The notes under the pieces are model-generated. The model was not told where the DNA came from. It searched no databases and worked only from the letters and a program-made list of their open reading frames with translations. The position numbers and the translations under genes are program-made. A stretch of 64,000 nt of DNA from Mucilaginibacter daejeonensis. GTDB taxonomy: Bacteria; Bacteroidota; Bacteroidia; Sphingobacteriales; Sphingobacteriaceae. Positions 1 to 64,000 of this stretch are shown in pieces. Position 1 is the first letter of the stretch, and every line of letters starts with the position of its first letter. The stretch lies in contig NZ_CP086068.1 of the NCBI RefSeq assembly GCF_020783335.1, positions 1,860,001 through 1,924,000 of the forward strand. The letters run 5' to 3'.

Positions 1-1194
1 CGGTTTACCGTGCTTTCCAGGAAAAAAGGAACCTCTGATTACTCAGGCCGTACTTGGGACGTTGATTATCTGAAAAAAGCAGGATGGAAGCTAATTATAA
101 ATACGCAGGAAGAAGTATCTTCCCTACTGGCAGCATGGCAACATTTATCAGAATCGCATCTGAACGGTTTTGATGGTTTTAAGCCAAATACGCTGGTCAT
201 TTGGCAAGGGCTGTTCAAGTTCGAAAGTTATCTGGAGACCAATAACCGACAAAAGGCGCTGAAAAAAGAAATTACTGAAGTTACCAGTGAGTATCTGGCT
301 TTGGTCTTTCATAGATTCATGGAGCGTGCCAACAAACCGCTCCGTATCAGAATAAATAATAGTATTATAACCCCATTTAACCCTTTTCCTGAAAACGAAA
401 AAGATTTCCGGCAAATGGAATTTCGGCAAAAGAGCTTCCGCAGTGACACGATAAAGATGGAAGGATTTATTCTGCCCTCGCGGAGTATTGAAGAAAGCCG
501 GGATAATCACAATATCTGGACCACTAAAAATCGTGGCTTAATGGATATGGAAGGTATTTATCTGTACCGGGCGGACAGGGTTATTTTATTTGGAGGCTGG
601 AACGGACTGATCAGGAAGGCACCTAGGCTTCAACTAGCACGTTTGCGTGTCGAAGTTGGAAACAGCGTTGATCATTTGCTTCACCTTAATGTTGCAAAAT
701 CACAGATTGCTATACCGCATGACCTGAAAAACGCATTTGAGAATTATATTACAGAACTTAAAACAGAGGCCGAAAGAGAGTATTTTAACCGCGGAGTTCA
801 TAAATTTTCAAGTGTCGGAAAGAAGGATTCAGTTCAGTTGTTTCAGCGCAGGTCTTCCAGTAAGGGAGTATTGCTGGAAATCAATACCGACTTTACGCTG
901 GTAAGTAACTTGGCAGCTTCGCTTGATGCGCGTCAGCAATCTCAGTTTCGCCTCATTATGAGAATGGTAAATACTACTGTCAACCAGATTAAACAATCAC
1001 ACCAGGATGTAGGGTTTGTCGAAAACAACGATGTTCATAGAGGGCTTAACAGTAGTGATATTAAATTATTTATTGAAGAACTGAAGGCTTCAGGCATCAG
1101 TACCGATCAGATAAAAAAGGAAATATTACCTGGTCTGGGCTATTCGCTCAGTTCTTTTCCAACCGACGTACGCAACCTATTGAATCTATCTTAA
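1..1194 (+). CDS. GHKL (MutL/MORC-like) ATPase of a Z1-AIPR defence operon, C-terminal part
   Basis: This is an open reading frame already open at base 1; the GTG at 10 is only the first start-like codon seen, so the protein is probably truncated by the window edge. What remains (about 397 residues) lacks the N-terminal ATP-binding Bergerat motifs, which would lie upstream. It matches the transducer-like and C-terminal part of the ATP-binding proteins that precede Z1 genes: a GIYLYRADRVI segment followed by a basic GWNGL stretch and an LARLRVEVGN segment resembles the S5-like half of MORC ATPases. The stop codon shares one base with the ATG of the Z1 gene, and the next two genes also overlap, so all four are one translationally coupled operon. 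In known loci of this type a DNA cytosine methyltransferase often lies upstream; none can be seen here. The family call rests mainly on the neighbours and this segment. Confidence 0.7.
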   Translation, partial: RFTVLSRKKGTSDYSGRTWDVDYLKKAGWKLIINTQEEVSSLLAAWQHLSESHLNGFDGFKPNTLVIWQGLFKFESYLETNNRQKALKKEITEVTSEYLALVFHRFMERANKPLRIRINNSIITPFNPFPENEKDFRQMEFRQKSFRSDTIKMEGFILPSRSIEESRDNHNIWTTKNRGLMDMEGIYLYRADRVILFGGWNGLIRKAPRLQLARLRVEVGNSVDHLLHLNVAKSQIAIPHDLKNAFENYITELKTEAEREYFNRGVHKFSSVGKKDSVQLFQRRSSSKGVLLEINTDFTLVSNLAASLDARQQSQFRLIMRMVNTTVNQIKQSHQDVGFVENNDVHRGLNSSDIKLFIEELKASGISTDQIKKEILPGLGYSLSSFPTDVRNLLNLS

Positions 1195-4100
1195 TGGCAA
1201 AAAATAACAGAGATTATATTGATCGCATGAAGCTTCTGGTAAGCGGCAAATTTGAAAGTTACCGTCAGGTGAACACTGCCGTAACCCGCGAATTTTTCGA
1301 GGCTCCCGGCCTTCGTGATGAGATAAGAGCTAATATGAAGATGCTTGCCGGCATGGGAATCCCTGTACCCGGCGAAGATAAGTTCGACGATCTTTTTACA
1401 ATAGCGCTCAGGGAGTCCCGTCTTGCTCATACACAGGGGATGACCCCAAGCGTATCGCTCAGCAGTAAAGACGCAAGAAAACGCAGCTGGCTCACACCGC
1501 AACGAATTGCCGCTCTCAAGTGGGACGATGATGAACTCATCACGTACAGGGCGCGGTATCTGGGCTTCCTGAAGAAAATGGGGCGTTCAAGGTCTTATAT
1601 TAAAGAGACAAAGAGGTCCAGCCTGGAGATCCTGAAAAAAATGGGTGATCCTTTATCTCAGGAACCATTTTTTGTAAGAGGGTTGGTAGTTGGAAGCGTG
1701 CAGTCAGGCAAAACGGCAAATTTCAATGCAGTGATCAACAGCGCTATAGATGCGGGATATGACCTGATCATTGTTCTATCCGGAATCATGGAGGATCTCC
1801 GCAGCCAAACACAAAAGCGAATTGAAAAAGAGGTAGAGGGTAAATATAAGGCCGGTAGTTTTATAGGTGTGGGCGAGATATCATCCTTTGGCTCCCTTGG
1901 TGCCTATCCTGACGTAAAACAAATCGTCGTGCCCACTTCTCCGGATACAGACTTCAGTAAATCCATTAAGGAAGCTGATTTTTCCCTGAACAATAAGAAT
2001 ATTCTTATTTGCAAAAAAAACACAAGTGTTCTAAAAAATCTTTTGCTCTGGCTTCACAGTTATCTGAATAAGAATAAGGATAAGATTAACATTCCCTTTC
2101 TGATTGTTGATGATGAGGCTGATAATGCTTCACTCAACAATTTAGGCGAGAAGGGGATAGAATATGCCTCGGTCATCAATGGTCATATCCGTGCATTGTT
2201 GGCTCTGTTTAACCGCAAAACTTACCTTGGATACACTGCCACGCCTTTTGGCAACGTCCTGCAGGATCGGAATGAAGCGCCGGCATTAAAGTGGCGGATC
2301 GACGAAAAAGCAGGGGGTGAAATACTTACCACCTATTTTGATCTTGAAAAAAGCCTTTTTCCTGATGATTTTATAGAGTTGCTTTTCCCACCACCAAATT
2401 ATGTGGGTCCAAAGCATTTTTTTCGTACACGCCTTGACGAGGTAGTTAAGATAGACCCGCTTATAGCACCGCCGGTCAGGGACTACCGCCCGTCATTCCC
2501 GGAAAGGGTTTGGAAAGATGATGCCAGATCCGGTCAACCCGGAACACCGGCATTTGAACATACCCGTGAAACGCGGGCAGCGGCGAAGTCAGACCGTTTT
2601 CCCGTAGTTCTTCCGGAATCGCTTAAGGATGCGGTCATGTGTTTTTTCGTATCTGTTGCTATACGTATCAGCCGTAAACCGGATATGATAGACTCTGCGG
2701 TTTTTCAACCGCATAATACGATGCTGATACACATTTCCCGGTTTACGGAGTGGCAGACAAGGACAAAAAATCTTATTCAGGATTTTGTTGATGAATTGAC
2801 CCGTGACCTTGATTCTGACCTGCCCTCTGATAAAAATTCTGTCTATGGTGTTTTCGAACGCATCTGGTATAAGTATTACGCATATGTTATAGAAAACATC
2901 AGCAGTTATCTGCCCCAGGGATATGATGATCCTTTTCTAATTCCTAAAACTTTTGAAGATATTAAACCACTGCTCATGACGGCGATTTCCGGTGTTGAGG
3001 TCAAAGCGATTAACAGTGAAACCAAAGATTCACTTGAATATCCGGATCACACGGAAAAGAAATATATCGCTGTTGGTGGAAACCGGCTTTCGAGAGGCTT
3101 CACGCTCGAAGGCCTGACCATCAATTACTTTATTCGTAATACTAATTTTGCGGATACATTACTGCAAATGGGGCGCTGGTTTGGTTACCGGCCAGGTTAC
3201 CTGGATTGCTGTAAACTCTTTTCAACCGCAGATTCACTGGAAAAGTTCGATCAGACCACCTATACAATGGAGGATCTTGAACAGAAATTTATAGATATGA
3301 ACCGCGACCCGGAGAATACACCTTCCAAGTATGCTCTGCTGGTGCTTAAACATCCGGGCACGCTCAGGATCACCCGGCCATCCATATTGAAAAATGCTAA
3401 AGAAGTAAACTGGTCATTTTCTGATCAGCTGGAACAAACAACTTGGTTCAGTCTTGATCCGGTGCGGATTAAAACTGCATGGGATGCTTTCAGGACGCAT
3501 ACTGTAAAGAGAAATAATCGTTTCACATTTGAAAAAAATGGTTACATGCTGATCTCAGATGCCACGACAGAGGATGTGATCAGCTTTTTAAATCTTCCCA
3601 ATACTTTTCTTGACGATAATCGGAAACCAGGAGAGAACTATTTTGCTGATCTGATCGCCTTTATACGTCTGGCCAATCAAAACGATAAGCTGATCGACTG
3701 GACAATAGGTGTTAAATTAGCCGGAGCGAGTGACACAACACTTGATAAAGAAGAAACCGGATTTGTAAAGGATATACAGTTGACCCAACGCAGCGGACCT
3801 GACCCCGAAAAATCTGGAAGATGGCTTAATTATATCAGGGACGAGCACATTTTCCGTGCAGGCGGAAATTCTGCTAACATCGTGACTGGCTCTAACGATA
3901 TGGCTGTAGCTCTTACGGATGAAGAAGAAGTCAAAGCCAAAAAAGATTGGCGCGACGAACTGTACATTCAGCTTAAAGCTGAGAATCCCAGTTGGACCGA
4001 GGACGAATTGCAAAAAGAGATCAGACGTAAAAATATTCCGGAAAAAGCATTCAGACAAAAGATGAATCATCGTCAGGGAGTGCTGATGATATATCTGATC

Positions 4101-4325
4101 GACACCGCCGAAGTTTTCAGGCACCGGGGACGCGATATAGAAGAACTTGCAGCTGTTCGTGAGCATGTTGGAACAGATATACCACTGATCGGTTATGCTA
4201 TGGGAATTCCACCATTGGGCGTTGATATCGGTGGTACTTATCTGCAAAGCAGACATCATCCGGAGCCAGAACCACCTGCGCCGGATGACGACAATTATGA
4301 TGACTACAAAACAATATTGGAATGA
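1194..4325 (+). CDS. Z1 domain-containing SF2-type ATPase/putative endonuclease
   Basis: A 1043-residue protein with a superfamily-2 helicase-like core joined to a Z1 domain (Pfam PF10593). Visible motifs: Walker A GSVQSGKT at about residues 166-173, a DEAD-like Walker B DDEAD at about 306-310, TATPFG at about 348, GGNRLSRGFTLEG at about 628, and GRWFGYRPGY at about 660, which supplies the arginine-finger motif. Z1 proteins sit beside MutL/MORC-like ATPases, DUF4420 nucleases and AIPR proteins in restriction-type operons (Iyer, Abhiman and Aravind 2008 described this association). The likely role is nucleic-acid translocation or remodelling for restriction of foreign DNA; the activity of Z1 itself is not settled. 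The start overlaps the upstream stop (TAATG) and the end overlaps the next gene by 4 bases (ATGA). Confidence 0.9.
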   Translation: MAKNNRDYIDRMKLLVSGKFESYRQVNTAVTREFFEAPGLRDEIRANMKMLAGMGIPVPGEDKFDDLFTIALRESRLAHTQGMTPSVSLSSKDARKRSWLTPQRIAALKWDDDELITYRARYLGFLKKMGRSRSYIKETKRSSLEILKKMGDPLSQEPFFVRGLVVGSVQSGKTANFNAVINSAIDAGYDLIIVLSGIMEDLRSQTQKRIEKEVEGKYKAGSFIGVGEISSFGSLGAYPDVKQIVVPTSPDTDFSKSIKEADFSLNNKNILICKKNTSVLKNLLLWLHSYLNKNKDKINIPFLIVDDEADNASLNNLGEKGIEYASVINGHIRALLALFNRKTYLGYTATPFGNVLQDRNEAPALKWRIDEKAGGEILTTYFDLEKSLFPDDFIELLFPPPNYVGPKHFFRTRLDEVVKIDPLIAPPVRDYRPSFPERVWKDDARSGQPGTPAFEHTRETRAAAKSDRFPVVLPESLKDAVMCFFVSVAIRISRKPDMIDSAVFQPHNTMLIHISRFTEWQTRTKNLIQDFVDELTRDLDSDLPSDKNSVYGVFERIWYKYYAYVIENISSYLPQGYDDPFLIPKTFEDIKPLLMTAISGVEVKAINSETKDSLEYPDHTEKKYIAVGGNRLSRGFTLEGLTINYFIRNTNFADTLLQMGRWFGYRPGYLDCCKLFSTADSLEKFDQTTYTMEDLEQKFIDMNRDPENTPSKYALLVLKHPGTLRITRPSILKNAKEVNWSFSDQLEQTTWFSLDPVRIKTAWDAFRTHTVKRNNRFTFEKNGYMLISDATTEDVISFLNLPNTFLDDNRKPGENYFADLIAFIRLANQNDKLIDWTIGVKLAGASDTTLDKEETGFVKDIQLTQRSGPDPEKSGRWLNYIRDEHIFRAGGNSANIVTGSNDMAVALTDEEEVKAKKDWRDELYIQLKAENPSWTEDELQKEIRRKNIPEKAFRQKMNHRQGVLMIYLIDTAEVFRHRGRDIEELAAVREHVGTDIPLIGYAMGIPPLGVDIGGTYLQSRHHPEPEPPAPDDDNYDDYKTILE

Positions 4326-5290
4326 TGATGACAGTTGCCGCACTTGAACCAGTATGGCCTGAACTCCTTCATTCTGGTAGTTCAGAATTTGAGTTTAGGA
4401 GAATAGATAGCATCTGTATTCCCGAATTAAATATCGGAGTGAATGGTAAACTGCATCGTTGTCTGATCCTTGAATTGCCTAAGGGAACGCTTGGCAGCTG
4501 GCCGACAGTCATCAGAGACAATCTCAGCCTTTGCTGGTATCCTGACACCGCCTACATTGTTGTTGAGCTGCTTGATGCAAGCTATAATGATCTTTTTAAC
4601 GACCTTATAATTTCTATCTACCGGCAGGTTTCCGGACTGTCCCGCGCAGATGAATATATTAATGGCCTGATCCGGATCTTTAATAAATGGAGCGGTTTTT
4701 TCGACTCACGACAAACCGGACGAATGCAACCTGAAACACTCCGAGGACTAATCGGAGAACTTATCATCCTGAGAAATCTGATTGGGCCAGCAGCTCCTGA
4801 TGCGGTTAACAGTATTTTGGCGTCATGGAGAGGACCTTACGATGAGGTAAGGGATTTTATTACAGATGGCCTGGATACTGAGGTAAAGACAACGGATGGC
4901 AATTCGGATATACGTATTTCCAGCGAATTTCAATTGCAAACTGAAACAGGTAAAGAACTGCATCTTGCAGTGGTAGTAATGGAACCAGACCTGACCGTTG
5001 GGATTTCATTAAAAAGCCTGGTCAACGAGATTCGGGTATTGTCTGATACTTTGCTCGCTGATCCGTCTTTATTACCTGATGCTTTATTTCAAAAGGGGTT
5101 AACCTTCAGGAATTTATCCGACTATGATAATTTCCGGTTCCGCATCCGGAGGATTATTCGTTATGACTGTTTGCAGGATGGCTTTCCTGCTCTTTTAAGA
5201 AATGACCTTCCACTGGCAGTATATCAGGTTACCTACCGGTTACGCCTCTCCCTGCTCAGTAGTTTTATCATTCAAACAACGGAAATGTAA
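4322..5290 (+). CDS. PD-(D/E)XK motif protein (DUF4420-like nuclease)
   Basis: A 322-residue protein whose size and place between Z1 and AIPR genes match the PD-(D/E)XK motif protein family (Pfam PF14390, DUF4420). A restriction-endonuclease-fold active site can be read as E146 in IGEL, then D185-T-E187-V-K189 in the DTEVK segment, in the correct order and spacing. It is therefore the best candidate for the DNA-cutting subunit of the operon. The start is one of three tandem ATG codons (4322, 4325, 4328); the first gives an ATGA overlap with the Z1 stop, so translational coupling is likely. The stop TAA shares a base with the ATG of the AIPR gene. Confidence 0.85.
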   Translation: MMMTVAALEPVWPELLHSGSSEFEFRRIDSICIPELNIGVNGKLHRCLILELPKGTLGSWPTVIRDNLSLCWYPDTAYIVVELLDASYNDLFNDLIISIYRQVSGLSRADEYINGLIRIFNKWSGFFDSRQTGRMQPETLRGLIGELIILRNLIGPAAPDAVNSILASWRGPYDEVRDFITDGLDTEVKTTDGNSDIRISSEFQLQTETGKELHLAVVVMEPDLTVGISLKSLVNEIRVLSDTLLADPSLLPDALFQKGLTFRNLSDYDNFRFRIRRIIRYDCLQDGFPALLRNDLPLAVYQVTYRLRLSLLSSFIIQTTEM

Positions 5291-7698
5291 TGGAAATTGA
5301 CGAATATCTGATCTACCGTAAAGAACTGCTTGCTGAATCGGCAGATAACGACGGTTTTGTACAGCAAAATCTTTTTCTTTCCGAAGTGTTGCCTTTGATG
5401 GCAGATGCCCGTTTGATCGATTCAGAAGAATGTAATGATGCCTATTATACCTATCCGCAGGACAACCTGAAAATTAACGGTTACCTGGTAAACGAATCAG
5501 GCGAACGCCTTCAGCTTTTTCTGGTAGATGAATCGTCGATTGACCTGAACGCTACAAACGAGAATTTAAAAATATCCACAAAGGTGCACTATGATACTCA
5601 GTTCAAGCGTGCGCTCCGTTTTGTTTCACAAGCGGTGAAAGGTCACCTGACCGAAGAGCTGCAATTATCAAGCCCTGTACGTGCGCTGGCTACACAACTT
5701 GCATCAGGTGCCGGTGCAGACCAGTTCGATGTAATCGAGATATTTCTTATTTCAGCGACAGCAACTGTTGACAACCGCGGCTCGTTTCCACAGCCGCGCC
5801 GTCTTGAGTTCGAAGATGAGAAACTCAGCATCACGTTTAGTCACAAGCGTGAACGTACATCTAAAGAGTTATTGGTACTCAAAAGTCTTATTGACCTGAA
5901 TTTTTTATACAACGTAGTCATCTCACAGGGCAGTCGGGAGCCACTGGTTATTGATTTTGAAAAAACATTCGGCTACCGTGTTGAAGCACTGGAGGCAGCA
6001 AGTGAGGATAATTTCGAGTCATACCTTTGTGTGCTGCCCGCAATTGTGCTTGCTGATCTTTATAAACGGTACAGTTCCCGCCTGTTGGAGAAGAACGTTC
6101 GGTCATTTTTGCAGTTCAAGGGTGCAAATGCAGGCATCCGGGAAACTATTCGTAAAAATCCTGAAAAATTCATTGCTTACAATAATGGTATCACGGTAAC
6201 CGCGACGCATATGGACCGGATTACAGAAAATGGGCGGATTTATATCCGGTCGCTGCGTGATTTTCAGATTGTCAATGGTGGCCAGACGACCGCAAGTATC
6301 TTTTTTACACGGAAGGACGGATTTTCTGTGGATAAGGTGCGTGTGATGGCAAAAATTAATGTTGCACGGGATGTCCCGGAAAATAAACTGGACGAACTTA
6401 TATCAAACATCAGTAAATTTTCTAACTCACAATCCAAAGTATCTTCCGTCGATCTTGATTCAAGAAACCCTCAGCTTACCCGTATCAAAGCACTATCAGA
6501 GAGTATTATTACTCCGACCGGTAAACGCTGGTTTTTTGAAAAGGCCAAAGGGGAATTCAACACTAAACTACGTATCGCCGGCAATAATCGAAATCGCATC
6601 GAACGCGATTACCCGCGTGACATGCGTTTTTCTAAAGAACAATTAGGAAAATACTTCACTTCATGGGGAGACCAGCCTTATGTAGTTAAGAAGGGTGGTG
6701 ACAAAGTATTCCGCTACTTTATTGATGCCATTTCAGGTGAGGATACCCTTAATAAACCTGAAATTGACAGGGCTTTTTATGAAATGCTGATTGCCAGGGT
6801 CATTCTGTTTAAAAGTTTCGAAAATATTTACGGGCAGGGGAAAAATTCAATTGGTCAGATCAGGTCTGCGGTGGTGCCATATTCAATTTCAGTAATTTAC
6901 CGATACACTGACGGACAAAAGGGAGGCAGATTATTTGACCTCGCCAAGTTGTGGCTCAGGGAGGGGATTGAGGAAGATCTGTCTGAGTTTGCACGCCAGC
7001 TCATGGAGTTGATGAATGACCTGATCCGTAAATATGCTGCCAGCGATGACTTGGGCGAATACTCAAAGCGGAAGGAATTATGGGAAGGCATCAGGGAGAG
7101 TACTGAACTGAGTTCTTTTATGAACACGCAGTTTGCTACAGAGATTTTAGATAAATTTACTGTACCGAGGGGTGTTGCAAAAGAAAAGGCTGGAAAGAGA
7201 AATAAGACTAAAGAAGTCGATTTCGGATTGCTGAACGCCAATGTCACCATCTTTAGCAGAACAGCGGATTTTTACCAGAAGCTTGGGTTAAAGCTGGCTG
7301 ACAAGATAACCACCGCACAACGAAAGAAGGTAGATCATATAGCTCATTGTATCGCCAGTAAAAAGGATATACTTCCTGAATATGTCGAGTTTGAAAAAGA
7401 ACTTATCCGCAACGTCCGGACATCATGGCCGGATGTTTTGAATAGCATCGATATTCCGCAGCAGGACCACTGGATGATTGCATTCTACGGTATAGTTTCC
7501 CTGTACAACCGTTGTGTGTCAGAGAAGCTTGATGTATCTTCGGAATTTCAGAAGCAGCGCGAGCTGGCTAAAGTACGGGGACATAAATACTATTCAGTTT
7601 ATGATGAAATAGGTAAAACGTTGGCCGGTGGCCAGCCACCCTCCATTAAATTTTTAGAAAACGTTAACTATTTTTCTCAGTCGGTACACAAGCAATAA
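5290..7698 (+). CDS. AIPR family (abortive infection phage resistance) protein
   Basis: An 802-residue protein of the AIPR family (Pfam PF10592), named for an abortive-infection phage-resistance protein and often found in restriction operons. Hallmarks are FIAYNNGITVTA at about residues 293-304 and VNGGQTTAS at 328-336, followed by a segment beginning ISKFSNSQSKV. The biochemical role of AIPR proteins is poorly defined; in this setting it is probably a sensor or effector working with the GHKL, Z1 and nuclease proteins. Its ATG shares one base with the upstream stop, so this is the last gene of the coupled four-gene operon. A 58-bp AT-rich gap then separates it from the next module. Confidence 0.9.
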   Translation: MEIDEYLIYRKELLAESADNDGFVQQNLFLSEVLPLMADARLIDSEECNDAYYTYPQDNLKINGYLVNESGERLQLFLVDESSIDLNATNENLKISTKVHYDTQFKRALRFVSQAVKGHLTEELQLSSPVRALATQLASGAGADQFDVIEIFLISATATVDNRGSFPQPRRLEFEDEKLSITFSHKRERTSKELLVLKSLIDLNFLYNVVISQGSREPLVIDFEKTFGYRVEALEAASEDNFESYLCVLPAIVLADLYKRYSSRLLEKNVRSFLQFKGANAGIRETIRKNPEKFIAYNNGITVTATHMDRITENGRIYIRSLRDFQIVNGGQTTASIFFTRKDGFSVDKVRVMAKINVARDVPENKLDELISNISKFSNSQSKVSSVDLDSRNPQLTRIKALSESIITPTGKRWFFEKAKGEFNTKLRIAGNNRNRIERDYPRDMRFSKEQLGKYFTSWGDQPYVVKKGGDKVFRYFIDAISGEDTLNKPEIDRAFYEMLIARVILFKSFENIYGQGKNSIGQIRSAVVPYSISVIYRYTDGQKGGRLFDLAKLWLREGIEEDLSEFARQLMELMNDLIRKYAASDDLGEYSKRKELWEGIRESTELSSFMNTQFATEILDKFTVPRGVAKEKAGKRNKTKEVDFGLLNANVTIFSRTADFYQKLGLKLADKITTAQRKKVDHIAHCIASKKDILPEYVEFEKELIRNVRTSWPDVLNSIDIPQQDHWMIAFYGIVSLYNRCVSEKLDVSSEFQKQRELAKVRGHKYYSVYDEIGKTLAGGQPPSIKFLENVNYFSQSVHKQ

Positions 7699-7756
7699 CG
7701 TCAATTATTTATATTTTTATTGATTGACTATCAATGCGATGTTTTATAAAGATTAA

Positions 7757-9025
7757 ATGAAAGCAAAGATCTTGGACAAAAAATTAGAGGTGAGGCATGA
7801 AATTGACAGAGACATAATCAAAACGTGTTATTTGGTAAAATTGTCCCTCAAAGATTATATTCTGGCTTTACCACCTGATTATAAATCGTATTACGTTCAA
7901 AGGGAAATCGTTCATAATCCCTATCTGGATAATTTGATTAACACAGTATTGAATGAAGGCCATATCCCTTCGATCGTACTCATAATAGATTATGCCGTAA
8001 ACACTGAAACATCTCCGGATTTGGATATCCAGGAATTTAAAATTTTGGATGGATTGCAGCGAACACATCGTTTAAAGGTGATTTGGGATACTATTCAACT
8101 CCTTAATGATGCGATAAAAACCTCTACCGATATTTTGGATTTTGGCAGGCTAAAAATCAGTAGAGAATACTCCAAGCAAATTAATCAAATTGAATCATCA
8201 TCCAATATTCTGTCGAAACTGATCGAATATCAAAAAAGTCATCTGGATGAAAATATTGAAGACAAATTTGCCAAAAATTTCATGTGGTTTGAAGTCTGGT
8301 CAGGATTAGACCCCAATGAGGAAGTTCAGAAAATGCTTATCTTAAATGCCGGGCATAAGCCGGTTAAAACAAAGCACCAGTTAGAATTATTGTTTAATAA
8401 CCTCGTGCCGATAATCACTAAAACATCTACCAGTGACTTTCAGCTGATCAAGGAAAAGGAACAATCATCGATTCAACACAGTAAAAATCGCGCTGTGGGG
8501 CATTTCCATTTTTCGCACATAATTAGTGCTGTATTATCCTATGAAGCGGGAAAACCTGTTACAACGAACATCAATTTGATTCAAAAAACTCAAAACGAAG
8601 ACTTCAATGACGAATTTGATATCAAATATGACTACGATTTCTTTAAAACATTTATTACTACTATAGTAAAATTCGATAAATCGCTACAGGCTGTTTATAA
8701 AGAACTCGGTACTCAATGGTTAGGCAGAGAAATTACGCTGGTCGGTTTATTTGCTGCATCCGGCAAACTTGCAAAAGAAAAGAATAACCTTTCTTTTTAC
8801 GAAGTCTGTGATATAATTGACAGGCAAATAATTCAAAATCCCCCAGTTTTGGATCTTGCTGGATTTGAAAAGGCCCGGAACAGTTTAGATCTTAGTAAGG
8901 TAAATATTGGCAATATAAATAAGACTGCTGTTTATGATGGACTTTATGATATTTTAACCGGCAAGGTAACCCAGAAGATTAATTGGCAGATTTATTTTAA
9001 GACCGGTATCGATGAGAACAATTAA
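7757..9025 (+). CDS. DGQHR/ParB-like domain protein, first gene of a two-gene module
   Basis: A 422-residue protein of no family I can name with certainty. Near the N-terminus it has ILDGLQRTHRL (D98, G99, Q101, R102), which matches the DGQHR/DGQQR signature shared by DndB-like, DUF262-like and other ParB-superfamily proteins, where this loop binds a nucleotide or acts on DNA. A later segment, LILNAGHKPVKTKHQLELL at about residues 194-212, resembles the NAxxKPV-type motif that follows it in DGQHR-family proteins. The gene is much more AT-rich than the upstream operon, which suggests separate origin. It overlaps the next gene by 14 bases, so the two are almost certainly co-translated. A role in phage defence is inferred only from the island context. 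Confidence 0.6.
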   Translation: MKAKILDKKLEVRHEIDRDIIKTCYLVKLSLKDYILALPPDYKSYYVQREIVHNPYLDNLINTVLNEGHIPSIVLIIDYAVNTETSPDLDIQEFKILDGLQRTHRLKVIWDTIQLLNDAIKTSTDILDFGRLKISREYSKQINQIESSSNILSKLIEYQKSHLDENIEDKFAKNFMWFEVWSGLDPNEEVQKMLILNAGHKPVKTKHQLELLFNNLVPIITKTSTSDFQLIKEKEQSSIQHSKNRAVGHFHFSHIISAVLSYEAGKPVTTNINLIQKTQNEDFNDEFDIKYDYDFFKTFITTIVKFDKSLQAVYKELGTQWLGREITLVGLFAASGKLAKEKNNLSFYEVCDIIDRQIIQNPPVLDLAGFEKARNSLDLSKVNIGNINKTAVYDGLYDILTGKVTQKINWQIYFKTGIDENN

Positions 9026-10349
9026 TGCTTTATACGATAACCTAATCTTATTGCTGGATACATTAGTTGGTGCAAATGCAGATGCATTTGAATTGACATT
9101 GGCCGAACCTGATAAAACAAAGTTTGCAACGATTATAACAAGTCTTATAGATGAGCAAAACATTGTAGATGCAGCCAGGGCCGGTGGGCTCATATATCAA
9201 AACGCTGATCTGATCATACAATCATTAAACAACCTTACTAATGATTTTCCGGGATTTTTAACGCCAAGAAAGGACCAGATTATAAGCTATCTGATTTTAT
9301 TTAAATTTTTAATTAAAAATTGGACTCTTATCCCAAATCACAGATTAAGACCTGCGATTTTTAAGCTAAAAGATATTCAGATAGGCTCAATTTTACATAA
9401 AAACTATTTCTATCATGACACGGCTGATTTAGCCAATTCTGTTTTTTTGCTAACGTTAAATAATGTTACAGAATTATATGATTATCTTGACTCCTGTACA
9501 ATCTCAGAGATTTTAATTTTGCATGTTCTTGTAAAATTGGATGCATCGGTAGATCTGGCTCATGACACATTTATTTTAATCAGATCGCAGCGAACCTACA
9601 ATACAAAACAGATATTGTCATTCGTCAAGTTTCAGATGATAATGGAAGGAATGTTCACTCATCAGCCTTATGAAATAAATCATATCCCGGCTACAACAAA
9701 TCGGAAAAGAATAAAAATTGGTAATGGCTACCACCAATTTGCGGATACATTAATGATCCTGAGTGAGTATAATTATCAAAAAGACCTCCTTGATAAATAT
9801 TTAAGACTTTATCATGTACTGGAGAATAATATGTACAGGACTCAGATTGTAAAGGTTGAAAGGGAATCAACCGGCAGTGTATTTTCAATAAGGGAATTTC
9901 AGCGCCTATACAAGAAAATAACCAAAGGTGAAGAGGATGTTCTCGGCGGATTATTTAAGGATGCTTTTGAGTTGGATTATGATCCAAACCCAGTAGTTAA
10001 GTTGAAAACGTATATAATGTCTCTGCTAAAAACCGTTAGGACAGGTATGACGCCAGTAGTGATTAATGCCATGTTTACACGCATGAATTTAAATATTGAT
10101 GTCAATACAGTCACCAACGGAAGCCTGCTCAGTTTTTATACTTCAGTAGTATATAAGTTTCGCAATTCAATGGTGCATAATAGAGAAACAGAGTTTCACC
10201 TAATGCACGAAACTCTTTCAAACGACATAAAGCGCTTTATTGAGCAATTTTTGATTCCGACTATGGAGGAAATGGTCATTTTATTGACTGTCGAACGGAA
10301 CTCAGTTGTGTGGTACACGAACCCACATATTAGTGTCTACCAAGAGTAA
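9012..10349 (+). CDS. Uncharacterised protein with a C-terminal HEPN-like RNxxxH motif
   Basis: A 445-residue, mostly helical, AT-rich-coded protein without a recognisable N-terminal domain. Near the C-terminus the sequence YKFRNSMVHNRE places R384 and H389 in an R-N-x3-H arrangement, the active-site signature (Rx4-6H) of HEPN-fold RNases, followed by a helical segment as expected. No membrane segment or signal peptide is visible. The start ATG at 9012 lies inside the end of the preceding DGQHR-like gene (14-base overlap), so the two products are probably made together and may act as sensor or control protein plus RNase effector. This function is inferred; the overall fold of the first 350 residues is unknown to me. 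Confidence 0.55.
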   Translation: MRTINALYDNLILLLDTLVGANADAFELTLAEPDKTKFATIITSLIDEQNIVDAARAGGLIYQNADLIIQSLNNLTNDFPGFLTPRKDQIISYLILFKFLIKNWTLIPNHRLRPAIFKLKDIQIGSILHKNYFYHDTADLANSVFLLTLNNVTELYDYLDSCTISEILILHVLVKLDASVDLAHDTFILIRSQRTYNTKQILSFVKFQMIMEGMFTHQPYEINHIPATTNRKRIKIGNGYHQFADTLMILSEYNYQKDLLDKYLRLYHVLENNMYRTQIVKVERESTGSVFSIREFQRLYKKITKGEEDVLGGLFKDAFELDYDPNPVVKLKTYIMSLLKTVRTGMTPVVINAMFTRMNLNIDVNTVTNGSLLSFYTSVVYKFRNSMVHNRETEFHLMHETLSNDIKRFIEQFLIPTMEEMVILLTVERNSVVWYTNPHISVYQE

Positions 10350-11110
10350 TTATTCAATTATCAGACACCATTTGCAGCACTTTCATAAGCTTGACAGTCC
10401 ATTATATGCAGTTGTCGATTACTTTGGAAATGAGTTTTTTTATTTTCCGCTAAAACTTCTTTCGGCAACATCGGAAGCCCTCTGATAATTAATTTTGGTG
10501 TATGCGTTAGGAACGCGACACGAAAGTTGTAAGAGAAAACAGCCTTCCTAGCAATGGGCAAAACACCCTATTACGCAGCTAGACCCGTTGCCAAACTTTA
10601 TATTGTAGAAACCGATGACTGATTACACAAGCAATACAATCCATAGACTAAAATAATTTTCCTTTGCTTTACTTTTCAAATATAAAGAAAATGTTACTTT
10701 TTGATCATTTGTAAATATGGTGAACAAGCAAACTACGATATATTAGGGCTTTTATCAGCCAAAATAACATCAATTAATAATTCACTTAAAAGTGCGCATT
10801 TTGCAGTTACTAAAAATCAAAAAGCAATAAAGTTTCATGATAACCCTGTTCATCTAATCGCAAATTAAATCATCGGATGGGAAATATAAATTGATCCGCA
10901 CCAATTTTTGTTGCTATATTGAGGGCTATCACTTTTGCCTTGTATTGCACCATTGCCAATACTGTTATGGCGCGCTTAAACTCCGCTCAAACGCAAGCAG
11001 CTTACTGATGAATGACGAAAATCCCATAGGCATTGATATTGTAAAGCACCCTAATTCGTGAGCAGCATTGTAATTATCTTCGTATATATGTGGGAAATAA
11101 CCTACTCATT
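10350..11110. other. About 760 bp without a convincing gene; probably decayed island DNA
   Basis: No reading frame of credible length or composition is seen on either strand. The longest, 66 codons on the minus strand at 10361-10561, reads like chance translation. The stretch mixes AT-rich sequence with short GC-richer patches, such as 10960-11000, as expected of degraded accessory genes. It separates the AT-rich DGQHR/HEPN module from the nuclease module. I see no tRNA, clear terminator or repeat array in it. Confidence 0.5.
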
Positions 11111-11356
11111 ATGGCAACGCAAAACCTATTTATTCCCTCGGGCATGTATTTCGGGGTAACAGATCTACCGAAAGAAGTAAATGAAAACCAAAAGTTCTCG
11201 GTCAACCTGAGTGATAACCGCCCCGAAAGGATCATTGAATATACGCCCTACGATACCTGGGTTCAGACCGAAGGCTTTCCCATGCTGGATTCACACCTTG
11301 AACTGTTGGGCCGGGCGATCAAAATCAATTTTAAGGAACTATTTTCAATTGCATGA
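11111..11356 (+). CDS. Small uncharacterised protein upstream of the interrupted nuclease gene
   Basis: An 81-codon frame starting MATQNLFIPSG, with protein-like composition (acidic and hydrophobic residues mixed, no low complexity). A GTG at 11090 would add seven residues, but the ATG at 11111 is preferred. It ends 15 bases before the ATG at 11372 of the nuclease gene and in the same direction, so the two could be an operon, for example regulator or antitoxin plus nuclease. I do not recognise the family. Given that the downstream gene is interrupted, this one could also be a remnant. Confidence 0.4.
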   Translation: MATQNLFIPSGMYFGVTDLPKEVNENQKFSVNLSDNRPERIIEYTPYDTWVQTEGFPMLDSHLELLGRAIKINFKELFSIA

Positions 11357-11371
11357 AGCGCCGACTGACCA

Positions 11372-13093
11372 ATGGATGAACTCGAAAAGCTTTCAGGGGA
11401 ACTAAAAACCTTTGTGGCTAGGTATGACCCTGACGCTTTTATTACCCGTACCACTTCCCTAGTCAAAGGCATCACGATGCCTTCGCAGCAAGCTGCCATA
11501 CGCGGTTTGATCTCACCCTTGCGATAGTTGCTTTACTTGGCTTACCTCAACCTTTCGTCCGATCCGGCAGAAGTTACCACAAGCAGTTTTCCGCAAAACG
11601 AATGGGATCATATCAAAAGGCAGCTTTACTTGATCAATGAAATCTACGATACGACTTACGGTGAACAAAAAGCAATAGCGGATAGTCAGGACGGGGAACA
11701 ACTGGCCAAAAGAGCGGTAGCTTTATCGACCTATAACGCCTTTTTTCACCAAGGACCGCTTAAGTTTGAGGAACAGATCATTGAAAAGATACAGCAGGTC
11801 TTTAAGCATGTGCATAAGGAAGTGCTGGCCGGGGTAAAAATTTCACCGGACGATCTGATCGCTATCTATGACATAATGGATAATTTGCAACATCAGAAGA
11901 TCAACCGCCGTTTTCGTAAGGATGAGGCGGAGGAACAGCAGTTTCTGGATGAAATCCGGCAGGGGATCACCAGCGGTGCTTTTTCTTTTCAGGAAGGCAT
12001 GAGGACAATTGCCGAAAAAGACTACGAACTGTTCGAACTGGAAACAAACCCTGCCGCCGGTCATTTCTTTACCAGGGATGAATTAACGGACCGTTACGAC
12101 GCGCAAAAGGTGGACGTGTTCCTATCCTCATTTTCTATTACCCGCCAGCAAGATAATGGATTTCTATTCTTTAGCGGCAAAAACAAGGTATTGTCAAAGC
12201 CGGTTTACCGGATGAACGATGGCCGGTATTTGGTCATCGACTATAAACTGTTGCTCGATGCCATCTACAGTTTCCTGACCGACGCAGCGATTGCCGCTGT
12301 CGGTGACAGTAATCGCATTACCCGGACTAGGGACAAATTTTTAGAGTCTAAAACAGCACAGATATTCCGTGATTTTTATGCAGGGGATAAAAAGGCCGTC
12401 TTTTATGAAAATTATTATGTTGATGGCTCCGAACATGATTTGCTAGTGCTTTCCAACAAAACCGCGCTGATTATTGAGGCGAAGGCCGGAAACGTGCGCG
12501 AACCTTCCTTTGACCCTGACCGGGCCTATGATAAGATCAAAAAGGACTTTGATAAAACCATTAAATATGGCTACGAGCAAACCTTTAAGATCAGGGAGTA
12601 TTTTATTGACCGGCAGCCGTTTGAAATTTTCAATGAAAAAAAAGAACGCCAGGCGGCCATCAACCCAAAAGATTTCAAACAGGTGTTTTCTATTATAGTG
12701 ACCCTCGAAAAGTTCGGGCATATACAGAATGACCTGGCTTTTATGCTGGAGCTGTTCGAGGACGACGTTAATCCCTGGTCGGTCTGCATCGACGACTTCG
12801 AAATATTCTTGCTGGCCATGAAAAAGAAAGGCTTTATGACCCAGGACTTTCACTTGTTCCTGAACCTGCGGCGTGTCCTGCATGGCAACCTGATCACCAA
12901 TGATGAAGGCCGGATCACCGGGCATTTTCTCACCCACCGGAATTTTCTGAAAATGCGCAATGCCCACGGCACCTACCGACCGGTAGCGGCTGAGGATATG
13001 ATTTATGACCAGCTGTATGAGAAGGTGCTGGGCTTCAGAGACGAGCGAATGGCCGACGTTAAAAGGGACCCGCGATACACGAAGCTATATTGA
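11372..13093 (+). CDS. PD-(D/E)XK restriction-endonuclease-like protein, interrupted by an in-frame TAG
   Basis: The frame from ATG 11372 encodes 51 residues (beginning MDELEKLSGELK, ending ISPLR), then a TAG at 11525-11527, then 521 more residues in the same frame starting LLYLAYLNLSSD. Both sides look like continuous protein, so this appears to be a roughly 573-codon gene with one nonsense codon. The long part holds a nuclease-type motif EHDLLVLSNKTALIIEAKAG: D304, E317 and K319 counted from the TTG at 11528, a D-x12-E-x-K pattern of the PD-(D/E)XK fold, close to NERD-like nucleases. If the stop is real, expression would need a start at the TTG 11528, for which I see no ribosome site, or readthrough. 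Position in the island suggests defence against foreign DNA. It could be a pseudogene. Confidence 0.7.
11525..11527 (+). other. In-frame amber (TAG) codon within the nuclease gene
   Basis: The codons around the stop read CTC-ACC-CTTs in other frames, but in the coding frame they run TTG CGA TAG TTG CTT. One base change (CAG to TAG) would restore a glutamine and a continuous 573-codon gene. No frameshift is needed, since the frame is the same on both sides. Confidence 0.75.
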
Positions 13094-13147
13094 TGATGTA
13101 ACAGACAGCCGGGAGTTTATATAAGTTCTTCACGTTGTGCTCATCGC

Positions 13148-13915
13148 TCATTTGCTTTCGCCTGGTAACTCATCGCTTAATTTGGAATAGCGCCATTCCA
13201 GGTGTCGGCAATAGCCATCGATATCAGGAAATACAGAGGCGCTGTTCACACCCATGATGTGCAATTGTTTCCGGATAGCCGCGAATTGTGCAGCAGGAAT
13301 GGTTACCTTGGTCAGCTTCTTGCTGAAAGTACGGTGCGTTTCAAACCTGATCATTTTGCCGCCTTCGTTGATTTTATGGACAGTGAATACGCCGGACTGC
13401 GCGGATATTCTTCTGGATACTACCGTGGAACGGAATATTTTGGTGATCTTGTTGCTTAACGGGTCGATCAGCTCTGTGTTGGTTCTGAAATCTTTGACGT
13501 CAGCATTCAATATCCAGACTACCCCGTCAAGCGGCTGTTTATTTTTGTCGATTTTCGCGGGCCTCGACACCGTGAACCACAAAGCGACTAAAGCGCTGTA
13601 GGTCCAGTCCAGCAAGCGCGTTGGCAGGCCATGATGCTGTGCCAGGGCCAGCAGGTCCCAATTATTTTCAGGCTGAAATTCAGATAAAGGCAGTATGCCC
13701 CGCTTAAATTCCTCCAGCATCAGTTTTTCGATATTGGTGATCTTTCCCTTTAAGGTTAACCGTGCCAGTTTGGGCAATAAGGGACTGTCGGAGTTCTGCC
13801 CCCGGAACAACAGGTCGGTTTTATTGCCCTTGTTTTCACTATTGGTTTTTATCTTTTCTATCAAGGCTGCATAGTCTTGGATATTTATCACTTCCTGAAA
13901 AGAATAATTAGGCAT
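13148..13915 (-). CDS. FRG domain-containing protein
   Basis: A 255-residue protein with the FRG domain (Pfam PF08867). The name-giving FRGQ tetrapeptide follows the N-terminal segment, at about residues 52-55, and the second block reads LLALAQHHGLPTRLLDWT followed by ALVALWF, typical of the family. FRG proteins occur widely in phages and defence islands, but the enzymatic role is not established. The gene is convergent with the nuclease gene, whose stop lies 54 bases away, and downstream of nothing else on its strand before the integrase. Two TGTAAC hexamers lie just upstream of its start, at 13943 and 13971. The start MPNYSF at 13915 is the only reasonable one. Confidence 0.85.
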   Translation of the reverse strand: MPNYSFQEVINIQDYAALIEKIKTNSENKGNKTDLLFRGQNSDSPLLPKLARLTLKGKITNIEKLMLEEFKRGILPLSEFQPENNWDLLALAQHHGLPTRLLDWTYSALVALWFTVSRPAKIDKNKQPLDGVVWILNADVKDFRTNTELIDPLSNKITKIFRSTVVSRRISAQSGVFTVHKINEGGKMIRFETHRTFSKKLTKVTIPAAQFAAIRKQLHIMGVNSASVFPDIDGYCRHLEWRYSKLSDELPGESK

Positions 13916-14176
13916 ATGGAAAGGAATGAATAGTTATTTTGGTGTAACACCTTAAAGTTATCAGTTTTATTGTAACATTTGTCACACAGGCACAGTGTTG
14001 TATGGGTTATACTTCTATGCATTCGAACGTATTAAATCAAATGTCATAGATAAAATTGAAAAAAGGTATCGAAATCTCGCAAGGGTAAAGACTTCTGTAG
14101 GCAGTGTATCAAATCTCCTATACGCGGTTTATCTACAATAGATAACTATTTATTATCTATATAATTTCACTTGTAT

Positions 14177-14206
14177 AACAAGGCTTTGCAAACCCAAAGC
14201 CTTGTT
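14177..14206 (-). terminator. Perfect 12-bp hairpin downstream of the integrase
   Basis: The arms 14177-14188 and 14195-14206 are perfectly complementary (AACAAGGCTTTG and its reverse complement) around a 6-base loop. It lies 37 bases past the integrase stop on the minus strand, consistent with a terminator, although the following T-run is weak. It is the only structured element in the 327-bp gap between the FRG gene and the integrase. Confidence 0.55.
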
Positions 14207-14242
14207 AGGACTGATTGAAAGATGAAATTGTTGTATCTCTGA

Positions 14243-15466
14243 TTATAGCGATAATTTACTTTGAAGCATTTTCATATCTTCCTTCAGCTTCCGTTCTACC
14301 ACCTTTGCATAAATTTGCGTAGTTGTAATTTTTGTATGCCCTAAAATCTTACTTACTGTCTCAATAGGTACACCATTGGACAATGTTACGGTCGTAGCAA
14401 AAGTGTGCCTGGCAATATGGAAAGTAACGTTTTTGATAATGCCGCAGCGATCAGCAATTTCTTTTAGGTAACTATTTACCTTTTGGTTTGATATTTTCGG
14501 AAAGACGCGGCCATCATACAGTGAACGTTCGTTGTCTTGATACTTATCAAGTATAGCGAGAGCTTTAGGTAAAAGCGGTACAACAACTGGAATTAAGGTC
14601 TTTTCTCGGCATGTCCTGATCCATCGGTCGCCGTCAGCACCTGTTACGATATGCTCCGGTTCCAAGTTACTTACGTCAACATAAGACAAGCCAGTATAAC
14701 AGCAGAACACAAACATATCCCTAACCATTTCCAAACGCTCAATGCCAAAATTCTTTTCCTCAATAGCTTTCAATTCCAGCTCGCTTAATTGCTCTCTAAT
14801 AACCTTTTGTATCTTCAATTTGTAAGTAGCGAAGGGGTCATTATTTATCCATTGGAGATTTAATGCGAGGTTAACCATCTTTTTTAAACGGATAATGTGT
14901 TTCATTACCCCGTTGTTGTTAAGCGGCTTTTGATGATCTTTAGGTTTATGGTTTCTAAGGAACACTTCGAAGTCTTTGACGAATTTATAGTTCAGCTGAT
15001 GAAGGTAAATGTCGTTTGCATTATATTGTAATCCTAAGAACTTCAATAAATACCGCTGAGTGACATAATAATGTTTCAGGGTACTCCATTTCAATTCTTC
15101 AGTAGAAGTTTCGTTGTGGTAGCTTATAAGGCGGCTCAGCGAATAAACTTCTGCTTCTTCACCGAGATACAGATCTTTAACCGCTTTAGCCGATAACATT
15201 TTCCTTTTGATCTGGAGCTCTTTATAACTATTCCCGATGGCAAGCCTTACTTCTTCAAGGTAATTATTAATGGATTTGACTTCGTCTTTATTACCCTTGG
15301 CGGCTCCCTTGCCGCCGTCCCAATTTTTGGGATCAACATTCTGTTTTAATGCGATGTAAGCACGCTGCCGATTAACGGTAACGCATGCATAGATGGGTTC
15401 TTTTCCGTCTTTCGCTTTGTCAGGACGGGTGGTAAAATGAATACCGAACGACTGTGATGTTTGCAT
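14243..15466 (-). CDS. Tyrosine-type site-specific recombinase (integrase), IntDOT-like
   Basis: A 407-residue Bacteroidota-type integrase: N-terminal arm-binding region (1-100), SAM-like core-binding domain (about 110-215) and catalytic domain (225-400). Active-site residues visible are K299, H350 and R353 in HIARHTF, H377 in LGHTKI and the nucleophile Y386 in TQIYAKV. The first catalytic arginine is replaced by serine (S261 in TGLSYVD), as known for the CTnDOT integrase family. It should catalyse integration and excision of the island at the tRNA beside it. It reads away from the tRNA, and its upstream region carries repeated 11-bp sites. No excisionase gene is recognisable nearby. Confidence 0.92.
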   Translation of the reverse strand: MQTSQSFGIHFTTRPDKAKDGKEPIYACVTVNRQRAYIALKQNVDPKNWDGGKGAAKGNKDEVKSINNYLEEVRLAIGNSYKELQIKRKMLSAKAVKDLYLGEEAEVYSLSRLISYHNETSTEELKWSTLKHYYVTQRYLLKFLGLQYNANDIYLHQLNYKFVKDFEVFLRNHKPKDHQKPLNNNGVMKHIIRLKKMVNLALNLQWINNDPFATYKLKIQKVIREQLSELELKAIEEKNFGIERLEMVRDMFVFCCYTGLSYVDVSNLEPEHIVTGADGDRWIRTCREKTLIPVVVPLLPKALAILDKYQDNERSLYDGRVFPKISNQKVNSYLKEIADRCGIIKNVTFHIARHTFATTVTLSNGVPIETVSKILGHTKITTTQIYAKVVERKLKEDMKMLQSKLSL

Positions 15467-15512
15467 AAAATTTAATTTTTGAGTTTTAATGTTTCATACT
15501 TCATCCCGTTTC

Positions 15513-15656
15513 AGGTAACACAATAGGTAACACAAACACTTTGAAAATTGACTTTAAAACGTAACTTTTAACGTTGTAATAAACTGTATTTCAATTCATT
15601 GAGGTGATTTGTGTTACCTAAGTTAAAAACAAAAAACAGGTAGTCGGATAGGTAAC
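15513..15656. repeat. Repeated AGGTAACACAA sites between integrase and tRNA; candidate integrase arm sites
   Basis: The 11-mer AGGTAACACAA occurs twice in direct orientation at 15513-15523 and 15525-15535, once inverted at 15609-15619, and a partial copy AGGTAAC sits at 15650-15656. The cluster lies immediately upstream of the integrase start and next to the tRNA. Such direct and inverted short repeats are typical arm-type binding sites of tyrosine recombinases, or autoregulatory sites. No binding data exist here, so the role is inferred. Confidence 0.55.
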
Positions 15657-15702
15657 GAGAACCTTGGCTTTACAAAGGGTTGGTAAAGGGATAATTAATG
15701 AA

Positions 15703-15735
15703 AAAACCCCTTAAATCGCTGATTTAAGGGGTTTT
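15703..15735 (-). terminator. Rho-independent terminator of the tRNA gene
   Basis: A perfect 15-bp stem (AAAACCCCTTAAATC, 15703-15717, against 15721-15735) with a three-base loop, followed on the minus strand by a run of T. It lies 26 bases past the tRNA 3' end and also separates the tRNA from the island. Confidence 0.8.
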
Positions 15736-15760
15736 CGGGGGTAGAGCTGGTCTACTTTGT

Positions 15761-15833
15761 GCGCCCACCTGGGCTCGAACCAGGGACCAAAAGATTATGA
15801 GTCTTCTACTCTAACCGACTGAGCTATAGGCGC
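15761..15833 (-). tRNA. tRNA with anticodon CAU (elongator Met or Ile2)
   Basis: A 73-base cloverleaf on the minus strand: acceptor GCGCCTA pairs with TGGGCGC (one G-T), D-arm GCTC/GAGT, anticodon arm GAAGA-CTCATAA-TCTTT giving anticodon CAT, T-arm CCTGG-TTCGAGC-CCAGG, discriminator A. CCA is not encoded. A CAU anticodon serves initiator Met, elongator Met or lysidine-modified Ile. The anticodon loop CTCATAA and the TTGGTC variable region resemble E. coli Ile2 as well as elongator Met, and I cannot decide between them. The integrase next to its 3' end makes this the probable attachment site of the island. Confidence 0.92.
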
Positions 15834-15899
15834 GGTTATTTTGGAGATTTTGTTTCCGGCTGCAAAGTTAGATATTTGCAGCAAATCCCCAAATTCTAT

Positions 15900-16532
15900 A
15901 TGCAAAATATTAAGAACATCATATTTGATTACGGCAACGTGATCTTCAGTATCAACTTTGCCAAGGTGCAACAGGCGTTTAATGCGTTGGGCATCAGTAA
16001 TGTCGACGAATTCTACGGTCACTTGCAGCAGGATGCCATTTTTGATGCGTTCGACCGCGGGCAGATCACCGCTGCCCAATTTAGGGACAGGATACGTGAG
16101 AAAGCTGGCCGGCCCGAATTGACCGATGACGAGATCGATACCGCATGGAACAGCATCTTGGTGGGTATAGCCGAAGGTAACCACGAGCTGTTGCTAAAAC
16201 TGAAGGACAAGTACCGCACGTTCCTGCTAAGTAATATCAATGATATTCATTATCAATATATTATGAAGTATCTGAAGCGTGATTTTGGCTTTGATAATAA
16301 CGACCACCTGTTCGAGAAGGCTTACTACTCGCATTTCACGGGAATGCGTAAACCTGAAAAGGCCATATTCGAAAAAGTGCTGAACGAGAACGGCTTAAAG
16401 CCCGAAGAGACCTTATTCATTGATGATAGTCCGCAGCATTTGGAAGGGGCTAGGGCGTTGGGGATACATACTTTTTTGATGACAGCTCCCGATACCATAC
16501 AGTTATTTGCAGAGCGCGAGCGCTTGTTATAA
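15900..16532 (+). CDS. HAD family phosphatase (YihX-like)
   Basis: A 210-residue haloacid-dehalogenase hydrolase. Motif 1 is IIFDYGNVIF with the nucleophile D10, close to the IFDLGNVI of E. coli YihX (an alpha-glucose-1-phosphate phosphatase). Motif 2 is LLSNIND, motif 3 the lysine in GMRKPEKAIFEKVL, and motif 4 FIDDSPQHLEGA. It is soluble and cytoplasmic; the substrate is probably a small sugar phosphate but is not determined. An in-frame TTG at 15876 is possible, but the ATG at 15900 puts the HAD motif at the usual distance from the N-terminus. It is divergent from the tRNA and followed by its own terminator. Confidence 0.88.
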   Translation: MQNIKNIIFDYGNVIFSINFAKVQQAFNALGISNVDEFYGHLQQDAIFDAFDRGQITAAQFRDRIREKAGRPELTDDEIDTAWNSILVGIAEGNHELLLKLKDKYRTFLLSNINDIHYQYIMKYLKRDFGFDNNDHLFEKAYYSHFTGMRKPEKAIFEKVLNENGLKPEETLFIDDSPQHLEGARALGIHTFLMTAPDTIQLFAERERLL

Positions 16533-16553
16533 CACACTATTCACGTGTTACAG

Positions 16554-16586
16554 AGCGCGGTATGCAAGAGCATGCCGCGCTTTTTT
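16554..16586 (+). terminator. Rho-independent terminator after the HAD gene
   Basis: A 12-bp stem (AGCGCGGTATGC with GCATGCCGCGCT, one G-U pair) with an AAGA loop, followed by six T residues. Confidence 0.85.
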
Positions 16587-16670
16587 GTTGAATTTTACAG
16601 ATATTTCTTGAAAAATGTTGTTTTTTCTTGCTTTTCCGAACGGCCATTGGCCCTGTCAGAGCGTTAAACT

Positions 16671-16748
16671 GTTACATCGGTGAAACACATTCCGTACACC
16701 AAGGGGGGCTTCAACCAAGGTCAATTAAATTTTTGCAGCAACTGTAAC
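16671..16748. promoter_or_regulatory. GTTACA/TGTAAC-type inverted motif upstream of the outer-membrane receptor gene
   Basis: GTTACA at 16671-16676 and TGAAAC at 16681-16686 form an imperfect inverted repeat with a 4-base spacer; a further TGTAAC lies at 16743-16748, about 54 bases before the start at 16802. The same arrangement (GTTACA-N4-TGTAAC) occurs perfectly at 41387-41402. It could be a transcription-factor site; the factor is unknown. Confidence 0.3.
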
Positions 16749-16801
16749 ATACTTAATTCACATGGCGTCTGTTGGAAAAATTAATTATCACAATAGCACT
16801 C

Positions 16802-19237
16802 ATGTCGTCCTTGTCTCGTTCTCTGTACTTACTGATTGTTCTTTTGTTCGTCTTTGTCTCCACAGGCTTTGCCCAAATTAAGCATCAGCTTAGGGGCAAA
16901 TTGCTGATCAATAATAACCCGGCTTCCGGTATCTCCGTTCATTTGTTGCGGGCCAATGATGGTTCGCTGGTCAAGCTTGAATTGAGCGGTGCCGATGGCG
17001 GTTTCCTGTTCGAGGGTATGGCGCCAGGCAAGTACAATGTAGCCATTACCGATATGATGGTGACCGCTTACAGATCAGCAGATATTGAGCTGAATAAAGA
17101 CCTTGATCTTGGCAACATCACTCTTAACGCGAGTACCACCGCATTGAAAGAAGTGAGCGTACGGTCGGCCAAGCCATTCATTCAGCAACAATATGATCGC
17201 ACGGTGATCAATGTGGAGGGGAGCATCACGGCCGCGGGGAGCACGGCACTTGAGATATTGCAGCGTGCGCCCGGGGTAACGTTAGACCAGGCCGAGAATA
17301 TTCGCCTTCGCGGCCGCAGTGGTGTGCTGGTCATGATAGATGGTAAGCAGGTACCCATGACAGGGGAGGACCTGGCTACCTACCTCAAAGGCTTGCCCGC
17401 CAACGCGCTCGAACGCATCGACCTCATTACCGAGCCATCGGCCAAGTATGATGCGGCCGGCACCGCAGGTATCATCGATATAAGGCTAAAGCGCAGCAAA
17501 ACTGCCGGCTGGAATGGCAACGTGACCGCCTCATATGGGCAGGGAAAATTGCCCAAAGGCAATACCGGGTTTGACCTCAGTTACCGCAATAATAAACTCA
17601 ATGTATTCACATCTTACAATTTTACACGCCGAAGCGACCGCTTGTTGCTCACCTTGCAACGCAGGTTCCTGAATGCTGATGGCAGCCTGCAGAGCGGCTT
17701 TGATCAGGACAACTATACTGATAACTTTGTGAATGCCCACTTGGGCCGTTTGGCTGCCAACTACGGTCTATCGTCCAGCACCGTGATAGGTTTTACCTCG
17801 AGTTTGTATGCGTCAGACATTCGTACACCCGGCGGTAACTACTCGCTGGCCAAGAACGATCAAGACAAGGGCGTATCATACAGCACCAATAGCTTCCTGA
17901 ACTATCGCTATCGTACCAACCCGAGCTTTAACCTAAACCTTTTGCACAAGTTAGATACTGCAGGCAGGCAGCTGACCGTCGACCTTGACCAGTCGCGCTT
18001 TAACACCCGCGAAGATCAGGATTACACCACCCGGTACTTTGACCTGCAAGGCACCGAGCAGCGCCGGCCGTACCTGCTTATTGGCGACCTTGATGGCTAC
18101 CTGACCGTTCGTTCGGCAAAGGCCGATTACGTGCAGCCCTTGAAAAACTGGAAGGGCCGCTTTGAGGCCGGCATGAAAAGCAGTTGGGTAAAGACTGATA
18201 ATGATATCGTTTTTTACGACCGCAGTAGCGGTGCCAATGTGGTCGACCAAAGCAAGACCAATCGTTTTGTTTACAATGAGAACATCAACGCCGCATACGT
18301 TAACCTGTCGGGCAACCAGCAACTGTTCAAGTGGCAGGTAGGGGTGCGTGCCGAGCATACGCATAACAAAGGTGTGCAAACCAAGAACGATAGCACCTTC
18401 CGCAATAATTACCTACAGTTGTTCCCAAGCGCTTATGGCAGCTATCAACTCAGCAAGAACAGTGAACTGGGCCTTACTTTGAGCCGCCGTATCGATAGGC
18501 CCTCATACCGTCAACTCAACCCGTTCCGCTATTACATCAATGATAACACCTATCAAAGCGGCAACCCTTACCTGCAACCGCAGCTCACTTACTCGGCCGA
18601 GGTAACGTATACCTGGCAGCAAAAATATATCCTGTCTTACAACTACGCCCGTACCAGTAATTACATCCTGTCGCTACTGATCCCTGAGCTGGGAGCAAAC
18701 AAGCAGGTTCAAGAGACCAGCCGTAACCTGGCCCGTTTCAATTATCAAAGCGTTAGTTTGAGCATACCTGTTGAGGTAGGGAAGTGGCTTAGCAGTACCA
18801 ACAACATATTGGCTTACTATGGCCGCTATGTGGGCAACCTGGCCAATACCAACATTCGTAATGGCAGGGTAGCCTTCAACATTAATAGTAACAACCAGTT
18901 AAAATTGGGCAAAGGTTGGATGGGAGAGGTAACGGGCAGCTTCCAATCGGCAGAGATACTGGGATTGGAGGATGTACGCTCGATCTGCTACGGAAACGTG
19001 GGTATCATGAAGCAACTTTGGAAGAACAAAGCCAATCTAAAACTCAACGTGTCTGACCTGTTCTACACCAACAAAACCCGTGCTACCGACCGTGCCACCG
19101 GTTACCTGGAGCATTATGTGCAAACGCGCGATACCCGTGTGGCCACGCTTAGCTTCACCTATCGCTTTGGGAATACCAAAGGCCTGCCTAAACCTAAGAA
19201 CGGTGGGGCGGAGGAAGAGAAGCGCAGGGCGGGTTAA
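16802..19237 (+). CDS. TonB-dependent receptor-like outer-membrane beta-barrel protein
   Basis: A protein of 811 residues with a signal peptide (MSSLSRSLYLLIVLLFVF, cleaved after GFAQ), a CarboxypepD-regulatory-like domain (about 25-110), a plug-like region (about 115-225: LKEVSVRSAKP, then GVLVMIDGKQVPM and AKYDAAGTAGIIDI), and a C-terminal barrel ending in aromatic strands (LSFTYRFG). This architecture fits the outer membrane beta-barrel family (OMP_b-brl_3) of Bacteroidota TonB-type receptors. The substrate is unknown; there is no SusD partner next to it, so it is not a standard Sus pair. An earlier TTG (16772) would add 10 residues before the signal peptide, so ATG 16802 is preferred. Possible operator-like TGTAAC repeats lie upstream. 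Confidence 0.88.
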   Translation: MSSLSRSLYLLIVLLFVFVSTGFAQIKHQLRGKLLINNNPASGISVHLLRANDGSLVKLELSGADGGFLFEGMAPGKYNVAITDMMVTAYRSADIELNKDLDLGNITLNASTTALKEVSVRSAKPFIQQQYDRTVINVEGSITAAGSTALEILQRAPGVTLDQAENIRLRGRSGVLVMIDGKQVPMTGEDLATYLKGLPANALERIDLITEPSAKYDAAGTAGIIDIRLKRSKTAGWNGNVTASYGQGKLPKGNTGFDLSYRNNKLNVFTSYNFTRRSDRLLLTLQRRFLNADGSLQSGFDQDNYTDNFVNAHLGRLAANYGLSSSTVIGFTSSLYASDIRTPGGNYSLAKNDQDKGVSYSTNSFLNYRYRTNPSFNLNLLHKLDTAGRQLTVDLDQSRFNTREDQDYTTRYFDLQGTEQRRPYLLIGDLDGYLTVRSAKADYVQPLKNWKGRFEAGMKSSWVKTDNDIVFYDRSSGANVVDQSKTNRFVYNENINAAYVNLSGNQQLFKWQVGVRAEHTHNKGVQTKNDSTFRNNYLQLFPSAYGSYQLSKNSELGLTLSRRIDRPSYRQLNPFRYYINDNTYQSGNPYLQPQLTYSAEVTYTWQQKYILSYNYARTSNYILSLLIPELGANKQVQETSRNLARFNYQSVSLSIPVEVGKWLSSTNNILAYYGRYVGNLANTNIRNGRVAFNINSNNQLKLGKGWMGEVTGSFQSAEILGLEDVRSICYGNVGIMKQLWKNKANLKLNVSDLFYTNKTRATDRATGYLEHYVQTRDTRVATLSFTYRFGNTKGLPKPKNGGAEEEKRRAG

Positions 19238-19293
19238 GCATTGCACCTGTAGGCACATGGACCGCAAAGGATCTGGTTAAGCACCTGCAGTTG

Positions 19294-19677
19294 TCAAAAC
19301 TTGCGCAGGCTACCTTGATAGCGCAGCGTATCGCTCACCCAATTGCCTCCCTTCGATCGCCGTTTTACAACAGTATAGCCTAGCTGTTCGCGTTGCTTGC
19401 GCTTGGCGCGCAGGTTGTAGTAGAACTCGTGCTCGCCAGTTCTCTTCATGGGGAATATCGCACCCTTGATAGGGTCATATATCTGCATGCTATCGGTATC
19501 AGTGTCTCTAAAATTCGTTCTGTACCAGTAAAAGCCATTGGGGAACGAGGTCAATTCCAGGGAGTCGGTACCTGTAGCATTGTACAGTTGTACTTGTCGA
19601 GGCGCTCCTAACACCAGGCAACCGGAGACAAAAACGGCTACGGTGCATACGAGGAGTAACGTGCGATGATGGCTCAT
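19294..19677 (-). CDS. Small predicted lipoprotein of unknown function
   Basis: A 127-residue protein with a short basic start, a hydrophobic stretch and a lipobox VSGC (cysteine near residue 20), so it is probably lipid-anchored. The mature part contains NATGTDSLEL and YWYRTNF segments and a basic C-terminus (RAKRKQREQLG, KRRSKGG). I do not recognise a family. It is convergent with the receptor gene, with 56 bases between the stops, and divergent from trxA, so it is a single-gene unit. Confidence 0.65.
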   Translation of the reverse strand: MSHHRTLLLVCTVAVFVSGCLVLGAPRQVQLYNATGTDSLELTSFPNGFYWYRTNFRDTDTDSMQIYDPIKGAIFPMKRTGEHEFYYNLRAKRKQREQLGYTVVKRRSKGGNWVSDTLRYQGSLRKF

Positions 19678-19824
19678 AAAGCTTAAGTTTAGCTAAATAT
19701 AAGCAGATCGTGTTCGATCGTCAAACAGTTTTAGTGTTTATCGGTCAGTTCGATACCGTTGATAGGAATGGTCATTTGTAGCTAAGGCTACTCTAATTTA
19801 ATTGTCAAGTTGTCATGGGCCATA

Positions 19825-19855
19825 TTGTGGCAAGCTATTTGAACATATATATTTG
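19825..19855 (+). promoter_or_regulatory. Bacteroidota-type promoter of trxA
   Basis: TATATTTG at 19848-19855 matches the TAnnTTTG -7 element and TTG at 19825-19827 the -33 element, with a 20-base spacer, 24 bases before the trxA ATG. This is the standard sigma-ABfr promoter layout. Confidence 0.6.
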
Positions 19856-19879
19856 TTAAAACTTAAAATAAAATAGATC

Positions 19880-20200
19880 ATGGCCTTAGAAATTACAGAC
19901 GCTAACTTCGACGAATTAGTGTTAAAATCAGATAAACCCGTATTAGTTGACTTTTGGGCAGAATGGTGTGGCCCATGTCGTATGGTTGGTCCGGTGGTTG
20001 AAGAGATCGCTAAAGATTATGATGGTCAGGCCGTTGTGGGTAAGGTCAATGTTGATAATAACCCAGGAATCTCAATGAAATACGGTATCCGTAACATACC
20101 TGCGTTATTGTTCTTCAAGAACGGCGAGATCGTTGACAAACAGATCGGTGCGGTGCCAAAATCAGTACTGACCGAAAAATTAGGTAAGCAATTAGCGTAA
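19880..20200 (+). CDS. trxA: Thioredoxin
   Basis: A 106-residue classical thioredoxin of standard length. The redox site is WCGPC with C30 and C33, preceded by VDFWAEW; the cis-proline segment is IRNIPALLFFKNGE. It reduces protein disulfides in the cytoplasm with electrons from thioredoxin reductase. It has its own TAnnTTTG promoter and a strong terminator, so it is a monocistronic unit. Confidence 0.97.
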   Translation: MALEITDANFDELVLKSDKPVLVDFWAEWCGPCRMVGPVVEEIAKDYDGQAVVGKVNVDNNPGISMKYGIRNIPALLFFKNGEIVDKQIGAVPKSVLTEKLGKQLA

Positions 20201-20224
20201 GCCAAAGGCATACTTAGCATATAC

Positions 20225-20258
20225 AAAAAGCGTTACTTTGATCAGTAACGCTTTTTTT
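20225..20258 (+). terminator. Rho-independent terminator of trxA
   Basis: A 12-bp stem (AAAAAGCGTTAC with GTAACGCTTTTT) around an 8-base loop, ending in a T-run; located 25 bases after the trxA stop. Confidence 0.88.
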
Positions 20259-20277
20259 GTTTTACTTTAGAGGGTAC

Positions 20278-21198
20278 ATGGAGCCATTAAATACCAACCA
20301 GGAACTGCGCCAGCTGGCCAACCTCGAACTGCTGGCCCGGCAGGTGGTCGAGGGTTTTATTACCGGGTTGCACCAAAGCCCGTTCCATGGTTTTTCTGTA
20401 GAGTTTGCCGAACACCGTGCCTACAATAGTGGCAGCTCCATCAAAAATATCGACTGGAAGCTTTTTGCCCGTACCGATAAATTGTTCGTTAAGCAATTTG
20501 AGGAGGAGACCAACCTGCGGTGCTATCTGCTGCTCGATACTTCATCAAGCATGAACTATCCTGAAAAGGGAATGAGCAAATTGCTGTACTCGGTGTATGC
20601 TATGGCCTCGCTCATGTACCTGTTCAAAAAACAACGCGATGCCTTCGCCCTCGGGCTGTTCACCGATAAGATCGATTGGCTAAGCCAGGCACGCTCTACC
20701 TCAACGCACCTGTTCTACCTTTTTGGCCAGCTCGAAAATGCCTATCAGGAACCGCGTACAAAGGCTTTCACCGATCTGAGCAACGTGATCCATCACCTTG
20801 CCGAGGAGGTGCACCAACGATCACTGATCATTATATTTAGTGACATGCTGGAGAACAGTATGGATGCGGCCCGCTCGCAAGCCCTTTTCGCGGCGCTGCA
20901 ACACTTGCGTTATAATAAACATGAGGTGATCGTATTTAATGTGAACGATCGCCTCCACGAACTGGAGTTCGGCTTTGATAACCGCCCGCACCAATTTATT
21001 GATATGGAGAGCGGTGAAGAAGTGAAGGTACACCCGGGCCGCGTGCGCGAAAGCTACCGTGCGGCCATTGACAGTTATCGCCATGATCTGGAGCTTAAAT
21101 GCGCCCAATACCAGGTGGATCTGGTTGATGCCGACATCAATAACGGCTACAACGACCTGCTGAAAGCCTACCTGGTGAAGCGAAACAAAGTGATCTGA
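20278..21198 (+). CDS. DUF58 domain-containing protein (VWA-like)
   Basis: A protein of about 306 residues with the DUF58 domain: SVEFAEHRAYNSGSSIKNIDWKLFART is the family signature, followed by LLLDTSSSMNY, a MIDAS-like DxSxS motif of the von Willebrand A fold. DUF58 proteins usually sit with MoxR AAA ATPases and batA-type genes and may assist metal insertion or envelope stress, but no such partner is nearby here. An in-frame TTG at 20257 lies inside the trxA terminator, so the ATG at 20278 is taken. No membrane segment is seen. Confidence 0.9.
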   Translation: MEPLNTNQELRQLANLELLARQVVEGFITGLHQSPFHGFSVEFAEHRAYNSGSSIKNIDWKLFARTDKLFVKQFEEETNLRCYLLLDTSSSMNYPEKGMSKLLYSVYAMASLMYLFKKQRDAFALGLFTDKIDWLSQARSTSTHLFYLFGQLENAYQEPRTKAFTDLSNVIHHLAEEVHQRSLIIIFSDMLENSMDAARSQALFAALQHLRYNKHEVIVFNVNDRLHELEFGFDNRPHQFIDMESGEEVKVHPGRVRESYRAAIDSYRHDLELKCAQYQVDLVDADINNGYNDLLKAYLVKRNKVI

Positions 21199-21246
21199 GC
21201 AACAGGTGAATTTAGTATGAATTGTTAAGATCTTGGGTACGGTGCT

Positions 21247-21444
21247 TTGTTCCTTATGCTATCGATGTTTATGTACCTGATCAGCCGGGAGCCCTCAGCT
21301 TCCGAAGAGAATGGATGGACAGGACCTTTGCCTTTTACCAATATTCGCAACCGGGCGTGGTGCATTTTCTGCCTGCTCATCGGGCTTATATTCCTTACAA
21401 GATCTTTGCCCGTGGTATCCGGGTTCTTCTTCCCCGGGTTTTGA
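21247..21444 (+). CDS. Possible small two-helix membrane protein
   Basis: A 65-codon frame (TTG 21247; ATG 21256 also possible) with two hydrophobic stretches, LFLMLSMFMYLI and WCIFCLLIGLIFLTR, separated by a polar linker. It lies 48 bases after the DUF58 gene in the same direction. A second overlapping frame (21222-21539) looks less protein-like. There is no clear ribosome site, so this may be a remnant. The rest of the 440-bp gap up to the GH130 gene holds nothing else I can support. Confidence 0.28.
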   Translation: MFLMLSMFMYLISREPSASEENGWTGPLPFTNIRNRAWCIFCLLIGLIFLTRSLPVVSGFFFPGF

Positions 21445-21640
21445 CACCTGCCTTTTGTGTAAATAAGTATAACTACACAGGGATGTGTTACGTATCAATA
21501 TGTAAAAAAATCAAACCATCGCCTTTATCATTTGTGTAAATAAATGTCATTTGACCCATTGTTGCGAATTAAAAATTTATGCATTTGTACAGATCAATTA
21601 TGCTGTTCAAGTGTTATAACAACTAATATTATCCAGTTAT

Positions 21641-23107
21641 ATGAGACTTTCTATCGAGCGTAAAGGCGTTAAGGTAAATCCAGATCCCAAACGTGTAATT
21701 GCCCGTTTCTTTTTCAATGGTAATGAACGTTCAAAAGATGTGATACAACGTGTGATGGAGGTTGAAGAGGATAAGGTATTTGGCTTGATATCGCCATTAC
21801 TGCAAGAATACTCCAGCCGTCACCGTAATATTACCCGCGTACTTAACCGCCACTGCGCTAAGTTGAAGCCTTTATTTGGCGAGTTGGGTATCGATTTCGA
21901 TTCGCTTACGGTGTACCGTAAACTGCTGATCGGTTCATACTTTACTCATGAATACTCGATCGAGTCGGCCGCGTTCTTCAACCCATCTATTGTTGATGAC
22001 CCCGACCAAAGCGACCTGGAAGAAGGCGAACGCCGCGTGATCATGAGCTTCAGAGCAGTGGGTGAGGGTCACATCTCCTCGATCACCTTTCGCCGCGCTT
22101 TATTTGATAAGAATAACAATATCACTGTTTTACCTGCCGGTACCTACATTGACGAGGCCGAGATCGTGCGTAACGCGGTATACAATAAAAAGCTTTTTTT
22201 TGAAAAGGCCGTGACCACACAGATCAACATTGATGTGCTGCGCGAGCTGGAAAGCAAACTCGACCATCACTTCGAGTATTCGAACCTGCGAAGAATGATC
22301 CTGGATTCGCAAAAGCTACAGGACGATGATATGCGCCGTTTGGAGTACGACAAGGTGTTGTGGCTGGCCGATTCATACTACGAGATCGTGTTCTCTTTGG
22401 ATACCGATATATCTGACCGGGTGATCTTCCCGATATCTGAATATGAGCGTAAGGGTATCGAGGATGCGCGTTTTGTTAAATTCTTTAACGAGGACGGGAG
22501 CTCATCATATTATGCCACTTACACGGCCTATGATGGTTCGCTGATCATGCCTAAGCTATTGCAAACCAACGATTTTATTAATTTCCGCATTATGCCCCTG
22601 TATGGCGCCGGTTCGCAAAACAAGAACTTGGCCCTGTTCCCGCGTAAGATCAACGGTAAGTATGTGATGATATCGCGCATTGATGGTTGCAACAACTACA
22701 TCATGTACTCCGATAAGATCAACGTTTGGGAAGAACCGGCGGTGTTGCAAAAGCCTAAGTTCAATTGGGAGTTTATCCAGATCGGTAACTGCGGTTCGCC
22801 TATCGAGACCGAGGACGGTTGGTTAGTGATCACCCACGGTGTAGGCCCGATGCGTAAATATGTACTGGGTGCAAGTTTGCTTAAACTAGACGACCCTGCT
22901 GTAGAGATAGGCCGCCTTAAAGAGCCCTTACTTACCCCGAACGCCGAAGAGCGCGAAGGTTACGTACCGAACGTGATCTACTCGTGCGGCTCGGTCGTGC
23001 ACAATCATAAACTGATCCTACCATACGGCTTTAGCGATTATTCTACCTCTTTTGCTGAAGTGGACCTTAAAACGCTGTTGAATAAATTAAAAGAGGACGG
23101 CGTATAA
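21641..23107 (+). CDS. Glycoside hydrolase family 130 protein (beta-mannoside phosphorylase-like)
   Basis: A 488-residue protein with a helical N-terminal extension (about 1-120) followed by a five-bladed beta-propeller of CAZy family GH130. Recognisable blocks are SAAFFNPSIV, IMSFRAVGEGHIS, ISRIDGCNNYIMYS, GNCGSPIETEDGWLVITHGVG and YVPNVIYSCGSV. GH130 enzymes are inverting phosphorylases or hydrolases acting on beta-mannosides. The length and extension resemble the longer GH130 subgroup found beside glycosyltransferases. It is convergent with two GT4 genes, and the three are probably one functional glycan module. The exact substrate cannot be told from sequence. Confidence 0.9.
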   Translation: MRLSIERKGVKVNPDPKRVIARFFFNGNERSKDVIQRVMEVEEDKVFGLISPLLQEYSSRHRNITRVLNRHCAKLKPLFGELGIDFDSLTVYRKLLIGSYFTHEYSIESAAFFNPSIVDDPDQSDLEEGERRVIMSFRAVGEGHISSITFRRALFDKNNNITVLPAGTYIDEAEIVRNAVYNKKLFFEKAVTTQINIDVLRELESKLDHHFEYSNLRRMILDSQKLQDDDMRRLEYDKVLWLADSYYEIVFSLDTDISDRVIFPISEYERKGIEDARFVKFFNEDGSSSYYATYTAYDGSLIMPKLLQTNDFINFRIMPLYGAGSQNKNLALFPRKINGKYVMISRIDGCNNYIMYSDKINVWEEPAVLQKPKFNWEFIQIGNCGSPIETEDGWLVITHGVGPMRKYVLGASLLKLDDPAVEIGRLKEPLLTPNAEEREGYVPNVIYSCGSVVHNHKLILPYGFSDYSTSFAEVDLKTLLNKLKEDGV

Positions 23108-23160
23108 GCCAGATGCTTGATATGCAGACTCGACGTAAAGCTGAGTCTTTACGGTATATC

Positions 23161-23207
23161 TATAAACAAGAAAGGCTGATCAAAACGATCAGCCTTTCTT
23201 GTTTATA
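23161..23207. terminator. Bidirectional terminator between the GH130 and GT4 genes
   Basis: A perfect 21-bp stem (23161-23181 with 23187-23207) around a 5-base loop, with A/T-rich ends on both sides. It serves convergent genes from both directions. Confidence 0.88.
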
Positions 23208-23252
23208 GGTCGTCTGTCCTTGCCGAGTCGTGCCAGCGTGAACAAGCTTCTA

Positions 23253-24260
23253 TCAGCCCAATATCTGTTGATATAGTTTGTAGTAATCATCTACCATCTT
23301 CTCGCTCGAAAAGTTGGCCACCGCCCAGTCATGGCAGGCCTGGCGGTCGATCCGGCCCAGTTGACCAACAGCTTCTACCGCCTGATTCACATCATTCACC
23401 AGGAAACCGGTCTGTTGATCTTTGATCAGTTCAGGCATCGAGCCTTTATTGAATGCGATCACCGGCGTGCCGCAAAGCATCGATTCAGCCACGCTCATAC
23501 CAAATGGCTCGTTAAAGTTAATGGGGTGCACTAGGGCAGCAGCGCTACCTAAAAGCTCCTTGCGCTTATCAGGACCGGCGTGGCCTACATAAATGATCTG
23601 CTCATTGTCAATGAACGGCTCTACACGCTCACGGTAATAATTAACATCCTGAATGATGCCTGCAATGAGCAGCTTACGCCCGGTACGCTTGGCGATCTCT
23701 ATGGCCTCGGCCGTTCCCTTGTCATGATGTATGCGCCCGAAGTATAACAGGTGCTCATCAGCGTTGGCACTAAAGTCAAATTCACAAGTATTTAAGCCGT
23801 TGTAAACGGTACCGATGTAATCCAGCTCCGGGCTACGGTCGGCATTACTGATCGACACATAGTGCGAACTGTCGTTGTACTTTTTATATACCGGAATGAT
23901 GCGCTGCGATGAAAAACCATGAATGGTGGTGATCACCGGCGTTTTGATCAACCGGGAATAGGTAAGCGGTAAAAAGTCGAAGTTGTTATGGATGAGGTCG
24001 AACTGATCGGCCTTTTCCATCAGGTTGCTGATGTGGAGGCATTCCAAAACTTTAGCGTCCTGATTACGCTCCTCTTCGTAACCGGCCTCGCAGATCGCGT
24101 CTAACTTGCCAGCGGTCACCGAATCGCCGGTAGCAAAAAGGGTGACATCCGCACCCTTTTTGACCATTCCTTCGGCAATATTTGAAGCGACCTGTTCCCA
24201 TGGCCCGTAGTGCCTGGGCGGTGTGCGCCAGGCAACGGGAGATAGTACAGCCACTCTCAT
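23253..24260 (-). CDS. Glycosyltransferase family 4 protein
   Basis: A 335-residue GT-B glycosyltransferase: an N-terminal MRVAVLSPVAWRTPPRHYGPWE block typical of this GT4 subgroup, and a C-terminal donor domain with YFGRIHHDKG and EPFGMSVAESMLCGTPVIA (EX7E motif). The start at ATG 24260 is chosen because an upstream TTG-type start (24314) would overlap the preceding gene by over 50 bases and precede the conserved first strand. It begins one base after the stop of the larger GT4 gene, so the two are cotranscribed. It probably adds sugar from a nucleotide donor to a glycan related to the GH130 substrate. Confidence 0.88.
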   Translation of the reverse strand: MRVAVLSPVAWRTPPRHYGPWEQVASNIAEGMVKKGADVTLFATGDSVTAGKLDAICEAGYEEERNQDAKVLECLHISNLMEKADQFDLIHNNFDFLPLTYSRLIKTPVITTIHGFSSQRIIPVYKKYNDSSHYVSISNADRSPELDYIGTVYNGLNTCEFDFSANADEHLLYFGRIHHDKGTAEAIEIAKRTGRKLLIAGIIQDVNYYRERVEPFIDNEQIIYVGHAGPDKRKELLGSAAALVHPINFNEPFGMSVAESMLCGTPVIAFNKGSMPELIKDQQTGFLVNDVNQAVEAVGQLGRIDRQACHDWAVANFSSEKMVDDYYKLYQQILG

Positions 24261-24261
24261 G

Positions 24262-26538
24262 TTAGCAAACCTGTACCTTTTGACCCACCTTGTTGTATTC
24301 GTACTCCAGCTCAAATGCTTTCAGTACGGTAAGGTGTGATATCATATAAGCTAATGTACTTTCGGCACCCTGGTTACGGTTGATACCAGTGGGCATCAAA
24401 CCATCGCAGCAGCCTTTTGTTTCGTGATCGTACAATGGCGCACGCAAGGTATTTTCACCCAGGAACCATTTGTAGCTCAGGAACATTTTCTCGATATACT
24501 CCGGCTGGCGCAAGGTCTCGTAAGCCTGGAAGTGCATCAGCACCATAGCCATGGTCTCGATCGCCTGCTGATCAAAGGTAGGGAAGGTACCACCACGATA
24601 ATACCAGCCATCGTTACCGATCGGGCTCAGATAACCGTTAGATAGCGTCAATTTATCCAGGAAAGCCATTGATTCCAGCGCGATAGCTTTAACTTTCTCG
24701 TTGCTGGTCACTTCGTATGACATCAACAGTGCCAACGGCAGGATAGCGTTGTCATAGGTCATCACTTCCTCGAACCAATGCCACTCTGGTGATGAGGTCT
24801 TTTCATAAGCCTCTACCAATGGGTCGGTCAGGCGGATCAATTCCGCGATCATACCTTCATCGGTAGGGATGGCCTTCAGGTAAAGTGATATACCGATGAT
24901 GGTGTTAGCCATACCACGGATATGCTCCAGCTTACGGAAGTGCGGGAACGAACGGTGGAACAATTCCATCGCAAATTCACGGTATGAGTTATGCGCTGCA
25001 CAGCTGATCAAATGACCCAATGCCCAAATGGTACGACCGAACGAATCCTCAGAGCCAACCTCGTCCAAATAACGGCGGTCAAAGCTCAGGAAGTTACGGA
25101 AGTTACCGTCATCGGTTTGCATGTAGTGGATATAGCTCAGGTATACCGGCAGCAATTCAAATGCTTCAGGGCTTTTGTTGCGTTGGTAAGCCATCAGCGC
25201 CATGATCAGTGCGCGTGAGTTATCGTCAAGGCAGTAACCTTCTTTCAGGTTAGGGATGCCGTATTTAGCATGTTGTACGATACCGGTATCATCGGTCAAA
25301 CGGATCACGTGAGCCAGGTTGAAGGCCGGCATGATCTCAGGATCAACGATGCTGTTACGCAGGATCTTGTCTCTAAAATCGTGTTTGGCGGCAGCTTCCT
25401 GAGCCACTTTGATATATTCGGCACCGATCACCGGGTAACGTAGGTGCAGGCCATACTCGTAAGCGTTGCTCTTGATCTCGGCCAGCTTATTAGGGTGGTC
25501 AAGCAGGTCGTTCACCTGGTCGGCCAGCATATCGGCATCCTTGAAATCGAACAAGCGGCCACGGCCACCATCCAACAGTTCGGTTGCATGCCAGTATGGG
25601 GTCGATACCACCGCTGCACCGGCACCTACCGCATACGATAATGTACCGCTGGTGATCTGTGCTTCGTTGTGGTATGGGGTAACATATACTGTAGCTGCGG
25701 TCAGGTAATTGATCAGCTCTTCTTCAGCAACGAATTTGTTGATGAAGGTCAGGTGATTAGATACCTTCAATTGAGCAGCCAGTGATTTCAGGTGATCACG
25801 ATATTCTTCACCAGAGTGTTTAACTACACCTGGGTGAGTATTGCCCAGTATCACGTACATCACATCCGGGTGTTTGGCCACGATCTTTGGAAGAGCCTTG
25901 ATCACTACTTCCAAACCTTTGTTACGGCTGATCAGACCAAAGGTCAACAACACTTTCTTGTCTTTGAAAGCGCTGATCTTTTGTACCGGATTGTTCTCTG
26001 GAGCTTCCAGATCAGGCACACCGTGTTCGATGATCTGAATTTTTTCGGCAGGTATGTCGTAGATAGAGGTCAGGAACTCTACCGCGCGGTTGCTCATCAC
26101 AATGATCTTTGATGATTGCTCAGCGATCTCACGTACAATGATGCGTTGTGCGTAGCTTGGCTCGCGTAATACGGTATGCAGGATCGAGATCAATGGTTTC
26201 TCTAAACGGTTAAGTAATGGCAGAATGTAGATGCCGCTTTCGCCGCCATAGATACCGAACTCGTGTTCCATCACGCAAACATCAGCTGAGCTGGTGTTGA
26301 TGTAATTAGCTGCGCGGATATAGTCTTTTTGATGATTTTGCCTAATGATATATTTGACCTCCGACGGGTACTCGTATTCTTGCAAGCTTTCCGAGTCGTT
26401 AACAGCTACTACAAAACCGCCTTCCGACAATGAATTTCGTTTGGGGAAATTAGCATTGATGGCGCGCATTAAGTTTTGATTGAACGTAGCTATTCCGCAC
26501 TCGCGTGGTGGATAGGTGGAGATATAGGCAATTTTCAT
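24262..26538 (-). CDS. GT4 glycosyltransferase fused to a C-terminal alpha/alpha-toroid domain
   Basis: A 758-residue two-domain protein. Residues 1 to about 385 are a GT-B glycosyltransferase (MKIAYISTYPPRECGIATF start; LTFGLISRNKGLEVVIKALP donor-domain entry). Residues about 400-745 are helical repeats resembling six-hairpin glycosidase toroids: YCLDDNSRALIMALMAY, EDSFGRTIWALGHL, WHWFEEVMTYDNAILPLALL, GGTFPTFDQQAIETMAM. Such fusions occur next to GH130 genes in Bacteroidota, implying coordinated synthesis and trimming or binding of a mannose-type glycan; this is inference. It is the first gene of a two-gene minus-strand operon. About 285 bp upstream hold no gene. Confidence 0.88.
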   Translation of the reverse strand: MKIAYISTYPPRECGIATFNQNLMRAINANFPKRNSLSEGGFVVAVNDSESLQEYEYPSEVKYIIRQNHQKDYIRAANYINTSSADVCVMEHEFGIYGGESGIYILPLLNRLEKPLISILHTVLREPSYAQRIIVREIAEQSSKIIVMSNRAVEFLTSIYDIPAEKIQIIEHGVPDLEAPENNPVQKISAFKDKKVLLTFGLISRNKGLEVVIKALPKIVAKHPDVMYVILGNTHPGVVKHSGEEYRDHLKSLAAQLKVSNHLTFINKFVAEEELINYLTAATVYVTPYHNEAQITSGTLSYAVGAGAAVVSTPYWHATELLDGGRGRLFDFKDADMLADQVNDLLDHPNKLAEIKSNAYEYGLHLRYPVIGAEYIKVAQEAAAKHDFRDKILRNSIVDPEIMPAFNLAHVIRLTDDTGIVQHAKYGIPNLKEGYCLDDNSRALIMALMAYQRNKSPEAFELLPVYLSYIHYMQTDDGNFRNFLSFDRRYLDEVGSEDSFGRTIWALGHLISCAAHNSYREFAMELFHRSFPHFRKLEHIRGMANTIIGISLYLKAIPTDEGMIAELIRLTDPLVEAYEKTSSPEWHWFEEVMTYDNAILPLALLMSYEVTSNEKVKAIALESMAFLDKLTLSNGYLSPIGNDGWYYRGGTFPTFDQQAIETMAMVLMHFQAYETLRQPEYIEKMFLSYKWFLGENTLRAPLYDHETKGCCDGLMPTGINRNQGAESTLAYMISHLTVLKAFELEYEYNKVGQKVQVC

Positions 26539-26760
26539 GTTTGGTATATAGATAGTTGTTGTTTCGAATTTGCTCGGTTCAAAAGGTGCTAAAGGTTATA
26601 GTGTACACTTGTGACCTTTATAAAGGGCATAACTACCGGCCGTTGAACATATTTATGGTTGCTAAGCCATTTTGTATCGATAGTTACCCAATAAATGCAT
26701 AAACTATACCAGATCCGTAAAATAGAGGCAAAACCGCACTTAAAAAATGCTTGGAAGAAA

Positions 26761-26791
26761 AAGCCCGGTCATCAATGTCATGACCGGGCTT
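26761..26791 (-). terminator. Rho-independent terminator after the aminotransferase gene
   Basis: A 12-bp perfect stem (AAGCCCGGTCAT with its complement) and 7-base loop, followed on the minus strand by a T-rich tract. It lies 33 bases beyond the aminotransferase stop. Confidence 0.82.
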
Positions 26792-26824
26792 AAATTATGT
26801 TGCCGAAGTGCTCACTTACACCTG

Positions 26825-28015
26825 TTACGAGGCATAAAAATTCACCGCCTCGATAATGATCGCGCATGCCTCTCGGATCTGCTCATGGGTAATGATCAGT
26901 GGTGGCGCAAGGCGCATTGAGTTGCTGCAATGCAAGAACCAGTCGGTAATGATACCATGTGCGATGCAGCGGTCAATGATCTTTTTATTCAATTCGAAGC
27001 TTTCCAGTTCTGCGGCCATCATCAGGCCTTTGCCGCGTACTTCCTTAATGGCGGGGTGCGCCAGCAGCTCATGGAACAAGGCTTCCTTTTCGGGCACCTG
27101 GGCGATCAGTTCTTTACTCAGCAAAACCTCCAATGAGGCCAGTCCTGATGCACAGCAAACCGGGTGGCCGCCAAAGGTGGTGATGTGGCCTAATATCGGG
27201 TTGTCCTTCAAAGCGCCCATCACTTTGCCCGATGCGATAAAGGCGCCCAATGGCATACCGCCTCCCAAGGCTTTTCCCAACACCAATATATCGGGCACTA
27301 TGCCAAAATGCTCAAAGGCGAACAATTTTCCGGTACGGCCAAAGGCGGTCTGGTTCTCATCCAGTATCAACAGCGTGCCTGTCTGGCTGCAACGTTTACG
27401 TAAGGCCTGCATATAGGTTACATCAGGCACCCGTATGCCTGCCTCGCCTTGTATGGTCTCTATCATTACCGCGGCCACCTCATCGGTGATCAGGTTCAGG
27501 TCATCCATATTATTGAAGGTGATGAAGCTGATTCCCGGTAACAAAGGCCGGTACGCGCTCTTGAACTCTTCGTTACCCATGGCGCTCAATGCACCCTGGG
27601 TGCTGCCGTGATAAGCATTATGGCAAGCAATGATCTGGTTGCGGCCGGTATGGCGCTTAGCCAGCTTCATGGCACCCTCAATGGCCTCGGCACCCGAGTT
27701 GGTAAAGTACACCGAGCTCAGCGGCTCAGGCAGGAGGGAGGTTAACTTTTCGGCAAAGCGTACTTGCGGGGTTTGCACGTATTCGCCATATACCATCAGG
27801 TGCATGTACTGATCTACCTGGTTCTTGATCGCCGCTATCACCTCCGGATCGCCATGGCCTATGTTACTTACGCCAATACCTGAGATCAGGTCCAAATAGG
27901 GTTTGCCCTCAGGGCTATACATATATACGCCCTGTGCACGCTCAAACTCGAGCATCAAGGGCATATCAGTAGTTTGAGCATTGTTGGCTAAGAACAGTTG
28001 GCGTAACGTTAACAT
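26825..28015 (-). CDS. Class III PLP-dependent aminotransferase (acetylornithine/ornithine type)
   Basis: A 396-residue fold-type I aminotransferase. The PLP lysine is K248 in LVLGKALGGGMPLGA, the pyridine-binding aspartate D219 in LILDENQTAFGRTG, and the phosphate-binding block is TNSGAEAIEGAMKLA. The family includes acetylornithine, ornithine, 4-aminobutyrate and lysine-epsilon aminotransferases. No arginine genes lie nearby, so the substrate is not assigned and argD is not claimed. DENQ replaces the more usual DEVQ. It stands alone between a terminator and a divergent small gene. Confidence 0.88.
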   Translation of the reverse strand: MLTLRQLFLANNAQTTDMPLMLEFERAQGVYMYSPEGKPYLDLISGIGVSNIGHGDPEVIAAIKNQVDQYMHLMVYGEYVQTPQVRFAEKLTSLLPEPLSSVYFTNSGAEAIEGAMKLAKRHTGRNQIIACHNAYHGSTQGALSAMGNEEFKSAYRPLLPGISFITFNNMDDLNLITDEVAAVMIETIQGEAGIRVPDVTYMQALRKRCSQTGTLLILDENQTAFGRTGKLFAFEHFGIVPDILVLGKALGGGMPLGAFIASGKVMGALKDNPILGHITTFGGHPVCCASGLASLEVLLSKELIAQVPEKEALFHELLAHPAIKEVRGKGLMMAAELESFELNKKIIDRCIAHGIITDWFLHCSNSMRLAPPLIITHEQIREACAIIIEAVNFYAS

Positions 28016-28140
28016 GCCGCAAAAATACTAAAAGTTGAACGGTACTATCAATGCTGGCACAGTTAGGTATGGTTGTTGCAAAGAGATGTACATATGGCCG
28101 CAAGCCATAGCTCCAAGTGTTAACCAAAAGATAATTGAAG

Positions 28141-28146
28141 AAGGAG
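28141..28146 (+). promoter_or_regulatory. Strong Shine-Dalgarno site of the 58-residue protein
   Basis: AAGGAG lies 8 bases before ATG 28155. Bacteroidota genes seldom have such a canonical site, and it fixes the start at 28155 rather than at an in-frame codon upstream (28035). Confidence 0.65.
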
Positions 28147-28154
28147 ACCAAACC

Positions 28155-28331
28155 ATGAAAGAGCAAGAGAACATGAAGAACAATGTGCAAGGCACCACCA
28201 CAGCCGACCGCAACTTCACCGACCAAAAAGAGATGCAAAAGATGAAAGGCATCAGTAATTCAGGAGGCCAACGGTCAGACCAAACATCTAACCGCGATGC
28301 CAACCGAAAGCAGGAGAATAAGAAGCATTAA
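28155..28331 (+). CDS. Small, highly polar, probably disordered protein
   Basis: A 58-residue protein, MKEQENMKNNVQG at the start and RKQENKKH at the end, rich in N, Q, K, E, D and G, with no hydrophobic core. It resembles small hydrophilic stress-type proteins in composition only; no family is recognised. Support for it being real comes from a strong ribosome site 8 bases upstream and a clean terminator right after its stop. Confidence 0.65.
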   Translation: MKEQENMKNNVQGTTTADRNFTDQKEMQKMKGISNSGGQRSDQTSNRDANRKQENKKH

Positions 28332-28339
28332 TGATAGAG

Positions 28340-28365
28340 GCCCGCTAATTTTAGCGGGCTTTTTA
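28340..28365 (+). terminator. Rho-independent terminator of the small polar protein gene
   Basis: An 8-bp stem GCCCGCTA with TAGCGGGC and a 4-base loop, followed by CTTTTTATTTT. The following 275 bp up to the kinase gene contain no gene that I can see. Confidence 0.85.
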
Positions 28366-28640
28366 TTTTATGCTGTCAACGCCGATCAATTACCAACATC
28401 ACCGACTTGTTACCTGATACTTCGATACTGATCTATAGCTATTAGTTGTATTGCTATTGCCGATATATCGGATGTTAAATATTTGATATACAGCAATCTG
28501 TGTAATTATTTCATAGTGGATATACACGCCATAGCATTGTCAGTGTAGACGTTCGGCCAGTTGGTGGATAGTACATATAGATAACCTTCGATGTCGATTT
28601 TCGTAAAAGGGATGATCAACGTATATTTACGGTACTGATA

Positions 28641-30680
28641 ATGCCCCTGTTGAAAGCCATACTATTGGTGTGTTTTGCACTTTGCTTGACCATTGGTCGG
28701 GCTATGGCTTTACCCGTGAATCAGGGTGGTGGTGCCGATACGCTCAATACCCTCAATATTACTGATTACGAGAAGCTGGTCAAGCAATATCGTTATTACA
28801 AACCCGACTCAGCCATTTACTTTGCCAACATGGGTATTGACCATGCCCGCCGCATGCACGATGGTAAGGGTATTGCCATGATGCTGAATCAGTTGGGCAT
28901 GATCGATGATAACCGAGGCGATTTTGATGCCTCTCAGCCTAAGTACATGGAGGCGCTGTCCATCTACAAACGCATAGGCGATGCAAAGGGACAAGCGGCG
29001 GTGATCATCAGGTTAGGAGTGGTCGAGCTGCGTAAAGGAAATTATGATAAGGCCATCGCCTACTTTTTACAATCATTAAAGGTAAGTGAGCGTAGTAATA
29101 ATACTGCCGGGCGTATGGAGGCCTATTTAACCGTGGCCGAAGGCTATATCGGCCAGAAAAAGTTCGATGTAGCGCTCAAGTACCTCACCATTGCCGAGAA
29201 GATCAACAATACCATTCCTTTCTCCAACCTTTCGCTCAATATCTACAACAATTTTGGGGTAGTGTATCGCGAGTTAGGTTTGAACGATAAGGCCAAGGCT
29301 TATCTGCAAAAAGGCATCGCGCGAAGTGATGAACCGCAGTACCAGGGGCTTAACATTACCCTGATCAATAACCTGGCTAAGGTATACAACAAGGAGGGAA
29401 ACAAGGCCAGGTCGATCGAGCTGCAACGCTCGGCACTGGCCAAGGCACGCAAGATACAGAACTACCTGCGCGAGCTGCAGACTCTGACCGGCCTGGCCGA
29501 CACCTATGGCGCTGCCAACAGCAAGGAGGCGCTCTTTTATTTTAATGAAGCCTTGCAACTGGTGAGGGAAAAGGGGGCCCGCAAACAGCAGCTCGAGATA
29601 CTGGGCCGCATGTCTGAACTGTACAAGCACGACCGTAACTTTGAAGTGGCGTTAAAGCTAAAGGAAGAGCAGAACGCACTGGCCGATAGTTTTTTTTATA
29701 AGGCCATGTCAAAGCAGGTGGTCAGCCTTCAGGCCGAGTACCAGTTATATCGTTCGCGGGCTAAGGTTCGGGAACTTAAACAGCAGAACAGCAGCCAGAT
29801 ATGGCAGCGTAACTTCTACATTGGTTTAAGTGGCGCATCGGTGTTCACAATATTTGTGATCGCCTTTTATTTCTTCCGTACACGTAAACTTAACAAGCTG
29901 CTCAATGTGGCCAATACTGATCTGATCGAGTCGAACCTGGTAAAGGATAAGCTATTCTCGGTATTGGCGCATGACCTGCGTGCACCATTTGCCTCGGTGA
30001 TCGATCTGATGTATCTGCTGGAGGATGATGACGTTGAACCGGAGGAAAGAAAAGCCTTGATGAAAAAGCTGACCACTGCGAGCAACGTTACTTTAGAGAC
30101 ACTCAATATGCTGCTGAAGTGGGGCGAGATGCAGATCAAAGGGGTGAAGCTTAACACCATGATCTTCCAGCCCAAGCCAGCCGTGGCCAGGGTGCTGGGC
30201 CTGATCGCCTCTAATGCTGAGAAGAAGCATGTACGCGTGAAAGACCTGGTAGACCCTACGCATACCATCATGGTGGACTCAAATCACTTCGAATTTGTGG
30301 CGCGTAACCTGCTATCCAACGCTTTAAAATTTACCCCGTCGGGTGGATCGATACAGATCAGTTCGCGCGTTAACGAGGTTAGCGGCGAGGTCATCTTTTC
30401 GGTGAAGGATAGTGGTGTGGGCATTAAGGCCGAACGATTGGCCCGCATTTTTGATATTGGCAATGCCAGTACCAAAGGTACAAATAACGAGACCGGTACC
30501 AGCCTTGGCTTGGTGATCTGTAAAGAATTTATAGAGCTGAACAAGGGCCGTATATGGGTAGAGAGCATCATTAAACAGGGCTCAACTTTTCACTTCTCGT
30601 TGCCACTATTTAAGGTCACTACACCCACACCGCCCATCATTATCCCTACAGAGCGGACAACCGGCGAAGCCCATACTTAA
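28641..30680 (+). CDS. TPR-containing membrane sensor histidine kinase
   Basis: A 679-residue protein: signal peptide (1-24), a periplasmic tetratricopeptide-repeat array (about 40-350), one membrane helix at about 392-412 (FYIGLSGASVFTIFVIAFYFF), a HisKA domain with phospho-acceptor H444 in LAHDLRAPF, and a HATPase_c domain with N box NLLSNALKFTP, G1 VKDSGVGI and G2 GTSLGLVICKEF. It therefore senses an envelope or periplasmic signal through TPR contacts and phosphorylates a response regulator. No regulator gene is adjacent, so it is an orphan. Its stop overlaps the convergent aspartate kinase stop by 4 bases. Confidence 0.92.
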   Translation: MPLLKAILLVCFALCLTIGRAMALPVNQGGGADTLNTLNITDYEKLVKQYRYYKPDSAIYFANMGIDHARRMHDGKGIAMMLNQLGMIDDNRGDFDASQPKYMEALSIYKRIGDAKGQAAVIIRLGVVELRKGNYDKAIAYFLQSLKVSERSNNTAGRMEAYLTVAEGYIGQKKFDVALKYLTIAEKINNTIPFSNLSLNIYNNFGVVYRELGLNDKAKAYLQKGIARSDEPQYQGLNITLINNLAKVYNKEGNKARSIELQRSALAKARKIQNYLRELQTLTGLADTYGAANSKEALFYFNEALQLVREKGARKQQLEILGRMSELYKHDRNFEVALKLKEEQNALADSFFYKAMSKQVVSLQAEYQLYRSRAKVRELKQQNSSQIWQRNFYIGLSGASVFTIFVIAFYFFRTRKLNKLLNVANTDLIESNLVKDKLFSVLAHDLRAPFASVIDLMYLLEDDDVEPEERKALMKKLTTASNVTLETLNMLLKWGEMQIKGVKLNTMIFQPKPAVARVLGLIASNAEKKHVRVKDLVDPTHTIMVDSNHFEFVARNLLSNALKFTPSGGSIQISSRVNEVSGEVIFSVKDSGVGIKAERLARIFDIGNASTKGTNNETGTSLGLVICKEFIELNKGRIWVESIIKQGSTFHFSLPLFKVTTPTPPIIIPTERTTGEAHT

Positions 30681-31936
30681 GCTTTGACCACCAACTGCGC
30701 GGTATTGCGGCTTAGCTGCTCCAGCAGGATCTGCTTGCCTTGTGCCAATTGTTGTAGTTCCTCCGCCTTATAATGACGTAAGGTGATCAGCGATAGATCA
30801 TCGTTATACTTCACATTAAAATTGGCCCTCAGATCGGTCAATAAGCGTTCGAATCGTTCGGGCACCAGGTCAAAGCATACCGAAAGGCTCAGTGCCGAGG
30901 TTTGCATCACACTGACCTTGATCTGGTTGTTGGCGAATAATTGATATACGGCGCTAAGCTGATGCTCAGTAATGAACGAATGATCTTTTGCCGATACCGA
31001 TAAGAGCACCTGACGTGGCTTAATAATAATGATCGGCTTCTCGAATGCGTCTGGCCCTGACTCACTGATCACCGTGCCAGGGGCATCGGGCTCATTAAAT
31101 GACCGTACCAGCAATGGGATGCCGGCGTTCTGCAACGGTTTGATCGTTTTAGGATGGATCACCGTAGCGCCGTAATACGTCATCTCGATGGCTTCAGTGT
31201 AGGATAGGCGATCGAATTTTACCGTATCATTGAATAACTTAGGGTCGGCGTTAAGAATGCCTGGTACGTCTTTCCAGGTGGTTAACGAAGTAGCGTTAAG
31301 ACATGCCGCAAATATCGATGCCGTGTAGTCGGATCCCTCGCGGCCTAGGGTGGTCGTAAAGTTCTCTGATGTGCCCCCTAAAAATCCTTGGGTCACTACG
31401 ATACTCTTAGACAGCATAGCCGGCAATTCGGACTGAATAGAGATGCAGGTCTTGTCCCAGTCCACCACGCCCTCGCGGTACGTATTATCAGTATGGATGT
31501 AACCTCGCACGTCCAGCCAGCGGCTGGTAATGCCGGTGTGTGCCAGGTAGGCGTTCACGATGCGGGTCGAAAGGAGTTCGCCTACTGACACCAGCTGATC
31601 ATAAATAAAATCATAGGTATCTACAGGCTCATCTTCCAGCATCCAATCGATCTCTACAAATGTATTGTTGATCTCGTCGAATACCGGGTGCTGATCGCCG
31701 AACAGTTCATGAACGATCTGATAGTGATAGTTCTTGATGCCATCGTAAAGCTCATGCACGTTATCAGCTTGGTCAAAGTAGGCCTTGGCCAGCTCTTCCA
31801 GCGCGTTGGTGGTCTTGCCCATGGCCGACACCACGATCAGCAATTGTTCGTCCTGATAGCGTTTAACTATGGCGGCCAGGTTGGCCACGCCCGCTGCATC
31901 CTTTACCGATGCACCTCCAAATTTGAATACCAGCAT
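30677..31936 (-). CDS. lysC: Aspartate kinase
   Basis: A 419-residue monofunctional aspartokinase, first enzyme of lysine, methionine and threonine synthesis. The N-terminal KFGGASVKD and the LGREGSDYTAS block mark the kinase domain; the C-terminal part (about 300-419: LLSVSAKDHSFI, NQIKVSVMQTSALSLSVCF) is the ACT regulatory pair that gives amino-acid feedback control. It is the last gene of an apparent minus-strand operon (yggS, GNAT, lipoprotein, lysC): its ATG follows the lipoprotein stop directly. The operon mixes functions without an obvious theme. Confidence 0.93.
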   Translation of the reverse strand: MLVFKFGGASVKDAAGVANLAAIVKRYQDEQLLIVVSAMGKTTNALEELAKAYFDQADNVHELYDGIKNYHYQIVHELFGDQHPVFDEINNTFVEIDWMLEDEPVDTYDFIYDQLVSVGELLSTRIVNAYLAHTGITSRWLDVRGYIHTDNTYREGVVDWDKTCISIQSELPAMLSKSIVVTQGFLGGTSENFTTTLGREGSDYTASIFAACLNATSLTTWKDVPGILNADPKLFNDTVKFDRLSYTEAIEMTYYGATVIHPKTIKPLQNAGIPLLVRSFNEPDAPGTVISESGPDAFEKPIIIIKPRQVLLSVSAKDHSFITEHQLSAVYQLFANNQIKVSVMQTSALSLSVCFDLVPERFERLLTDLRANFNVKYNDDLSLITLRHYKAEELQQLAQGKQILLEQLSRNTAQLVVKA

Positions 31937-32743
31937 TTATTTAGTGTATCGTGCGGTCACGGTGCCCGGCTGTATCAACGTTTTGATCTGTGCGTAAGGC
32001 ACATCAACGGTGGTTTGCCCGGCGGCATATGGTTTGATCTCGTACTGATTGTATAGGAACGTTAATCCAAGAGGGGTGATCAAAAAGTTCTTGTTCAGCG
32101 CGAATCTGTCGTCCTTAAAAAAGTAATTGTCTTTCAATGAAGCCGTCTCGGTCAGGTTCTCCTGCTTGCGAAAGATCTTCTCGGCCACCTTGTTGAGTTC
32201 GGTCTCATAGCCGGGCTTGAGGATGTTCTCCAACTCTATTTTCTTGTCGGCCTTTACATCCCAATTGATGTAACGGGTCACGGTGCTGCCATGCGCGCCA
32301 CCTGCATACATATAGCCATCGTAGGCAAGGGTCACCAGGCTGCTATCCTGGCGCACTACACTCACTTTGCCATCCAACTCAAAGGAAACGCCTTTGCGGT
32401 CAGGCTCGTCGCGTTTAAAATCTTTGTAATCTTGCAGGAACTGACCGGTCAGGATCTGCAGGCCCGCCTTGCCCTTTTGAGGATCGAGCAGCATGGCCAG
32501 GCGTGTTACTACCGTATCGTTAAGCAGCGGTTGGTTGTCAAATACCGGGTACTTGAATTTTACTGAGGTGCAGTTAGTGTCGGCTTTGCTCTTGCAATCA
32601 TCGGCCTGGGTATTGATGGCCGTAAATTTATAGGTGAGCGTATCGGTGTATACGTTAGGGGTATCTACTTTGGGCTTGTCTTGAATACAAGAAGCCATAC
32701 CTGCGCATATACCTGCTAACGTGAAAAGTTTTATTGCTTTCAT
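31937..32743 (-). CDS. DUF3298 domain-containing lipoprotein
   Basis: A 268-residue protein with a lipoprotein signal peptide (lipobox ending at C19 in GMASC). The C-terminal half resembles DUF3298 (RsiV-like) proteins: YAGGAHGSTVTRYINWDVKADKKIEL and LTFLYNQYEIKPYAAGQTTVDVPYAQI. These domains occur in anti-sigma factor RsiV, which binds lysozyme, but most Bacteroidota members are of unknown role. Its ATG overlaps the GNAT stop by 4 bases and its stop abuts the lysC start, so it is within the operon. Confidence 0.85.
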   Translation of the reverse strand: MKAIKLFTLAGICAGMASCIQDKPKVDTPNVYTDTLTYKFTAINTQADDCKSKADTNCTSVKFKYPVFDNQPLLNDTVVTRLAMLLDPQKGKAGLQILTGQFLQDYKDFKRDEPDRKGVSFELDGKVSVVRQDSSLVTLAYDGYMYAGGAHGSTVTRYINWDVKADKKIELENILKPGYETELNKVAEKIFRKQENLTETASLKDNYFFKDDRFALNKNFLITPLGLTFLYNQYEIKPYAAGQTTVDVPYAQIKTLIQPGTVTARYTK

Positions 32744-33213
32744 GGTCGATAATTTTGTACTTGTTCGGTAGTGAGCGATGCGTTCAACCAGCCAGCCTCT
32801 AAACCTGCTTCATATTTATGGTAGAAGTTGATGGCCGGCTCGTTCCAATCCAGGACCTGCCAGCTCATGCCGTTAAAGCCAAGCTCACTCGCTTCTTGTA
32901 CAATGCGATCAAATAATTGTTTGCCAATGCCTTTGCCGCGCCACTCCTCGGTCACGATCAGGTCCTCCAGGTAAAGGCGGCTGCCTTTCCAGGTAGAGTA
33001 GCGCACATAGTACAACGCAAAGCCTACGATGTAGCCTTCAACCTCGGCCACGAAGGCCTTCCATACCGGTTTAGCGCCAAAGCCGGCCTCCTCAAAGTGC
33101 TGTAGAGATACCGTGACCTCTAACGGCGCACGCTCGTAAACGGCCAGTTCGTTGATCAGTTCCAGCAGGCGGGGACAATCCTCGCGGTGTGCTACTCTTA
33201 AATGTGCGCTCAT
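32740..33213 (-). CDS. GNAT family N-acetyltransferase
   Basis: A protein of about 157 residues. The acetyl-CoA-binding segment is EEWRGKGIGKQLFDRIV and the preceding strand reads YLEDLIVTE; the C-terminal WQVLDWNEPAINFYHKY is typical of GNAT polyamine/amine acetyltransferase relatives. The ATG at 33213 is preferred over an in-frame TTG two codons earlier. It lies between yggS and the DUF3298 lipoprotein in a tightly packed operon. The substrate is not known. Confidence 0.9.
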   Translation of the reverse strand: MSAHLRVAHREDCPRLLELINELAVYERAPLEVTVSLQHFEEAGFGAKPVWKAFVAEVEGYIVGFALYYVRYSTWKGSRLYLEDLIVTEEWRGKGIGKQLFDRIVQEASELGFNGMSWQVLDWNEPAINFYHKYEAGLEAGWLNASLTTEQVQNYRP

Positions 33214-33215
33214 GA

Positions 33216-33953
33216 TCAAATATCCTGAATGTCGGGCATATCGGTCTTACCGGGGCCTTGCAGCTTAACGCCCGAAGGCACCGGGTAAACACGGCCACCA
33301 AATATAGTGCTGCCCATGCGTACCATGGTGCTGCCCTGTTCAATAGCTATCTTATAGTCTGAAGACATCCCCATCGACAGGGTATCGAAATTGTCATCCT
33401 TGCGGAAGAAGCTTTGGGTGATGCCATCAAAAAAGGTATCCAGTTCGTAGAACTCTTCCTTGATCTGTTTCTCGTTATCGGTATTGGTGGCAATGCCCAT
33501 CAACCCCCTGATTCGCACGTTATGCAATTGCGCGAATTCTTCGGACCGTAACAGCTCGATCACTTCATCAAAGCCCAATCCGTACTTGGTGTCCTCATCG
33601 GCAATGTACACTTGTAACAGGCAATCGATCACGCGGTGGTTCTTGGCGGCCTGCTTGTTGATCTCGAGCAACAGCTTCATGCTATCTACCGATTGTATCA
33701 TGCTCACAAAAGGAGCGATGTACTTCACCTTATTGGTTTGCAGGTGACCGATCAGGTGCCACTCGATGTCCTTCGGCAGCTGTTCGTACTTCTCCACCAT
33801 TTCCTGAACCTGATTCTCGCCAAAAATCCGTTGCCCTGCATCATATGCTTCCTGCAGGTCCGTTATGGGTTTGGTCTTTGATACGGCCACTAGCGTAACG
33901 TTCACACGGTCGAGTTCGGTTTTAAGGTTGGTTATGTTATCGGTAATGCTCAT
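33216..33953 (-). CDS. YggS family pyridoxal phosphate-binding protein
   Basis: A 245-residue PLP-binding protein of the YggS/PROSC family, which controls PLP and amino-acid balance rather than catalysing a known reaction. The PLP lysine is in LVAVSKTKPI near the N-terminus, and GENQVQEMVEKYEQL, WHLIGHLQTNKVK, GLMGIAT, LSMGMSSDYKIAI and VRMGSTIFG are family blocks. First gene of the minus-strand operon, divergent from the DUF4296 gene with about 50 bases between the starts. Confidence 0.93.
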   Translation of the reverse strand: MSITDNITNLKTELDRVNVTLVAVSKTKPITDLQEAYDAGQRIFGENQVQEMVEKYEQLPKDIEWHLIGHLQTNKVKYIAPFVSMIQSVDSMKLLLEINKQAAKNHRVIDCLLQVYIADEDTKYGLGFDEVIELLRSEEFAQLHNVRIRGLMGIATNTDNEKQIKEEFYELDTFFDGITQSFFRKDDNFDTLSMGMSSDYKIAIEQGSTMVRMGSTIFGGRVYPVPSGVKLQGPGKTDMPDIQDI

Positions 33954-34004
33954 TTAATGCGTAAATTTGCTCAAGTGTTCCCTATGAGGCTGCTAAATTA
34001 CAGA

Positions 34005-34520
34005 ATGCGTTCATATAAGAAGTTGTTTTTTTTATTGCCATTGTTTCTGCTCGCCTGCAAAAATAAGAATGAGCCAAAAGGCATTATTTCGCAGGACGAT
34101 ATGGTGGATATACTGGTCGATGTGCACATCATTGATGGCAGCCTGTTCGAGATGCCGCAGCAACCCGATACCTTGTATAAATACAGCATCAATAAGTACC
34201 TGAATACATTTAAGAGCCACCGTACCGATAGCGCTACCTTCAGAAGGAGCTACGCATATTATGCCAGGAAGCCCGACGAATTGCTGGCTATCTACGACAA
34301 GGTATTACCCATCCTGAAAGGCAAGGTGGACTCTTTAGCCAAGATCCGCGTAAAGGCCGACTCGCTTTTGCGCATCAAACAGAACCAATTGAACGAAAAG
34401 TTGGCCAAACGTGCTGCCGATTCGATCGCCCGCGTCAACAAACGCAAGGCCGACTCGTTGAAAGAACTGCAGGGGCAGGGTAGTACCCGTGCCGCCGCAC
34501 CCAAACAGAAGATGTTATAA
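34005..34520 (+). CDS. DUF4296 domain-containing lipoprotein
   Basis: A 171-residue protein with a signal peptide and lipobox LLAC (C18), then a DUF4296 domain (MVDILVDVHIIDGSL and TFRRSYAYYARKPDEL), and a charged, coiled-coil-like C-terminus (ADSLLRIKQNQLNEKLAKRA). The family is found throughout Bacteroidota and is uncharacterised. An earlier in-frame ATG (33957) would place 16 extra residues before the signal peptide, so 34005 is chosen. Its stop shares a base with the mutS2 start. Confidence 0.85.
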   Translation: MRSYKKLFFLLPLFLLACKNKNEPKGIISQDDMVDILVDVHIIDGSLFEMPQQPDTLYKYSINKYLNTFKSHRTDSATFRRSYAYYARKPDELLAIYDKVLPILKGKVDSLAKIRVKADSLLRIKQNQLNEKLAKRAADSIARVNKRKADSLKELQGQGSTRAAAPKQKML

Positions 34521-36889
34521 TGTTATATCCCGATAATAGTGCTGACAAACTGGGCTTTACCGAAGTAAAAGAGCTCATTAAAGCACATTGCCTGAGTGTT
34601 ATGGGCCAGCAAATGGTCGATAAGATACAGGTGATGAACAATTTTGAACTGATCCAACGCTTTATGGGTCAGGCGCAGGAGTTCAAGAACATCCTGCAAA
34701 ATGATCAGGCTTTGCCGATCAATCATTTTTACGATATCAAGTCGCTGGCCGGTAAGGTCCGCATCGAGGGTACCTTCCTGTCTGAAGAGGAATTTTTCCA
34801 GGTTCATACCTCACTGACAACCGTTTTTGCGGTGATCAGCTACTTTAACGAGCGCGCGGGTCAGTACCCCAATCTTGAGGCGTTGTTCGAGCATTTGCCT
34901 ATAGAGAAGGCTATCATCAAAAAGATCGATATGGTGCTGGATGCCAAAGGCAAGATACGCCCTAACGCATCGCGCGAGTTGCAGGAGATCACCTCGGGTA
35001 TCGCTAAAGCTGAGCAAGAGGCACGTCGTAAGATGGACCACATCTTCAAAAGTGCATCATCCAACGGTTGGACGGCCGATGGTACGCTGACCATTCGAGA
35101 TGGCCGTTTGTGTATTCCGCTGCTGGCCGAGAACAAGCGCAAATTAAAAGGTTTCATCCACGATGAATCGGCCACCGGGCAAACCGTTTACATGGAGCCA
35201 GAGGAGGTATTCAGCCTCAATAATCAGATCCGTGACCTGGAATTTGAGCGCCGCCGCGAGATCGTGAAGATACTTACCCAACTAACCGACGAACTGCGCC
35301 CGTACGTGCCGTTGCTACTGGCCTATCATGGCCTCCTAACCAAGCTCGACCTCGTGCGTGCTAAAGCGCTTTTTGCTATCGATATCGAGGGAGAGATGCC
35401 AGCATTGGTGAACGAGCCGCGTTTACGGCTGATCAATGCCCGTCATCCTTTGCTGTTCCTGAGCTTTAAAAAGGAGCAGCGTACGGTGGTGCCGCTTAAT
35501 GTACATATCGATGAAGGCGTACGCATCATCACGGTATCAGGCCCCAACGCGGGTGGTAAATCGGTTTGTATGAAGACCGTTGGCCTGCTGCAAATGATGG
35601 CCCAGGCGGGGTTGCTGATCCCGGCCGATGGTAGCAGTACAATGGGGGTGTTCAGGCAAATGTTCGTTGATATAGGTGATGACCAATCTATCGAGAGCGA
35701 CCTGAGTACCTACAGTGCCCACCTGAGCAAAATGAAGCACTTTGTAGAAATGGCCAACGCCAAGACCATGATCCTGATCGATGAGTTTGGTACCGGTACC
35801 GATCCGCAATTTGGCGGACCGATAGCCGAGGCCGTGCTCGAATCATTGAACAACAAAAAGGTGCGCGGTATGGTGACCACTCACTACAGCAACCTCAAAA
35901 TATTCTCGAGTAATGCCGAAGGTATAGAGAATGCATCGATGCTGTTCGATAATACACAGATGCGGCCGCTTTATCAATTGGAGGTGGGCAAGCCGGGCAG
36001 CTCTTATGCGTTCGAGATCGCGCAAAAGATCGGTTTACCGCAGCCTGTGCTCAGCCTGGCCCGCAATAAGATCGGCGATAACCAAAAAAAGGTGGATACC
36101 TTACTGGTGGATCTGGAGCGCGAAAAGAAAGAGATATACGACACTAAGGTACAGCTTAACCGCCAGCAAAAGCGCGTGAACGACCTGCTGGCCGAGAACG
36201 AAAAGCTGAAAAGCTACCTGGAAGAGAACCAGAAGGCTCTGATCCGTGATGCTAAGCAGCAGGCTAAAGAGATCATTAGCAATGCCAATAAGTTGGTGGA
36301 AAATACCATTAGCGAGATCAAGAGCAGCCAGGCCGATAAGGAACGCACCCGCGAACTGCGCGCCAACCTGGACCGCGAGCTGCAAAAGAACACCGTTAAA
36401 CAAGCACCCGCAGCTGCGAAGCCTGCCGCCGACGAAGAGATCAAAGTTGGCGATTGGGTGAAGCTTACCGACTCGGAGACCACCGGGCAGGTGATGGAGA
36501 TCGCCAAAGATAATTTGATCATTGCCATCGGTGATCTGCGTACCGTGACCAAACGCAAGCGCGTGCAAAAGGTGTCACGTAAGGAAGTGCCGAAGGAGAT
36601 ACGCCGGGCGGGCACCAGCGCGTCATCAAGCAGCGATGTGGCCAACTTTAGTCCCGAAATAGATGTGCGCGGCATGCGTGGCGAAGATGCCATCCATTCC
36701 ATCGAAAAGCTGCTGGACAGGGCGATCATGATGAGCTTCGGCTCGCTCAAGATCATCCATGGCAAAGGCGACGGCATTTTGCGCAAACTGATCCGCGGCT
36801 ACCTCAAAAAATACAACGAGGTAAGTCACATGGAAGACGAGCACGCAGACAGGGGCGGGGATGGCATCACTTATGTATATTTGAAGTAA
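34520..36889 (+). CDS. mutS2: Endonuclease MutS2
   Basis: A 789-residue MutS2: lever and clamp-type helical core (about 1-300), an ABC-type ATPase with Walker A GPNAGGKS (341-348) and Walker B ILIDE (418-422), a coiled-coil region (about 520-630), and a C-terminal Smr domain with D715-V-R-G and H747-G-K-G. It lacks the mismatch-recognition domain I of MutS. MutS2 proteins suppress recombination and, in some bacteria, rescue stalled ribosomes. ATG overlaps the upstream stop by one base. Confidence 0.95.
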   Translation: MLYPDNSADKLGFTEVKELIKAHCLSVMGQQMVDKIQVMNNFELIQRFMGQAQEFKNILQNDQALPINHFYDIKSLAGKVRIEGTFLSEEEFFQVHTSLTTVFAVISYFNERAGQYPNLEALFEHLPIEKAIIKKIDMVLDAKGKIRPNASRELQEITSGIAKAEQEARRKMDHIFKSASSNGWTADGTLTIRDGRLCIPLLAENKRKLKGFIHDESATGQTVYMEPEEVFSLNNQIRDLEFERRREIVKILTQLTDELRPYVPLLLAYHGLLTKLDLVRAKALFAIDIEGEMPALVNEPRLRLINARHPLLFLSFKKEQRTVVPLNVHIDEGVRIITVSGPNAGGKSVCMKTVGLLQMMAQAGLLIPADGSSTMGVFRQMFVDIGDDQSIESDLSTYSAHLSKMKHFVEMANAKTMILIDEFGTGTDPQFGGPIAEAVLESLNNKKVRGMVTTHYSNLKIFSSNAEGIENASMLFDNTQMRPLYQLEVGKPGSSYAFEIAQKIGLPQPVLSLARNKIGDNQKKVDTLLVDLEREKKEIYDTKVQLNRQQKRVNDLLAENEKLKSYLEENQKALIRDAKQQAKEIISNANKLVENTISEIKSSQADKERTRELRANLDRELQKNTVKQAPAAAKPAADEEIKVGDWVKLTDSETTGQVMEIAKDNLIIAIGDLRTVTKRKRVQKVSRKEVPKEIRRAGTSASSSSDVANFSPEIDVRGMRGEDAIHSIEKLLDRAIMMSFGSLKIIHGKGDGILRKLIRGYLKKYNEVSHMEDEHADRGGDGITYVYLK

Positions 36890-37011
36890 GGAGATCAGAT
36901 CTTATGGCTCCCTCAAGCGTCCCGCTTGTGATTCGCAAAACAACTGTTTAAAGTGGTCAGCTTAGTGTAACACTGACTAAACATTTGCTTCCAGCGTAGT
37001 CTCACACTTTA

Positions 37012-37154
37012 CTGGCGTACGCGTGTCGGGTGTGTCCTTGGCGATCAGGTCTTTACTATTTGGTAATTAAAACGAAGGCCTTAATAACTATTCCGGTATG
37101 TGTATAGTCTCTAAGACCTTTCAACTTGGTCACACGCGGCACGCGTGCGCCAGC
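37012..37154. repeat. REP-like inverted repeat pair 1
   Basis: Two about 30-base units in opposite orientation: CTGGCGTACGCGTGTCGGG... at 37012-37040 and AACTTGGTCACACGCGGCAC... at 37123-37154, which is close to the reverse complement of the first. The pair could fold into a long hairpin. The 338-bp gap after mutS2 contains this pair and no gene. Confidence 0.75.
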
Positions 37155-37227
37155 ATGAGATCGTTAGATCAGCAACTAAAAAAATGTTTTATTTAAGCGA
37201 AAACAAGAATAAAATTTCATTCTTTGA

Positions 37228-37686
37228 TCAATCTTTTACTCCCAGATCCAATGTCAATGGGACACTGAGTTCCGTTCTCATTTGCTCGTATTCCTTCTTG
37301 TCGTAAGGTCCATAAACATTTGAGTATTTTTTTGTCTTTGTATCAAAGAAGAGCTTTGCTCGTTTGTCGATGATCCAATACTGTTTGAGTGGACTTTGAA
37401 AGAAAGCTTGATCAGCCTGGCTTAAATTGGAGTATCTCGGCATTATACTATCTCTATCTTTTTGAACAACGACAATAAATGTTGAGTCAAAAGCAAAATT
37501 CAACACCTTGCCTCCAATAATTTGTGTTGGTGCGTCGCCTCTTATTCCTTTATCCGTGACGATAATGGGATCTCCTTCTTGTGCCGAATATGCAAGCTTA
37601 TAATTATTTCCTAAATTGATGCCAGGATCTTCATTACAACTGCAAAGAAAGATTGCTAATAAGTAAGTTAATTTTCTCTGTCTCAT
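37228..37686 (-). CDS. Predicted lipoprotein of unknown function
   Basis: A 152-residue protein with a lipoprotein-type start (MRQRKLTYLLAIFLCSC, lipobox cysteine near 15-17). The mature part has NYKLAYSAQEGDPIIV and QYWIIDKRAKLFFDTKTKKYSNV, somewhat like DUF3997-type small exported proteins, but I cannot assign a family. It stands alone between REP-like repeat pairs 1 and 2. Confidence 0.65.
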   Translation of the reverse strand: MRQRKLTYLLAIFLCSCNEDPGINLGNNYKLAYSAQEGDPIIVTDKGIRGDAPTQIIGGKVLNFAFDSTFIVVVQKDRDSIMPRYSNLSQADQAFFQSPLKQYWIIDKRAKLFFDTKTKKYSNVYGPYDKKEYEQMRTELSVPLTLDLGVKD

Positions 37687-37721
37687 TTGGTTACTGTTAC
37701 CGAACCTCTAAACACCACCCT

Positions 37722-37813
37722 GTGCTGACTTACGCGTGTCGCGTGTGTCCTTTGCGAGCAGATCATCTAAATCAACTTTCAACTTGGTCACACGCCGGCA
37801 CGCGTGCGCCAGC
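37722..37813. repeat. REP-like inverted repeat pair 2
   Basis: Left unit at 37722-37755 (TGCTGACTTACGCGTGTCGCG...), right unit at 37781-37813 (AACTTGGTCACACGCCGGC...), in opposite orientation. The right unit matches those of the other two pairs over its first 15 bases exactly. Confidence 0.75.
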
Positions 37814-37848
37814 GAGGAGCGCCTTATACCTTATTTATACCGTAATAA

Positions 37849-38229
37849 TTAACCATGAAGGTTTTTGAATTTAATAGCATATACAAGCGTAACTACCGAC
37901 ACGACAATATAAATAATTAACCAACGCTTATGACTTCGGATATTTGAAGCCTTGTGTACCTCACTCATGATTTCATGTTTTTTATATAGGAGTGATAAAA
38001 TAAGATAAACAGGCAGAAAGAAGAAGATAATAGAAGCCATGTAAAGTGTACCTCCGCTTTTCCCAATTAAACTTGTGAAGAAAAGACTTAAATCAAAAAA
38101 ATTAACAATTGAGAACAGGTTTATGAACAGTAAGAATGAAAGAGCCAACAATGCGCTTTCATAAGCTATGGGCGCCGTGTTACGACTGTTCTTATAATGA
38201 TCATAAAATATAAAAACTACGTATCTCAT
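37849..38229 (-). CDS. Small membrane protein of unknown function
   Basis: A 126-residue protein with about three hydrophobic segments: ALLALSFLLFINLFSIV, ASIIFFFLPVYLILSLLY and WLIIYIVVSVVTLVYAI. I do not recognise the family. It lies between REP-like pairs 2 and 3 and is AT-rich relative to its neighbours. Confidence 0.55.
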   Translation of the reverse strand: MRYVVFIFYDHYKNSRNTAPIAYESALLALSFLLFINLFSIVNFFDLSLFFTSLIGKSGGTLYMASIIFFFLPVYLILSLLYKKHEIMSEVHKASNIRSHKRWLIIYIVVSVVTLVYAIKFKNLHG

Positions 38230-38257
38230 GAGTTCTTACAAAGATATTAAACGTCTG

Positions 38258-38412
38258 TGCTAGCGCAGGCGTGCCGCGTGTGCTTTCTAAGATATAATTT
38301 ATAAAACCTTTATCATTTGCATAGTTAGCGATCTAATATTCAGTCGCAAATAAAAAGCCCAGATGGTTAAGGTCGGGCTGAACTTGGTCACACGCGGCAT
38401 GCGTCCGCCAGC
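38258..38412. repeat. REP-like inverted repeat pair 3
   Basis: Left unit at 38258-38287 (TGCTAGCGCAGGCGTGCCGCG...), right unit at 38381-38412 (AACTTGGTCACACGCGGCAT...), again inverted relative to each other. Confidence 0.75.
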
Positions 38413-38445
38413 ATAAGTATCAACTCACTTGACTCTTAAAACAAC

Positions 38446-38474
38446 AAAGCCCCGGCCGTAATGACCGGGGCTTT
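38446..38474 (-). terminator. Rho-independent terminator of gap
   Basis: A 10-bp stem AAAGCCCCGG with CCGGGGCTTT around a 9-base loop, 26 bases beyond the gap stop on the minus strand. Confidence 0.82.
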
Positions 38475-38499
38475 TATTTGAAAGGAGTTGTACTGTTAA

Positions 38500-40351
<1,852 letters not shown>

Positions 40352-40600
40352 GTATCGTTTTAGTACCTGTGAGCGCGGCAAATATAACAACTTTGCCGAC
40401 TTTGCATGCCTAAGTTGAGATATTACGTGTAAAAATTACACCAATGTGTCGGGCACGTTTGCGTGTTATATAAGGCGCTAAATTTCACGATATACTTGCG
40501 GGTGTACATTAAAAATGTATACTTGTAATTATAGGATCTAATACACTTTGGTGACCAATGCCAATAACCTTATTTTGCACGATATAAAACACTAAGCCCT

Positions 40601-41293
40601 TTGGAAAAAGAAGTGATCAAATTCGAATCTGAATTCTCGATAGACTGCGTGATATTTGGATTTGAGGCCGGAGAATTGAAAGTTCTGCTCATTGAGCGTA
40701 AGGATAACCCGTACAAAGAGTGGCTGGCGCTGCCCGGTAACCTGGTGATGAATGATGAGGGAATAGAGGAAGCGGCCGTACGTATATTACACGAACTAAC
40801 CGGGCTCAACAACCTTCATATGGAGCAGTTCCATACATTCGGGGCGGTCAACAGGCACCCCAGAGGACGCATTATCACGGTGGCTTATTATGCCCTGATC
40901 CGCATTGATAGCCAAAAAGAACTGCGCCCCGGTAAGCTGGCCAGTAAGGCGCTTTGGCATAGTGTTACCGACCTGCCTAAACTGGCATTTGACCATACCG
41001 AGATCTTCAAGACCGGTTTTCATAAACTGCGCCGCCGCCTGAGCTATCAACCCATAGCCTATGAGCTGCTGCCCGAAAAATTTACCCTTACTCAACTACA
41101 GCAGCTCTACGAGGCCATCTTGAATAAAAAGCTCGATAAGCGTAACTTCCGCAAAAAGATGCTCAGCTACGGCTTTTTAAAAGAGCTGGATGAGAAGCAA
41201 AAGAACGTATCTTTCCGCGCCGCCAAGCTCTACAAATTTGACCGCCGAAAATACAGCAAGATCTTCCAGAACGAGATCGGGGTAGATATGTGA
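40601..41293 (+). CDS. Nudix-wHTH (NrtR-like) transcriptional regulator
   Basis: A 230-residue protein: an N-terminal Nudix domain (about 8-140; IDCVIFGFEAGELKVLLIERKD) and a C-terminal winged-helix region (about 150-225; FTLTQLQQLYEAIL, RNFRKKMLSYGFL). The Nudix box reads GNLVMNDEGIEEAAVRILHELTGL, so the REXXEE core is altered to RILHEL, as in NrtR-type regulators that sense a metabolite instead of hydrolysing it. Relatives in Bacteroidota include sugar regulators such as AraR; the ligand here is unknown. Only a TTG (40601) is available as start before an upstream in-frame stop. It sits between two sugar-kinase paralogues. Confidence 0.85.
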   Translation: MEKEVIKFESEFSIDCVIFGFEAGELKVLLIERKDNPYKEWLALPGNLVMNDEGIEEAAVRILHELTGLNNLHMEQFHTFGAVNRHPRGRIITVAYYALIRIDSQKELRPGKLASKALWHSVTDLPKLAFDHTEIFKTGFHKLRRRLSYQPIAYELLPEKFTLTQLQQLYEAILNKKLDKRNFRKKMLSYGFLKELDEKQKNVSFRAAKLYKFDRRKYSKIFQNEIGVDM

Positions 41294-41386
41294 TGAGAGA
41301 GGTTGGAGGGCAGTTCATGGGGGGGCTGTTGGTGTCAGGAACGTTAGAGTCAGTAAGTGTGATACTTCTCACCAAGCGTTTCAGGT

Positions 41387-41527
41387 GTTACATCAGTGTA
41401 ACGACATTCCCCAACTTTCCCCACTTTTCCGGGTCATAAAACTCGTAAAAACCCAACTTTTTCAAGAAAAAACTGCATTTATCCAAAATGTAACACCGAG
41501 TGTAACTCTGTGTGAAGCAAATGTAAC
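41387..41527. promoter_or_regulatory. Cluster of TGTAAC/GTTACA hexamers between the Nudix regulator and the kinase gene
   Basis: GTTACA (41387-41392) and TGTAAC (41397-41402) form a perfect inverted repeat with 4-base spacer; three more TGTAAC copies occur at 41489-41494, 41501-41506 and 41522-41527. The 330-bp gap has no gene. The sites lie downstream of both flanking genes (convergent), so a promoter role is not obvious. Confidence 0.35.
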
Positions 41528-41572
41528 AGTGAAAAGATGATCAGCTGCAACCTCGCCAACAAACAGTCCTTA

Positions 41573-41609
41573 AACAACAAAAGCGCCCATAGGAGGCGCT
41601 TTTGTTGTT
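41573..41609. terminator. Terminator between the regulator and the N-acetylglucosamine kinase gene
   Basis: A 15-bp perfect stem (AACAACAAAAGCGCC and its complement) with a 7-base loop. On the minus strand it follows the kinase stop by 14 bases and ends in a T-rich arm. Confidence 0.85.
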
Positions 41610-41623
41610 ATGTAAGATAAGTT

Positions 41624-42487
41624 TTATGACAGCTTGCTTGGTGCCAGTTCCAGGTGGAACTTCACCAGGTTGTCTATAGGTGAGCGGATGATGTTACCCA
41701 TCTTCATACCGTTCTCGGTGACCACTTCTTCCAACACGTTACGGAAGTTATAACCTACCGAACCAATGCAGTTAAAGCTGTAGTTCTGGTAGTTAGGATA
41801 GTGGCAAACCAGGTTGCGGAAAAAGTCTTGGAAGGATGTTTTTACCAGGTTGCGGGTGTATTCGATATGCACGTTGTTATCATACACGAATTTGCTGAAA
41901 CCAGCGCAAAAACGGTTGGCCAGTGGCTGTGAGTATACGCGGTCGTTCACATCATCAGGGGTTAGGTGATAGGTATCCCAAAAATTCTTGCGTACGGCCT
42001 CGGGCATATAACCACGCAGGTAATCGATCAGCAATTTTTTACCGATGTAGCAACCGCTGCCTTCGTCACCTAATATATAAGCACCTGAATCAATGTTCTG
42101 CAGGATGTCTTTACCATCATAGATACAGGTGTTGGTGCCGGTGCCTAAAATAGCTGCAAAACCTTCATTATGGCCCAGTAAAGCGCGGGCGGCAGCCATC
42201 AGATCATGACCGATGTTCACTTTAGCACCGGCAAAAACTTCCCTCATGGCCTTGGCCACGATAGCCCGTTTTTCATCGGTGGAGCAGCCGGCACCATAAT
42301 AGTTCACCTCATCTATCTGGCTCTTGTCAAGGTCGGCAGGTAAGTTGTTATGCAACGACTGTACAATATATTCCGGACTTACGAAGTAAGGGTTATATCC
42401 TTCAGTATTAAAGTACACGATCTTACCTTCGTTATTCACCAAGCACCAGTTAGTTTTGGTCGAGCCGCCGTCAGCTATTAATTTCAT
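41624..42487 (-). CDS. N-acetylglucosamine kinase-like protein (BadF/BadG family)
   Basis: A 287-residue ASKHA sugar kinase. The phosphate-1 motif is ADGGSTKT (5-12), the phosphate-2 motif LGTGTNTCIYDG, and LGDEGSGCYIGKKLL is a family block. Human NAGK and bacterial N-acetyl-hexosamine kinases belong to this family, so the substrate is probably an amino sugar, for example from cell-wall or chitin recycling; this is inference. Unlike its paralogue at 39503-40351, all kinase motifs are intact. It is transcribed away from the polysaccharide locus, with a 208-bp divergent region upstream. Confidence 0.88.
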   Translation of the reverse strand: MKLIADGGSTKTNWCLVNNEGKIVYFNTEGYNPYFVSPEYIVQSLHNNLPADLDKSQIDEVNYYGAGCSTDEKRAIVAKAMREVFAGAKVNIGHDLMAAARALLGHNEGFAAILGTGTNTCIYDGKDILQNIDSGAYILGDEGSGCYIGKKLLIDYLRGYMPEAVRKNFWDTYHLTPDDVNDRVYSQPLANRFCAGFSKFVYDNNVHIEYTRNLVKTSFQDFFRNLVCHYPNYQNYSFNCIGSVGYNFRNVLEEVVTENGMKMGNIIRSPIDNLVKFHLELAPSKLS

Positions 42488-42666
42488 GAGGTTTGTTATG
42501 ATTAAGTGGGGTTAAATGTAGGCTTTATGTATCGATAATAAAACTAAATTGTAAAAAACACACTAACTACCGACTTACGTAAACAACTAGTTACATGAGG
42601 AAGGCCTCATCAAATGAAGAAGATATTTGCACCAAGTTATATTAGATTGCGTGTGAAAAATTACTA

Positions 42667-42674
42667 TATATTTG
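42667..42674 (+). promoter_or_regulatory. Candidate -7 element of the polysaccharide-locus promoter
   Basis: TATATTTG matches the Bacteroidota TAnnTTTG -7 element and lies 21 bases before ATG 42696. A TTG at 42647-42649 is a possible -33 element but the spacing (17) is short. It may drive the first gene of the locus. Confidence 0.45.
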
Positions 42675-42695
42675 CAGGCTATCTGTGTTTAAAAA

Positions 42696-44021
42696 ATGTT
42701 CGACCAAACGTCACATCATGTTCCATCTTCCTTGCCACAACTGCATGACGTCAGGATCGCTGTTATAGGATTAGGGTATGTAGGCCTTCCATTGGCGGCG
42801 GCGTTCGCTACCCGTTTTCCTGTTGTGGGATACGACCACTCCGAAAACCGCATCACCGACCTCAAACGTGGCTATGACAAGACGTTAGAAATATCTTCGG
42901 AAGAGCTTATGTCGGTGATCATTGGTGATCGTGACCAAAATGGATTATTTTTCTCCGCTGATGTAAGCGACATAAAAGACTGTAACATATATATAGTCGC
43001 TGTACCAACGCCTACGGATGTGCATAATCGGCCGGATTTGGACCTCATAAAAAAGGCCAGTGCAACGGTAGGCTCCGTGATCAGCCGTAGCGACATCGTT
43101 ATTTACGAGTCCACCGTTTATCCCGGTTTGACCGAAGAGATATGTATACCGATCGTTGAGAAGGCATCGGGGCTGACTTTCAACGCTGATTTCTACGCCG
43201 GTTATTCTCCCGAGCGTATCAACCCAGGCGATAAGGTGCATACGCTGACCAACATTATCAAGGTCACCTCTGGTTCTACACCTGAAGTAGCTGATCTGGT
43301 CGATGACCTATACAAAACCATTATCACCGCTGGAACGCATAAAGCACCAAGCATCAAAGTAGCCGAAGCTTGTAAAGTGATCGAGAACTCACAGCGTGAC
43401 ATCAACATAGCCTTCGTGAACGAGATCGCTAAGATCTTCAACATACTGAACATCGATACCCAAGCTGTATTAGAAGCGGCCGGTACCAAATGGAACTTCC
43501 TTAATTTTAAACCGGGCCTGGTGGGAGGGCACTGTACTGGAGTGGATCCATATTACTTGGCTCAAAAAGCCCAAGAGGTGGGTTACCATCCAGAGATTAT
43601 CCTGGCAGGCCGTCGCATTAATGACGGCATGGGTACTTACGTAGCTCAGGAAGTTGTCAAGCTAATGATCAAGAACAATATCAGTGTTAAACATGCTAAT
43701 GTGCTGATATTGGGTTTTACGTTCAAAGAGAATTGCCCGGATGTGAGGAATACCAGGGTTATAGACATTATATGCTCTTTAAAGGAGTATGATATTGATT
43801 GCCAAGTGTATGACCCCTGGGCCAACAAGATTGAGGTGAAGTTTGAATATGGCATTGAGCTGTTAAATGACTTGAATTCAAATTATGATGCTATCGTTTT
43901 AGCTGTAGCCCATGACGAATTTTTGCAATTAGAATATTCAGCGCTAAAAAAAAGAACTGATACGGTGATATATGATATTAAAAGTGTGATACCTGAAGAT
44001 AAGGTGAGTAGTCGTCTGTGA
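42696..44021 (+). CDS. Nucleotide sugar dehydrogenase (WbpO/TviB-type UDP-N-acetylhexosamine dehydrogenase)
   Basis: A 441-residue UDP-sugar 6-dehydrogenase: NAD site [15 protein letters not shown] (about 23-37), substrate-binding block [10 protein letters not shown], catalytic cysteine C280 in [12 protein letters not shown], and a C-terminal UDP-binding domain with [15 protein letters not shown]. The [15 protein letters not shown] block and the CTGVDPYYL form fit the UDP-GalNAc/UDP-ManNAc dehydrogenase branch (WbpO, TviB, VipA) rather than UDP-glucose dehydrogenase. It makes a uronic-acid sugar nucleotide for the surface polysaccharide. First gene of the locus; less AT-rich than the cassette that follows. 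Confidence 0.9.
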
Positions 44022-44170
44022 TGTAATTCTCTTATTAACAATGCCTTGCGAATTTATTTCATTGAGCGCTCTTATAGACCATGGAATTACCTGTACTTAT
44101 CGATCTTCAGCTTCATTGAGTTAATGAAAAGTTATTTATTTTTGACAGACGTACGTAAAGAAAATTATTA

Positions 44171-44992
44171 GTGCCTTTGAAAAATTTTGACCTGCTCTTT
44201 AAATGGTGTGCTATAGTAAGCCTTCCTTTAATAATGTCCTCCTGTTCTTCGATTAAGAACGTTAAGTACTTTACAGATATTCCTGATAGCCAAAAAATCA
44301 CAAATCTTGCAACTTTGAAATACGAGGAACCGCGTATTCAACCTGATGATATATTATCGATCAATATACAAACAGTTGACCCAAGTGCTACTAAGGTCTT
44401 AGCCACCGGAACACTTCAAAATTCGGCAGTGGGTGCCACCACAGCCGGAAGCACAGGGTCACAAACAATTTCTGGCTATTTGGTCGATAACAGCGGTAAT
44501 ATTGAATTGCCAGTGCTGGGAAAGATCAAAGTTAGCACTTTGACCACTGAACAAGCAAGAGAAGAGATTCGGGCAAGGGCCACCAAATTGTATAAAGATC
44601 CAACAGTAAATCTACGTTTTGCCAATTTCAAAATAACGGTAATGGGAGAGGTAGCTAAGCCAGGTGTATATGTAGCATCCAATGAAAAGGTCAATATATT
44701 AGACGCATTAGGCTTAGCTGGTGATATCACCATTTACGGCAAACGTGAAAATATTGCGCTGATTAGACAGTTTGAAGATGGTAGCCGAAAAATGATTAGG
44801 CTTGATTTAACTAAAAGCGAAATTTTAAACTCTCCTTATTATTACCTGAGGCAGAATGATTATTTGTATGTTGAGCCTACAAAATCTAAGGTTGTGTCTT
44901 CTGATGCTATTCAAAACAGAAACATATCTATCATCACTGCAGTTACTGCTTCCTTGATTTCACTGATTGCCATTATAATAAGTCGCAACTAA
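44171..44992 (+). CDS. Wza-like polysaccharide export lipoprotein
   Basis: A 273-residue outer-membrane export protein. The lipobox is MSSC near residue 25, followed by a Poly_export domain (about 55-150: EEPRIQPDDILSINIQ, SGNIELPVLGKIKV) and an SLBB domain (about 155-225: VMGEVAKPGVYVASNEKVNILDALGLAGDI). A C-terminal hydrophobic helix (ITAVTASLISLIAIIIS) is usual in Bacteroidota members. It probably forms the export channel with the next gene's product. The start is GTG 44171. It is four bases before the Wzc-like gene. Confidence 0.92.
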   Translation: MPLKNFDLLFKWCAIVSLPLIMSSCSSIKNVKYFTDIPDSQKITNLATLKYEEPRIQPDDILSINIQTVDPSATKVLATGTLQNSAVGATTAGSTGSQTISGYLVDNSGNIELPVLGKIKVSTLTTEQAREEIRARATKLYKDPTVNLRFANFKITVMGEVAKPGVYVASNEKVNILDALGLAGDITIYGKRENIALIRQFEDGSRKMIRLDLTKSEILNSPYYYLRQNDYLYVEPTKSKVVSSDAIQNRNISIITAVTASLISLIAIIISRN

Positions 44993-44996
44993 CTTT

Positions 44997-47366
44997 ATGA
45001 CTAATTTGAATCATAATATAAATACAAAAACTTCAGGCGAATCTGATAGCATTGATTTAAAAGCGGTTTTTTATAAACTAATTGGTAACTGGCAGTTGTT
45101 TGTGATTAGCTTAGTTATCGCCTTGTTAGCTTCATCCATTTATTCTTATTACGCTCACCCTTCTTGGAGTATTTCAAGTAAATTGCTAGTAAAAGATGAT
45201 AAAAGCAATGCTCAAGGTGCATTGAGCGGTACCTTAAGTGGAGACATTGGATCAATATTTAATGCGAAAAGCAATGCCGATAATGAGATTCAAATCATAA
45301 AATCAAGGACTTTAATGCATAATACTGTTAAAGATATGCAGTTGAATGTTAGTCTTTTTTCAAAAAATGGAGCAAAAAAAAGAGAAATTTATGAAGAAGC
45401 ACCGTTTAGTGTTCATTTAATTTATAAAAGCGATACTTTGAATTATAGGGAATACCAGATTCAAGTCCTAAACAATAAAGAGTTTAATATATCTAATAGT
45501 GAAGATGAGATTGTACAAAAAGCAAAATTTGGACAAATAATTCATCTTAAACAATATGACGTTATCTTATATTATAAAAGTGGGAAAAAATATTTACCTA
45601 GATATCTAGTGTCGGTACAGGACATTAATCAAACGGTTGATATATTTTCAAAGCGCTTCGCAGCCACTCTGTCAGATAAACAAGCCACCACAATAGATCT
45701 GTCTTTTATTTATGATCATCCAGCAAAAGGCGAGGCAATATTAAATAGGTTGATGCAAATATATCTGTCTTCTAACATCCAAAGTGAAAAGCAGATAGCT
45801 GATAGTGCAATGGCCTTTATTGATTCACGGATAGTGCTCGTTTCAAGTGAGTTAACAAATATTGAGAAAAAATTCGAGAGGTTTAAAACCAACAATAATA
45901 TTGCTAACATAACAGAGCAATCTAAATCTTTAGTCTCTAATGCAAGTGAATTTTATACTAAGCTTGCACAACAAGAAACACAATTAGCTGTAGTTTCAGA
46001 TTTGGAAAAATATTTGAATAATCCTCAAAACAAAAATATAATACCAAGTTCATTAGTTAATCCAGCCGATCAATCATTCGGTTTAGCTATAAATGCCTAC
46101 AATGAATTATTGTTAAGCAAACAAAAGGCATTGCTATCTTACACAAGTTCCAATCCAGTAATTGAAAACTTAGACAAACAAATAAATGATTCTAGAACTA
46201 ACTTACTTCGTAATATAGAAACATATAAAAAGTCCTTGCAAACCGGACGAAATTCATTAGCTCAACAAAATTCTGGAATCACTGGCCAACTTAAACAATT
46301 ACCTAGTAAGGAAAGAAACTATCTTGACTTTGCGCGCCAACAAAATTTAAAGCAAGAGCTATATTTATTTTTATTGCAAAAACGCGAGGAAACCGCTATC
46401 TCTCGAAATTCTACTATATCAAGCTCAAGAATCGTTGATTTTGCTAAGGCTGACTTCTTACCTTTCAAACCAAAAAAAATAATTATTTATGCTGTAGGAT
46501 TTATATTAGGTCTAATAATTCCCGCTATGTATTTATTTGTGAAAGAATTTTTCAATTTAAAGATTAATAGCAAGAGCGATATTGAAAGAATAACCCCTGT
46601 AACGATACTAGGGGAAATTGGTCACAATAGTGACAAGCAAAGTTTAGTTACCGGTAACAACTCCCGTTCTGTAATTTCAGAGCAATTCAGAAGCTTGCGC
46701 ACCAATTTGCAATTTGTCATAGATTCTTCTAAACCAAGTGTGATATTGTTCACCTCAAGTATGAGCGGCGAGGGTAAATCATTTCTATCCCTTAATTTAG
46801 GAAGCGCTTTATCGTTAACTGATAAGAAAGTGGTGTTTATGGAGATGGATTTACGTAAACCAAAACTGTCAGAAAGCATAGGATTGGATATAAACAATGG
46901 TTTTAGCAATTATGCTATTTCTGATGCCAACAATTATGACTATAAAAAATTATTGAAGCCTTTAAGCTTCAATAAAAATTGTTTTTTGATCTCATCAGGG
47001 CCGATACCTCCGAACCCTTCCGAACTATTAAGTAATGGAAAGCTTGAAAGACTTTTAGAAAATCTTAAAAAAGATTTTGATTATATTATTATCGATTGTG
47101 CACCCGTTGGATTAGTAACTGATGCACTAATGATACACCGTTATGTTGATTTAACTTTTTACGTGTTAAGGCAAGGATTTACCTATAAATCTCAATTACA
47201 CGTATTAAACGAATTATTAGGAACAAATAAATTGAAGAACATCTATTTGATCGTCAATGATATAAAAAGTCAAAAGGCAGGCTATTCTTCTTATAAGCAA
47301 GCCTATGGTTACGGCATTGAAGAACAAGACAACTCAGTATTTTCAAAATTTAAGTTCTGGAAATAA
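44997..47366 (+). CDS. Wzc-like polysaccharide co-polymerase / tyrosine autokinase
   Basis: A 789-residue protein with a Wzz-type N-terminal membrane domain (helix about 34-52), a long periplasmic coiled-coil region (about 250-480), a second helix at about 495-515, and a cytoplasmic BY-kinase. Kinase motifs are Walker A SGEGKS (590-595), Walker A' VVFMEMDLRKPK and Walker B DYIIIDCAP. The C-terminus carries a tyrosine cluster (AGYSSYKQAYGYG), the autophosphorylation site of Wzc-type kinases. It controls chain length and export with the Wza-like protein. No phosphatase (Wzb) gene is nearby. Confidence 0.93.
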   Translation: MTNLNHNINTKTSGESDSIDLKAVFYKLIGNWQLFVISLVIALLASSIYSYYAHPSWSISSKLLVKDDKSNAQGALSGTLSGDIGSIFNAKSNADNEIQIIKSRTLMHNTVKDMQLNVSLFSKNGAKKREIYEEAPFSVHLIYKSDTLNYREYQIQVLNNKEFNISNSEDEIVQKAKFGQIIHLKQYDVILYYKSGKKYLPRYLVSVQDINQTVDIFSKRFAATLSDKQATTIDLSFIYDHPAKGEAILNRLMQIYLSSNIQSEKQIADSAMAFIDSRIVLVSSELTNIEKKFERFKTNNNIANITEQSKSLVSNASEFYTKLAQQETQLAVVSDLEKYLNNPQNKNIIPSSLVNPADQSFGLAINAYNELLLSKQKALLSYTSSNPVIENLDKQINDSRTNLLRNIETYKKSLQTGRNSLAQQNSGITGQLKQLPSKERNYLDFARQQNLKQELYLFLLQKREETAISRNSTISSSRIVDFAKADFLPFKPKKIIIYAVGFILGLIIPAMYLFVKEFFNLKINSKSDIERITPVTILGEIGHNSDKQSLVTGNNSRSVISEQFRSLRTNLQFVIDSSKPSVILFTSSMSGEGKSFLSLNLGSALSLTDKKVVFMEMDLRKPKLSESIGLDINNGFSNYAISDANNYDYKKLLKPLSFNKNCFLISSGPIPPNPSELLSNGKLERLLENLKKDFDYIIIDCAPVGLVTDALMIHRYVDLTFYVLRQGFTYKSQLHVLNELLGTNKLKNIYLIVNDIKSQKAGYSSYKQAYGYGIEEQDNSVFSKFKFWK

Positions 47367-47406
47367 TAATCAACCTTTATTGTTTAACATCTACTAACAA
47401 AGTAAA

Positions 47407-48177
47407 ATGAAAGTTGTAATTCTAGCAGGAGGCTTAGGCACTAGATTATCAGAAGAAACTGTATTAAAGCCGAAACCTATGGTTGAAATAGGAGGAATGC
47501 CTATTCTATGGCATATAATGAAGATTTACTCCACTTATGGCTACAACGAATTTATTGTTTGTTTGGGCTACAAAGGGTATGTTATAAAAGAATATTTTGC
47601 AAATTATTTTTTACATAAATCTGATGTTACTATTGATTTGACAAGTAATTCGTTAAGTGTTCATGATTCGCAAGTTGAGCCTTGGAAGATAACGCTTGTG
47701 GATACAGGTAACGATTCGATGACAGGTGGAAGAATAAAACGTATTAAAGATCATGTAGGCAACAATCCGTTTTTGCTTACTTATGGTGATGGCGTTAGTA
47801 ATGTTAATATAGCAGAGTTAGTTAGTTTTCATAAAAACCATAGAAAAATGTGCACCGTTACTGGTGTTCAACCCTCTGGCAGATTTGGAGCACTGAATAT
47901 AACACCAGAAGATCAAGTATTATCATTTATGGAAAAGCCGAAGGGGGATGGATCATGGGTTAATGGTGGTTTTTTTGTTTGCGAACCAAAAGTTTTTGAT
48001 TTCATTGAAGACGATTCGACAACTTGGGAAAGTGAGCCTATGGAAAATATTGCCGCAGCCGGAGAGATGTTCACCTATAAGCATCATGGTTTTTGGAAGC
48101 CAATGGATACATTACGTGATAAACAAGAGTTAGATACGGAATGGAATGCAGGTAAAGCAAAATGGAGAATCTGGTAA
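47407..48177 (+). CDS. rfbF: Glucose-1-phosphate cytidylyltransferase
   Basis: A 256-residue nucleotidyltransferase that makes CDP-glucose from CTP and glucose-1-phosphate. The N-terminal LAGGLGTRLSEET and KPMVEIGGMPILWHIMKIY, and GDGVSNVNIAELVSFH, ESEPMENIAAAGEMF and HHGFWKPMDTLRDK, are RfbF-specific blocks. It feeds the CDP-glucose 4,6-dehydratase immediately downstream, whose frame starts inside or 11 bases after this gene. Confidence 0.95.
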   Translation: MKVVILAGGLGTRLSEETVLKPKPMVEIGGMPILWHIMKIYSTYGYNEFIVCLGYKGYVIKEYFANYFLHKSDVTIDLTSNSLSVHDSQVEPWKITLVDTGNDSMTGGRIKRIKDHVGNNPFLLTYGDGVSNVNIAELVSFHKNHRKMCTVTGVQPSGRFGALNITPEDQVLSFMEKPKGDGSWVNGGFFVCEPKVFDFIEDDSTTWESEPMENIAAAGEMFTYKHHGFWKPMDTLRDKQELDTEWNAGKAKWRIW

Positions 48178-48188
48178 ATAATAAAACA

Positions 48189-49289
48189 ATGTTTGAAAAT
48201 ATCTACAAAGGAAAAAAAGTACTAGTAACCGGCCATACGGGTTTTAAAGGCTCGTGGTTATGTTTATGGCTAAAGATGCTTGGAGCGGATGTTTTTGGAA
48301 TTTCGAATGAAATTTATAAAGCTCCAAATCTGTATGAAGCTGCAGATATTGACAGTCAGATTGTGTCTCATATAGCCGATATACGAGATTTAAATAAAAT
48401 GACCAGTTTAATTAAGAATATACAGCCTGATTTTATATTTCATTTAGCAGCACAGCCAATTGTAAAATTGGCATATGAGGAACCTGTAGACACATTTACA
48501 ACTAATATAATTGGTACTGCCAATATATTAGAAGCATTGAGAGTTTTAAACTACCCTTGTATAGCTATTATGATAACAAGTGATAAATGCTATGATAATG
48601 TAGAGTGGGTATGGGGATATCGTGAAACAGATCAGCTTGGTGGAAAAGATCCCTATTCAGCATCAAAAGGAGGTGCCGAATTAATAATCAAAACTTATTT
48701 TCATTCTTACTTCAAGAAAAACTCATCTGTAAAAATAGCTTCTGTAAGAGCAGGTAATGTGATAGGTGGCGGAGATTGGGCTGCAAATCGCATCGTCCCA
48801 GACTGTTTCAGAGCTTGGGCTAGCAATGAAAAAGTAGTTATTAGGAGCCCTAATGCAACACGTCCTTGGCAGCATGTACTTGAACCACTGAGTGGATATT
48901 TACGTACAGGACAACTATTACATCAAGAGAAAATTGATAACGGTGAAGCTTATAACTTCGGTCCACCGACAGATAAAAACTACACCGTCATTGATCTTAT
49001 AAAGGCATTGGCCAACGATTGGGATGCTGACAACAAAGACATTTTAAATGTTGAGGATTCAAATTTTCTGGAATCTGGTTTATTAAAATTAAATATCGAC
49101 AAAGCATTATTTGACATGCAATGGATACCTACGTTGGATTTTGATCAAACTGCAATATTTACATCAGAGTGGTACAAAAATTATTATCAAAAATTGACTG
49201 ATCAGGACTCTCTTCAATTTACAACAATTCAAATTGAGCAATATGTTAGAGTTGCTCAAAGCAAAGACATTTCATGGGCACTGAGATAA
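48189..49289 (+). CDS. rfbG: CDP-glucose 4,6-dehydratase
   Basis: A 366-residue extended short-chain dehydrogenase. The NAD site is VTGHTGFKGSWL at about 13-24 and the catalytic Y156-x3-K160 lies in YSASKGG; SVRAGNVIGGGDWAANRIVPD is an RfbG signature. It converts CDP-glucose to CDP-4-keto-6-deoxyglucose, the branch point for CDP-deoxysugars. The ATG at 48189 is preferred; a start at 48162, overlapping rfbF by 16 bases, would add 9 residues. The next gene overlaps by 16 bases. Confidence 0.94.
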   Translation: MFENIYKGKKVLVTGHTGFKGSWLCLWLKMLGADVFGISNEIYKAPNLYEAADIDSQIVSHIADIRDLNKMTSLIKNIQPDFIFHLAAQPIVKLAYEEPVDTFTTNIIGTANILEALRVLNYPCIAIMITSDKCYDNVEWVWGYRETDQLGGKDPYSASKGGAELIIKTYFHSYFKKNSSVKIASVRAGNVIGGGDWAANRIVPDCFRAWASNEKVVIRSPNATRPWQHVLEPLSGYLRTGQLLHQEKIDNGEAYNFGPPTDKNYTVIDLIKALANDWDADNKDILNVEDSNFLESGLLKLNIDKALFDMQWIPTLDFDQTAIFTSEWYKNYYQKLTDQDSLQFTTIQIEQYVRVAQSKDISWALR

Positions 49290-49729
49290 TTAACGGTGTT
49301 TATTATAGTCCTCTTAATATAATCTCCACAACGGGTGGAACCGTTATGCACGCAATAAAAGGTATTGATGAGTTTCTGCCCTCTTTTGGCGAATGTTATT
49401 TTTCAACAGCAAAAAGTAAAGATCCGAAGGCTTGGAAAAAGCACAGTCGTATGATTTGTAACTTGTTTGTACCCAAAGGAGAAGTCAAGTTCGTGTTCTT
49501 TGACGATAGAGTAGATAGCGTCGATTACAAACAAATAGCCGAATTTAATTTAGGTCAAAGTAACTATGGTAGGTTAACAATTTTTCCTAACGTGTGGTTT
49601 GGTTTTGCTGGAGTTGCTGATAACGAAGACAGTTTGATTTTGAATGTCGCTAACATACTTCATGAACCTTCCGAAAGCTCCAGGTTGGAACCTGATACAG
49701 AAAAAATACCCTACGTTTGGAAATTTTAA
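49274..49729 (+). CDS. dTDP-4-dehydrorhamnose 3,5-epimerase-like cupin enzyme
   Basis: A 151-residue RmlC-like cupin: GGTVMHAIKGIDEF, FGECYFSTAKSKDPKAWKKHSRM, VPKGEVKFVFFDDR and WFGFAGV match the short RmlC-like sugar epimerase subgroup found in polysaccharide loci. Placed after rfbG, it probably epimerises C3 and/or C5 of CDP-4-keto-6-deoxyglucose; the nucleotide is inferred from the neighbours. It overlaps rfbG by 16 bases and is 3 bases before the reductase gene. Confidence 0.82.
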   Translation: MGTEIINGVYYSPLNIISTTGGTVMHAIKGIDEFLPSFGECYFSTAKSKDPKAWKKHSRMICNLFVPKGEVKFVFFDDRVDSVDYKQIAEFNLGQSNYGRLTIFPNVWFGFAGVADNEDSLILNVANILHEPSESSRLEPDTEKIPYVWKF

Positions 49730-49731
49730 TT

Positions 49732-50589
49732 ATGAAGGTACTTGTAACAGGAAGTTCTGGCATTTTAGGTTCAGATATTTGCAAGCAGTTAGAGCTTAAA
49801 GGTTGTAATTACATCGGCTTCAACTCACAGAATATCAAGCTTGATGACTTTGAAGATGTAAAAGCTAAAGTGATAGGCTTTAATCCCGATATCTTAATAC
49901 ATTGCGCAGCATTAACAAATGTTGATTTGTGTGAGGATGAAAGAGGACTGGCCTATACGGTTAATGTAAACGGTACACAAAATGTTGCCATGGCAGCTAA
50001 TTTAGTAAATGCAAAAATGATTTACATAAGTAGTTGCGGAGTTTATGGTAACGGTAAAGCAACACCGTATATTGAAACCGATCCAACAGAGCCTCTTAAT
50101 TATCACCATTTTACTAAACTTGAAGGAGAAGCAAAAGTTTTAGAGTGTTGTACTAAAGGGATAATCATAAGGCCGGGTTGGTTATTTGGTGGCAATCTCT
50201 CGCACCGGAAAAATTTTGTTGAAGCGCGGCGACGTGAGGCGTTAAATGTTAATGAGTTAAATAGTGCAAACGATAAAATTGGCTCGCCCACGTTCACATC
50301 TGATTTGGCAAAGCAAATACTGCATTTAGCACGTCAGGATGCCTATGGAGTATTTAATGCTGTAAATGAAGGGTGTGCATCAAGGTTTGACTATGTTACT
50401 GAGATAATTAGAAATTTGAATATAAAAGTAAAGGTAAATCCTGTTTCATCAAATAATTTTCAGCGTAAGGCTAATATGCCTGATAACGAGTGTCTCGAAA
50501 ATTTTAATCTAAGTAGGAGTGGTTTAAATATTATGCGTGACTGGAAAGATGCACTTAAAGATTACATAGATTCACAATATAGAATATAA
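49732..50589 (+). CDS. RmlD-like SDR sugar-nucleotide reductase
   Basis: A 285-residue NAD(P)-dependent reductase of the RmlD_sub_bind type: VTGSSGILGSDICKQL (5-20), NPDILIHCAALTNVDLCE, ISSCGVYG and YHHFTKLEGEAKVLE (catalytic Y-x3-K as HHFTKLEGE is shifted, so the exact active-site tyrosine is not certain). It would reduce the 4-keto group left by RfbG and the epimerase, giving a CDP-6-deoxyhexose. ATG 49732 is preferred over a TTG at 49717 that would overlap the epimerase. Confidence 0.85.
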   Translation: MKVLVTGSSGILGSDICKQLELKGCNYIGFNSQNIKLDDFEDVKAKVIGFNPDILIHCAALTNVDLCEDERGLAYTVNVNGTQNVAMAANLVNAKMIYISSCGVYGNGKATPYIETDPTEPLNYHHFTKLEGEAKVLECCTKGIIIRPGWLFGGNLSHRKNFVEARRREALNVNELNSANDKIGSPTFTSDLAKQILHLARQDAYGVFNAVNEGCASRFDYVTEIIRNLNIKVKVNPVSSNNFQRKANMPDNECLENFNLSRSGLNIMRDWKDALKDYIDSQYRI

Positions 50590-50593
50590 TTAT

Positions 50594-51961
50594 ATGTATA
50601 CCATAATTGGTGCTGGCCTGGCAGGATTGAGTACAGCCGATCATTTAAAGAAAGCAAATGTTGCTTTTGAACTTTACGAAGCTAAAATGCATGGTGGTGG
50701 GCATATTCATAGCGAAACAGTTAACGGGTTTACTTGGGATGAAGGGCCACATGTATCATTTACTAAATATAATTATGTTAAAGAATATTTTGCAGATAAT
50801 TGTGAGCAGAAATTTTTAGAATATCCAGCAGATCCCACTAATTATTATCATCACAGCTGGATACTTCACCCTGCACAGTCTAACATGTATGCCCTGCCGG
50901 AGCCATTGAGGCAACAATGCATTGATAGCCTTTTGCACGAAAGAGCGATACAGACCGCTGAAAACTATGTGCCGGGAAATTATAAAGATTGGATAAATTA
51001 TGCTTTCGGAAAGGTGTTTGCTAATAATTTGGCCGAAGTATATACTCAAAAGTACTGGACCACAAGTGCTGAAAACTTAACCACCGATTGGATTGGTAAA
51101 AGGATATATTTTCCTGCAATACACGACATGGTTGAAAGTGCTAAGGGCCCTCTTAATAAACCAACCCATTATATTAGTAAAGTAAGGTATCCAGCCAAAG
51201 GTGGGTTTTATTCATTTATAAAAAAAATTGAGAATGACTTAAATATCAATTATGGTCATGACTTAAAGTATATCTCGTTTAAGCAAAAAAGTCTACAATT
51301 TGCTAATGGCACTGTTATAGATTTTGACAAACTTGTATTAACTATACCTTTGCCAACAATAATTGCGAAAAGTGACGCACCTGCTGATATTAAATTAAGA
51401 GCAAAGCAACTTAAGTGTTCACAAGTTCTCATTGTTAATGCAGTGATAGATCATACGCCTGCCGTAACTAATCATTGGATATATGTTTACGATAATGACA
51501 TGTATTCTACACGTATAAATTTTACTGATCTGTTAGCTCCTGAAAATGGAGTGAGCGGTAAATGCGGTATACAGGTTGAGGTTTATTTTTCTGATTACCG
51601 CCCGTTTAATCATGATACTCAAAGCATTACTAATCATGTTTTAAATGAACTTATACAAATGGGCTTAGTTAAAAGTATAAACCATGTTGAAAGTTATCAT
51701 ACTAAGTTTATCAACTGGGCAAATGTAATTTTTGATAAAGATCGGGAGCAAGCTCAAAACGCCATTTTTAACTGGCTTACAGAGGTTGGTATGGTTAGGG
51801 AAACAGAAGATATATATCCTATGACTGAGTGGGATACTAAAGAAATAACTAAACTTGGTGATGTCATTTTAGCAGGGAGGTTTGCCCAATGGAAGTATTA
51901 CTGGACCGATGATTGCGTCTTGCGTGGTAAATATATTGCTGATTGTGCAGTTATTAAATAA
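50594..51961 (+). CDS. FAD-dependent oxidoreductase, UDP-galactopyranose-mutase/amine-oxidase-like
   Basis: A 455-residue flavoprotein with an N-terminal Rossmann motif IIGAGLAGLSTADHL (4-18) followed by YEAKMHGGGHIHSETVNGFTWDEGPHVSF, the layout shared by UDP-galactopyranose mutases and protoporphyrinogen-oxidase-like enzymes. The C-terminal ILAGRFAQWKYYWTDDCVLRG also fits. In this locus a sugar-ring mutase or related sugar-nucleotide step is plausible; which one is not clear. It starts 4 bases after the reductase gene. Confidence 0.75.
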   Translation: MYTIIGAGLAGLSTADHLKKANVAFELYEAKMHGGGHIHSETVNGFTWDEGPHVSFTKYNYVKEYFADNCEQKFLEYPADPTNYYHHSWILHPAQSNMYALPEPLRQQCIDSLLHERAIQTAENYVPGNYKDWINYAFGKVFANNLAEVYTQKYWTTSAENLTTDWIGKRIYFPAIHDMVESAKGPLNKPTHYISKVRYPAKGGFYSFIKKIENDLNINYGHDLKYISFKQKSLQFANGTVIDFDKLVLTIPLPTIIAKSDAPADIKLRAKQLKCSQVLIVNAVIDHTPAVTNHWIYVYDNDMYSTRINFTDLLAPENGVSGKCGIQVEVYFSDYRPFNHDTQSITNHVLNELIQMGLVKSINHVESYHTKFINWANVIFDKDREQAQNAIFNWLTEVGMVRETEDIYPMTEWDTKEITKLGDVILAGRFAQWKYYWTDDCVLRGKYIADCAVIK

Positions 51962-52045
51962 TGTGTTCTATAAAATTATACAGAAGTTAAGTTGATACCT
52001 CTGGGAATACCAGAGGTATCATAGAATCCTCAAACGAAAATAAAT

Positions 52046-53485
52046 TTGAAAAAAAATCTTCTATATAATATTTTACTAACAGTTAGTCAATTTATCCTTC
52101 CACTAATTAGCTTTCCGTATGCGTCTCGAATAATTGGCCCTCAGGGTATTGGAACTGTTAATTTCGTTGACAGTTTTACTCAGTATTTTGTTTTAATAGC
52201 TGCTTTAGGTATTCCTTACTATGGTGTTCGAGAAATAGCGAAGGTTAAGGATGATAATGAAAAAAAGTATAAATTGTTTAGTGAAATATTTTTCATCCAC
52301 ATAGTTTCCGCTGTTATAATATCTTTGGTCTATTTATTAGTTTCGTTATTTATACCACAACTTCACCGGAATTTGAGTTTAGTTTACATTGGTGTCAGTA
52401 TTATTATGGCTAATGTGTTTTCTTTAGAGTGGTTTTTTCAAGGCATTGGAGAGTATTCGTATATAGCAATAAGATCAATATTGGTAAGGTCTTTATCAGT
52501 TTTATTACTTTTCGTTTTGTTAAAAAATTCTAAGCAGGTAGAGGTATATTATCTGATCTTGGCAAGTGTATTTATCTTGAATGGTATATCAAATTTTTTA
52601 TACATACATAAAAAAGTGAGGATTAGTTTTTCAAACCTCAAATTGGATCAGCATTTTAAGCCTCTTCTTGTTATACTTAGCTCAAGTTTAGCAATTAGCG
52701 TTTATGTATATATTGATAATATTTTACTTGGTTTCTTGCAAAATGATGAAGCTGTTGGTTATTATTCAACCTCTGTAAAAATCGTAAAAATTCCTTTAGC
52801 ATTACTTGGTGCTATCAGCACTATTATAATTCCTCAAATAAGTAATTTTTATCATAAAGGTAATATTGACGAGGTTAGATCTCTAATAGATAAGTCGTTC
52901 AATTTTGTTTGTTTATTTGGTCTTCCGGTAATGATCGGTTTAACATTAAATGCCGAATTTCTTATTACAATTTTTGCGGGAGAAAAGTTCAAAAATGCCA
53001 TTATCATTGTTGAGATACTTTCGCCTATCATTTTTTTGATCGGCCTAAACAATTTGTTTGGAGTGCAAATATTAACGCCAATTGGGAAAGAAAAATTTTT
53101 GTTGAGGGGTGTGATTGTGGGTATGATATTTAGCTTGATAATAAACTTACTATTAGTACCAAAATATTCTTATATAGGATCAGCTATTGCAAATGTTATA
53201 ACAGAAATCATAGTTACGGCTTTTTGTTTTAAGTACTCTAAAAAGTTTATAAAATATACACCTGATTTAAAGGTACTATCTCAGTCTTTTTTTGTATCCA
53301 TATTATTTTATCCAATACATAAAGCAGTTGGGTGTTTACAAACACCAGTATTATATAAGGGCTTGTTCAGTATAGTAGCTTGTGCTACAATTTATCTTGC
53401 TTTTTTCCTTTTCCTTTTTAAAAACAAATATATTGACGCAGTTAAGCATAATGTTATGAAGAAACTATCAATAAATAAAGGTTAG
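52046..53485 (+). CDS. Wzx-type oligosaccharide flippase
   Basis: A 479-residue polytopic membrane protein (about 12-14 helices) of the MOP/polysaccharide-transporter family: N-terminal LISFPYASRIIGPQGIGTVNFVDSF and DNDEKKYKLFSEIFFIH, and middle EWFFQGIGEYSYIAIRS. It would flip the lipid-linked repeat unit across the inner membrane. The start is a TTG at 52046. One base separates its stop from the next start. Confidence 0.9.
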   Translation: MKKNLLYNILLTVSQFILPLISFPYASRIIGPQGIGTVNFVDSFTQYFVLIAALGIPYYGVREIAKVKDDNEKKYKLFSEIFFIHIVSAVIISLVYLLVSLFIPQLHRNLSLVYIGVSIIMANVFSLEWFFQGIGEYSYIAIRSILVRSLSVLLLFVLLKNSKQVEVYYLILASVFILNGISNFLYIHKKVRISFSNLKLDQHFKPLLVILSSSLAISVYVYIDNILLGFLQNDEAVGYYSTSVKIVKIPLALLGAISTIIIPQISNFYHKGNIDEVRSLIDKSFNFVCLFGLPVMIGLTLNAEFLITIFAGEKFKNAIIIVEILSPIIFLIGLNNLFGVQILTPIGKEKFLLRGVIVGMIFSLIINLLLVPKYSYIGSAIANVITEIIVTAFCFKYSKKFIKYTPDLKVLSQSFFVSILFYPIHKAVGCLQTPVLYKGLFSIVACATIYLAFFLFLFKNKYIDAVKHNVMKKLSINKG

Positions 53486-54376
53486 ATGAGTATGACCAAT
53501 CGTACTTGCGCGTTAATTATCACCTACAATAGGATTGATTTATTAAAGGAATGTATAGCTGCCATTAAAAAACAATATATCATACCTAATGAAATTGTAG
53601 TTGTTAACAACGCATCAACCGATGCAACACAACACTGGTTAGATCAACAAAGCGATTTGACGGTTTTAACTTTAACAACCAATGAAGGGCCTGCCAAAGC
53701 TTTTGCATTTGGGTTTAATTATGGTATTAAAGCAGGCTTTGAATGGATATGGTGTATGGACGATGATACCATACCAACTCCAGGAGCATTGAGCGCACTA
53801 CTTGATTTTTATCATAAATTAAGTGAGCAGGACCAACGGAACATAGGTTTTTTGGTAAGTGAAGTGCTTTGGACCGACAATAGCATATATGTAGGAAATT
53901 TGCCATGGTTTAAAAAGCAAAATGAATCTAATCAAATTCTCGCAGCTACTTTTGTATCAAGTTTTTATAAAGTGAGCTCTATTCGCACGATTGCTTTACC
54001 AAGAAAAGAGTTCTTTCAATGGTACGTTGATGTTGAATATACTTGGCGAATATCGGAGCGATTTGATTGTTATTATGTGCCCGATAGCAAGGTTATCCAT
54101 AAAACTGTGGAAAACGTTAAAGTAAAGTGGAAAAATGTAAATAATCAAAGCTTTGAAAAATATGCTGGGGGACTTACTAATTATATTTATTTAATTAAAA
54201 ATAATGTATTTACGTTCTCATTTTACCAGCGTTTTAGAGGTTTTACGGCGTCTATTTTAAGGGCGTATTGGTATACATTGTCTAACACCAATAATAAAGT
54301 TAAAAATTTAGGGATTTTATATTATAAAATAAAATCCGGCTTAAAAATGCGTGTGACGGACGATTTTAGCAATTAA
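53486..54376 (+). CDS. Glycosyltransferase family 2 protein
   Basis: A 296-residue GT-A enzyme. The nucleotide-binding start is ALIITYNRIDLLKECI, with the metal-binding D92-D93-D94 in WCMDDDTIP. The overall form (GFNYGIKAGFEWIW) resembles rhamnosyltransferase/galactofuranosyltransferase members of GT2. It should add one sugar to the lipid-linked repeat unit; acceptor and donor are unknown. Confidence 0.9.
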   Translation: MSMTNRTCALIITYNRIDLLKECIAAIKKQYIIPNEIVVVNNASTDATQHWLDQQSDLTVLTLTTNEGPAKAFAFGFNYGIKAGFEWIWCMDDDTIPTPGALSALLDFYHKLSEQDQRNIGFLVSEVLWTDNSIYVGNLPWFKKQNESNQILAATFVSSFYKVSSIRTIALPRKEFFQWYVDVEYTWRISERFDCYYVPDSKVIHKTVENVKVKWKNVNNQSFEKYAGGLTNYIYLIKNNVFTFSFYQRFRGFTASILRAYWYTLSNTNNKVKNLGILYYKIKSGLKMRVTDDFSN

Positions 54377-54380
54377 TAAT

Positions 54381-55445
54381 ATGGAAAGTTTTAACGGTAA
54401 AAGAGTGATTCTTATAGTTCCATTTTTTTTTGAATATCATATAATGCTAAAAAAGGAATTGGAAAAAGCAGGAGCTCATGTTTTATTACTTGAAAATAAA
54501 CTTCAAAAATTAGACCCTTTAGCTGTAAAATCTAAAATTTTGGCATTACGGAAGTTGGTGTACCTCTTTTCAGACTTAAAAGAAAAATATGTTAAAGAAA
54601 GCATATTGCCAAAAATTGAAAATCAAAAGTTTGATTATTTAATAGCTATCAATGGTTTTTCTATAACACCCTCTCTTGTTAAAGCCTTAAAAGTTATCAA
54701 TCCACAAATAAAGACAATTCTTTATTTGTGGGACACATTAGCAATATTTGACTGGCGTAAATTATTTAACGAATTTGATAAGGTGTTAACGTTTGATAGG
54801 AATGATAGCAATAATCTAAATATAGACTATTTGCCCAACTTTTACCCCGCCAATGTTGAAAACAAAAATGCAATATCCACCAATTTCGCTTATGATCTGT
54901 TTTTTATTGGCACCCAGCATCATGATAGGTACCATTTACTAAAAAAGATATATGAAGAATGTAAAACAGACCTCAATCTTTGCATTAAGCTTTTAATCAA
55001 ATATAAAGGGGCACTTCATAACAAATTAATTTATAGCATTTTTAAAAACTTAAACTCAAAAATTAGTTTTGTAAGTAACTACGTTGTTAATTATGAATTA
55101 GCCGAAAAAAAAATATCTTTTCCATTTCTCATGTACAAGGGTATGCCTTACCAAGAGATTGAAAAACTATTTAATATGTCAAAGGCTGTTTTAGACATAG
55201 ATCTTCCTTATCAGGCCGGTTATTCACACAGATTAATTTTGGCTCTTGCAACTGGTAAGAAAGTAATAACCACAAACAAATGGATTGCAAACGAGAAATT
55301 TTTTAATCCAGACGTCATTAGCATAATAGATAGGAGCAATCCTGTTATAGATACTACTTGGATACATAAGAAGATCAACGAAACCCAAGGAAGCTCAATT
55401 TTAAACTTGAGAATAGATAATTGGATCACGCAGCTGGTTTCGTAG
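54381..55445 (+). CDS. Probable glycosyltransferase, CgeB-like
   Basis: A 354-residue soluble protein. The N-terminal VILIVPFFFEYHIMLKKELEKAGAHV and middle LYLWDTLAIFDW and YDLFFIGTQHHDRYHLL look like a GT-B enzyme of the CgeB/DUF3880-type found in lipopolysaccharide loci; the C-terminal LPYQAGYSHRLILALATGKKVITTNKWI matches the usual donor-domain helix. I cannot name the sugar. It lies 4 bases after the GT2 gene. Confidence 0.7.
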   Translation: MESFNGKRVILIVPFFFEYHIMLKKELEKAGAHVLLLENKLQKLDPLAVKSKILALRKLVYLFSDLKEKYVKESILPKIENQKFDYLIAINGFSITPSLVKALKVINPQIKTILYLWDTLAIFDWRKLFNEFDKVLTFDRNDSNNLNIDYLPNFYPANVENKNAISTNFAYDLFFIGTQHHDRYHLLKKIYEECKTDLNLCIKLLIKYKGALHNKLIYSIFKNLNSKISFVSNYVVNYELAEKKISFPFLMYKGMPYQEIEKLFNMSKAVLDIDLPYQAGYSHRLILALATGKKVITTNKWIANEKFFNPDVISIIDRSNPVIDTTWIHKKINETQGSSILNLRIDNWITQLVS

Positions 55446-55452
55446 AAAACTG

Positions 55453-56649
55453 ATGGTAAAATTCACTTACAGATATTTGATATTGCTGATACTGGCATTT
55501 GTAGCACAGGATCTGGTACTACTAGCACTTATAAATACTAACCAAATAGGCCTTGTATTTCCTGTAATTGCAGCTAAGGAAGCTCTTATAGCTATATATT
55601 TAGGAGCGATTATTTTTTTTACCCGAAAGTTTAAAATTGATTTCTTTTTGAACTCAAAATATGAGTTGCAATTGTGGTTTCTGTTAATAATAGTTGCGTT
55701 ATTATATGTTATTATAGGTTTAGGAACTTTTCCGGCAACTGGTGTATTGTATGAAGGTCGTGCCATCTTTATGCCTTTAATATTATATTTATTAGGCGGT
55801 ATTATGGGACATTACTTTAATAAAGATAGTTTATATTTACACAAAGTGGTTAAGTGTATCGAGACGGCTACTATCATTTTAGCATTATCAGCCATTATAG
55901 ATTATTTTTTCTTGCCCGTTTCTTTTTGGGAAAATATTAAGGCCGGTAGCTTAGATACGATTAAGGGCGGCTTTACATCAAGTGGCAGTTTGCCAGACAA
56001 TTTTTTCTCGGTATTTGGCAGACGCGCGTTAGGTTTAGCTATAAATCCACTATTGTTGTCTTATTTATTAATACCAGGATTATCTTTTTTTTTATCAAAA
56101 AAGAAATATCTTTTTGCATTGCTAACTTTCTCAGCAATGGTCCTGAGCTTTTCAAGACTGCCCGTGTTGGCGGTTTTAATCAGTTATGGAGTTTTTAAAA
56201 CGAGATCATATGTGAAGGTTGTTTTGGTGGTAGCACTTTTCCTGCTTTTGATAAGGTATTTTGATAGGATCGTTTTTATATTTTCTGATGCATCAGCGGT
56301 AGGGCACTATTCAACATTTACTACAGGGCTTGATTATTTTCTAAATAACCCACTAGGGTATGGCGTAGGATCGGCTGGTGTGTTTGCTTTTAATTACTCC
56401 GACATGTATGCCGAAAGCGCGGTATTGAATTTATTAAACCAAATTGGCATTCTTGGTTTTTTATTGTATGTTGGAGTTATAAGCTTTGGCTTATTTAATA
56501 AAAGAACAGCTTTTAAAAATGAGATGATGTTTATGAGTTCTGCATATTTTATTACAGCTTTTCTATCGCCGCAAATTTTTGTTATTAAAGCTTCCTTTCT
56601 TTTTTTTATCCTATTAGGGATCAATAATAAATCAATTAGCAGTGCTTAA
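55453..56649 (+). CDS. Wzy-type O-antigen/polysaccharide polymerase
   Basis: A 398-residue, very hydrophobic AT-rich protein with about 10-11 membrane helices and one larger periplasmic loop after VLYEGRAIFMPLILYLLGG. This, its position between glycosyltransferases and its low sequence identity to any named family are typical of Wzy polymerases. The LALINTNQIG and GVGSAGVFAFNY segments fit the O-antigen-ligase/polymerase fold. Overlaps the GT26 gene by 8 bases. Confidence 0.8.
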   Translation: MVKFTYRYLILLILAFVAQDLVLLALINTNQIGLVFPVIAAKEALIAIYLGAIIFFTRKFKIDFFLNSKYELQLWFLLIIVALLYVIIGLGTFPATGVLYEGRAIFMPLILYLLGGIMGHYFNKDSLYLHKVVKCIETATIILALSAIIDYFFLPVSFWENIKAGSLDTIKGGFTSSGSLPDNFFSVFGRRALGLAINPLLLSYLLIPGLSFFLSKKKYLFALLTFSAMVLSFSRLPVLAVLISYGVFKTRSYVKVVLVVALFLLLIRYFDRIVFIFSDASAVGHYSTFTTGLDYFLNNPLGYGVGSAGVFAFNYSDMYAESAVLNLLNQIGILGFLLYVGVISFGLFNKRTAFKNEMMFMSSAYFITAFLSPQIFVIKASFLFFILLGINNKSISSA

Positions 56650-57328
56650 ACTCGAATCCAAATTTAATATAAGTGAGTTAATAGGTCATGATGTAACATT
56701 TGCCAATCCATATTCCTGGCAACTCCTCAGCGAGGCCGACCCGAAAGCTATTGCTCAATTCAAAATATTTGTTGATGGCATTTTATTGGTAAAGGTTAAT
56801 AACTTTTTTACTGGAGATAAAATCGATAGATATAGTTTTGATGATACTTCTATAGCTCCTATTGTTTTTAAATATGCTTGTGATCATAAACAGAGTATTT
56901 ACTTGGCAGGAGGTGTTCCGGGAGTAACAAAATCAGCTAAAGAATATATAAGCATGAATAACCCGTCCATTAATATTATAGGTAACTGTGCGGGGTATTT
57001 TGCTTCAAATGAAGAAAGAGGAAAATCCTTAAATGAAGCCTTAAAAAGTGACATAGTGATAGTGGGGATGGGAACACCATACCAGGAGTACTTTTTAACA
57101 GATTTGCGAAACAAAGGCTGGAAAGGTACCGGTTTTACTTGCGGTGGTTACATGGATCAGCTAGTAGAAAGTAAAGGAGGAAATTACTACCCAGATTTGG
57201 TTAACAAATGGAACGTCAGAGCACTATATCGCTTATTCCGTGAACCTGGTCGATTATGGAAGCGTTATTTAATAATGTATCCGCTATTTTTATATTCTTA
57301 TTTAAAAAGTAAACGCAATAAAGGATAA
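56642..57328 (+). CDS. WecG/TagA/CpsF family glycosyltransferase (GT26)
   Basis: A 228-residue enzyme of family GT26: IFVDGILLVK, YLAGGVPGVTKSAKEYI, NPSINIIGNCAGYF, SDIVIVGMGTPYQEYFL and CGGYMDQL match the conserved core, and REPGRLWKRYL is the C-terminal membrane-binding element. Members transfer N-acetylmannosaminuronic acid or related sugars to undecaprenyl-linked acceptors. That would fit a product of the dehydrogenase at 42696-44021. Start GTG 56642 overlaps the polymerase. Confidence 0.9.
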   Translation: MLKLESKFNISELIGHDVTFANPYSWQLLSEADPKAIAQFKIFVDGILLVKVNNFFTGDKIDRYSFDDTSIAPIVFKYACDHKQSIYLAGGVPGVTKSAKEYISMNNPSINIIGNCAGYFASNEERGKSLNEALKSDIVIVGMGTPYQEYFLTDLRNKGWKGTGFTCGGYMDQLVESKGGNYYPDLVNKWNVRALYRLFREPGRLWKRYLIMYPLFLYSYLKSKRNKG

Positions 57329-58413
57329 TGAAGGTTCTATTTATCGGATTATCAAATAATGACAAAGTTAGGGGGGTTGAGCAGTACTGTATTAATATTG
57401 TGAAGTTTCTAGCTAAAAATCAAGATTTGCAAATTGATTTGTTATGCGGACAATGGCAACGCAACTATTATGATCAATTAGCTGCTGCTAATGTTAATAT
57501 TTTATGTGCACCCTGTGGAAGATCAAAGCTAAAACGTCATTTTTTTCTTATAAAGTCTGTAAAGCAATTAAGCAATAGCTATGATTTAGTGCATTACTGT
57601 AATACACTACCTGTCTTCAGAAAAAACGCTGTGCCAACAGTGATTACCATTCATGATATTGCAGAGTATAAAATACGACAAAAATACACCTTAATACAAA
57701 GGCTGTATCGCAAACTGGTAACCAAGCTTTCATCTTCAATAGCCGATAAAATTATTACTGTAAGCAATTTCTCTAAGGATGAAATTGTCAATGCGTTACA
57801 TATAGCGCCCGATAAAATAAAGGTTATTTACAATGGTATTAATCATTTGCCATTTCAGTTTAATTACAATACCAAAGTTGATTTTAACAATAAAAAATAT
57901 ATATTATATTTTGGTGTACTCGAACAAACCAAAGGTATACCTGAATTAATTAAGGCGTATGAACAAATTGCTGATCAAATAATTGATTATAATTTAATTT
58001 TCATTGGAAAGAAGGGAAATGAGTTTGAGTTTTTGCAACAACATTTATCTGATAAAATTAATTATCTCGGCTTTTTAGATTACGATGACCTATATGCTCA
58101 TCTTCATTATGCATCATGTATGGTTTTTGCATCAAAATACGAGGGTTTTGGTTTCCCTATTTTAGAAGCATTTATATTTAACGACAATATAATAACTTCA
58201 AATACAAACTCACTTGGCGAAATAGGGAAGGATTTTGCCATTTGTATAAATCCTGAGTCAGTGGATGAATTATCAGATGCGATACTACAGACAATCAAAT
58301 TCCCTAAAAGCTTTAAAACCGAGGAAAAAGCTGTAATACTAAACAAGTACCGCTGGGAAAATGCTGCTTATCTAACATACCAGTCCTATCGCGAATTAAT
58401 AAAGAATTTATAG
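57328..58413 (+). CDS. Glycosyltransferase family 4 protein
   Basis: A 361-residue GT-B enzyme: KVLFIGLSNNDKVRGVEQYCINIVK, ITVSNFSKDEIVNALHIAPDKIKVIYNGIN, YILYFGVLEQTKGIPELIKAY and the EX7E motif in SKYEGFGFPILEAF. It adds one residue to the repeat unit. Its ATG shares one base with the stop of the GT26 gene. Confidence 0.92.
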   Translation: MKVLFIGLSNNDKVRGVEQYCINIVKFLAKNQDLQIDLLCGQWQRNYYDQLAAANVNILCAPCGRSKLKRHFFLIKSVKQLSNSYDLVHYCNTLPVFRKNAVPTVITIHDIAEYKIRQKYTLIQRLYRKLVTKLSSSIADKIITVSNFSKDEIVNALHIAPDKIKVIYNGINHLPFQFNYNTKVDFNNKKYILYFGVLEQTKGIPELIKAYEQIADQIIDYNLIFIGKKGNEFEFLQQHLSDKINYLGFLDYDDLYAHLHYASCMVFASKYEGFGFPILEAFIFNDNIITSNTNSLGEIGKDFAICINPESVDELSDAILQTIKFPKSFKTEEKAVILNKYRWENAAYLTYQSYRELIKNL

Positions 58414-58432
58414 TTCTTGGATTAACTTATTT

Positions 58433-59608
58433 ATGTTCCAAAAAAAAATACTATCATTTATAGTTGCACTAATTGTTATGTGCTTCTTGAATTTAGATGC
58501 ATCGTACGCGCGCTTTCTTAATATTAAGGCTTACGGTGCAAAAGCAGATGGTAAAGCCAACGATACTAAAGCAATTTTAAAAGCATTGACATTGTTGAAA
58601 GACGATGATACACTTTATTTCCAAGGAAAGTTTTTAGTCACTCCCGAATATTCAATACAAAATACATGGGAAGCGGCGCCAGTAATATTTAATCTTCCTA
58701 ATAAAAGGTTTACAATTTTGGGTGGGTCAACAGCAGAGTTTATTTTAGGCAACACAAAAGGAAATGCGCTATCAATATTTCGTACAGCTTTTTGCTCAAC
58801 TAAAAAAATTGTTATAAAATCAATTAAGATAATTGGTAAAGGAAACAAAGGGGTAGTAGGGAATTTGATTGACGGCATTACAGTCAATGGGAGTAAGTTT
58901 GGTGAATTTAGTGATATAAGTATTGTTGATACCAAAAGGCATGGTATATATATGATTTACGGTGCGAGTTACAACACATTAAAAAACATTAATGTAAAAG
59001 GTACAAATCGTGAAATGCTTGGCTGTGGGTTACAGTTGGAAGGTGCATCAAAAAATATATTTGAGAAAATTCGGTTAATAAACATAGGTGCAAATGGCAT
59101 CGATGTCAATAAATGGCAGTGCGGAGGCCTCTATAATTGCGGAAACAAATCACCTTACACTCAGGTTATCTATTCGTTAGGTAATAAGTTCAGTAAGATT
59201 CTAATTGATAATACCGGTGTTAACAATAACACTTCCTATGGTGCAGGTGGTTCTTGTAATTTTGACGATGATTATTACGGAGTTAATATAATCAATGGTA
59301 GTGATGATAACTCCTTCGATAACATTGAAATTAAAAACGTAAGGTTGAACTCGGGGGATATTTTACCCAAAAAAAGTACTTATCGTGCTGCCTTAAGATT
59401 AATGAGTGTTAAAAATTGCACATTAAAATGCAAAAAAATAGTTAACTCGGAATATGTTGCTTACTTACAAAGTGCACCTAACACCACAATTAATGTTGAT
59501 TACGCAGAAGTTACGACTGAGTTGCTGTCTGAGGATAATTCGACATATACTCCAAGACTAAAGGTTAAAAAACGTTTAATAATTCATAAGCTTACTGATT
59601 TCAACTAA
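58433..59608 (+). CDS. Secreted right-handed beta-helix protein, pectate-lyase/GH28-like
   Basis: A 391-residue protein with a signal peptide (IVALIVMCFLNLDASYA) and an N-terminal FLNIKAYGAKADGKANDTKAI, the start block of Pectate_lyase_3/GH28-like beta-helices. The middle shows repeated beta-helix turns (GIYMIYGASYNTLKNINV, GLQLEGASKNIFEKIRLI, GSDDNSFDNIEI). It could be a polysaccharide lyase, hydrolase or epimerase acting on the polymer in the periplasm, or a structural element. It is the last gene of the forward cassette. Confidence 0.8.
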   Translation: MFQKKILSFIVALIVMCFLNLDASYARFLNIKAYGAKADGKANDTKAILKALTLLKDDDTLYFQGKFLVTPEYSIQNTWEAAPVIFNLPNKRFTILGGSTAEFILGNTKGNALSIFRTAFCSTKKIVIKSIKIIGKGNKGVVGNLIDGITVNGSKFGEFSDISIVDTKRHGIYMIYGASYNTLKNINVKGTNREMLGCGLQLEGASKNIFEKIRLINIGANGIDVNKWQCGGLYNCGNKSPYTQVIYSLGNKFSKILIDNTGVNNNTSYGAGGSCNFDDDYYGVNIINGSDDNSFDNIEIKNVRLNSGDILPKKSTYRAALRLMSVKNCTLKCKKIVNSEYVAYLQSAPNTTINVDYAEVTTELLSEDNSTYTPRLKVKKRLIIHKLTDFN

Positions 59609-59647
59609 TAAATTTGTCAGTGATTGACACTATTGATATGACCACTT

Positions 59648-61327
59648 CTAGAACCCAGTTATATCTTGATATAGATTCCTAAACGTGCTGCGTAAACCAA
59701 TGCTTACCATTTTGGTGTTATTAATATAAATTGCGTTGGTCTCTTTACGATATAATAATCCGAGCTCAATACGTAGATTATATTTAGCGTTTAACAAGTA
59801 CGCAGCTTTGGCTTCTGCATAGTAAAGGTTGGTTGCTAGACCTTGGCCAACGTAGTTACCCTCCGTTGCATAATAGCTATTAGGTAACGTATCTTCGATT
59901 GGGCCTGCATAACGTTCTTGGGTGCGGTAGTCCAAAAGTATGTTTTTACCCCAATTTGTACCATTTACATCCAGGCCATAACGGCTGTACGTCAATTGAC
60001 CTGAAAGGTCAAATCGCTTATAACTATAATTCAGCATACCCAAGCCCTCTTTAAAATTAGCGCCATATGGGTGTGCTAATGATTCATTGTTATGACTGTA
60101 ACCAATAACAGAGCTTGTTTGACTATAGGTATATGGCTTGGCTTCATTGTATTCAAGCAAATAGTTTAACTTGGCAATATTAAAAATATTAGTCCCTCTC
60201 AACCCCACTTGCCACCCAAACTTGTTGCGTGAGCTGCCTTTACCTGAAAAAAAATTTTTTGCTTCAAATTCATCGAGGGCAAATTGTCCATAAACTATTA
60301 CTTTGTCAGTAAGTTTATATTTTCCGTTAAAGCCTATTAAAGCATTATCAGGTGAACCATTGGCAGCCTCAACAGGTCGTAAAAATATGATAGGGTGGCC
60401 ATAACTAAAATCAAAACCCCGTTTGTTTCCTTGGGGATCATTATCTGCCCAAATGATAGAATCAAAAAAGCCCAGCGATAAACGGTTGGTAACGCTCCAA
60501 TCTAAATAGTGAAATACCCCCCATTTTTTCTGCAGCCCCAATTGCGAGCTTATTACCGGAGCGTTTCTATCTGTCATATAATTCCACATCACGAGGTATT
60601 TTACGTCGCCTACGGTTGCGGTAATTCTAAAAAATGAATACGGAGAGCCAAAATCAGATAATAACATTGAACGATAACCATCACCGATAAAATTTTTATC
60701 ATAACCAGCCGCAATATTTATGTATTTATTAGCGGTGTATGAAAGTAGTGCTGTTACGTAAGACCAATCTTTGGTTTTAGATGTTATGGAATTACGATTA
60801 TATGCTTGGCCGGGAACCATACTGGTTTGGTTAACATAGGTGTCAAAATAATTAGCAAACACTGCCTGATTCTCAAATCCGCTTGTGTAAAAGTAAAAGT
60901 TCTTACCAATGGTCCCACCGATCTGGTAGCCACGCGTATTGAGCCAGGTGGTGCGCGAATCGCTAATGTCACGACCTATGGTAAGGTCTGGCAGGTAATC
61001 GGCAAAAAAGGTGTATTCATCATTTTTTATGTCGATCAAATGCTCGTTAAATAGCTTTCGGTGCACCCAGCTATGTTTAACGGAGGTATCAACACCCAGC
61101 TCCATCAATGCTTTGTAACGGGGTTGTATAACCGGGTCGGCTATAATGTATGGTTTTATTGAACTGTGGAACTTGTTACGGGTAGAATAGACCGAATCGC
61201 TGAGCTTTTGATAGAACTGGTAGCTATAAGGTTGATACTGTGCCTGTGCCAGGGCACTGCCTGCACACGTAACTAAGCCTGCGGCTGCAAATAACTTTTT
61301 GAATAGGGTAAGTTGATGTTTCTTCAT
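59648..61327 (-). CDS. Outer-membrane beta-barrel protein, Wzi-like capsule-assembly type
   Basis: A 559-residue protein with a signal peptide (MKKHQLTLFKKLFAAAGLVTC... cleaved near ALAQ) and alternating aromatic beta-strands throughout, including TWLNTRGYQIGGTIGKNFYFY, GDGYRSMLLSDFGSPYSFFRI and WGVFHYLDWSVTNRLSLGFFD, ending in STFRNLYQDITGF. The GDGYRSMLLSDFGSPYSF block is characteristic of Bacteroidota gliding/capsule-assembly (Wzi-like) barrels. It would hold polysaccharide on the cell surface. The longer frame to 61396 precedes the signal peptide, so 61327 is used. It is convergent with the cassette and divergent from the heptose genes. Confidence 0.72.
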   Translation of the reverse strand: MKKHQLTLFKKLFAAAGLVTCAGSALAQAQYQPYSYQFYQKLSDSVYSTRNKFHSSIKPYIIADPVIQPRYKALMELGVDTSVKHSWVHRKLFNEHLIDIKNDEYTFFADYLPDLTIGRDISDSRTTWLNTRGYQIGGTIGKNFYFYTSGFENQAVFANYFDTYVNQTSMVPGQAYNRNSITSKTKDWSYVTALLSYTANKYINIAAGYDKNFIGDGYRSMLLSDFGSPYSFFRITATVGDVKYLVMWNYMTDRNAPVISSQLGLQKKWGVFHYLDWSVTNRLSLGFFDSIIWADNDPQGNKRGFDFSYGHPIIFLRPVEAANGSPDNALIGFNGKYKLTDKVIVYGQFALDEFEAKNFFSGKGSSRNKFGWQVGLRGTNIFNIAKLNYLLEYNEAKPYTYSQTSSVIGYSHNNESLAHPYGANFKEGLGMLNYSYKRFDLSGQLTYSRYGLDVNGTNWGKNILLDYRTQERYAGPIEDTLPNSYYATEGNYVGQGLATNLYYAEAKAAYLLNAKYNLRIELGLLYRKETNAIYINNTKMVSIGLRSTFRNLYQDITGF

Positions 61328-61507
61328 AGCAGTGTTGGTGGCAAATATACTAACATAATCTAAGGAGTATATCTGTAACGCAGTGAGCGGCCTCATAAAT
61401 GATCATGACAGATAAAACCAAATATATAATGAGGCGTTTACCTCAAGCATAAACGCTTAACTTAGGCGGCTGTTTCATGTCGTTTAGCTTTGGCATAACT
61501 TACCTTA

Positions 61508-62455
61508 ATGTACCACGTCAATACCTCTGCAAATATTTTAGTTATCGGCGATCTGATGATCGACCATTATGTTCATGGCGATTGCAATCGCATTTCTCCT
61601 GAGGCACCGATACCGGTAGTTGAGATAACTCATGAAACGCATACGTTGGGCGGTGCAGGTAATGTTATCAAGAATATCAAGGCCTTAGCGTGTAATTGTA
61701 ATATCGTATCGGTAGCCGGCAACGATGGTGAAGCGGAGCGGGTCATATCATTACTTGCCGAGAACGGTGTTGATGGCATGGGGTTAGTGAATGATCCCGG
61801 GCGTTGCACCACCATCAAATCACGAGTGCTGGCTGTAAATCATCAACTGATCAGGATGGATAGGGAAGTTACCCGGCCTATTGAAGCTGACGTAGAAGAC
61901 GCTATCATGGCTAAACTACAAGGCATGCTCAACGACCACGACATTGTCCTGATCTCGGACTATAACAAAGGTTTGCTCACAACCTCCTTATTAGCTAAGG
62001 TGATAACTATGTGTCGTGACGTAGGCAAGCGCGTGCTGGTAGACCCTAAAGGGCTTGATTTTACCAAATACAAAGGTGCCACACTGATCAAACCTAATCG
62101 TAAAGAAGCCGGCTTAGCCACTGGCATCAACATAAGCGACCGTCAGAGCCTTGAAAATGCTTGCCGTAAATTAAAGGAATTGGCCGAATGTGAGAGTGTG
62201 ATCGTTACGCTATCTGAAGACGGTATTGCTATCTTCACAAATGATCAGTTAACCGTTATCCCGACGAAGGCTTTAGGAGTGATCGATGTTACCGGTGCAG
62301 GCGACACAGTACTGGCTTCGTTAGGGGTAGCCATAGCTTCAGGACTTAGCTTGACCGAAGCATGTGAGTTCGCTAATTTGGCAGCTGCAGTAGTGGTGAG
62401 CAAGGTAGGCAGTGCAACTGCAACCATCAATGAAATAAATAGCCGCCTTTCTTAG
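61508..62455 (+). CDS. D-glycero-beta-D-manno-heptose-7-phosphate kinase (RfaE1/HldA-like)
   Basis: A 315-residue PfkB-family kinase equal to the first domain of Hld[58 protein letters not shown] and the catalytic DVTGAGDTV. It phosphorylates heptose-7-phosphate at C1. The adenylyltransferase domain of HldE is absent here. GmhA lies 13 bases downstream, so the two form an operon for heptose in lipopolysaccharide core or the S-layer/EPS. Confidence 0.9.
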
Positions 62456-62468
62456 TACATCTACATAT

Positions 62469-63032
62469 ATGGATACATCTATACAAAATATTTTTGGCGA
62501 GCATATACAAGTTGCTCAACAAACAAGGGAAGTACTCTCAGGTAAGATAGAACAAGTTTGTACCATCATTCTTGACTGCCTTTCACGTGGCAACAAGGTT
62601 CTGTTGTTCGGCAACGGGGGAAGTGCATCTGACGCGCAGCATATCGCTGCCGAATTTGTTGGACGATTTGTCAAGGACCGCAGATCATACCCGGCCATAG
62701 CGCTCACTACAGATACATCAGCCCTTACTGCTATCGGTAATGATTATGGTTTCGAACGTGTGTTCGAGCGCCAGGTAGAAGGCCTTGCTGTAAAAGGGGA
62801 TGTGGTTATTGGTATATCTACAAGCGGTAATAGCCCAAATGTGCTACGCGGGTTGCAGTATGCTAAAAAGCTTGAGTGTGCGGTGATAGGCATGTCTGGT
62901 AACGATGGTGGTGCAATGAATGCGCTTTGTGACATCAATTTAGTAGTGCCCTCAACCATAACTGCACGTATACAAGAAATGCATATTTTGACCGGGCATA
63001 TCATATGCCAAATGGTTGATGAGAGACTTTGA
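62469..63032 (+). CDS. gmhA: D-sedoheptulose-7-phosphate isomerase
   Basis: A 187-residue SIS-domain protein of standard GmhA length: [22 protein letters not shown] (substrate and metal site), [20 protein letters not shown] and [21 protein letters not shown], which carries the catalytic and zinc-binding residues. It makes heptose-7-phosphate for the kinase encoded just upstream. Confidence 0.95.
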
Positions 63033-63063
63033 GATCTCAGTAGCCATAGCGTTAGATATAGAT

Positions 63064-63113
63064 AAAACAAGACCCGAACAGCCTAGAAGCAGTGTCCGGC
63101 TGTCTTGTTTTTA
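63064..63113 (+). terminator. Terminator after gmhA
   Basis: Arms AAAACAAGAC (63064-63073) and GTCTTGTTTT (63102-63111) with a partly paired GC-rich interior, ending in a T-run. The stem interior is imperfect. Confidence 0.65.
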
Positions 63114-63213
63114 AACGTTATGATCAGTATATAATTGGTTAAAAATTAAAATATATCTGCTATTTTAGCGAACTATTCTGAATAAGCATTTCGCTTATGG
63201 GTGTTATAATAAT

Positions 63214-64000
63214 ATGAGTCACAGATACGCAACCTTTATTAAAGCCATCAATCTTTCTGTTGATTATGTTATTCTAAATCTGAGTATGATCATTGCCTAT
63301 ATCATAGTCGATCGGTCATACATCATGTGGCTTAACAACCACAATTATCTTCCCATCGTTCTGGTGTTCAATCTGATCTGGCTTTTGTCAGCCAATATCA
63401 CGCGGTTTTACGAACAAGTTCTGAATAAGGACTCTATTAAAACCTATAGGGGAGTGTTCAAGACCTATCTACTGTTCGTAAGCTTGATCTGTTTTACGGT
63501 ATTGATCATTATCGGCACCAAAGCTTATTCGATCACGCGTCAGTACCTGTTCTATTCACTGGCCATGTTCGGCTTTTTGCTGGGCACCTGGAAGTTGATC
63601 TTTTTGGCGATACGCCGCAGCGATCGGGCATTGCTAACCGATTTCAGGCAGGTGGTGATCGTAGGTGGCGGCCGTATAGGTAACGATCTGTTGAACTTTG
63701 TAACCCACAACCCAGAGAGAGGCTATAAGATTTTAGGTTTTTTTGATGACAACCGCGGCACTATCAGTGATAACCTTTATTTGGGCGGTACAGATAAATG
63801 TATCCAGTACGTTAAGGATAACCGCGTAGATGAGATATTCTGCACGTTGCCCAATTCGGAATCAGATAAAATAGAAAAGCTGATGATGGATGCCGATAAG
63901 AACCTGATCAGGTTCAAGTTGGTGCCTGAGTTCTATTACACACATAAGCCTACCTTTGTACAAAACTTCGGGCATATACCGGTGATATCCATCAGGCCCG
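63214..64000 (+). CDS. WcaJ-like undecaprenyl-phosphate hexose-1-phosphate transferase, N-terminal part
   Basis: An open frame from ATG 63214 to the window end (262 codons), not closed by a stop. The start MSHRYATFIKAINLSVDYVIL leads into four membrane helices (about 8-30, 41-60, 80-100, 108-130), then a Rossmann-like domain with VVIVGGGRIGNDLLNFV and GYKILGFFDDNRG, as in WcaJ-type polyprenyl glycosylphosphotransferases (PF13727-like). The catalytic C-terminal domain lies beyond the window. It starts repeat-unit assembly for the locus upstream, although it has its own upstream region after a terminator. Confidence 0.9.
   Translation, partial: MSHRYATFIKAINLSVDYVILNLSMIIAYIIVDRSYIMWLNNHNYLPIVLVFNLIWLLSANITRFYEQVLNKDSIKTYRGVFKTYLLFVSLICFTVLIIIGTKAYSITRQYLFYSLAMFGFLLGTWKLIFLAIRRSDRALLTDFRQVVIVGGGRIGNDLLNFVTHNPERGYKILGFFDDNRGTISDNLYLGGTDKCIQYVKDNRVDEIFCTLPNSESDKIEKLMMDADKNLIRFKLVPEFYYTHKPTFVQNFGHIPVISIRP

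Follow-up and report, generated by a model that had tools for sequence, protein, structure and literature searches.

An interrupted gene for a presumed defence nuclease in Mucilaginibacter daejeonensis and its relatives in Bacteroidota

Introduction

Upx is named as an antiphage system in PMC10855318. The gene described here, from Mucilaginibacter daejeonensis, would encode a protein of about half that size (573 codons against the 1212 residues of Upx), with a predicted fold that resembles it. At the level of sequence, other described proteins come into view. The Pfam domain NERD (PF08378) is matched by 30 of the 40 members of our family alignment at E ≤ 0.01, the best at 7.9e-7, and by the M. 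daejeonensis copy at E 0.0024 with 18.8 bits, below the curated cut-off of 22.1 bits; the helical N-terminus of the family falls outside this match. The NCBIfam model of GapS1 (NF047931) is matched by five of the 40 members, with a best E of 4.2e-8, and gives no match to the M. daejeonensis copy. In three relatives viewed singly the GapS1 match spans the nuclease part together with the segment that precedes it, and the scores of these relatives (20.5, 12 and, in G155, 31.4 bits) compare with a cut-off of 320 bits. A GapS1-like protein (L162) aligned to the family profile over this same region gave an hhalign E of 0.0019 at a probability of 14%.

The M. daejeonensis gene differs from its intact relatives in carrying a TAG codon in frame. 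We describe here the gene, its relatives and surroundings, and the explanations that may account for the stop.

The interrupted gene

The window, by which we mean the whole 64,000-nucleotide stretch of the M. daejeonensis chromosome that was analysed (1860001-1924000 of the single contig), contains a nuclease gene that starts with ATG at 11372 and closes with a TGA ending at 13093, all of its parts lying in one frame of 573 codons with the TAG counted. Residue numbers of the nuclease follow the full-length protein throughout. Its features are as follows.

11372..13093, plus strand: interrupted nuclease gene, whole; 51 codons, TAG, 521 codons, TGA; from the frame, homologue alignments and family profile
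11372..11524, plus strand: first 51 codons; predicted helices 2-15, 20-32 and 37-43 and the beginning of 49-61
11525..11527, plus strand: in-frame TAG, codon 52; Gln (24) or Asp (15) in 39 aligned homologues; within predicted helix 49-61
11528..11530, plus strand: TTG, candidate restart, directly 3' of the TAG; a plain Leu codon in the relative G173 too
11528..13093, plus strand: open 521-codon remainder, which carries the PD-(D/E)XK nuclease core
12344..12604, plus strand: NERD-like PD-(D/E)XK core, residues 325-411, with E354, D356, E369, K371 and Q403; from Pfam NERD and invariant columns

Apart from the TAG at 11525-11527, neither a stop nor a frameshift breaks the frame. A first-pass annotation, made from the sequence alone, had described 51 codons, a TAG and 521 codons in a single frame with the PD-(D/E)XK residues intact downstream. 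The reading frame and homologue alignments that run across the stop bear out the first part of this description, and the presence of E354, D356, E369, K371 and Q403 the second. The family profile covers the window copy over positions 1-553 of its 553, with the one TAG inside, and since both the alignments and the profile continue through the stop, the TAG lies inside one gene and a chance juxtaposition is excluded. A scan of the window for lone stops flanked on both sides by long open stretches in one frame found six places, the nuclease included. Two of the other five stops stand between clearly different genes: that at 53483 separates a flippase from a glycosyltransferase, and that at 31937, on the minus strand, DUF3298/PdaC from an amino-acid kinase. 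A genome search found no second copy of the nuclease in the 4.81 Mb genome.

The predicted product is presumably a single-protein nuclease composed of a helical N-terminal domain of about 300 residues and a NERD-like PD-(D/E)XK domain. The AlphaFold2 model of the full-length protein has a mean pLDDT of 88 and a pTM of 0.88, and places residue 52, the site of the TAG, inside helix 49-61. Assignment to the PD-(D/E)XK superfamily rests on the core fold, an acidic residue and the E-x-K motif, with E354, D356, E369 and K371 invariant. Comparison of the predicted model with Foldseek yielded no match at E ≤ 0.001 among PDB or viral models, and sequence comparison with solved structures yielded none that was convincing. 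PADLOC gave no match to the window copy at E 0.01; Csm3 alone appeared at E 0.1-0.12, which we take as chance.

Homologues at the stop site

To the window copy we aligned 39 homologues, chosen intact, in a 40-row alignment (A2) from which the broken copies L147 and L148, together with L152 and L153, were left out. At the column of the TAG, the 39 homologues have Gln in 24 cases and Asp in 15, and none of these intact-chosen sequences has a stop there. The Gln for which the first-pass annotation proposed to look at this position is present in the majority, with Asp in the other 15; two broken copies, G066 and G235, also have Gln. In all 39 the TAG column is preceded by an upstream segment of 42-52 residues, and none of them begins at the segment LLYLAYLNL, the finding that the annotation had named as contrary to an interrupted gene.

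G173, the nearest homologue, shares 59% identity with the window copy. Identity is nearly the same on the two sides of the stop (29/51 residues before it, 310/520 after), and so is the fraction of nucleotide differences that fall at third codon positions (0.65 before, 0.60 after), from which it follows that the N-terminal piece was constrained like the remainder until recently. Because the segment before the TAG has not drifted, the stop, as judged from these sequence comparisons, is young relative to the split between the window copy and G173. The window copy keeps 25 of the 27 columns that are invariant among the 39 homologues, all catalytic ones included, and 38 of the 45 columns in which one residue occurs in at least 36 of the 39. 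The two invariant columns that changed, 380 and 476, are ones at which G173 departs too, so these are changes of the lineage and not clear decay.

Genomic surroundings

The nuclease gene lies between an MZA-like operon on one side and an FRG-domain gene, a tyrosine recombinase and a tRNA-Met gene on the other.

10-7698, plus strand: MZA-like operon with MzaB, MzaC (Z1), MzaD (DUF4420) and MzaE (AIPR); NCBIfam matches
11111..11356, plus strand: small gene of 81 residues directly upstream of the nuclease; counterpart in the G173 locus (L051 10923-11156) 68% identical
13148-13915, minus strand: FRG-domain gene, candidate defence system PDC-S15; E 1.6e-79
14243-15833, minus strand: tyrosine recombinase beside tRNA-Met, a possible island end

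The matches to MzaB, C, D and E have E values of 1.2e-28, 7.3e-105, 5e-17 and 1.7e-80 and all fall below the curated NCBIfam cut-offs, for which reason we regard the operon as a divergent relative of MZA. Its first gene may start upstream of the window. The small 81-residue gene found no match in the other 10 of the 11 loci searched, nor did it recur as a neighbour cluster.

Over the 16 kb that end at tRNA-Met the G+C content lies at 0.35-0.46, and over the following 16 kb at 0.46-0.50. Composition nevertheless gives no clean island border, since the mean is 0.42 for the window as a whole and 0.47 for the 20 kb preceding it. A 22-base piece of tRNA-Met occurs once in the genome when up to three mismatches are allowed, and the 104 kb searched contain, outside the tRNA region itself, no stretch of it exceeding 13 bases; neither search thus found an attachment repeat that would mark the island ends. 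An island integrated at tRNA-Met, with the nuclease gene as its probable cargo, is likely.

The neighbours of other family members are of similar kinds. In five loci (L132, L133, L135, L139 and L140) the nuclease stands right behind JetD of a Wadjet system, the Jet domains having been checked on L132, and relaxase and coupling-protein genes come next, an arrangement for which domain checks covered one or two of these loci; the records are from Chitinophagaceae and, in one case, Bacteroidota. Type I restriction genes with checked domains surround the nuclease in L111 (5366-12465), L125 (3222-7707) and L150 (17-10940). An N6_Mtase lies upstream of the nuclease in each of these loci, and the HsdR gene follows it directly in L150 and one gene further in L111. 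In L111 the methylase (4362-5983) and HsdR (9784-12465) each appear split into two frames. Conjugative-transposon genes precede the nuclease in L115, L122 and L123, with domains checked on L123. No single partner recurs in most of the family loci. These neighbours support a defence role of the family without proving it.

Distribution of the family

Among 301 genomes from the host's taxonomic family, the bare query of the 521-residue remainder matched 15, the window's own included. Searches with the profile matched 23 of 400 genomes of the host's order and, at the level of the class, 6 of 395, some of the matches being distant relatives. A search of a collection with named organisms gave 49 loci, 43 of which are relatives over most of their length. 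These named relatives are nearly all from Bacteroidota (Pedobacter, Sphingobacterium, Flavobacterium, Chryseobacterium, Dysgonomonas, Hymenobacter, Chitinophagaceae and others), and single metagenome-assembled genomes with a family member are labelled Pseudoflavonifractor and Phycisphaerales. Plasmids supplied one relative, a distant one at 25% identity from outside Bacteroidota (L161 5824-7620, on a plasmid of Exiguobacterium acetylicum); it adjoins an IS3 transposase gene. Phage records held no relative, and among viral contigs none of 33 pattern matches was confirmed as one. As far as sequence comparison allows, the family is presumed to consist of single-protein nucleases of about 570 residues found mostly in Bacteroidota. 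We recognised no description of it in literature titles and abstract openings, a source with thin coverage of subscription journals and bioRxiv, and we do not claim that the family is unpublished.

Origin of the stop

The reading that we favour, and hold to be quite probable, is an ordinary event: recent nonsense inactivation of the sole copy of a presumed defence nuclease. The nuclease gene, probable cargo of an integrated island and lying among defence genes, would have been truncated recently at codon 52 by a single nonsense substitution; the full-length protein would then not be expected, and its loss may have been tolerated owing to the other defences present or to the cost of the nuclease. 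Such a stop would be expected to abolish function. The identity of the protein as a defence nuclease is presumed from its neighbours and predicted fold, and the intact family may act as an anti-phage effector, as suggested by the neighbours together with the Upx-like fold of the model. Recent inactivation was among the options listed in the first-pass annotation, and it gains support from the Gln or Asp at the TAG column and the upstream segment in all 39 homologues. As a counterpoint, the gene has no second lesion, which is compatible also with its use through restart or readthrough. The TAG allele was seen in one genome.

Compatible with recent inactivation is a wider proposal, which we consider possible and rather unlikely: that the family, its nuclease being costly, experiences unusual pressure towards inactivation, so that broken copies are common and the window copy is one case among them. 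The sample from the host's order consists of 19 of the 23 matched genomes, four distant ones at 75-78 bits (G016, G231, G299 and G349) having been dropped. Five of the 19 copies are broken, or 4 of 18 without the window copy: the window copy by its TAG, G066 and G235 by a frameshift, G048 by at least two frame breaks, and G259, which is a C-terminal remnant. Among the named loci 2 of 43 are broken, L147 (5971-7706) and L148 (5995-7697), the latter being the same copy as G235; in these the frameshift leaves two open halves, with an overlap of 4 bases in L147 and 22 in L148. Both halves of L147 and L148 are still similar to intact relatives. The union of the two sets, which have ten copies in common, contains 6 broken copies of 52 including the window copy and 5 of 51 without it. 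These counts leave out the contig-edge fragment G692 and the distant loci L154-L159 (6 of the 49), of which L157 has a stop inside the match.

As controls, AIPR/MzaE gave 33 matches in 32 of the 400 genomes searched in the order, all of them free of internal stops and splits, and HsdR, for which internal stops alone were counted in the 400 genomes, gave at least two rows with internal stops among the matches listed. By Fisher's test, the order sample (4/18) differs from AIPR (0/33) with p 0.012 and from the family copies outside the sample (1/33) with p 0.047, in comparisons that were picked after the data were seen. Over all unique copies (5/51) the difference from AIPR (0/33) has p 0.15, and HsdR with its internal stops likewise speaks against an unusual pressure. 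In one sample the excess of broken copies is thus suggestive, though it is not robust, and family-wide decay was rejected as a signal accordingly.

Returning to the single copy in the window, a restart at TTG 11528, which would yield a shortened working nuclease of 521 residues, is improbable. The codon follows the stop directly, as in stop-start coupled reinitiation, and the remainder retains the catalytic residues. None of the 39 aligned homologues begins at this site, however, and a start there would cost helices 2-15, 20-32 and 37-43 and the first residues of helix 49-61 of the model, along with one invariant column, S48. Since the Leu codon is common to the window copy and G173, the TTG did not arise as a start. 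The restart that the first-pass annotation had offered as an option therefore found no backing.

We regard it as quite improbable that the gene works and that the TAG came from a mistake in sequencing or assembly. It is a lone substitution in a frame without any other lesion, as an error might be; against this, the genome is a single contig and 99.89% complete. Finished genomes also contain substitution errors less often than indels.

Very improbable, in our view, is that the TAG is a maintained switch, in which the costly nuclease is kept off, a little product of readthrough or restart, perhaps raised on infection, suffices, and the broken relatives represent other settings.

Rfam returned 50 tRNA matches in the genome, 150 of 192 first-look candidates having been scored. 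ARAGORN called 48 of them, and the two that it missed were read by eye as GCC (L070) and GCA (L079); no CUA anticodon occurs among the 50. Searching with a loose pattern of CUA-type tRNAs returned 29 hits, two of them within tRNAs already listed, against 58 for the reversed control. A suppressor tRNA, another suggestion of the first-pass annotation, was rejected on the anticodons of these 50 matches. Folding of the RNA at the TAG is no better than that of shuffled sequences (z = 0.20), on which ground an RNA signal was rejected as well. TAG works as a stop here, terminating five of the window's 46 long open reading frames. That a suppressor tRNA or context signal lets the TAG be read through or recoded, keeping a toxic nuclease low, is accordingly very improbable: the frame is open on either side of the TAG and the catalytic residues are conserved, and against these stand the tRNA counts, the RNA folding, the lack of a stop at this column in all 39 homologues and the absence of any positive sign of deliberate silencing.

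Comparison with known systems

The broken gene itself is ordinary, and the nuclease family is the more useful result. For the core, the resemblances are to several PD-(D/E)XK enzymes of restriction and CRISPR-ancillary type. N.BspD6I matches the core of the model with Z 11.9 over 181 residues and the CRISPR-ancillary nuclease Can2 with Z 8.2 over 129 residues; the likeness to these, and to FokI and HindIII, is limited to the PD-(D/E)XK core region. The PADLOC model CARF_PDDEXK gives weak matches in 4 of the 40 members at E ≤ 0.01.

Upx (PDB 9wuf) extends further. It was ranked first by VIA-align for the full model, with Z 12.2 and rmsd 4.5 over 397 residues aligned to Upx 32-516, ahead of the nucleases that align over the core region. 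VIA-align notes that helical folds with Z below about 13 may share a common arrangement only, and for this reason the first 305 residues were folded (mean pLDDT 84) and compared separately. The N-terminal domain alone matched Upx 770-1095 over 228 residues with rmsd 5.1 and Z 12.8, a value that, like the 12.2 of the full model, lies within the range of that caution; the next row had Z 4.6. Sequence similarity to Upx was absent when the 40-sequence profile was compared with the PDB sequences, which returned one unrelated row at E ≤ 10. On the predicted structures, kinship of the nuclease family with Upx is credible but not proven. The two matching stretches, 32-516 and 770-1095, suggest that Upx may hold two such modules that arose by internal duplication.

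The family may matter as a Bacteroidota-wide nuclease with an Upx-like predicted fold at half the length, found near Type I restriction and Wadjet genes in some loci; it is compact and easily tested. Should Upx indeed contain two copies of this module, the family would reveal the action of one module alone.
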